A stretch of 35,293 nt of DNA from Gemmatimonadota bacterium. Lineage in GTDB: Bacteria > Gemmatimonadota > Gemmatimonadetes > Gemmatimonadales > Gemmatimonadaceae. Shown piece after piece: positions 1-35,293 of the stretch (position 1 is its first letter; every line of letters starts with the position of its first letter). The translations under genes were made by a program, and so were the position numbers. The stretch lies in contig JAJTFH010000003.1 of assembly GCA_021298395.1 (NCBI GenBank), positions 80,138-115,430 on the forward strand, written 5' to 3'. Under the pieces are notes generated by a model. That model saw only the letters and a list, made by a program, of their open reading frames with translations, searched no databases and was not told the origin of the DNA.

Positions 1-609
1 CGGCTTATCCGCAACGAACGCCTCGAGCAGCTGAGGCAACGGTTGATCACGCGCCTCGAGCGGGCTCATCAGGAGAATCCCCTCGCCCCCGGGCTCGATC
101 GGCAGGAGGCGCGGCAGCTCCTGAGCGTGCAGCCGGCGATCGCCGACGAGGTGATCCGCCGCGCCGAGCGCGCGCAGGTGATCGTGATCGAAGGGGCGAC
201 GCTGCGCCTCCCTGGGTTCAGCGCAGGAGCAGAGGCGGGAGCACGATCCGCGAAGGACGACGTCATGGAGCGCCTTCGGAGTGCGGGCGTCGAGCCGCCC
301 TCGTTGACCGAGCTCAAGGCCCAATGGGGGAACGCGGTCGTCGCCCTGCTGAAGCTCCTTCAAAAGGAGGGGCAGGTGGTGCAGGTCGGCCTCGAGTGGT
401 GGTTCGCGCACGAGGCGGTGGTGACCCTGCTCGCGCGGCTCGCGGCCCATGTGCGCCCGGAGGTGACCTACACCCCCTCGGAGCTCCGCGAGGCACTGGG
501 GATCACGCGAAAGTGGCTGATCCCCTTCCTGGAGTGGTGCGATGCGCGCGGGATCTCCCGCCGGTCAGAGGCCGGCCGGCGCTTCCCCTCGGTGCCCGCT
601 ACACCGTAA
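1..609 (+). CDS. selB: Selenocysteine-specific elongation factor SelB, C-terminal part (5' end outside window)
   Basis: The frame is open from base 1 and ends in TAA at 607-609, giving the last 202 codons. The residues match the tandem winged-helix repeats at the C-terminus of SelB: a 'PLAPGLDRQE' segment near the start, then winged-helix units, ending in 'ITRKWLIPFLEWCD', which corresponds to the SelB signature (S/T)RK-x-x-IP-LLE-x-D. In the family this region binds the SECIS hairpin of selenoprotein mRNAs, while the missing N-terminal GTPase part carries Sec-tRNA(Sec) to the ribosome. The gene implies that the organism decodes UGA as selenocysteine. selA and selC would be expected upstream or elsewhere; neither is in this window. 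No selenoprotein with an in-frame UGA was recognised here. The N-terminus is missing only because the window begins inside the gene. Confidence 0.88.
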   Translation, partial: RLIRNERLEQLRQRLITRLERAHQENPLAPGLDRQEARQLLSVQPAIADEVIRRAERAQVIVIEGATLRLPGFSAGAEAGARSAKDDVMERLRSAGVEPPSLTELKAQWGNAVVALLKLLQKEGQVVQVGLEWWFAHEAVVTLLARLAAHVRPEVTYTPSELREALGITRKWLIPFLEWCDARGISRRSEAGRRFPSVPATP

Positions 610-623
610 TCCGCCGTTTCGTC

Positions 624-679
624 GGGTGGCCCTGCCACCCGCTCAGCGGGCCAGCCGTTTCGGCAGAGATGGGCTGGCC
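624..679. other. Chain of overlapping hairpins between selB and clpB
   Basis: The 157-base gap between selB and clpB holds three GC-rich inverted repeats. GGGTGGC 624-630 pairs with GCCACCC 634-640 (3-base loop). CCCGC 638-642 pairs with GCGGG 646-650 (TCA loop), sharing bases with the first. GGCCAGCC 649-656 pairs perfectly with GGCTGGCC 672-679 (15-base loop) and shares bases with the second. No T-run follows, so a classical intrinsic terminator is not shown. They could end selB transcription or act in the clpB leader. No CIRCE copy and no convincing promoter was found in 610-766. Confidence 0.5.
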
Positions 680-766
680 TGCGATATGCGCGGCCATGGG
701 GTAGAAACCAGCGTGCGCACATCTCATCCGAGTCCGCTCGACCCTCACGCCTGACCCGACCTCCCC

Positions 767-3348
767 ATGCTCTCTCCCGACCGTCTGACCATGAAGTCCC
801 AGGAGGCGCTCGCCGACGCGGCCACCCGCGCGCGCCAGGCGGGGAACCCCCAGGTCCACGACACGCATCTCCTCGCTGCGCTCCTCGCGCAGGGCGAGGG
901 GATCGTCGTCCCCATCCTGCAGAAGCTCGGGGTCGCGATCCCCGCGCTGCAGGGCGCACTCGATCGCGAGCTCGCGCGCTATCCCAAGCAGTCCGATGCG
1001 CAGCCCACCGCCTCGCGCGAACTCTCCGCCGTCCTCGAGGCCGCGGAGCGTGAGGCTCAGGAGCTCGGCGATGCCTACGTCTCCACCGAGCACCTGCTGA
1101 TCGCGCTCGCGGAGACCAAGGGGGCCGAGTCGGCCGCGTTGCTCAAGGAACAGCGCGCCACAAAGGCTGCACTCCGCGAGGCCCTCACCGCCGTGCGCGG
1201 CGCGCATCGCGTCACCGATCAATCGCCTGAGACCCAGTATCAGGCGCTCGAGAAGTACACGCGTGACCTCACCGCCGACGCGCGGAAGGGAAAGCTCGAT
1301 CCGGTGATCGGCCGCGACGAGGAGATCCGGCGCGTCATCCAGGTGCTCTCGCGCCGAACCAAGAACAACCCCGTCCTCATTGGGGAGCCCGGTGTCGGCA
1401 AGACGGCGATCGCCGAAGGGCTCGCGCAGCGCATCGTGAATGGCGACGTCCCGGAGTCGTTGCGCGACAAGCAGCTCGTCTCGCTCGACCTGGGGGCGCT
1501 CATCGCCGGGGCCAAGTTCCGTGGGGAATTCGAGGAGCGCCTGAAGGCAGTGCTCAAGGAGATCACCGCGAGCGAGGGTCGCTATGTGGTCTTCATCGAC
1601 GAGTTGCACACCCTTGTCGGGGCGGGGAAGGCCGAGGGGTCGATGGACGCGGGCAACATGCTTAAGCCGATGCTCGCGCGCGGCGAACTGCGCGTGGTGG
1701 GCGCGACGACCCTCGACGAGTACCGCCAGCATGTGGAGAAGGATCCTGCCCTCGAGCGGCGCTTCCAGCCCGTCTTCGTCGGCGAGCCCACGGTGGAGAA
1801 CACGATCGCGATCCTCCGTGGCCTGAAGGAGCGGTACGAGTCGCACCACGGGGTGCGGATCACCGACGGCGCCGTCGTCGCCGCTGCGACCCTCTCCAAT
1901 CGCTACATCGGCGACCGTTTCCTGCCCGACAAGGCGATCGACCTCATGGACGAGGCCGCGTCGCGGCTCCGCATCGAGATCGACTCCCTCCCGCAGGAGA
2001 TCGACGAGGTCGAGCGGCGCGTGGTGCAGCTCGAGATCGAGCGGCAGGCCCTCGCCAAGGAGAAGGATGCCGCCACCGTCGAGCGCCGGACCGCGCTCGA
2101 GCAGGAGTTGGCCCAGCTCAAGGAGCGCTCGGGCGCGATGAAAGCGCAGTGGCAGCTCGAGAAGGACGCCCTCGGCGAGGTCGGGCGCGTCAAACAGCAG
2201 ATCGACGAGGCCCGTACCGAGGCCGAGCGTGCGACGCGCGCCGGTGATCTCGGGAAGGCCGCGGAGATCCAGTACGGCCGCGTCCCGCAGCTCGAGGCCG
2301 AGCTCAAGAAGATCGAGGAGCGCCTCACCGTCCAGAAGGCCGGTGGGATGCAGTTCCTCAAGGAGGAGGTCGGCGCGGATGACATCGCAGAGATCGTCGC
2401 GCAGTGGACCGGGATCCCGGTCACGCGGATGCTCGAGTCCGAGCGGGAGCGGCTCGCGGCCCTCGATCAGGAGCTCGCCAAGCGCGTCGTCGGGCAGGCC
2501 GAGGCGGTGCAGGCGGTCGCGAACGCGGTGCGGCGCTCGCGCGCTGGGCTGCAGGATCCGAATCGTCCCGTCGGTTCCTTCATCTTCCTCGGCCCCACCG
2601 GCGTCGGGAAGACGGAGACCGCGCGCGCGCTCGCCGAGTTCCTCTTCGATGACGAGCAGGCGATGGTGCGCATCGACATGTCGGAGTACATGGAGAAGCA
2701 CGCTGTCGCGCGGCTGATCGGCGCGCCGCCGGGATATGTCGGCTTCGAGGAAGGGGGGCAGCTCACGGAGGCGATCCGTCGCCGTCCCTACAGTGTGATC
2801 CTCTTCGACGAGATCGAGAAGGCGCATCCAGATGTCTTCAACATCCTCCTGCAGATCCTCGACGACGGCCGTCTCACCGATTCGCAGGGACGCACCGTCG
2901 ACTTCCGGAACACCGTCATCATCATGACCTCGAACATCGGCTCGCAGTGGATCCTCGAGACGGGGACGAGCGATTGGGCGCTGGTCGAGACGCAGGTGAC
3001 GGGGGCGCTTCGGCAGCATTTCCGGCCCGAGTTCCTCAATCGCGTCGATGATATCGTCATCTTCCGGCCCCTCGGGGAGGCGCAGATCGCGACGATCGTC
3101 GATCTCCAGTTGGTCCGGATGGCGACGCTCCTCGCCGAGAAGAAGATCACGCTCACGGTGACCGACGAGGCCAAGCAGCTCCTCGCCACCGAGGGGTATG
3201 ACCCGGCCTTCGGGGCGCGGCCGCTGAAGCGGACCATCCAGCGAATGGTCCAGAACCCATTGGCGATGGCGCTCTTGGAGGGCAAGTTCAAGGACGGCGA
3301 CGCCATCGTGGCGCGCGCCGCCGGAAGTCACCTCGTCTTCGAGCTCGC

Positions 3349-3352
<4 letters not shown>
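767..3352 (+). CDS. clpB: ATP-dependent disaggregase ClpB (Hsp100)
   Basis: 861 residues, the usual ClpB length. The order is an N-terminal Clp repeat domain (about 1-145), AAA+ module 1 with Walker A GEPGVGKT at about 206-213 and Walker B ending FIDELH, a long charged coiled-coil middle domain (about 400-525), then AAA+ module 2 with Walker A GPTGVGKT at about 609-616 and the ClpB/ClpC signature around '[13 protein letters not shown]'. The middle domain separates it from ClpA, ClpC and ClpX. In the family the hexamer threads aggregated proteins through its pore together with DnaK/DnaJ in the cytoplasm. The start is ATG 767; no strong Shine-Dalgarno sequence precedes it. Its stop overlaps the next start (ATGA), so the two are probably translationally coupled. 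No heat-shock operator was seen upstream, unlike groES-groEL in this window. Confidence 0.97.
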
Positions 3353-4790
<1,438 letters not shown>

Positions 4791-4799
4791 TCGCCGCGG

Positions 4800-5534
4800 T
4801 CAGGGCCGGCAGTTCGCCTTCGCGACCCGCTCCCGGACGTCGGTCGCGCTCGTCGTCCGCCGCACGGCATCTGGTGCGCTGAAGATCATCAGGTAGGCGC
4901 CGTCGGCCATCTCCTCGCGACGCACGCGCAGGTACCCCATCGCCTGGAGCTCGCAGACGAGGAGCCGGGGCGGGGTCCCATGCCGATCGGTGGGGCCATC
5001 CACATCGAGGATCGCGAGTCGCCCCCCGGCGCGGAAGGCCGGCGCCAGCCGATGGAGGAGCTCGAAGGGGGAACTGATCTCGTGGTACATGTGGATCATC
5101 AGCGCCACATCGATGCTCGTGGGGGGCAGCTTCGGATCCCCCGCCGTCCCCTCGATCACCTGGACATTCTTCCATCCCTCATCGGCCACCCGATCCCTCA
5201 GCAGGCGGAGGTAGCGGGGCTCGATGTCCTCGCCGTAGACCATCCCGGTTGCTCCGACGCGTGCCGCGAGCGCGGCCACGTAGTACCCGTCACCGGCCCC
5301 GATGTCGGCGACCCGCGATCCCGGGCCGATCTGGAGGAGCCGGAGCACCGTCTCCGCCTCTCCGTACGAGTCCCGGTCCTCCTCGGCGATCCAGCGAGGC
5401 GCCACGATCCGCGAGACGGGGCGGTTGGGGAGGGGGAAGGAGTCGACGCGTGTCCCCTGACCAGCCGCTGGTGCGACGGGCAGGACGATCAGCAGGCAGA
5501 CGAGGGCGCGCAGGGCGGTGCGTGGCGTGGGCAT
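4800..5534 (-). CDS. Class I SAM-dependent methyltransferase with an N-terminal export signal
   Basis: 244 residues from the ATG at 5534. The first 26 residues look like a Sec signal peptide: Arg at positions 5 and 9, the hydrophobic run 'LVCLLIVLPVAPAA' and a small-residue cleavage region before 'QGTR'. The rest is a Rossmann-fold methyltransferase: motif I 'VADIGAGDGYY' (SAM binding), an acidic residue after the next strand ('YGEDIEP') and a 'DVALMIHMYHEI' motif IV region. The stretch 'RIVAPRWIAEEDRDSYGEAE' ahead of motif I recalls a group of small methyltransferases common in environmental Gram-negatives, often with export signals. A periplasmic SAM enzyme is biochemically odd because SAM is cytosolic. 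The substrate is unknown. It is convergent with tadA and divergent from the tRNA-Ser unit. Confidence 0.8.
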   Translation of the reverse strand: MPTPRTALRALVCLLIVLPVAPAAGQGTRVDSFPLPNRPVSRIVAPRWIAEEDRDSYGEAETVLRLLQIGPGSRVADIGAGDGYYVAALAARVGATGMVYGEDIEPRYLRLLRDRVADEGWKNVQVIEGTAGDPKLPPTSIDVALMIHMYHEISSPFELLHRLAPAFRAGGRLAILDVDGPTDRHGTPPRLLVCELQAMGYLRVRREEMADGAYLMIFSAPDAVRRTTSATDVRERVAKANCRP

Positions 5535-5574
5535 GCCACTGGAACCCGGCCTCTCACGCGGCGGTTCCCGACCG

Positions 5575-5604
5575 TTGACCCCCCCTCCTCGAACAGGGTA
5601 TTTT
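5575..5604 (+). promoter_or_regulatory. Sigma70-type promoter for tRNA-Ser(CGA)
   Basis: -35 TTGACC at 5575-5580, an 18-base spacer, -10 TATTTT at 5599-5604. The predicted start is about 7-9 bases on, at or just before the first base of the tRNA (5613), as expected for a tRNA promoter with almost no leader. Confidence 0.7.
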
Positions 5605-5612
5605 GCAGGTCT

Positions 5613-5699
5613 GGACAGATGGCCGAGTGGTTGAAGGCACCGGTCTCGAAAACCGGCATACCGGCAACGGTATCGTGAGTTCGAATCTCACTCTGTCCG
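5613..5699 (+). tRNA. tRNA-Ser (anticodon CGA, reads UCG)
   Basis: An 87-base class II tRNA. The acceptor stem GGACAGA 5613-5619 pairs with TCTGTCC 5692-5698, followed by discriminator G 5699; CCA is not encoded. The anticodon stem CCGGT/ACCGG encloses loop CTCGAAA, giving anticodon CGA. A long variable arm (TACCG, GCAA loop, CGGTA) and T arm (GTGAG, TTCGAAT, CTCAC) confirm serine type. Confidence 0.96.
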
Positions 5700-5703
5700 C
5701 TCG

Positions 5704-5747
5704 CACGAGCTGGCGCGCTGAAGGGTCTCCTCCAGCGCGCCGTCGTG
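5704..5747 (+). terminator. Hairpin after tRNA-Ser(CGA), possible terminator
   Basis: A perfect 9-base stem, GGCGCGCTG 5712-5720 with CAGCGCGCC 5733-5741, has a 12-base loop and an outer 5-base extension, CACGA 5704-5708 with TCGTG 5743-5747. There is no strong T-run, so termination is inferred. It could instead be a processing site if both tRNAs lie on one transcript, since no clear second promoter was seen before the next tRNA. Confidence 0.5.
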
Positions 5748-5784
5748 TGTCGGGCCCTCAGCTGGTTCGGGGGGGTGCGACGTG

Positions 5785-5872
5785 GGACAGGTGGCCGAGC
5801 GGTTGAAGGCGCACGCCTGGAAAGCGTGTATTGGTTAATAGCCAATCGCGGGTTCGAATCCCGCCCTGTCCG
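5785..5872 (+). tRNA. tRNA-Ser (anticodon GGA, reads UCC and UCU)
   Basis: An 88-base class II tRNA. The acceptor stem GGACAGG 5785-5791 pairs with CCTGTCC 5865-5871, discriminator G 5872, no encoded CCA. The anticodon loop is CTGGAAA (anticodon GGA). The variable arm is ATTGG with CCAAT, and the T arm is GCGGG, TTCGAAT, CCCGC. Its acceptor and D arms are nearly identical to those of the tRNA-Ser(CGA) 85 bases upstream, suggesting an old tandem duplication with anticodon change. Confidence 0.96.
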
Positions 5873-5938
5873 TCCCTGCCGATGAGCGGTGCCCATGGGC
5901 CCGCGCCGATCGGTGCTGGTGTATCTTTCGTCCCCGGA

Positions 5939-6484
5939 ATGCCCGACGCCGCCCAGGTCGCCCTGAACAGCAAGGCCGTCGCCCGGACGATCTCCCGCAT
6001 GGCGGATGAGATCCTCGAGCTGAACGCCGGGTTGGACCGTTTGGTGATCGTCGGGATCCAGCGCCGCGGGGTGCAGATCGCCGACCGCCTCGCCGATGTG
6101 CTCCGCGATCGGGAAGGGGCCGACGTCCCACGGGGCGCCCTCGACATCACGCTCTACCGCGACGACCTGCAGACGGTGGGGCCGCGCCCCGTCGTCGGTC
6201 GCACGCAGATCCCCGTCGACATCGACGACCAGGTGGTCGTGATCGTCGACGACGTCCTCTTCACCGGGCGCACCATCCGCGCCGCGCTGGACGAACTCGC
6301 CGACTTCGGTCGCCCCGCACGCATCATGCTCGCCGTCCTCGTCGATCGGGGGGGGCGCGAACTCCCCATCCACGCCGACGTCGTCGGGAAGCGGATCGAG
6401 GTCGGGTCCGGCGGGCGTGTCGATGTCTTCGTCCCCACCCTCGACGGCCGTGATGAGGTCGTCGTCTCCGGAGGCCTTGCGTGA
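5939..6484 (+). CDS. pyrR: Bifunctional pyr operon regulator / uracil phosphoribosyltransferase PyrR
   Basis: 181 residues, the normal PyrR length, starting at ATG 5939. The frame is open further upstream, but that would run into the tRNA gene. The PRPP-binding loop '[14 protein letters not shown]' lies at about residues 99-112, and 'GIQRRG' near residue 39 matches the PyrR pattern. In the family PyrR senses UMP and regulates pyrimidine operon transcription by binding leader RNA, with some uracil phosphoribosyltransferase activity. It is first in a pyrR-pyrB-pyrC run, as in many bacteria, and its stop overlaps the pyrB GTG. The only room for a leader is 5873-5938, too short for a classical anti-antiterminator set, so any RNA control here must be simple. 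A TATCTT box at 5922-5927 is a weak -10 candidate. Confidence 0.93.
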
Positions 6485-7437
6485 CGATTCTCGGGAAGGA
6501 CCTGCTGGGGCTCGCGGGTCTCTCCCGTGAGCAGGTGACCACCATTCTCGACGTCGCCGAACCCCTCCGCGCCATCTCGGAACGCGCGATCAAGAAGGTC
6601 CCGACGCTGCGCGGGATGACGGTGGTGAACCTCTTCTTCGAGCCCTCCACCCGGACCCGCATCTCGTTCGAATTCGCGGAGAAGCGGATGTCGGCCGACA
6701 CCGTGAACGTCGCGACCGCCGCCTCGAGCGTCTCCAAGGGGGAGACGCTCGTCGATACCGCGCGGAACCTCGAGGCGATGCGGATCGATATGGTCGTCAT
6801 CCGCCATCCGCACTCCGGTGCCGCGCGCTTCCTCGCCGAGCGGATCGAATCGAACGTGATCAACGCCGGCGACGGGACGCATGAGCACCCCACGCAGGGA
6901 CTCCTCGACCTCCTCACCCTCCGCGAGAAGCTCGGTGGGCTCGAAGGGAAGCGCATCTGCATCGTCGGCGATGTGCTGCACTCGCGTGTCGCACGCTCCA
7001 ACATCTGGGGGCTGAAGGCGATGGGGGCGCAGGTCGCCGTCTGTGGCCCGCGTTCGCTGCTCCCCGGTGCGATCCGCGAACTCGGCGTCGAGGTCTTCGA
7101 TCGGATCGAGGCCGCCATCGAATGGGCCGACGCGCTCAACATCCTCCGGCTCCAACTTGAACGGATGCAGCTCGGCTACATCCCCTCGCTTCGCGAATAC
7201 AACCGTGTCTTCGGCGTGACCCGGGCTCGACTCGAGCGCGCGCCGCGCGACCTCATCATCCTCCATCCCGGTCCCATGAACCGCGGCGTTGAGATCGATT
7301 CCGATGTGGCCGATGGCCCGCACAGCGTGATCCTCGAGCAGGTGACCAACGGCGTCGCCGTTCGCATGGCGGTGCTCTACCTCCTGGCCGGCAACGCGCC
7401 GGCCCTCGCCGACGCCGCCAAGGGAGCCACCGTATGA
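6481..7437 (+). CDS. pyrB: Aspartate carbamoyltransferase catalytic chain
   Basis: 318 residues from GTG 6481, which overlaps the pyrR stop (GTGA). It makes carbamoyl-aspartate from carbamoyl phosphate and aspartate, the committed step of pyrimidine synthesis. The carbamoyl-phosphate site '[12 protein letters not shown]' is present near residue 55, 'HPTQGLLDL' near 138, and '[10 protein letters not shown]' near 262 for aspartate binding. The HPGPMNRG motif separates it from ornithine carbamoyltransferase. No regulatory chain pyrI is adjacent; the neighbouring dihydroorotase is of the class that in other bacteria associates with this enzyme. Confidence 0.96.
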
Positions 7438-8723
7438 CCGCGCCACTCCTCATCACCGGAGGACGGCTCGTCGATCCCTCGCAGGGACTCGATGCCGTCG
7501 GTGACCTCCTCCTCGTCGACGGGAAGGTCGCCGCGATCGGGGGGCAGATCGCCGGTCCCGATGGCGCCCAGCGCGTCGATGCCAAAGGCCTCGTCGTCGC
7601 GCCGGGATTCATCGACGTGCATGTGCACCTTCGTGAGCCCGGACGGGAGGAGGTCGAGACGGTCGCGACCGGCGCGCACGCCGCCGTCGCGGGTGGGTTC
7701 ACCGCCGTCTGTGCGATGCCCAACACCAAGCCCGTCACCGACAATCAGGCGACGGTCGGCTTCGTGAAGCGCCAGGGCGAGGCCGCCGGCTTCGCACGCG
7801 TCTATCCCTATGGCGCGATCACCGTCGGCCAGATGGGGGAGACCCTCGCCGAGTTCGGGGAGATGGTCGCCGCTGGGGCCGTCGCGGTGAGCGACGACGG
7901 GAAGCCCGTCGAGAACTCGCATATCATGCGCACCGCGCTCGAGTACGCGCAGACCTTCGGGATCCCCGTCGTCGAGCACTGCGAGGTGATGGCGCTCGCG
8001 CATGGTGGTGCGATGCATGAGGGGACCGTCTCCGCGCGCCTCGGCCTCAAAGGGATCCCCGGCGAAGCGGAGGAGATCGATGTGATCCGCTGCATCCTCC
8101 TCGCCAAGCTCACCAAGGGGCACATCCATCTCTGCCATCTGAGCACCAAGGGGTCGGTCGATCTCGTGCGATGGGGGAAGGACCAGGGGGTGAACGTCAC
8201 CGCCGAGGTCTGCAGTCATCACATCTCGCTCACCCATGAGGCGGTCGAGGGGTACAACACCAACGCGAAGATGAATCCCCCGCTGCGCACCGCCGAGGAT
8301 GTGGCGGCGTTGCAGCAGGGGGTGAAGGACGGGACGATCGATCTCCTCGTGACCGATCATGCGCCGCACCACTATGACGAGAAGGAGCGCGAGTTCCCCG
8401 ATGCCCCCAATGGGATCGTCGGGCTCGAGACCGCCCTCGGCGTGAATATGACCTGGTTGGTGGAGCGGGGCGTCCTCACGATCCCGCAGCTCGTCGACCG
8501 GATGAGCACCCGTCCGGCCAAGGTCTTCCATCTCCCGGGCGGATCGCTCGCGAAGGGGCGTCTCGCCGATGTGACGCTCTTCGATCCCGCGCGGCGGTGG
8601 ACGGTGGATGCGGCGCAATTCAAGTCGAAGGGGCGCAACACCCCGTATGGCGGCCAGACCCTCACGGGGCAGGCGGTCTGTACCATCGTCGGGGGGCGCG
8701 TCGTCCATCAGTTGGACCGGTGA
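7434..8723 (+). CDS. pyrC: Dihydroorotase, class I
   Basis: 429 residues, the class I length (class II enzymes are near 345). The ATG overlaps the pyrB stop (ATGA). It catalyses reversible ring closure of carbamoyl-aspartate to dihydroorotate. The metal site residues of the amidohydrolase fold are visible: '[10 protein letters not shown]' near residue 61, 'VVEHCE' near 179, 'HLCHLST' near 232 and 'VTDHAPH' near 305. All key metal ligands look intact, so this is the active form and not the inactive PyrC-like partner sometimes found beside PyrB. It ends 28 bases before the next gene. Confidence 0.95.
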
Positions 8724-8751
8724 TCGCGCCGCCGCCTCGCTCAGACCCGTC

Positions 8752-9573
8752 ATGACCCAGACGCCTACACCCCCCACCGAGACGTTGGACGAGCTGCTCG
8801 CCGAGACCCGTCGCTACGCCGGGTACCTCGAGAAGCTGCAGGAGCGGCGTGAGGGGACGCCCCCGCATCTCTACGCGCGACTCCATGCGGAGTATGAGAC
8901 GCGACTCGCCGATCTGCGTCTGCGGGCCGAGATCGAGGCTGATGCGCTCGCGGGCGGGTTGGAGGAGGATGAGGCGGCGGTGCAGGACGCCGAGGCCCGA
9001 CTCGCCGAGGTGGAGGAGGAGCGCGCGGAGGGAGAGTTGCGCGCGGCGGTGGGGGAGCTCGACCCGCGCGTCTGGGCGAAGCGATTGCATGGGCTGAATG
9101 CGCAGGTCGCATCGATCGGTGCGGAGCGCGACGCCTTGGTCGCGGCCCTCGCGCATCGACGGACCTTGTTGGAGGAGGTGCAGGGGCAACGCCGGCTGGG
9201 CCCCGGAGTGCCGTCGGATCGCCCGCCGCGGGTCTCGTTCGCCTCGCCGGCGTTCGGTGGCGCGGTGGAGGCAGCGCTCGCGCCCGCGGCTGCGGTCGTA
9301 TCGGTGGTGGCGCCTGCGGTGGCGCCTGCGGTGGCGCGCCCGGTCGTGCCGCCGGTGCCGCCAGCGGTCGCCCCGACGATGGCGGTCGGTGGCCTGTTCG
9401 ATGATCTGGATCTACCTCGGGCGACGGTCTCGGCGTCCGCTCCGGATCGTGTGGCGTCGCCTGATGACGGCGCGAGCGACCCGAAGTCGCTCAAGTGCCA
9501 CGAGTGTGGGACGATGAACTTTCCGACGGAATGGTATTGCGAGCGGTGCGGGGGCGAGCTGGCGGCGAACTGA
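8752..9573 (+). CDS. Coiled-coil protein with C-terminal zinc ribbon
   Basis: 273 residues from ATG 8752. Residues about 10-150 are charged and Glu/Ala/Leu/Arg-rich with heptad character, predicting a long coiled coil. Residues about 180-210 are a flexible Ala/Pro/Val linker partly encoded by a 12-base tandem repeat. The C-terminus is a four-cysteine zinc ribbon: Cys249-x2-Cys252, then Cys263-x2-Cys266, ending shortly afterwards. I do not recognise a named family. Ribbons of this type often mediate protein or nucleic-acid contact. It follows pyrC by 28 bases on the same strand and may be co-transcribed, but nothing ties it to pyrimidine synthesis. No signal peptide is present, so it is probably cytoplasmic. 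Confidence 0.75.
   Translation: MTQTPTPPTETLDELLAETRRYAGYLEKLQERREGTPPHLYARLHAEYETRLADLRLRAEIEADALAGGLEEDEAAVQDAEARLAEVEEERAEGELRAAVGELDPRVWAKRLHGLNAQVASIGAERDALVAALAHRRTLLEEVQGQRRLGPGVPSDRPPRVSFASPAFGGAVEAALAPAAAVVSVVAPAVAPAVARPVVPPVPPAVAPTMAVGGLFDDLDLPRATVSASAPDRVASPDDGASDPKSLKCHECGTMNFPTEWYCERCGGELAAN
9307..9337 (+). repeat. 12-base tandem repeat, about 2.5 copies
   Basis: GTGGCGCCTGCG occurs at 9307-9318 and 9319-9330, with a partial third copy from 9331. It encodes Val-Ala-Pro-Ala units in the linker of the zinc-ribbon protein; copy number could vary by slippage without breaking the frame. Confidence 0.8.
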
Positions 9574-9677
9574 GTCGGAACACCAGCTGGCCCGGTCAGT
9601 TATAACGGGTAGGTTGCCTCACTAGCCCCTCGTGCGTTTGCCTCATGGAACGCCTCTCTCGTGAGTAGGAACATCTC

Positions 9678-10244
9678 ATGTCGCTCTCCATCCGCGCGCT
9701 CGCCCTGACCTCCTGTTGTGCGGTGTCGCTCGTGGCGGCTCCCGCGTCTGCGCAGGTCAGTTCGAGCTTGCAGCAGGTCGCCCTGGGGGCCATCAAGGGG
9801 CAGACGGTCACCCTCGGGGCGCCGAGTCCGACCTCCCAGGGGCTCAATTTGGTCGACGGGGCCATCACCGAGTGGGCGGCCCCGTTCACCCTGACGGTGG
9901 CCTGGGACGTCACGAACTCGCCGACCACGACGGTGAAGCTCGTCGGCTATTTCCCGACACCATCGCAGGCGCTCACCTTCGGCACGTCGTATATCCCGTC
10001 CTCTTCCATCGAGGCCTCGGTCGACAACGGACTCACATGGACTCCGGTGACCTCCAATGCCGTGGGGGGGATCGGGAGTGCCGGCGGGAGTGTGGTCCTC
10101 TATACGTCGGCCCCGACCGATGGAGCGAACAAGACGGGATCGGCCGCGGTCACCTTCAAGGTGCGTCTGAACCTCACGGCGGGCCCCGCCACACTCGCGG
10201 GGATCTACGCCGGGACCTTCTACCTGATGGCGATCGCCAATTGA
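9678..10244 (+). CDS. Secreted pilin-like subunit (candidate fibre subunit)
   Basis: 188 residues from ATG 9678, preceded by AGGA at 9667-9670 (7-base spacing). Residues 1-26 form a clear Sec signal ending PASA before Gln27. The mature part (about 162 residues) has no cysteine, is rich in Thr, Ser, Gly, Val and Ala, and alternates hydrophobic and polar residues as in an all-beta immunoglobulin-like fold. The C-terminus 'AGIYAGTFYLMAIAN' resembles the final beta strand of chaperone-usher and spore-coat-U subunits, where an aG-x-Y-x-G-T-hydrophobic pattern is common. The next two genes encode a PapD-like protein and an outer-membrane barrel, so a polymerising surface subunit is the best reading. 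This is inference from pattern and context; it could be another secreted beta protein. Confidence 0.55.
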   Translation: MSLSIRALALTSCCAVSLVAAPASAQVSSSLQQVALGAIKGQTVTLGAPSPTSQGLNLVDGAITEWAAPFTLTVAWDVTNSPTTTVKLVGYFPTPSQALTFGTSYIPSSSIEASVDNGLTWTPVTSNAVGGIGSAGGSVVLYTSAPTDGANKTGSAAVTFKVRLNLTAGPATLAGIYAGTFYLMAIAN

Positions 10245-10251
10245 AGGCGCG

Positions 10252-11004
10252 ATGATCGGTCGAGCGATGCGGAGGGCCCTGCTGTGCCTCGCGCTCGCGT
10301 CGACGGCGAGTCTCGCCCAATCGGTCGATCCCCCATTCGCGGTCCATCTGGGCCGCGCACGCTCGAGCCTCCTGCTCTCGAACCCGTCGCTCCAGGCCCT
10401 CGCCTTCGTCATCGAGCCGGTCTCCTTCGACATCGCGAGCTGCGGGGACCTCGGGCTCGCCCCACTCGACACCGCCCGCATCCGACTCTCCCTCTCGTCC
10501 ATGAGCGGGCGGATCCCCGCCAAGCAGACGCGTCGGATCTTCTATGATGCGCGAGCCGACTCCCTCCCGGCCTGGTTCGCGCTCAAGATCGCCTTCGGTC
10601 CAGCGCGTCGTGACGCGGGGATCTCGATGCGCCTCGAGCTCACGCACTTCGTCTATCTCATGCAGGAGGCGCCCGTCCTCCCGCATGAGATCGACGCCAC
10701 CGAGGCCCTCTACGATCCGGTGCGCCGTCGCGTCTCCATCGGCGTGACCAACCAGAGTGACAAGTTGACCCGTCTGCACTCGGTGGGACTCGTGAACGTG
10801 GCCGACGAGGAGACCGCCGTGGAGGCCTGTCCCCTCCTCCCGAGGCATGCTCGGGAGTTCGACTTTCCGTGGTCGGAGGCGGCGCCACCCCGGACGGTCC
10901 GGTTGCACTTCCCAGGCTTCATGATCGAACGGCCCGTCCGGATCCGACCCGCGGGGCAGGACGCAGGCATCGTCCGTCGCGATTCGCTCCACTCGTCCCC
11001 CTGA
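10252..11004 (+). CDS. PapD-like periplasmic chaperone (candidate)
   Basis: 250 residues from ATG 10252, seven bases after the subunit gene; ATG 10267 is an alternative start closer to the hydrophobic core. The signal peptide runs about 6-24, ending near SLAQS. The body fits the two-domain fimbrial chaperone plan: 'SSLLLSNPSLQALAFVIEP' as the first-domain B strand, 'RIPAKQTRRIFYDARADSLPAW' in the position of the conserved Pro-Gly-x-x-x-x-hydrophobic-Arg segment, 'MRLELTHFVYLM' as a long edge strand, and 'RRVSIGVTNQSDKLTRLH' opening the second domain. Length matches the usual 230-250. In that family the chaperone donates a strand to each subunit and delivers it to the outer-membrane usher. Similarity is at the pattern level, so a profile search is needed for proof. 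Confidence 0.5.
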   Translation: MIGRAMRRALLCLALASTASLAQSVDPPFAVHLGRARSSLLLSNPSLQALAFVIEPVSFDIASCGDLGLAPLDTARIRLSLSSMSGRIPAKQTRRIFYDARADSLPAWFALKIAFGPARRDAGISMRLELTHFVYLMQEAPVLPHEIDATEALYDPVRRRVSIGVTNQSDKLTRLHSVGLVNVADEETAVEACPLLPRHAREFDFPWSEAAPPRTVRLHFPGFMIERPVRIRPAGQDAGIVRRDSLHSSP

Positions 11005-12644
11005 TGCGCGGCGCGTGGGTCGCGACGCGTCGCGTCGGCGCTCTCCTCGCGCTCCTTGCGGTCGCCTCGTCTGCCCAGGTGGTCGAGCTGCAGGGCGGGG
11101 GCTCCTCGCTCTTCGATGCCTACGGCGTCTCGGCCAACGTCTGGGGTCGGAGCTATGACGGATGGGTCGGGATCGGGTACCAGGATGGATGGCGTGTCGG
11201 TGGGCGCCTCCGACGCGCCATCCGCGGCGACACGATCCGTGCCGGCAACGATGCGCTCACCTTGCGGGCACCCACCGATCTCTTCGGTGGCGGTACCAAC
11301 GTCCTGGTCCAGGGCGCGTCGGTCATCCGCCATCGAGGCCCCACGCGCGCCCTCCTCTTCGCCGGCGCGAGCGCGACCGGGATCGGCGGCTCCTTCGCGC
11401 AGGCGCAGCGCGCCGAGCGCCCCCTCGGGGCCCTCTTCGTCGATCGCACCCTCACGCCGCAGCTGCGCGGCTCCGTGCAGGCGATCCTCGCCCGGCGGCA
11501 GAGCTTCCGTGCGGGGTTGGCCTGGACCGACTCGGCGGGGATCGAAGCCGCGGGGATGCTCGGCACCGGGGCGAATCGCCCATTCGCGAGCGCGAGTCTC
11601 CTCATGGATCGCGATCGCTGGACCCTCCGCGCCCAGTATGTGGGGGCGGCAACGGGATTTCGGCCGGCGGATCTCCCCGTCCCGCCCCAATCGCGACCCG
11701 ATGGGCTCAACGTGCAGCTCACCCTCCGGCCGATCGAATCGCTGACGCTCACCCTCGCACGACAGGGCTTCGCACAGGATTCGATCATCGGACGGTGGCG
11801 CTCCCGCGCCATCGGGACCTCCGCCAGTGCGGCGCTCGTGCGCGGACGGTCCCAACTCTCGGCGGGGGCGAACCGCTCCGACTTCGGGGATCAGCGCACC
11901 CAGAGCGCCTTCCTCGCCGCTGGCCATGCCATCGGTGACGCCTTCGCCGCGAATCTCTATGTGCTGCATGCGAGACCCGTCGATCTCCCGGCGACCACCA
12001 CGCCCGCGTTGGTGCTGCAGGAGCGACTCTCGGAGCGCTATGCCTTGACCCAACTCTTCTCCTGGAGCGCCGGCCGGCTCAGCACCTCCCTCGGCGGCAC
12101 CTATCGCGGGGAGACCATGGACCTCGGGGTGGGCTATGGGTTCGTGCATGCCCCCCTCGATCCCGCGCAGCCCTTCCAGCGGACCCTGAACCTCTCCATC
12201 CGGCTCCAGCTCGGGAACTACCGCGCGGCGGTCGCGACGACGCTCACGCCCTCCGGCGCCGTGGTGTACGACGCCTCGGCGGCGACCTTCCTCTATCTGG
12301 GGGGGGAGAATGGGCTGTTCGCGACCCCGATCGCCGCCCCGCTCACGCGCTATGTGGTGCAGGGGATCGTGCGCGATGACCGCGGGGCCCCCCTCTCCGG
12401 TGCCGCGCTCCTGATCGGGGGGGAGCTGGTCTTCTCCGATAGCCGGGGGCGGTTCTTCGCCCGCTTCCGCTCCACACGGCAGGTGCGGATCACGGTGTTG
12501 CTCGAGGAGTTCCTCGTGTCGGGGCGCTTCCGGGTAGAGCTGGTGCCGGCGATCGTGCGGCCGCAGCTCGAGGGGCAGGCGAGCGAGCTCACCGTCGTGG
12601 TGCGCCGCGAGGACCGGAACGACGAAGGCGCCGCCACCCGGTAG
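11004..12644 (+). CDS. Outer-membrane beta-barrel with C-terminal beta-sandwich, usher-like (candidate)
   Basis: 546 residues from ATG 11004, which overlaps the chaperone stop (TGATG) and is followed by a signal peptide ending near SSAQ; the frame is open upstream but coupling and the signal fix this start. From about residue 30 to 450 there are many short amphipathic strands with alternating aromatic/hydrophobic and polar residues and Gly/Ser/Asp turns, as in an outer-membrane barrel. From about 453 ('YVVQGIVRDDRGAPLSGAAL') a separate domain resembles carboxypeptidase-regulatory/usher C-terminal beta domains, with the G-x-x-D-x-x-G-x-PL-x-GA and 'SDSRGRFFARF' pattern. True ushers are 750-870 residues, so this would be a short, divergent form. 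An unrelated porin or autotransport barrel is the alternative. The stop codon lies in the loop of a hairpin shared with rpsT. Confidence 0.55.
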   Translation: MRGAWVATRRVGALLALLAVASSAQVVELQGGGSSLFDAYGVSANVWGRSYDGWVGIGYQDGWRVGGRLRRAIRGDTIRAGNDALTLRAPTDLFGGGTNVLVQGASVIRHRGPTRALLFAGASATGIGGSFAQAQRAERPLGALFVDRTLTPQLRGSVQAILARRQSFRAGLAWTDSAGIEAAGMLGTGANRPFASASLLMDRDRWTLRAQYVGAATGFRPADLPVPPQSRPDGLNVQLTLRPIESLTLTLARQGFAQDSIIGRWRSRAIGTSASAALVRGRSQLSAGANRSDFGDQRTQSAFLAAGHAIGDAFAANLYVLHARPVDLPATTTPALVLQERLSERYALTQLFSWSAGRLSTSLGGTYRGETMDLGVGYGFVHAPLDPAQPFQRTLNLSIRLQLGNYRAAVATTLTPSGAVVYDASAATFLYLGGENGLFATPIAAPLTRYVVQGIVRDDRGAPLSGAALLIGGELVFSDSRGRFFARFRSTRQVRITVLLEEFLVSGRFRVELVPAIVRPQLEGQASELTVVVRREDRNDEGAATR

Positions 12645-12657
12645 GGCAGCGGCGCCT
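12626..12657. terminator. Shared hairpin between the convergent barrel gene and rpsT
   Basis: Perfect inverted repeat AGGCGCCGC 12626-12634 and GCGGCGCCT 12649-12657. The 14-base loop holds a further CCC/GGG pairing and the TAG stop of the barrel gene. It lies 20 bases beyond the rpsT stop. No T-run is seen on either side; termination in both directions is inferred from its place. Confidence 0.6.
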
Positions 12658-12676
12658 CAGGCACGGGGGAGCCGAC

Positions 12677-12910
12677 TTACTTGGCTTTCGCGATCGACGA
12701 CTTCTGGCGCGCGGCGTTGTTGCGGTGGACGAGCCCCTTCCGCGCGGCGCGGTCGAGGAGCTGCGTCGCCTTGCGCTTCGCCGCCGGGGTCGCGGCTGGG
12801 TCCTTCGCCAGCTTCAGGGCGGTCCGCAGCGCGGCCCGCTGCGACCGGTTGCGTGCGGTCGCCGCCTTGGTCTTGCGCATGTTCTTCTTCGCGGACGCGA
12901 TTCTCGGCAC
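12677..12910 (-). CDS. rpsT: Small ribosomal subunit protein bS20
   Basis: 77 residues starting with GTG at 12910 ('PRIASAKKNMRK'), preceded by GGAG at suitable spacing. The frame is open 24 codons further, but that segment is unlike S20 and lies in the leader. The protein is very rich in Lys, Arg and Ala and matches the S20 pattern: SAKK near the start, 'RNRSQRAALRTALK' and 'AARKGLVHRNNAARQKS' at the end. S20 binds 16S rRNA early in 30S assembly. It is a little shorter than the usual 86 or so. A promoter with TTGACG and TAGGCT lies upstream, leaving a leader of about 50 bases, where S20 in other bacteria regulates its own translation. Confidence 0.93.
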   Translation of the reverse strand: MPRIASAKKNMRKTKAATARNRSQRAALRTALKLAKDPAATPAAKRKATQLLDRAARKGLVHRNNAARQKSSIAKAK

Positions 12911-12966
12911 GGACGTTCTCTCCAAAGGGAAGTTCGCGGCACCGACCTTCGGCGCCGTAGCCCTGA

Positions 12967-12995
12967 AGCCTATGCTCGGCAAGGGGTTACGTCAA
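12967..12995 (-). promoter_or_regulatory. Promoter of rpsT
   Basis: On the minus strand, -35 TTGACG (12995-12990), a 17-base spacer, and -10 TAGGCT (12972-12967). It stands back to back with the scpA promoter, the two -35 boxes 14 bases apart. Confidence 0.7.
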
Positions 12996-13009
12996 GGCCG
13001 CGGAGCGCT

Positions 13010-13038
13010 TTGACTCTGCTGCGGGAGGGGTCTACCTT
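13010..13038 (+). promoter_or_regulatory. Promoter of scpA, giving a probable leaderless transcript
   Basis: -35 TTGACT 13010-13015, a 17-base spacer, and -10 TACCTT 13033-13038. The GTG start of scpA is at 13045, where the transcript itself is expected to begin. No Shine-Dalgarno sequence could fit. Confidence 0.6.
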
Positions 13039-13044
13039 CCCGCG

Positions 13045-13779
13045 GTGACCGCACCTGCGCTGGCGCCCCTCGAGGGCGCGTTCGTCGTCGACATCGAGGG
13101 GTTCAACGGCCCGCTCGACCTCCTCCTCTCGCTGATCCGCGACGAGCAGCTCGACGTCTACGATATCCCGGTCGCCCGCGTCTGTCAGCAGTTCGTCGAC
13201 CGCATGCACGCGCTCAAGTTGAACGAGGCCGCCGAGTATCTGGAGATGGCGGCGCGGCTCATCCGCATCAAGGCGCAGATGCTCCTCCCGCGGAAGGAGG
13301 GCGATGACGGGTGGGAGGATCCGCGCGCGGAGCTCGTACGGCGTCTCCTCGAGTATCAGCAGATGCGCGAGGTGGTCGATGTGCTCGAGCGACTCGGCGA
13401 CGATCGACGCAACCGTTTCGGGCGGACCTTCCTGCAACAGGCCGCGGCGCCGCCACCGGCCCCCCTCGCCCTCTCCCTCGCTGACCTCCTCATCGCGGTC
13501 GATCGGGTGCTCCGGACGGCTAACCGCCCGATGGTGCACGAGGTGGTGCCGCGCGCGATCGATGTGGATGGCGCGATCGGGGTGGTGCGTGCGGTGCTCG
13601 CGCTGCGTGAACAGGCGCGCTGGCGCGATGTGGTGCGCGCCGACGCCGAACCGTGGGAGGTCCTCTCGGGCCTCCTCGCCCTCCTTGAGCTCGCGAAACG
13701 GAGCGAGCTCTCCCTGACCCAACTCCGGCCATTCGCCGACGTGGAGATCCGCCGTGAACTCGCTGGCCAAGCTGCTTGA
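13045..13779 (+). CDS. scpA: Segregation and condensation protein A
   Basis: 244 residues from GTG 13045. The N-terminal kleisin motif 'FNGPLDLLLSLIRDEQLDVYDI' region (residues about 17-38) is the ScpA signature, followed by 'YLEMAARLIRIKAQMLLPR' near 72-90. The C-terminal winged-helix part ends at 'DVEIRRELAG'. ScpA is the kleisin that bridges the two heads of an SMC dimer and, with ScpB, forms the condensin that organises and separates chromosomes. Its 3' end overlaps scpB by 26 bases. It is the first gene of the long run that continues to coaX. The predicted promoter places the start codon at the transcript 5' end. Confidence 0.95.
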   Translation: MTAPALAPLEGAFVVDIEGFNGPLDLLLSLIRDEQLDVYDIPVARVCQQFVDRMHALKLNEAAEYLEMAARLIRIKAQMLLPRKEGDDGWEDPRAELVRRLLEYQQMREVVDVLERLGDDRRNRFGRTFLQQAAAPPPAPLALSLADLLIAVDRVLRTANRPMVHEVVPRAIDVDGAIGVVRAVLALREQARWRDVVRADAEPWEVLSGLLALLELAKRSELSLTQLRPFADVEIRRELAGQAA

Positions 13780-14392
13780 GGCCGCCCTCTTCGCGAGCCC
13801 TCGCCCCATCCCGGGGGAGGAGCTCGCGGCGCTCGACCCGGAATCGTCTCCCGCCGCGGTGCAGGCGGCGCTCGAGGAGCTGCGCGAGCACTACGATGTG
13901 GACGGCCATGGTGTCGCCCTCGTCGCCGTGGGCGATGGGTGGCAGATCCTGACGCGTCCCGAATACACCGAGGCGATCGAGCGCGCGCAGATGGCGGTGC
14001 GGCCGCAGCGGCTCTCCGCCGCGGCGCTCGAGACCCTGGCGATCATCGCGTATCGGCAGCCGATCGGGCGCGCCGAGATCGCGGAGATCCGTGGCGTCGA
14101 TGCCGGCGCGATCATCAAGTCGCTCCATGAGCGTGGATTGATCGATGTGGTCGGGCGCGCCGAGGGGCTGGGGCGTCCGTTGCTGTACGGAACCACGGCG
14201 ATGTTCCTCGAGCAGTTCGGCCTCCGGCATCTCGAGGAGCTCCCGCGCGTTGACGAGCTGGAGATCGCGCTCCGTCGTTCGGGGCTGCCCGCTGGCCACA
14301 CGGCGGTCGAGGTACCGACGACTGAGGCGCCCTCGGGCGAGGCGCCGGACGTCGTCGAACCAGCAGCGGCGGAGCCCGCGCCGACCCCATGA
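13754..14392 (+). CDS. scpB: Segregation and condensation protein B
   Basis: 212 residues from GTG 13754, within the last codons of scpA (26-base overlap). It shows the two winged-helix domains of ScpB: 'LLEAALFASPRPIPGEELAAL' at the N-terminus and 'LSAAALETLAIIAYRQPIGRAEIAEIRGVD' region near 92-120, the strongest family signature, then 'LLYGTTAMFLEQFGL' near 155. ScpB dimers bind ScpA and complete the SMC-ScpAB complex. The last 30 or so residues are a disordered Ala/Pro/Glu tail with no family equivalent. The stop overlaps the rluB start (ATGA). Confidence 0.95.
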   Translation: MNSLAKLLEAALFASPRPIPGEELAALDPESSPAAVQAALEELREHYDVDGHGVALVAVGDGWQILTRPEYTEAIERAQMAVRPQRLSAAALETLAIIAYRQPIGRAEIAEIRGVDAGAIIKSLHERGLIDVVGRAEGLGRPLLYGTTAMFLEQFGLRHLEELPRVDELEIALRRSGLPAGHTAVEVPTTEAPSGEAPDVVEPAAAEPAPTP

Positions 14393-15135
14393 CCGACGAG
14401 GCGATGCGCATCCACCGCGCCCTCGCGCGGGCGGGGGTCGCATCGCGTCGGAAGGCGGAGGAGTTGGTCGCGGCAGGGCGCGTGAAGATCAATGACGTGG
14501 TCGCGAAGACGGGGCAGTCGGTCGATCCCGCGCGCGATGCGATCACCGTCGACGGGCGCCGCATCGTGATGCCCAAGGCGACCACGTGGATCGTCCTGCA
14601 TAAGCCGGCGGGGGTGCTGACCACCGCGCACGACCCCGAGGGGCGTCGCACCGTCTTCGATCTCATCCCGCCGCAACCGGGCCTCACCTATGTCGGACGT
14701 CTCGATTACATGACGGAGGGCGTCCTCCTCCTCACCACCGATGGCGAGGCGGCGCATCGCCTGACGCATCCGAGTGCCGGCGTGGAGCGCACCTATGTGG
14801 CGACGGTGCGCGGGCCGGTGAAGGCCGCGGCGGCCGAGCTCCGCGCCGGGGTCGCGCTCGAGGATGGTCCCGTCCATCCGGAGCAGGTCGAGGTCGCCGA
14901 AGGGGAGCAGAGTCGCACCTGGGAGCTCACGCTCACCATCCGCGAAGGGCGGCATCGCGAGGTGCGGCGGCTCTGCGAGGCGGTGGGGCTCGAGGTGCTG
15001 CGCCTCGTCCGTACCGCCTTCGGTCCGGTGAAGCTCGGCGGGCTCGCCTCGGGCGCGGTGCGCACGCTGACGGCGAAGGAACTGGCGGTGCTCGACGCGA
15101 TCGGGCCGACGGGGGCCACGGGAGCGCGGCGGTGA
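14389..15135 (+). CDS. rluB: RluB/RsuA-family rRNA pseudouridine synthase
   Basis: 248 residues; the ATG overlaps the scpB stop (ATGA). An N-terminal S4 RNA-binding domain (residues about 6-55, 'IHRALARAGVASRRKAEELV') precedes the pseudouridine synthase domain. The catalytic motif 'GRLDYMTEGVLLLT' carries the nucleophilic Asp106; 'REGRHREVRRLCEAVG' is the second family motif. Members of this group modify 23S rRNA (RluB, U2605) or 16S rRNA (RsuA, U516). The scpA-scpB-rluB order is widely conserved and favours RluB. A short Gly/Ala/Arg tail ends the protein, and the stop overlaps mutL. Confidence 0.9.
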   Translation: MTDEAMRIHRALARAGVASRRKAEELVAAGRVKINDVVAKTGQSVDPARDAITVDGRRIVMPKATTWIVLHKPAGVLTTAHDPEGRRTVFDLIPPQPGLTYVGRLDYMTEGVLLLTTDGEAAHRLTHPSAGVERTYVATVRGPVKAAAAELRAGVALEDGPVHPEQVEVAEGEQSRTWELTLTIREGRHREVRRLCEAVGLEVLRLVRTAFGPVKLGGLASGAVRTLTAKELAVLDAIGPTGATGARR

Positions 15136-16916
15136 GCCCGGTGGGAAGCACCGCGCGGGCGCGCGTCGCGATCCTCCCCGCCGATGTCGCCGACCGCATC
15201 GCGGCCGGTGAGGTGGTCGAGCGCCCCGCCTCGGTGGTCAAGGAGCTCGTCGAGAACGCCCTCGATGCCGGGGCGATGGCGATCGACGTGGAGATCCGCG
15301 ATGGCGGACGCGCCCTGATCCGCGTGAGTGATGACGGGCTGGGGATGCCGGAGGAGGACGCCCGCCTCGCGATCGCCCGACATGCCACGAGCAAGATCCG
15401 CGACGCCGAGGATCTCGTCGGCGTCGGGAGCTTCGGCTTTCGCGGCGAGGCGCTCCCCGCGATCGGATCGGTGTCCCATCTGCGGATCGAGACCGCGACC
15501 GAGGATGGGGCCGGCGTCGCCGTGGCGGTCTCCGGCGGCACCCTCGTCGGCGTCACACCCATCGCGCGGCGACGGGGCACCACCGTCTCGGTCGAGGCGC
15601 TCTTCTACAACACGCCGGCGCGTCAGAAGTTCTTGCGCGGCGCGCGCAGCGAGTGGCGCGCGATCGTCGAGCTGATGGGGACGCTGGCGCTCGTTCGCCG
15701 CGACGTGCGCTTTCGTCTGGTCCATGATGGGAAGGAGCAGTGGCAGCTCCCTGCGGCCGCCTCGCTGCGGGCGCGGCTCGGTCCGCTCTGGGGCGGGGAG
15801 GTGGCGGAGCGCCTCGTCGCGGTCGATGACGTGCAGGGGGTGATCCATGTGGCGGGGCTCATCGAGCGCCCCACCGATGTCGGATCGACGAGCCGGCAGG
15901 TGCTCGTCCTCGTGAACGGCCGTGCGGTACGCGATGTGGGAATCGTTCGCGCGGCGGAGGCGGCGTACAAGTCGACGATCCCCGCGGGGACGCGTCCGAG
16001 TCTCGTCCTCGAGGTGACGCTCCCTGGCCGCGAGGTCGATGTGAACGTGCATCCGGCCAAGGCCGAGGTGCGTTTCGTCGATCGCTGGACCGTCGAGCGC
16101 GCGGTGGAACGCGCGGTCCGTCGCGCCCTCGGCACGGAGGAGGCCATCGCCTCGGTCGGCGCGATGCCGCGCCCCGAGATGCCGCAGGCGCTCTTCGGCA
16201 CCCCGCTCCCGGTGGAGGTGTTGCGGCAGGCGGTACCGAGCGCGCCAGCCCCGCTCTTCGAGCCGGAGGCGTCGTCTCCCGATGCGGCGGAGGATGGAGG
16301 CAGGCCGCCGGCGCCGACGGCTGCGCCCGCTGCCGATCCCGACCTGATCGTCCCCCCGCTGATCCAGGTCCATCGCACCTACATCGCCTTCGAGCGGGGC
16401 GATGCCCTGGTGCTCATCGATCAGCACTCGGCGCATGAGCGCGTGCTGTACGAGCGCTTCATGGGGGCGCTGGAGCGCGGGGATGCTCCCGCGCAGCGCC
16501 TGCTCTTTCCGCTGACGCTGCATCTCTCGCCGGCTGAGGCCGAGGCCTTCGAGGGGCATCGCGCGCTCTTCGCGGGGCTCGGCTTCGACGCCGAGGCCTT
16601 CGGCGGGAACAGTGTGCTCGTGCATGCGGTCCCCAACCCGCATCCGCGCTTCGACGCCGAGCGCTGCCTGCGCGAGACCTTGGCCGCGCTCACGGGGGAT
16701 CGCCTCCCGTCGACCATCGCGCGGCACGAGCGTCTCGCGGCGACGGTGGCGTGCAAGGCGGCGGTGAAGGCGGGCGATCTTCTCGCGCCGGAGGAGATGC
16801 GGGCCCTCTTCCTCGCCCTCGCGCGGACGACGCTCCCCGCGCACGATGTGCATGGCCGCGCGACGATCCTGCAGCTCACCTGGGACGAGCTCGATCGGCG
16901 CTTCGGGCGCACCTGA
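15132..16916 (+). CDS. mutL: DNA mismatch repair protein MutL
   Basis: 594 residues from GTG 15132 (GTGA overlap with rluB). The N-terminal GHKL ATPase is complete: 'ELVENALDAGA' (motif I), 'DDGLGM' (II), 'RHATSKI' and 'GFRGEAL' (III), then the transducer domain. A Pro/Ala-rich linker (about 345-405) leads to the C-terminal dimerisation domain. This contains DQHSAHERVLYE from Asp430, a close match to the endonuclease motif DQHA-x2-E-x4-E, so MutL is probably a nicking enzyme as in bacteria without MutH. 'ACKAAVKAGD' is present, but the usual C-P-H-G-R motif reads 'DVHGR' at about 572-576, so one cysteine zinc ligand is replaced by Asp or missing. It nicks the new strand after MutS finds a mismatch. 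Confidence 0.95.
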   Translation: MSPVGSTARARVAILPADVADRIAAGEVVERPASVVKELVENALDAGAMAIDVEIRDGGRALIRVSDDGLGMPEEDARLAIARHATSKIRDAEDLVGVGSFGFRGEALPAIGSVSHLRIETATEDGAGVAVAVSGGTLVGVTPIARRRGTTVSVEALFYNTPARQKFLRGARSEWRAIVELMGTLALVRRDVRFRLVHDGKEQWQLPAAASLRARLGPLWGGEVAERLVAVDDVQGVIHVAGLIERPTDVGSTSRQVLVLVNGRAVRDVGIVRAAEAAYKSTIPAGTRPSLVLEVTLPGREVDVNVHPAKAEVRFVDRWTVERAVERAVRRALGTEEAIASVGAMPRPEMPQALFGTPLPVEVLRQAVPSAPAPLFEPEASSPDAAEDGGRPPAPTAAPAADPDLIVPPLIQVHRTYIAFERGDALVLIDQHSAHERVLYERFMGALERGDAPAQRLLFPLTLHLSPAEAEAFEGHRALFAGLGFDAEAFGGNSVLVHAVPNPHPRFDAERCLRETLAALTGDRLPSTIARHERLAATVACKAAVKAGDLLAPEEMRALFLALARTTLPAHDVHGRATILQLTWDELDRRFGRT

Positions 16917-16927
16917 GTCCGCGCGCG

Positions 16928-17848
16928 ATGCCTCGCTCGATGTTGCACATCATCGCGGGACCGACCGGGGCGGGGAAGTCGGCGATCGCGCTGGCCCTCG
17001 CCGAGCGGCATGGGGCGGTGATCCTCTCCGCCGATTCACGGCAGATCTACCGTGGCTTTGACATCGGGACGGCGAAGCCCACCCGCGAGGAGCGGCGTCG
17101 CGTCCCGCATGAGGGTGTCGACATCGCCGAGCCGACGGATCGGTGGTCCGCGCCGCGATGGGCGGAGGCGGCGCAGGGATGGATCGCGGCGGCACAGGCG
17201 CGTGGCCAGCCGGTCATCGTCTGCGGTGGGACGGGGCTCTGGCTCACGGTGCTCCTCCATCCGCTCGCCTCACAGGCGCCACTCGATCCCGCGCGGCGCG
17301 CCGCGCTCGATGCCGCGCTCGCCGCGCTCGACACCGAGGTCCTGCGTCGCTGGGTGGCCGTCCTCGATCCGCCCCGGGCGACCCTCGGGCGCGTACAACT
17401 CCTCCGTGCCGTCGAGGTCGCGCTTCTCACGGGCACTCGCCTGAGCGACGCCTTCGTTGAACAATCGGCGGCGCCCGCCTATCGCGCGCACTGGCTGATC
17501 GTCGATCCCGGGCCCGCGCTGCACGACCGGCTTGCCGCGCGGATCGACGCGATGTTCGCCGCCGGATGGGCGGCGGAGGTCCGTGCCCTGGTCGCCTCGG
17601 TGCCCGTCGATGCCCCGGCGTGGAACGCCTGTGGTTATCGTGAGGTACGGGAGCTGGTGCAGGGGGAGCGCTCGCACGCCTCGGCCCGCGAGGCGGTGTT
17701 GATCGCCACGCGGCAGTACGCCAAGCGGCAGCGCACCTGGTTCCGGCATCAACTCACCTCTGCCGACGAGGTCACTCGGCTCGACCCGACGGCGGCAGAT
17801 GCAGGCGTGCAGGCGGAACGTTGGTTCAGGCAAGGAGCGTCGTCGTGA
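16928..17848 (+). CDS. miaA: tRNA dimethylallyltransferase MiaA
   Basis: 306 residues from ATG 16928; ATG 16940 is an equally possible start. It adds a dimethylallyl group to A37 of tRNAs reading UNN codons, including the two tRNA-Ser in this window. The P-loop 'GPTGAGKS' is near residue 11, 'SADSRQIYRGFDIGTAKPT' is the substrate/Mg motif near 34-52, and 'VCGGTGLW' near 99. 'NACGYREV' and 'TRQYAKRQRTWFR' near the C-terminus are the usual tRNA-binding signatures. It lies 11 bases after mutL, a neighbour in many bacteria (mutL-miaA), and its stop overlaps bshA (GTGA). Confidence 0.95.
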   Translation: MPRSMLHIIAGPTGAGKSAIALALAERHGAVILSADSRQIYRGFDIGTAKPTREERRRVPHEGVDIAEPTDRWSAPRWAEAAQGWIAAAQARGQPVIVCGGTGLWLTVLLHPLASQAPLDPARRAALDAALAALDTEVLRRWVAVLDPPRATLGRVQLLRAVEVALLTGTRLSDAFVEQSAAPAYRAHWLIVDPGPALHDRLAARIDAMFAAGWAAEVRALVASVPVDAPAWNACGYREVRELVQGERSHASAREAVLIATRQYAKRQRTWFRHQLTSADEVTRLDPTAADAGVQAERWFRQGASS

Positions 17849-18975
17849 AGATCGGGATCACCTGTTATCCGACCTATGGAGGCTCGGGCGCCGTCGCGAC
17901 CGAGCTCGGAATCGCCTTGGCCGCGCGTGGTCACGAGGTGCACTTCATCTCCTACGAGCACCCCTTCCGGCTCCCGCACTTCCTCCCGCGCGTCTACTTC
18001 CACGAAGTCAGCATCGGGAACTACCCGCTCTTCGAATACCCGCCCTACGATCTCGCCCTCGCGGTGCGGATGCACGACGTGGCGCTGGCCCACGAACTCG
18101 ATCTCCTGCACGTGCACTACGCCATCCCGCATGCGACGAGCGCCTGGATCGCCAAGGAGATGTTACGCGAACAGGGTCGCGCCCTCCCCGTCGTCACCAC
18201 GCTCCACGGCACCGACATCACGATCGTCGGCCAGGATCATTCGTACCAAGCGATCACCAAGTTCTCGATCGAGCGTTCTGACCGGATCACCGCCGTCTCC
18301 CAGTGGTTGAAGGACGAGACCACCCGCGCCTTCGGATGCTCCGATTGTCCGATCGAGGTGATCCCGAACTTCGTCGATCCCACCGTCTTCGACCGGGCGC
18401 GCTATGGCGATGCGCTCCGGCAGGAGCTCGGGGGCGGGCGCCCCGTGCTGATGCACATCTCGAACTTCCGGCCGGTCAAGCGCGTCGTCGATGTGATCCG
18501 GGTCTTCGCTCGCGTCCGCGCGCAGCAGCCCTGCGTCCTCGTCATGGTCGGTGACGGTCCCGATCGGCACGCCGCCGAGGAGGAGGCGCGCCGGCTCGGC
18601 GTCGCCGCGGAGGTGCGATTCCTCGGGAAGATCGATACGGTCGCCCCACTCTTCGCCGCCGCCGATGTGTACGTCTTCCCGTCGGAGAGCGAGAGCTTCG
18701 GCCTGAGCGCGCTTGAGGCGCTCGCGAGCGGGGTCCCGGTGGTCGCGGCCCGTGTGGGTGGTGTGCCTGAGGTCGTCCGCGATGGGGTGACCGGGGCGCT
18801 CCTCCCGCTCGGCGACGTCGAGGGGATGGCGGAGGCGGTGCGTGGCTTCCTCGACCCCAGCCGCTGGCGCGAGGCGAGTGCCGCCGCGGCGGCCGACGCC
18901 CGGGCGCGCTTCGCCACCGGCGATGTGGTCGCGCAGTATGAGCGGCTCTACGCCGACGCGATGGACGGGCGGTAG
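17845..18975 (+). CDS. bshA: N-acetyl-alpha-D-glucosaminyl L-malate synthase BshA (bacillithiol synthesis)
   Basis: 376 residues from GTG 17845, overlapping the miaA stop, with AAGGAG at 17832-17837 seven bases upstream. The GT4 glycosyltransferase starts 'MKIGITCYPTYGGSGAVATELG', the clear BshA signature, followed by 'FHEVSIGNYPLFEYPPYDLAL', 'HVHYAIPHATSAW' and 'TTLHGTDITIVG'. The C-terminal half has the UDP-sugar motif 'PSESESFGLSALEALASGVPVV' with the conserved E-x7-E. BshA joins UDP-GlcNAc and L-malate in the first step of bacillithiol synthesis, a thiol used for redox balance and detoxification. The other genes (bshB, bshC) are not in this window. A generic GT4 sugar transferase is possible but much less likely. 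Confidence 0.92.
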   Translation: MKIGITCYPTYGGSGAVATELGIALAARGHEVHFISYEHPFRLPHFLPRVYFHEVSIGNYPLFEYPPYDLALAVRMHDVALAHELDLLHVHYAIPHATSAWIAKEMLREQGRALPVVTTLHGTDITIVGQDHSYQAITKFSIERSDRITAVSQWLKDETTRAFGCSDCPIEVIPNFVDPTVFDRARYGDALRQELGGGRPVLMHISNFRPVKRVVDVIRVFARVRAQQPCVLVMVGDGPDRHAAEEEARRLGVAAEVRFLGKIDTVAPLFAAADVYVFPSESESFGLSALEALASGVPVVAARVGGVPEVVRDGVTGALLPLGDVEGMAEAVRGFLDPSRWREASAAAAADARARFATGDVVAQYERLYADAMDGR

Positions 18976-18985
18976 CTTTCTCGCG

Positions 18986-19804
18986 ATGCAGGAACCGACC
19001 GTCTTCCAAGCCTTCGTCCTCGGATGCCTGCAGGGGCTCACTGAGTTCCTTCCGGTCTCGAGCTCGGCGCACCTCTCCCTCACCCCCTGGGTCTTCGGGT
19101 GGGCCCCGGCGGGACTGGGCTTCGATCTGGCCCTTCACATCGGCACGCTGATCACCCTCGCCTGGTACTTCCGGGCGGAGTGGCGCGCCGTCGCGATCGG
19201 TGGGGTCACGCTGCTGCGGCACCGACGCCCCGTCGATGATGCCTCGCGGCGCGCTTGGTTCATCGGCATCGCGACGATCCCTGCTGGGATCGGTGGGCTC
19301 GTGCTCGAGGATCTCGCGGAGACCGTCTTTCGCGCCCCGTTCATCACCGCCATCGCCCTCATCGTGATGGGCGGGGTGCTCTGGCTCGTCGATGCCAGGG
19401 TCCCGACGCGCCGCGCCCGCGACACCATGACCTGGCGTGATGCGCTCCTGATCGGGTGCGCACAGGTCCTCGCCTTGGTGCCTGGGGTCTCGCGCTCGGG
19501 GTCGACGATCACCGCGGGGCGCGCCCTCGGATTCGATCGCAGTGCCGCTGCCATCTTCTCCTTCGTGATGTCGATGCCGATCATCCTCGCGGCGGCACTC
19601 CTCAAGGTCCCCGAGGCGCTTCGTGAGACGGGACTCTCGCTCCCGATCGTCGTCGGGATCGCCTCGGCTGCGATCTCGAGCTGGATCGCGATCGCGGTCC
19701 TCCTCAAGTTCGTCTCGCACCGCGGGTACGGGATCTTCGCCGTCTATCGCGTCGCGCTCGGGGCGCTCATCCTCGTCCTCCTCGGGACCCGAGGGGCCTG
19801 GTGA
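18986..19804 (+). CDS. uppP: Undecaprenyl-diphosphatase UppP (BacA)
   Basis: 272 residues, mostly hydrophobic with about eight membrane segments. Start ATG 18986 lies ten bases after bshA. The family motifs are present: 'GLTEFLPVSSSAHL' at 17-30 (with Glu20) and 'PGVSRSGSTI' at about 164-173 with the catalytic Arg. It recycles undecaprenyl diphosphate to the monophosphate lipid carrier for peptidoglycan and other envelope polymers, and overproduction gives bacitracin resistance in other bacteria. A TAGCTT box overlapping the bshA stop lies 7 bases before the ATG, but no convincing -35 accompanies it. The stop overlaps the birA start (GTGA). Confidence 0.94.
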   Translation: MQEPTVFQAFVLGCLQGLTEFLPVSSSAHLSLTPWVFGWAPAGLGFDLALHIGTLITLAWYFRAEWRAVAIGGVTLLRHRRPVDDASRRAWFIGIATIPAGIGGLVLEDLAETVFRAPFITAIALIVMGGVLWLVDARVPTRRARDTMTWRDALLIGCAQVLALVPGVSRSGSTITAGRALGFDRSAAAIFSFVMSMPIILAAALLKVPEALRETGLSLPIVVGIASAAISSWIAIAVLLKFVSHRGYGIFAVYRVALGALILVLLGTRGAW

Positions 19805-20535
19805 CCTGGTTCGGGTGGACGGGAGAGGCGCTCGCCGCCTCGCTGGGCCTCCCGCAGGTGGAGGCGCACGTCGTCTGCCGGAGCACCATGGACCTCGCGC
19901 ATGCGCACGCCGCGGCCGGCGCACCGGGGGGTACGTTGGTGATCGCCGAGGCGCAGGAGGGGGGACGCGGTCGGAACGGCAAGGTCTGGTCCTCCGCGAT
20001 GCGTGCGGGGATCTGGATGACCCTCGTCGAGCGGCCGCGCGGTGATGCCACTGCGCTCGATCTGCTCTCGGTGCGCGTCGGGCTCCGGCTCGCGCCCGTC
20101 CTCGATCGGTGGACCAGTGCGCCGGTACGGCTCAAGTGGCCGAACGATCTCTGGGTCGGGGAACGCAAGCTCGCCGGCGTGCTCGTCGAGACGCGGTGGC
20201 GCGGGATGCACCCCGATTGGGTCGCGATCGGGGTCGGGATCAATCTCGAGGGGCCGGCGGATCATCCGCAGGCGACGGCCCTCGAGGGGGCCGACCCGGT
20301 CGAGGTGCTGGGCGAGGTGATCCCCGCGCTCCGGGCCGCCGCCAACGCCGGCGGGGCGCTCCGTGACGACGAGCTCGCCGACTTTGCGGCGCGTGATGTC
20401 GCCAAGGGTCGCACCCTTGCCGAGCCGATCGCGGGGGTCGCGCGTGGGCTCTCGCCGCTCGGGGAGTTGCTCGTCGCCACGTCGGAGGGGATCACCGCGG
20501 TCCGCGCCGGCTCCCTCACCTTTGCCACCGTCTGA
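19801..20535 (+). CDS. birA: Biotin--[acetyl-CoA-carboxylase] ligase, without DNA-binding domain
   Basis: 244 residues from GTG 19801, overlapping the uppP stop. It attaches biotin to the carboxyl carrier protein through biotinyl-AMP. The ligase signature 'GGRGRNGKVWSS' (residues about 54-65) and 'LKWPNDLWVGERKLAGVL' (about 111-128) are intact, followed by 'GVGINL'. The protein starts directly at the catalytic domain, so the N-terminal helix-turn-helix of repressor-type BirA is absent (class I, enzyme only). It therefore cannot repress biotin genes. It is followed after 11 bases by coaX, a common pairing. Confidence 0.92.
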   Translation: MTWFGWTGEALAASLGLPQVEAHVVCRSTMDLAHAHAAAGAPGGTLVIAEAQEGGRGRNGKVWSSAMRAGIWMTLVERPRGDATALDLLSVRVGLRLAPVLDRWTSAPVRLKWPNDLWVGERKLAGVLVETRWRGMHPDWVAIGVGINLEGPADHPQATALEGADPVEVLGEVIPALRAAANAGGALRDDELADFAARDVAKGRTLAEPIAGVARGLSPLGELLVATSEGITAVRAGSLTFATV

Positions 20536-20546
20536 CGGAGTTCGAG

Positions 20547-21320
20547 ATGCTACTCGTCGCTGATGTGGGGAACACCGAGACCACGCTGGGGCTCTGCGTC
20601 GATGGCGCGGTCCGGCACCATTGGCGCGTGACCACCGAGGCGGCGCGGACGCCGGACGAGGTGCACCTCCTCCTGCACGGGCTGTTGGCCGCCGCTGGTA
20701 TCGATGCGCGACAGCTGACCGGGGGTGCGATCGGCTCGGTCGTACCTTCAGTGACAGGGACGCTGGCCGAGTCGATGGGGCGGCTCATTGGGAAGGGTCC
20801 GGTGATCGTCGACGCGCGTTCGCCGCTGGGCATCACCCTCGCGGTCGACGAGCCGATGACGGTCGGCGCGGATCGGGTCATCAACACCCTGGCGGCCAGC
20901 CGGCTCTACGGGGTCGATTGCATCGTGGTCGATCTGGGGACGGCGACGACCTACGACTGCGTGACCGCGGATGGGGTCTTCCTCGGCGGGGTGATCCAGC
21001 CGGGGATACGCACCTCGGCGGAGACCCTGTTCCGGCGCACGGCGAAGTTGGCGGCCACCGAGCTCGTGCCGCCGGCGAAGGTGATCGGGACCCGCACCGA
21101 CGAGTGCATCCGATCGGGGGTGATCTACGGCGCCGCCGAGTCGGTGGATGGGATCGTCCGGCGCATCAAGCGGGAATGGCCGCGGCCTGGGGTGCCGAAG
21201 GTGGTGGCGACGGGTGGGCTGGCGGCGTTGATCCGGTCGCACTCCGCGGAGATCGAGCTCGCCGAGCCCGATCTCACGCTGATTGGCCTGTGCATGGCGC
21301 ACGGCATCCTGGCAGGGTGA
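20547..21320 (+). CDS. coaX: Type III pantothenate kinase CoaX
   Basis: 257 residues from ATG 20547, with GGAG about 9 bases upstream. It phosphorylates pantothenate in the first step of CoA synthesis. The acetate-kinase/Hsp70-like fold motifs are clear: 'DVGNTETTLGL' (phosphate 1, Asp6), 'GADRVINTLAA' near 107-117, and 'VVDLGTATTYDCV' near 127-139. Length equals the family norm. It is the last gene of the run beginning at scpA. The 61 bases that follow up to the groES promoter are AT-richer; only a weak CGCC/GGCG pairing is visible, so no firm terminator is called. Confidence 0.95.
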   Translation: MLLVADVGNTETTLGLCVDGAVRHHWRVTTEAARTPDEVHLLLHGLLAAAGIDARQLTGGAIGSVVPSVTGTLAESMGRLIGKGPVIVDARSPLGITLAVDEPMTVGADRVINTLAASRLYGVDCIVVDLGTATTYDCVTADGVFLGGVIQPGIRTSAETLFRRTAKLAATELVPPAKVIGTRTDECIRSGVIYGAAESVDGIVRRIKREWPRPGVPKVVATGGLAALIRSHSAEIELAEPDLTLIGLCMAHGILAG

Positions 21321-21381
21321 GTCTGCCATTAACGCCTTTATCTACATAGGGTTAGGCGAATAAACTGACAAAGTGGCGGAG

Positions 21382-21410
21382 TTGACTGGTACGTGGATTG
21401 CGACTAGAAT
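21382..21410 (+). promoter_or_regulatory. Sigma70-type promoter of groES-groEL
   Basis: -35 TTGACT 21382-21387, a 17-base spacer, and -10 TAGAAT 21405-21410, in a locally AT-rich stretch. The expected transcript start (about 21417) falls at the left edge of the CIRCE repeat. Confidence 0.88.
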
Positions 21411-21418
21411 TCATCGTG

Positions 21419-21445
21419 TTAGCACTCAACTATCATGAGTGCTAC
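21419..21445 (+). promoter_or_regulatory. CIRCE operator (HrcA binding site)
   Basis: TTAGCACTC 21419-21427, a nine-base spacer, and GAGTGCTAC 21437-21445: the CIRCE consensus with one mismatch in the final base. It sits immediately after the predicted transcript start, so HrcA bound here would block initiation; HrcA itself is assisted by GroEL in other bacteria, giving heat-shock feedback. Confidence 0.95.
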
Positions 21446-21489
21446 AACACCAATTCAATCCACCTTTTTCAGCAGGAGATCGAATACCC

Positions 21490-21795
21490 ATGGCAGCCAA
21501 GAACGCCGCCCAGAAGGTCGCGCCGCTGGCCGACCGCGTGGTCGTCAAGGCGATGGAGGAGGCCGAGCAGATGCGCGGCGGCCTCTACATCCCCGACACC
21601 GCCAAGGAAAAGCCGCAGCAGGGCGAGGTCATCGCCGTCGGCCCCGGCCGCACCGAGGACGGCAAGCGCGTCCCGATGGAAGTGAAGGCCGGTGACAAGG
21701 TCCTCTACGGCAAGTACTCCGGCACCGAGGTCACCATCGACGGTGTCCAGCTTCTCATCCTCCGCGAGAGCGACATCCTCGCGGTGGTCTCCTGA
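21490..21795 (+). CDS. groES: Co-chaperonin GroES
   Basis: 101 residues from ATG 21490, with AGGAG at 21474-21478; the frame is open further upstream through the CIRCE region, but the homologous start is here. It is the seven-subunit lid of the GroEL chamber. '[40 protein letters not shown]' region covers the beta-barrel start and the mobile loop (about residues 22-38, with the GGLYIP GroEL-contact motif), and '[14 protein letters not shown]' lies near 74-87. The sequence is intact. It is separated from groEL by 30 bases. Confidence 0.97.
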
Positions 21796-21813
21796 TCCCT
21801 CCCCAATCTCTGA

Positions 21814-24004
<2,191 letters not shown>

Positions 24005-24033
24005 GTCCGAGCTCCTGTGAGGATGGGAGAGGG

Positions 24034-25411
24034 TCAGTGCGCGCCGGCGCGGCCGGGGAGGGAGGGGACCTCCACCAGGGTGTAGTCGATGCCGCGAAGC
24101 ATCGCCGTGTCGCGGAAGTTGTACAGGATCTCGAGGACGTCCGGGTCGATCCGCTGGACCTGCCGCCCGTCGATCTCGATGCGCGCCCCCTCCGGCAGCT
24201 CCTCGAGGACGCTCAGGAGCGCCCCCTTGTTGAGGAAGTTCACGTAGGGGTGCAACTCGAAGCGCCGGCGCACCGCCCCCGTGGGGCTCACCTCGGTGAA
24301 GGGCGGGGCCTTGAGCATGTCGCGCAGGAGGAAGAAGATCCCGACCGCCATCCCGACGCCGATGCCGACGAGGAGATCGGTCACGAGTACGACGACGATC
24401 GTCGTGGCGTAGGGGATGAACTGCGAACGGCCCTGGACCCAGAGCCGCGGAGCGCACGATGACCCCCGTCAGTGGCAGACCCCCGATCAATCCCGAGAGG
24501 GTGTTCCCCACGCCCTGCGCGAGGAGCTCGCGGTTCGGCGGCGCCTCCCGCTTGTACGGATCCATCTTGTCCGTCGCTTCGAGGGAGAGCAGGGTCTCCA
24601 GCGACGCCACGATCCCCAAGGTGACGGCGACGCGCCAGACCACGGGATTCGTGATCGCGCCCCACGCCGGCATCGCGAACTGTTGCGCCCACTCGGCGCC
24701 ACTCGTGGGAATCGGGAGGGCCACCAGGTGCGTGGGGTCGATCGTCCACTCGGGCATCAGGCTCGGGAAGAGCGCGTTGAGTCCCACCCCCAGGAGCACC
24801 ACGGCGAGCGGGGCGGGGAGGAGCTTCGCTTTGGCCATCGGGGTCGCCGGCCACCCGAAGAGGATGATGAGCGAGAGGGCGGCGATGAGCGCCGCCCCAG
24901 GTTGGATCGCGCCGAACGCGTCGGCCACCGCCGAGAAGGTCGTCGCGTCGCCCCCTTGTTGGAACGATTCGTTCCCCATCGCATCGGTATCGTATCCCAC
25001 GGCATGCGGGAACTGCTTGAGGATCAGCACGATCCCGATCGCCGAGAGCATCCCCTTGATCACCGACGAGGGGAAGTAGTAGCCGATGATGCCGGCCCGC
25101 ACCGCCGCGAGCAGGAGCTGGATGAGGCCGCCGAGCACGACGGCGAGTAGGAAGGCGCGGTAGTCACCGAGGTCGGTGATCGCGGCGAGCACGATCGCCG
25201 TCAGGCCGGCCGCCGGCCCACTGACCATCAGGGCGGAGCCACTGATCGGAGCGACGATGAGCCCCCCGACGACCCCCGCGATGACCCCGGCGAAGAGGGG
25301 GGCGCCCGAGGCGAGGGCAATCCCGAGGCAGAGAGGGAGAGCGACGAGGAAGACGACGATCGAGGCCGGAGCGTCCGCCTTCCAGTCGATCTGTTGCGAG
25401 TGGGTGGTCAT
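24034..25411 (-). pseudogene. SulP-family anion (bicarbonate/sulfate) transporter, internally deleted and frameshifted
   Basis: From ATG 25411 about 320 residues read as a normal SulP permease: 'LVALPLCLGIALASGAPLFAG', 'SGPAAGL', 'AGIIGYYFPSSVIKGMLSAIG', 'SLETLLSLEATDKMDP' and 'GLIGGLPLTGVIVRS'. At about 24440-24450 the frame is lost. Another frame carries the proper C-terminus, from 'GRSQFIPYATTIVVVLVTDLLVGIGVGM' region through a STAS-like tail to TGA at 24034-24036. The family residues between VRS and GRSQF (roughly 60-70, including the conserved S-A-N-x-Q start and two or three membrane segments) are absent; the deletion must be 3n+2 bases. Reading on in the first frame gives Arg/Pro-rich nonsense that is open and happens to join the carbonic anhydrase frame. 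No insertion sequence or repeat marks the junction. As read it is non-functional. Confidence 0.85.
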
Positions 25412-25440
25412 GGGGGAGTCCGGGAGTGGAGCGACACCCC

Positions 25441-25469
25441 ATGCTAGTCACCGGTACATGGGATGTAAA
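25441..25469 (-). promoter_or_regulatory. Promoter of sulP
   Basis: On the minus strand, -35 TTTACA (25469-25464), a 17-base spacer, and -10 TAGCAT (25446-25441), in the 99-base gap after the MBL gene. The predicted start is about 23 bases before the sulP ATG, so transporter and carbonic anhydrase have their own transcript. Confidence 0.7.
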
Positions 25470-25510
25470 CCGCTCCCATTTACCCTCAGCGGGCGACCGG
25501 GGTTCCACGG

Positions 25511-26281
25511 TCAGAGCGCAAAGGCGAGTCGCGGTTCCCGTCGCGGGGCCGCCAGCACCGGCCTCGCGAATCCCGCGCGCCGCACCGCCGCCGTCACCGC
25601 CTGCTCCGCGAGCTCGGGGGTGTTGTTCACCGCGCTGAGATGCAGGAGCGAGATCGCCCGCAGCCCGGGATGCGTGACGGAGGCCGCGAGGGCGGCGCCC
25701 TGCGCATTGCTCAGATGCCCGCGTCCCCCGCGCACGCGCTCCTGCAACGCCGGGGTGTAGGGCCCGGTGCGCAGCATCTCCGCATCGTGGTTCGCCTCGA
25801 GCAGCAGCGCATCGCAGCGCGCGAAGCTCCCATAGAGTTCATCTGGTACCGCGCCCAGATCATGCGCGACCCCCACGCGAGCGCCAGACCCTGCTGCGGT
25901 CACGGTAAAGGCGAAGCAACTCGCCGCATCGTGCGGGACCGCGATCGCCTCGATGGTGAACCCATCGATCGCTACCGGGACCCCCGGCGCGATCGGTCGC
26001 CGCCAGCGCGCCTCGATGTCCGGCAGGGCGAGCAGGGTGCCGGCGGAAGCGTAGACGGGCCACCGGTACTTCTTCTGGGCGCGCTCCGCCCCCTGCGCGT
26101 GATCGATGTGCTCGTGCGTCATGAGCAGGGCACTGATCGATTCGGGCGCGATCCCGAGGGTGCGGAGGCGCACCGCGATCGCTCGCGGGCCGAACCCGCA
26201 GTCGATCAGGATCCGAGAGGCCCCACACTCGAGGACGATGGCATTCCCGGAGCTGCCGCTCCCAAGGGTCCAGCCACGCAT
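25511..26281 (-). CDS. MBL-fold metallo-hydrolase (WalJ/YycJ-like)
   Basis: 256 residues from the ATG at 26281; the frame is open upstream but overlaps the preceding gene with unrelated sequence. It begins 'LGSGSSGNAIVLE', typical of the YycJ/WalJ group, followed by 'LIDCGFGPRAI' and the metal motif 'THEHIDH' (H-x-H-x-D-H). Later residues 'HDLG' and 'LEANHD' supply the remaining metal ligands, and 'GHLSNAQGA' is the C-terminal His motif. The group comprises metal-dependent nucleases or phosphodiesterases; the WalJ member is linked to cell-wall and DNA-replication coordination in Firmicutes. The substrate here is unknown. It follows the GlmU-like gene by 23 bases and ends the four-gene minus-strand unit. 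Confidence 0.85.
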   Translation of the reverse strand: MRGWTLGSGSSGNAIVLECGASRILIDCGFGPRAIAVRLRTLGIAPESISALLMTHEHIDHAQGAERAQKKYRWPVYASAGTLLALPDIEARWRRPIAPGVPVAIDGFTIEAIAVPHDAASCFAFTVTAAGSGARVGVAHDLGAVPDELYGSFARCDALLLEANHDAEMLRTGPYTPALQERVRGGRGHLSNAQGAALAASVTHPGLRAISLLHLSAVNNTPELAEQAVTAAVRRAGFARPVLAAPRREPRLAFAL

Positions 26282-26304
26282 CGCGTGTGCGTGGGGTACG
26301 GCGG

Positions 26305-27504
26305 TCAGACCGACCAGCGTGCCGCGTGCGCGGCCGCGAGACAGTCCCGCATCTCGGCGCTCAGCGTGCGACCCCGGCGTTGCATCATCCGCTCGGCGAC
26401 GAGGAGGAACTTGTCGAGCGCGAAGAGCTCCCAATGTGAGGCCTCGCCCCAGGCGAAGGGGGCGACGACCTTCGCCGGCATCGGCGTGCCGAAGCAGTTC
26501 GCACCCGCACCGATGACCCCGCCCGTGGTGAGGCGCGTCCCGATCCCCGTCTTCACATGGTCGCCGATCAGGCTGCCCAGGAACTGCATCCCGGTGTCCC
26601 GCATCCCGCTGGGGGACCAGCAGCTCACCGTGCCATAGGAGTTCTTGAGGTTGCTCGTGATCGTGCCGGCACCGAGGTTCGCCCAGCGGCCGATCACCGA
26701 GTGCCCCACGAAGCCGTCATGCCCCTTATTGGCATGGCCGATCACGATCGCGACGCTCAGCTCGCCATGCACCTTGCTCCGCTCGCCGATGCTGCAACAG
26801 GCGACGCGTCCCCCGGCGACGATGGCATCCTCGCCGATCACGCAGGGGCCGACGAGCCGCGTGAAGGCCTGCACCAGCGCCCCGCGCTGCACGACCACGG
26901 CGCCCGCGGTGGCGTCGATCAGCACCATCGGCTCGATGGTCGCGCTCGGGTCGACGTGCACGGGATGCGTGCCAAGCACCGTGAGCCCCACTGGGCGGTG
27001 GGGCGCTGATGGGATCTCGGCCACCGTGTCGGCGGCGAGCATCTCAGGGAGATGACGGATCAGATCCCACGCGGCGTCGAGCCACCACCCCTCGGCGCGC
27101 GCCATGACGCCGGTGCGCGTCCCGAGGGACTCGAGCGAGGCGGTGCCATCGGCGAGCGCGGTCACCGGGGTGTCGGCGGCGAGTCGCACCGCGGCGATCC
27201 GGTTCCCGATCATCACCATCGTCGTCCCACTCGCGACGCGCACCGTGAGCGCCGGCGCACAGCGGGCGTGCACCACGACGGTGCCGGCGGGGAGCACGCC
27301 GGTGATGGCGTTCGGTGCTCCCGGCTCCTCGAACCGAGCGAGGTGCGCCGCGCCGACGAAGCCGATCGCCTCGAGGCCGAGCACCTGCGCCCACCGCTCG
27401 CGGATGAGGCGGCTCCCGGCACGGAGCTCCCCTGCCGGTCGCGTGAGCGCGAACGGCTCGAGGGTGCGCGCGATGGCGTCGTCGTAGAGGACGAACCCGC
27501 TCAC
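26305..27504 (-). CDS. GlmU-like sugar nucleotidyl/acetyl transferase (alternative bacterial GlmU type)
   Basis: 399 residues from GTG 27504, overlapping the stop of the upstream guanylyltransferase (GTGA). The N-terminal part opens 'LYDDAIARTLEPFALTRPAGELRAG', the mark of the putative alternative GlmU family known mainly from Bacteroidetes and relatives, rather than the classical 'VILAAGKGTRM' nucleotidyl motif. The C-terminal half (about 180-350) is a left-handed beta-helix built from hexapeptide repeats ('VGPCVIGEDAIVAGG', 'KGHDGFVGHSVIGRWANLGAGTITSN', 'TGIGTRLTTGGVIGAGAN'). It may make UDP-GlcNAc or a related activated sugar; this is a family prediction not tested here. Its neighbour makes GDP-mannose, so the unit likely supplies envelope polysaccharide precursors. 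Confidence 0.8.
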   Translation of the reverse strand: MSGFVLYDDAIARTLEPFALTRPAGELRAGSRLIRERWAQVLGLEAIGFVGAAHLARFEEPGAPNAITGVLPAGTVVVHARCAPALTVRVASGTTMVMIGNRIAAVRLAADTPVTALADGTASLESLGTRTGVMARAEGWWLDAAWDLIRHLPEMLAADTVAEIPSAPHRPVGLTVLGTHPVHVDPSATIEPMVLIDATAGAVVVQRGALVQAFTRLVGPCVIGEDAIVAGGRVACCSIGERSKVHGELSVAIVIGHANKGHDGFVGHSVIGRWANLGAGTITSNLKNSYGTVSCWSPSGMRDTGMQFLGSLIGDHVKTGIGTRLTTGGVIGAGANCFGTPMPAKVVAPFAWGEASHWELFALDKFLLVAERMMQRRGRTLSAEMRDCLAAAHAARWSV

Positions 27505-28559
27505 CTCAGCTCCTTCAGATCGGCCGGCAGGGTGTCGACCAACGTCTTGAGGTCGTGCGCCAGGTCGACCGTCGTCACGAGGGTGACCCCATCACGGACG
27601 ACGACCACGAGATCATGCACGCCATAGAGCACCACCGCCCCCTGTTCCGTGTGGACCACGTTGTGCGCGGCGGCCTTGGTGACGACGCGCCCGAAGGTCG
27701 CGTTGCCGTCGGCGTCGTGCTGGCGAACCCGCTGGAGCGCCGCCCAGGTCCCCACATCGTCCCAGCCGAACGCCCCGGCGAGGACGAGCACACGCGTGCT
27801 GCGCTCGAGGACGCCGACATCGATGCTGATCCCACCGGTCACCGCGCCAAAGAACGCCTCGGCGGTCGGCGTGCCGCCGGCGGCATCCATCACCGCGAGC
27901 GCCGGGCCGAGCTCCGGCGTCACCGCACGGACCTCGGCGAGCAGGTCGGTGGCGCGCCAGGCGAAGATCCCCGAATTCCAGAGGTAGCCCGCGGCGACCA
28001 TCTGGGTCGCGCGCGGGATGTCGGGCTTCTCGATGAAGCGCGCGACCCGCCGGACCTGCTCGGTGATGGTCTGACCGGGTTCGATGTACCCGAACCCGGG
28101 GTCGGGGCGCGACGGCACGATCCCGACGGTCGCGAGGCCGTCGTGCGTGGCGGCGGCCTCGGCGGCGGCGGCGAGCGTCGAACGGAAGCGTTCCGGGTCC
28201 CCGATCGCCCAGTCGGCGTGCACGCAGACCATCCGGGCATCGGCACCGCCACGCGCGGCGACCTGCACGGCCGCCCAGGTGAGGGCGGCGCAGGTCCCGG
28301 CGGGGCGGGGCTCCACGAGGATCTGCTCCGCGGTCAGCCCCGCCACCGCGGCAAGGATCGGGGCCTTGAGGCGTGCGCTGGTGAGGATCAGGATCCGCTC
28401 GATCCCCACCAGCGGGACGAGCCGCGCCACCGTCTCGGTCAGCATCGGCTCGGCGCCGATCAACGGGAGGAGCTGTTTGGGACGATCCGGGGTGCTCAGC
28501 GGCCAGAACCGCGAACCGACCCCGCCAGCGAGGACGACGGCGTAGAGCGGGCTAGTCAT
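27501..28559 (-). CDS. manC: Mannose-1-phosphate guanylyltransferase
   Basis: 352 residues from ATG 28559, overlapping the response-regulator stop by 8 bases. It forms GDP-mannose from mannose-1-phosphate and GTP. The nucleotidyltransferase signature 'VVLAGGVGSRFWPLSTPDRPKQ' region is at residues about 8-29, 'EPRPAGTCAAL' near 83 matches the EP-x-x-(K/R)NTAP motif, 'FGYIE' near 155 and 'FIEKPD' near 174 are the product-binding motifs, and 'WNSGIF' and 'FGWDDVGTW' follow. There is no C-terminal phosphomannose isomerase domain, so this is the short type. GDP-mannose feeds O-antigen, capsule or glycolipid mannose. Confidence 0.93.
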   Translation of the reverse strand: MTSPLYAVVLAGGVGSRFWPLSTPDRPKQLLPLIGAEPMLTETVARLVPLVGIERILILTSARLKAPILAAVAGLTAEQILVEPRPAGTCAALTWAAVQVAARGGADARMVCVHADWAIGDPERFRSTLAAAAEAAATHDGLATVGIVPSRPDPGFGYIEPGQTITEQVRRVARFIEKPDIPRATQMVAAGYLWNSGIFAWRATDLLAEVRAVTPELGPALAVMDAAGGTPTAEAFFGAVTGGISIDVGVLERSTRVLVLAGAFGWDDVGTWAALQRVRQHDADGNATFGRVVTKAAAHNVVHTEQGAVVLYGVHDLVVVVRDGVTLVTTVDLAHDLKTLVDTLPADLKELR

Positions 28560-28941
28560 GCGACTCCGCGACCCCGGCCAGCGCGGCGACGCGGGCCAGG
28601 AGCCGCTTCGGACTGAAGGGTTTGGTCATGAAGTCGTCGGCGCCGTGCTGCCGAGCCTCGACCTCCTGATGGTCCTGGCCGGCCGCCGTGAGGATCAGGC
28701 AGGGGAGGGCAGACCATCGCGCGTCGGCCCGCATCCGGTCGAGGACGGCGAGCCCGGTCATGCGCGGCATCATGAGGTCGAGGATCACCAGTTGGACGGT
28801 CGTGTCCCGCTCGAGGGTCTCGACGGCATCCACCCCATCGTAGGCGAGGGTGACGGTGAACGGCCCCTGTTCGAGCTTGGTCTTGATGATCCGGCCGATG
28901 TGCGGCTCGTCGTCGGCGACGAGGACGTGAATGGGAGGCAT
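28552..28941 (-). CDS. Receiver-only response regulator (CheY-like)
   Basis: 129 residues from ATG 28941, a single receiver domain with no output domain. The acidic pair Asp10-Asp11, phospho-acceptor Asp55 ('LVILDLMMP'), Thr85 and Lys107 ('TKPFS') are all present, so it should be phosphorylated. No histidine kinase lies in the window. It is first in the unit RR-manC-glmU-like-MBL and overlaps manC by 8 bases, so its level is tied to that of the sugar-nucleotide enzymes. It must act through protein contact, for example on an enzyme, motor or kinase; the target is unknown. Confidence 0.92.
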   Translation of the reverse strand: MPPIHVLVADDEPHIGRIIKTKLEQGPFTVTLAYDGVDAVETLERDTTVQLVILDLMMPRMTGLAVLDRMRADARWSALPCLILTAAGQDHQEVEARQHGADDFMTKPFSPKRLLARVAALAGVAESHD

Positions 28942-28968
28942 CGGCCGTGGGTGGATGGGATGCGCTCA

Positions 28969-28996
28969 AGCATACCCGGGCCCCCTCCGAAGTCAA
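28969..28996 (-). promoter_or_regulatory. Promoter of the response regulator-manC unit
   Basis: On the minus strand, -35 TTGACT (28996-28991), a 16-base spacer, and -10 TATGCT (28974-28969). The predicted leader is about 20 bases. It is divergent from the lipoprotein promoter starting at 29007. Confidence 0.75.
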
Positions 28997-29006
28997 GCAG
29001 TTTCGC

Positions 29007-29036
29007 GTGGCATCCCTGCGGCGCTCCCGCTAGCTT
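29007..29036 (+). promoter_or_regulatory. Weak promoter with -10 box 7 bases before the lipoprotein start
   Basis: GTGGCA 29007-29012 (four of six matches to -35), an 18-base spacer, and TAGCTT 29031-29036. The GTG start is at 29044, where transcription would begin, implying a leaderless message. Confidence 0.4.
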
Positions 29037-29043
29037 CCTCTGG

Positions 29044-29637
29044 GTGCAAACGCCTCCTGTCGCGCGCCGCCGCCGCGCCCTGATTCCGCTGCTCGTCGCC
29101 GCCCTCCTCGGGGGCGGCCTGACCGCGTGCGACGATCCCTTCCAGCTCCAGGCGCAGTTCCCCAACATCGATCGGAGCTTCGAGCTCTGGGCGGTCACCG
29201 GGACCTCGGCCACCTATCCGTCGGCTGTGATCGTGACCACGGCCTCCGCGTCGCAGCTCGACGCCGCGGGCTCCTTCGACTTCGCCGTCGACATCAACGC
29301 CGATGGACGATTGGTCATCCTGCCGGTGAGCAAGGTCGTCCAGCCCCTCATCGGGTCGCGGGTCGTCGCGATGCAGCGCTCGACCACGCCATACACCCAG
29401 CTCCTCGAGGCCCCGCGGACCGGTTGGCTTCCCGATTCGACCCTCCTGGTCAACCCCGGTGGCGTCTTCCTGGTGAAGATCAACTCGCTAGCGTGTCAGT
29501 ACAGTCAATCGGCGGAGATCTACGCCAAGTTCGTCGTCGATTCGATCGATCCGATCGGGCGTCGGGCGATCCTCAGCGCGCGGGTGAATCCCAACTGCGG
29601 CTTCCGTTCGTTCGTCGCCGGGCTCCCGGAGTACTGA
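29044..29637 (+). CDS. Small lipoprotein of unknown function
   Basis: 197 residues from GTG 29044; the frame is open upstream but the signal peptide and the promoter favour this start. Four consecutive Arg (8-11), a hydrophobic core and the lipobox LTAC with Cys29 make a bacterial lipoprotein signal. Mature residues include 'FELWAVTGTSATYPSA', then 'FDFAVDINADGRLVILPV', and a long beta-rich body with two further cysteines ('NSLACQYS', 'NPNCGF') that could form a disulfide. I recognise no family. It precedes serS by 3 bases and is probably co-transcribed with it. The predicted place is the periplasmic face of the inner or outer membrane. Confidence 0.75.
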   Translation: MQTPPVARRRRALIPLLVAALLGGGLTACDDPFQLQAQFPNIDRSFELWAVTGTSATYPSAVIVTTASASQLDAAGSFDFAVDINADGRLVILPVSKVVQPLIGSRVVAMQRSTTPYTQLLEAPRTGWLPDSTLLVNPGGVFLVKINSLACQYSQSAEIYAKFVVDSIDPIGRRAILSARVNPNCGFRSFVAGLPEY

Positions 29638-29640
29638 GCG

Positions 29641-30915
29641 ATGCATGAGCTCCGGATGATCCGGGAGCAGGCCGAGGCGCTGCGCGACGGGATGCGGCGG
29701 CGTGGCAAGCTCGAGGTCTACGGGCCGGTGATCGAGGAGGCCGAGGCGCTCGATCGCACCCGTCGGCAGACGATCCAGGCTGTCGAGGAGCAGAAGGCCA
29801 AGCGGAACGCGATCACCCAGGTCGTCGGGAAGAAGAAGAAGGCGGGGGAGGACGCCTCGGCGGAGATGACCGAGGCTCGGGAGCTCGGTGAGGCGATCGC
29901 CGCCCTCGAGGCGACGCTCGCGCCGACCGAGGCGCGGCTCGAGGCGCTCCTCCTCGGCGTCCCGAACATCCCGCTGCCCGACGTACCCGAGGGCGATGAG
30001 ACCGCGAACGTCGTGGTGCGCAGCTGGGGCACCCCGCGGGAGGCGACGGGGATCACGCCGCATTGGGAGGTCGGTGCGGCGTTGGGGCTCCTCGATCTCG
30101 AGCGCGGCGCCAAGATCTCCGGCTCGGGGTTCGTCGTGTATCGGGGCGCCGGCGCCCGGATGATCCGGTCGTTCATGAACGCGATGCTCGACCTCCACTC
30201 GGGCGAGTTCGGCTACGAGGAGTGTTGGGTCCCCGTCGTGGTGAATCGCCAGTCGATGGTCGGGACGGGGCAGCTCCCGAAGTTCGAGGATGACATGTAC
30301 GCCCTGAAGGACGAGGAACTCTTCCTCATCCCGACGGCGGAGGTCCCCGTCACCAATCTCTATCGTGACGAGATCCTCGCGGCGGAGGAGCTCCCCAAGG
30401 CGTTCTGTGCCTACAGCCCCTGTTTCCGCCGCGAGGCGGGCTCCGCGGGGAAGGACACGCGCGGCGTGTTGCGCGTCCATGAGTTCGACAAGGTCGAGCT
30501 CGTCCGCTACTGCGCGCCGGAGGATGGGGAGGCACAGTTGCAGCTCCTGCTGGGGCACGCCGAGGCGGTATTGCAGCGCCTGGGGCTCCCGTATCGCGTC
30601 GTGCTCCTCGCCGCGGGGGACACGGGGTTCAGCAGCGCCAAGACCTACGATCTCGAGGTCTTCGCCCCTGGGGTCGGGAAGTGGCTCGAGGTGTCCTCGT
30701 GCTCGCTCTTTACCGACTTCCAGGCGCGTCGCGCCAACATCCGCTTCCGTCCCGCGCCGGGTGAGAAGCCGCGCTTCGTCCACACCCTCAATGGCTCCGG
30801 GCTCGCCTTCCCGCGCATCTTCGCCGCGATCCTCGAGCACTATCAGCAGCCTGACGGGAGCGTGACGGTGCCTGAGGCCCTGCGCCCCTGGGTGGGCGCC
30901 GATCGCCTCGGGTGA
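29641..30915 (+). CDS. serS: Seryl-tRNA synthetase
   Basis: 424 residues from ATG 29641. It charges tRNA-Ser, including the two tRNA-Ser genes near 5.7 kb, and would charge tRNA-Sec for the selB pathway. The N-terminal long-helix arm (about 1-110, rich in Lys, Glu and Ala) grips the long variable arm of tRNA-Ser. The class II core follows: 'TAEVPVTNLYRDEIL' (Ser-binding TAE), motif 2 'CFRREAGSAGKDTRGVLRVHEFDKVE' region near 262, and motif 3 'LNGSGLAFPRIFAAILE' near 381. Nothing is missing. The stop overlaps the helicase start (GTGA). Confidence 0.96.
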   Translation: MHELRMIREQAEALRDGMRRRGKLEVYGPVIEEAEALDRTRRQTIQAVEEQKAKRNAITQVVGKKKKAGEDASAEMTEARELGEAIAALEATLAPTEARLEALLLGVPNIPLPDVPEGDETANVVVRSWGTPREATGITPHWEVGAALGLLDLERGAKISGSGFVVYRGAGARMIRSFMNAMLDLHSGEFGYEECWVPVVVNRQSMVGTGQLPKFEDDMYALKDEELFLIPTAEVPVTNLYRDEILAAEELPKAFCAYSPCFRREAGSAGKDTRGVLRVHEFDKVELVRYCAPEDGEAQLQLLLGHAEAVLQRLGLPYRVVLLAAGDTGFSSAKTYDLEVFAPGVGKWLEVSSCSLFTDFQARRANIRFRPAPGEKPRFVHTLNGSGLAFPRIFAAILEHYQQPDGSVTVPEALRPWVGADRLG

Positions 30916-33197
30916 GCGCCGCACTCAATCCCGCGCAGCAGGAGGCGGTCGAGCACACCGGAGGGCCGTTGCTCGTGGTCGCCGGGGCCGGCTCCGGGAA
31001 GACCCGCGTCCTCACGACGCGCATCGCGCGGCTCATCGAGCACCATCGTGTCCCCCCCTCCGCGATCCTTGCCGTCACCTTCACCAACAAGGCGGCGGGG
31101 GAGATGCGTGAGCGCATCGGGCGTCTCCTCGGGCACGACCCAGCCGGGATGTGGATCGGGACCTTCCACGGGATCGGGGCCCGGATGCTCCGGCGCCATG
31201 CCGATGTGGTGGGGCGCACCCCCGAGTACACGATCTACGATGAGGACGACACCCTCGCCGTCGTGAAGCGCGAGATGGAGCGCCTCCGCATCAGCCACAA
31301 GGTCTTCACCCCGAAGGCGATCCTCGCCGAGATCTCCTCGGCCAAGAACGCCCTCGTCGATCCGGTGGAGTACGAGCGCCTCGGTCGGACCCCGATCGCC
31401 GAGGCCGCCGCCAAGGTCTATCGGGAACTCGAGGGGGCGCTGCGGAGCGCGAACGCGGTGAGCTTCGACGACCTGCTCACCCTCCCGGTGCGCATCCTCC
31501 GCGAGTCGGAGCGCATCCGTGAGCAGTTCGCGACCCGCTTCCAGCAGGTGCTCGTCGATGAATATCAGGACACCAATCGCGCGCAGTACGAATTCGTGCG
31601 GGCGATCGCCGCTGGACATGGCCACCTCGCCGTCGTCGGTGATGACGACCAGGCCATCTATGGCTGGCGCGGTGCCGACATCCGCAACATCCTCGATTTC
31701 GAGCGCGATTTCCCTTCGGCTCGCGTCGTTCGCCTCGAGGAGAACTATCGCTCGACGGCGCCGATCCTCGACCTCGCCAATGCGGTGATCAGCGTGAACG
31801 AGGGGCGCCGCGGGAAGACGCTGCGCACCACCCGCCTCGGTGGCGACCCCGTCACGCTGGTGGAGGCCGCTGACGATCGGGACGAGGCTGATGCCGTGGT
31901 CGAGTCCTGTCGGCAGTGGCAGGGGACCCGTGGCGCGTGGCGCGACTGCGCGATCCTCTATCGCACCAATGCGCAGAGCCGCGCGATGGAAGAGGCGCTC
32001 CGCACGCACGCGATCCCCTATCGCGTCATCGGCGCGGTGCGTTTCTACGATCGTCGCGAGATCAAGGACCTCGTCGCCTGGCTCCGACTCGTCGCGAATC
32101 CGTCAGACGATGAAGCCTTCCGTCGGGCCATCACCGCACCGAAGCGCGGGGTGGGGGAGACGACGCTGGAGCTCCTCGCCGCCGAGGCGCGGACGAACGG
32201 CGTGTCGCTGCTCGAACAGTCGCGCCGGATCGAGTCGATGCCGGGGGTGCGCCCCGCCACGCGGAACGCGCTCACGCAGATGGTCGCGATCGTCGATCGG
32301 GTTCGTGCGCTCGCCGCCGACAGCGGGGTCGATCGACTCCTGCTCGAGGTGATCCAAGCCACGGGCTTCGATGAGGTGCTACGGGCGGAGGGGCCCGAGG
32401 GGCTCGAGCGTCTCGATAACGTCCGCGAACTCGTGACCTCCGCGGCCGAGACCCTCATCGAGGATGGGGGGGAGGTCGGACTCCGACCCCTCGATCACTT
32501 CCTCCAGCGCGCGACCCTCGTGACCGGGCTCGATCAGCTCGGCCCCGACGCCGACGCGGTGACGATGATGACGGTGCACACGGCGAAGGGGCTCGAGTTC
32601 CCCATGGTCTGTGTGTCCGGTCTCGAGGAGGGGCTCTTCCCCCTCTTCCGCACCATCGACGATCCCGAGGCGCTCGAGGAGGAGCGGCGATTGCTCTACG
32701 TGGCGACCACCCGCGCCGAGGATCGGCTGCAGCTCTCCTGGGCGCACCAGCGACGACGCAACGGGGAGTTGCTGCCGAGCGTGATGTCGAGCTTCCTCCG
32801 CGGCGGGGTGGCGGAGTACTACACCAAACAGCCCACCGCACGGGCGAAAGGGTCGGCACGGATCGCCTCGCCCTTTCTCGGGGGGAGCGCTGGCGGTGGA
32901 TCGCGCTCCGGTCGGAGCGAGGGGCGGGAACGCCCATTCGGTGGGGCGCGTACGCCAGAGTGGTCTCCGCGCGGGGGGACACGTGTGGAGTTCGAGCCGG
33001 AGGAGGCGCCGTCGCAGGACCTCCCGCGCTTCGTCCCCGGGGAGCGGGTGCGGCATACGCGCTTTGGGTCCGGCACCATCGCGGAGCTCAGTGGGAGTGG
33101 CCGGGACGCGAAGGTGACGGTCGATTTCGATGATGAGAGCATCGGGCGGAAGCGACTGGTGATCGCCTTCGCCGGCCTTGAGCGAGGATTCGAGTGA
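30912..33197 (+). CDS. pcrA: UvrD/PcrA-type superfamily 1 DNA helicase
   Basis: 761 residues from GTG 30912 (GTGA overlap with serS). All SF1A helicase motifs appear in order: Walker A 'VVAGAGSGKTRVL' near 22, 'TFTNKAA', 'GTFHGIGARMLRRH', Walker B 'VDEYQDTN' near 214, 'GDDDQAIYGWRGAD' (motif III), 'LEENYRS' (IV), 'VHTAKGLEFP' (V) and 'LLYVATTRAEDRL' (VI). A Gly/Ser/Arg-rich linker (about 645-690) leads to a C-terminal 'GERVRHTRFGSGTI' tudor-like domain that in PcrA contacts RNA polymerase. It unwinds DNA in repair, replication restart and transcription-coupled repair. UvrD and PcrA cannot be separated by sequence alone; pcrA is chosen from the C-terminal motif. Confidence 0.93.
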   Translation: MSAALNPAQQEAVEHTGGPLLVVAGAGSGKTRVLTTRIARLIEHHRVPPSAILAVTFTNKAAGEMRERIGRLLGHDPAGMWIGTFHGIGARMLRRHADVVGRTPEYTIYDEDDTLAVVKREMERLRISHKVFTPKAILAEISSAKNALVDPVEYERLGRTPIAEAAAKVYRELEGALRSANAVSFDDLLTLPVRILRESERIREQFATRFQQVLVDEYQDTNRAQYEFVRAIAAGHGHLAVVGDDDQAIYGWRGADIRNILDFERDFPSARVVRLEENYRSTAPILDLANAVISVNEGRRGKTLRTTRLGGDPVTLVEAADDRDEADAVVESCRQWQGTRGAWRDCAILYRTNAQSRAMEEALRTHAIPYRVIGAVRFYDRREIKDLVAWLRLVANPSDDEAFRRAITAPKRGVGETTLELLAAEARTNGVSLLEQSRRIESMPGVRPATRNALTQMVAIVDRVRALAADSGVDRLLLEVIQATGFDEVLRAEGPEGLERLDNVRELVTSAAETLIEDGGEVGLRPLDHFLQRATLVTGLDQLGPDADAVTMMTVHTAKGLEFPMVCVSGLEEGLFPLFRTIDDPEALEEERRLLYVATTRAEDRLQLSWAHQRRRNGELLPSVMSSFLRGGVAEYYTKQPTARAKGSARIASPFLGGSAGGGSRSGRSEGRERPFGGARTPEWSPRGGTRVEFEPEEAPSQDLPRFVPGERVRHTRFGSGTIAELSGSGRDAKVTVDFDDESIGRKRLVIAFAGLERGFE

Positions 33198-33508
33198 TGC
33201 GTGTGACGCCTGATGATGTGCGGCATGTGGCGACGCTGGCGCGGCTGAGCATCCCCGAGGGGGAACTGGCCCCGTACGTCGAACAGCTCAATGCGATCCT
33301 CGGCCACATGGAGGCCCTCCAACAGGTGCCATCGTCCGGCGCGGCCGCGGCCGCCGATGCGGCGCGCCCTGGGATGGCACTGAGGGCCGATGTGGTGGGG
33401 GCGGTGCCGCTGACGCGCCTTCCTACCGAGTTCGCGCCGGCGATGCGCGAGGGGTTCTTCCTCGTCCCGCGGCTCGCCACGCACGAAGACGCGGGGGAGG
33501 GCGCATGA
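33197..33508 (+). CDS. gatC: Aspartyl/glutamyl-tRNA(Asn/Gln) amidotransferase subunit C
   Basis: 103 residues from ATG 33197, whose first base is the last base of the helicase stop (TGATG); GTG 33194 is an alternative. The GatC pattern is present: 'VTPDDVRHVATLARLSIPEGELAPYVEQLNAIL' region, later 'LRADVV' and 'EGFFLVPRL' (the conserved L-R-x-D and F-x-V-P elements). GatC stabilises GatA in the GatCAB complex. The middle has an Ala-rich insert ('GAAAAADAARPGM'). The stop overlaps gatA (ATGA). Confidence 0.9.
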   Translation: MRVTPDDVRHVATLARLSIPEGELAPYVEQLNAILGHMEALQQVPSSGAAAAADAARPGMALRADVVGAVPLTRLPTEFAPAMREGFFLVPRLATHEDAGEGA

Positions 33509-34931
33509 GCCGTTCCCTCCTCGATCTGACCGCCGCCCAGCTCGGCGCTGCCGTGCGGGAGGGGCGGACGCCGGCGAGTGAGCTGCTCACGGCCTCGCTG
33601 GACCGCCTCGCCGAGACGCATGCGGGAGCCGACGGGCTCAACGCCATCGTGCACCGAGTCGGAACCGACGACGCGGCCGTGCAGCCCCTCGCGATGGGCC
33701 CACTCGCGGGCGTCCCCGTCGCGATCAAGGACAATTTCGCCACCCGCACGCTCCCCACGACCTGCGGCTCCAAGATCCTCGAGGGCTGGGTGAGTCCCTA
33801 CGAGGCGACCGCCGTGCGGAAGCTGCGCGAGGCCGGGGCCGTCGTGATCGGGAAGGCGAACATGGATGAGTTCGCGATGGGCTCCTCCACCGAGCACAGC
33901 GCCTTCGGGCCATCGCGCAACCCGCATGACCGCCGCCGTGCCCCAGGGGGATCGTCTGGTGGTTCTGCTGCCGCGGTCGCCGCCGGCATCGCTCCGATCG
34001 CCTTGGGCTCGGAGACCGGTGGGTCGGTGCGGCAGCCCGCCGCCTTCTGCGGGATCGTCGGGGTGAAGCCCACCTACGGCCGCGTCTCGCGCTACGGGCT
34101 CGTCGCCTTCGCCTCCTCGCTCGACTGCGTCGCCCCCTTCGGTCGCACCGTCGATGATGCGGCGCTCGCCACCGAGATCATCTCGGGGCACGATCCCCTC
34201 GACGCCACCTCGGCCGCGCACGCGGTGCCCGCGATGCGCGTCGGACCGGGGCCGCTCGCCGGCCTCGTCGTCGGCGTGCCCAAGGAATACTTCCCCGACT
34301 CGCTGATGCCCGAGGTGCGGGCCACCTGTGATCGCGCCCTCGAGGCCCTCCGTGCCCAGGGCGCGACGATCCGGGAGGTCTCCCTCCCGCACACGCCCTA
34401 CGCGATCCCGGTCTACTACATCATCGCCCCCGCCGAGGCCTCGGCGAACCTCGCGCGATTCGATGGCGTGCGATACGGCATGCGGCTCGAGGCCGACGGC
34501 GTGCAGGCGATGTACGGCGCGACCCGCGCCGCCGGCTTCGGGGCCGAGGTCACGCGCCGCATCCTCCTTGGCACCTACGTGCTGAGCGCGGGCTACTACG
34601 ACGCCTACTACCGCAAGGCGCAGGAGGTCCGCGCGCTCATCGCCCGTGACTTCACCGACGTCTTCGCCTCGGGGGTGCACGTGCTCTTCACCCCGACCAC
34701 GCCGACCCCCGCCTTCGCGCTTGGTGCGATCTCCGATCCGTACGAGATGTATCTCAGCGACATCTATACGGTGACGGCGAACCTCGCGGGGATCCCGGGG
34801 ATCTCCCTCCCCATCGGGCGAGTGAACGGTCTTCCCGTCGGCGGGCAGTTGCTCGCTCCTGCCTTCGATGAGCCGACGATGTTCCGCGCGGCGTACGCGC
34901 TGGAAGAGGCGCTCGGCGCGGAGGCGCACCG

Positions 34932-34935
<4 letters not shown>
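33505..34935 (+). CDS. gatA: Aspartyl/glutamyl-tRNA(Asn/Gln) amidotransferase subunit A
   Basis: 476 residues; the ATG overlaps the gatC stop. It is the glutaminase of GatCAB, releasing ammonia that GatB uses to amidate Glu-tRNA(Gln) or Asp-tRNA(Asn). The amidase-signature triad is intact: Lys75 ('VAIKDN'), cis-Ser150 ('GGSSGGS') and nucleophile Ser174 ('[15 protein letters not shown]'). Length is normal. Presence of GatCAB means that Gln and/or Asn tRNAs are charged indirectly; which one depends on glnS and asnS, which are not in the window. The stop overlaps gatB (ATGA). Confidence 0.96.

Positions 34936-35293
<358 letters not shown>

Follow-up and report, generated by a model that had tools for sequence, protein, structure and literature searches.

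The window examined here, a continuous stretch of 35,293 nucleotides from a Gemmatimonadota bacterium, carries three compactly arranged genes, designated A, B and C, in which a preliminary description recognized the parts list of a chaperone-usher pathway: a pilin-like subunit, a PapD-like chaperone and an outer membrane barrel. The ushers of E. coli K-12 are ~810-880 residues in length, whereas C possesses only 546. The locus therefore raises the question of whether the triplet is a genuine chaperone-usher-type system and, if so, whether so small a barrel could act as its usher. Features of the locus, and of a larger system in a related genome that proved informative, are collected in Table 1.

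Table 1. Features of the A-B-C locus and of a larger system in genome G039. Positions refer to the window unless another locus is named.
Feature	Position	Strand	Basis
A, secreted beta-sandwich subunit, putative pilin, 188 aa	9678..10244	+	open reading frame, alignment A6, homologue model
A signal peptide, residues 1-26	9678..9755	+	by eye; AQ-motif Q in 31/31
A N-terminal extension with alternating hydrophobics, candidate donor strand	9756..9806	+	A6 column hydrophobicity; equivalent residues disordered in L039 model
B, predicted periplasmic two-domain PapD-like chaperone, 250 aa	10252..11004	+	open reading frame; homologue model and fold matches
B signal peptide, residues 1-23	10252..10320	+	by eye
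B strand G1, residues 123-131, candidate donor strand	10618..10644	+	hydrophobicity pattern; strand position from model
C, predicted reduced usher-like outer membrane barrel protein, 546 aa	11004..12644	+	open reading frame, model, fold matches
C signal peptide, about residues 1-24	11004..11075	+	by eye
C beta-barrel, residues 25-432, ~24-26 predicted strands	11076..12299	+	model; PapC/FimD pore matches
C single C-terminal beta domain, residues 449-536, CarboxypepD_reg-like, usher CTD-like	12348..12611	+	PF13620; aligns with usher C-terminal domains
G+C hairpin overlapping C stop, without T-tract	12626..12657	+	hairpin z -2.7; terminator scan
Larger chaperone-usher-like system: DUF4402 subunits, ~280-aa chaperone-like and ~860-aa usher-like proteins	L012 (G039:C83) 11798-16919	minus	

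The three genes share the plus strand, with a gap of 7 bases between A and B and a TGATG overlap between B and C, precisely as had been described. The N-termini of all three products resemble signal peptides when judged by eye, which agrees with the earlier assignment. Although antisense open reading frames also are present, the frames of A, B and C are real as they are under purifying selection relative to G004, the closest relative within the same genus: dN/dS values were 0.22, 0.27 and 0.14, respectively, compared to 0.10 for the housekeeping gene scpA. The neighboring genes have housekeeping functions and encode a Clp-type ATPase, pyrB, pyrC, a zinc-ribbon protein, rpsT, scpA, a pseudouridine synthase and mutL. 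The triplet had been considered a closed unit that ends at a shared terminator hairpin. The terminator did not withstand scrutiny: a G+C hairpin overlaps the stop codon of C, but is devoid of a T-tract, and a terminator scan found none. Closure of the unit instead is upheld by the convergent orientation of rpsT and by conserved synteny. The hairpin persists in genome G013 after loss of the genes, and may serve the convergent rpsT transcript.

Homologues of A and B from locus L039 were modeled jointly in one frame with the intervening stop codon read as a residue, a modeling device that makes no claim of read-through. The folded parts of both proteins were predicted with pLDDT values mostly >85, but the pTM of 0.46 signifies that the interface between A and B is not confident. 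The B homologue is predicted to adopt the tandem immunoglobulin-like, two-domain fold of PapD. The top Foldseek matches were chaperones of alternative and archaic pili, including CfaA (E 3.4e-8) and CsuC (E 4.9e-8), and a second structural comparison identified CfaA as closest with a Z score of 14.2 over 195 residues that span both domains. Thus, among the CfaA/EcpB chaperones of alternative (class 5) pili and the archaic chaperone CsuC, the predicted fold of B is closest to CfaA and near to CsuC. Structure prediction decides that B is a two-domain PapD-type chaperone, in line with the preliminary description, even though direct sequence similarity to CfaA/CsuC-type chaperones is not detectable and PapD_N (PF00345) matched neither the B family nor any protein across the 14 genomes that carry the cluster under conditions in which the E. 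coli control was positive.

The G1 donor strand of CfaA presents four alternating donor residues (PMC4133393), and the same pattern is evident in B: residues 124, 126, 128 and 130 are hydrophobic in all 14 homologues, whereas residues 125, 127 and 131 are hydrophobic in none. The strand that precedes G1 bears an invariant PAWF motif. Subunit carboxylates are anchored by R8/K112 in PapD and by R89/R174/Y196 in CsuC. Residues R87, R119, R127, H132, R174 and R201 are invariant in the B family, without a reliable mapping onto the PapD/CsuC anchors; likewise, the arginines and the tyrosine that serve as anchors in CsuC and EcpB (PMC4654587) are not confidently mappable onto B.

The model of C was built from 13 sequences and is of moderate confidence (pLDDT 70, pTM 0.61). 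It comprises 24-26 barrel strands, the exact count being uncertain, followed by a single C-terminal beta domain of ~90 residues. When the model was compared with the PDB using Foldseek, the first 16 matches all were FimD/PapC with E values from 6e-12 to 2e-5 and TM-scores <0.5. The PapC pore also ranked first in a second structural comparison (Z 17.7, rmsd 4.7, 314 residues), the best non-usher match yielded a Z score of 15.2 with an rmsd of 7.2, and ushers occupied the first 10 VIA places. Thus, the 24-strand translocation pore of FimD/PapC, which also is followed by C-terminal beta domains, is the best match to the C barrel among all solved structures. Structure prediction strongly favors an usher-like barrel for C, and the earlier proposal of an usher barrel with a C-terminal domain is borne out: no porin family outranks the ushers among the matches of the model.

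Ushers as described use their N-terminal domain for recruitment and the plug as a gate, and the chaperone-subunit complex is held by two C-terminal domains. The first predicted strand of C directly follows the signal peptide, and none of the 13 C sequences has a domain-size insertion between barrel strands. The N-terminal domain therefore is absent and there is no loop sufficiently long to form a plug. The second C-terminal domain (CTD2) also is missing: the one C-terminal domain present matches PF13620 (CarboxypepD_reg) in 13 of 13 members and aligns with usher C-terminal domains in profile comparisons. Known ushers, including FimD and PapC, are composed of five domains (PMC8410936) in contrast to the two of C, and the characterization of C as a minimal barrel accordingly was accurate. 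Strictly judged, C does not qualify as a five-domain usher, and no A, B or C protein belongs to the curated Pfam families of chaperone-usher pathways; Usher PF00577 matched neither C nor any protein across the 14 genomes, whereas the E. coli control was positive. In one relative, G039, the C homologue (L012 6832-8946, minus strand) carries at its C-terminus a fused OmpA domain of the peptidoglycan-binding type (PF00691, E 2e-22), by which the barrel would be tethered to the cell wall.

The evidence for A is of a different kind. The model of the L039 homologue is all-beta with pLDDT values mostly >85 and a disordered tail at the mature N-terminus. In the family alignment A6, which includes 33 members, hydrophobic and polar columns alternate along this tail as expected of a donor strand. 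One of the 33 proteins showed a weak match to SCPU, the spore-coat U domain of archaic pilins (E 0.006). The fold matches obtained with the joint model all fell on B and none was attributable to A, and the interface with B is not confident; A therefore is best described as a putative pilin.

Searches of Pfam, NCBIfam, PHROGs and PDB sequences, with both single sequences and profiles, returned no family for A or B and nothing for C beyond the CarboxypepD_reg-like C-terminal domain. Direct profile comparisons of A, B and C with the chaperones, ushers and pilins of E. coli K-12 were not significant. An intermediate was provided by a larger chaperone-usher-like system in Gemmatimonadota. In G039, genes for DUF4402 subunits, a 282-aa protein and an 860-aa protein are located directly upstream of an A-A-A-B-C cluster. 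The ~860-aa protein contains SdrD_B and CarboxypepD_reg domains and, unlike C, is of full usher size: alignment with E. coli ushers indicates that it has two C-terminal domains as well as an N-terminal and a plug-like region. C aligned with this family across the second half of the barrel and the first C-terminal domain (E 7e-6, score 56; 15 block-shuffled controls scored ≤35 and reversed controls ≤16), and the 860-aa family in turn aligned with E. coli ushers over 591 columns (E 5e-7). Similarly, B aligned with the 282-aa chaperone-like family over 215 columns (E 4e-4), and the latter with E. coli chaperones (E 2e-6). On its own, the C barrel did not outscore the shuffled controls, its score being comparable to the best of these, and the link between C and the 860-aa family thus rests on the collinearity of barrel and C-terminal domain. 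Overall, the profile comparisons failed when made directly with classical chaperones, ushers and pilins, but connect B and C weakly to them through the larger system, which supports homology of B and C with chaperone-usher proteins at the level of sequence profiles.

The larger system is far more common in the phylum than A-B-C. Matches to the 860-aa protein were found in 56 of 200 Gemmatimonadota genomes, some to C-terminal domains only and many at full length. They included G003 and G005 from the genus of the window, but not the genome of the window itself. Among the 14 genomes with A-B-C, G039 alone has the full-length larger usher; the other 13 harbor no other full-length usher of either family, which leaves C as the only candidate pore in these genomes. 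The preliminary description had placed the triplet in a phylum without well-described chaperone-usher pili. A-B-C proved to be chaperone-usher-like as envisaged, but a larger and more common system of this type is present alongside. Among open-licence articles in PMC, two name both chaperone-usher systems and Gemmatimonadota, one of them only in passing and the other, to judge by its title, a metatranscriptome of the root microbiome. This literature provided no description of chaperone-usher-type export in Gemmatimonadota, nor any mention of DUF4402, an absence that is no proof.

Relatives of the cluster were sought with C, the B profile was run on 395 Gemmatimonadota genomes, and the loci recovered then were searched with the profiles of all three proteins. 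Strong B matches were obtained in 14 of the 395 genomes, including that of the window, and in these the subunit, chaperone and usher genes form one conserved cluster. The order A-B-C is maintained in the 13 other genomes, which span six genera, in the general form A(1-4 copies)-B-(A')-C, with the genes on one strand at every locus that is not interrupted by a contig end. A phylum-wide search with C recovered full-length homologues in 13 of the same genomes; in the fourteenth, G271, the contig ends before C. Thus, full-length B and C have identical genome distributions and are inseparable wherever the contig is complete, and the three genes stay together in relatives at every complete locus. 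Flanking genes differ between lineages and descent of one large block therefore does not explain the linkage. A scan of genome contigs returned only four loci, all in Gemmatimonadales. Matches in G011 and G021 proved to be CarboxypepD-type proteins outside the family.

The copy number of A differs between lineages: the genus of the window has a single gene, family f2 has two or three, and as many as four are present in genera g38 and g40, in which a distinct copy, A', is inserted between B and C. A' (L039:1905-2525, L040:8495-9049, L041:6722-7291, L042:8781-9338 and L044:6710-7285) has a longer N-terminal region, ends in -AY or -VY instead of -TQ, and possibly is a tip or base subunit. The view of the triplet as a minimal single-subunit set consequently is valid for the genus of the window only, as relatives have two to four subunit genes, A' among them. 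A shortened A paralogue of 142 aa in L012 (9722-10147, minus strand) lacks the middle of the domain and perhaps is decaying. The cluster as a whole is dispensable: in G013, a member of the same genus as the window, the flanks are intact at 87-91% identity, but the triplet is reduced to the final 27 codons of C. The empty site at L014 7891-7968 (G013:C7), which corresponds to 9574-12644 in the window, also retains the hairpin.

Could these genes have a function other than fiber assembly? C might be a specialized porin or transporter barrel, with A and B acting as a co-transcribed secreted beta-protein and its periplasmic partner and no fiber being produced. In favor of this reading, C is without plug, N-terminal domain and CTD2 and escapes the usher Pfam profile, and large barrels from many families match the C model with Z scores of 13-15. 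Nevertheless, this explanation is unlikely given the precedence of ushers in both the Foldseek and VIA rankings and the presence of a PapD-type chaperone and one to four subunit genes beside C at every complete locus. TonB receptors, which were considered as an alternative family for C, gave no profile signal.

Alternatively, C may be an outer membrane anchor or display platform for A, which would be exported by another route with B only affording protection. G039 provides the arguments for this arrangement: its C protein bears the OmpA fusion, and the genes of a full-size usher system are situated directly upstream. However, the fusion was seen at one locus only, and the other 13 genomes have no second full-length usher of either family; a role as anchor is distinctly improbable. 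That A is secreted as single molecules, rather than as polymers, would accord with the one A gene and lack of an adhesin in the genus of the window, and with a fiber that so far is a prediction. The N-terminal tail of A, which alternates as a donor strand should, and the tandem A paralogues in relatives render this last proposal very improbable.

Instead, A-B-C probably is a minimal, divergent chaperone-usher-type system that exports a donor-strand-linked polymer of A, and the parts list originally proposed is largely supported by synteny, the PapD-type fold predicted for B and the usher-like barrel predicted for C. By analogy with known systems, A would be produced with a signal peptide and exported across the inner membrane, and B would hold the subunit in the periplasm where its G1 strand would complete the fold of A by donor-strand complementation. 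The B-A complex then would dock at the single periplasmic C-terminal domain of C, and the N-terminal extension of the next A subunit would replace the B strand by donor-strand exchange. The growing chain of A may pass through the 24-strand-class barrel of C to the surface as a fiber or coat. Against this proposal, C lacks three of the five usher domains (N-terminal domain, plug and CTD2), among them the one responsible for recruitment of chaperone-subunit complexes. There is an even chance that C is an usher unlike any described, in which a plug-less pore of the 24-strand class operates without an N-terminal domain and a single C-terminal domain recruits the chaperone-subunit complexes.

The reduced usher distinguishes A-B-C from known chaperone-usher systems. 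The findings place chaperone-usher-type export in Gemmatimonadota, a phylum for which the open-licence literature searched in PMC holds no description, and reveal that profile-based annotation misses such systems entirely. If the reduced-usher reading is correct, the two-site relay and the plug gate that are thought to be general for ushers would not be needed. A natural system that consists of a barrel and one C-terminal domain then would show which parts of the usher are essential, and a fiber exporter of only three genes could be rebuilt and tested.
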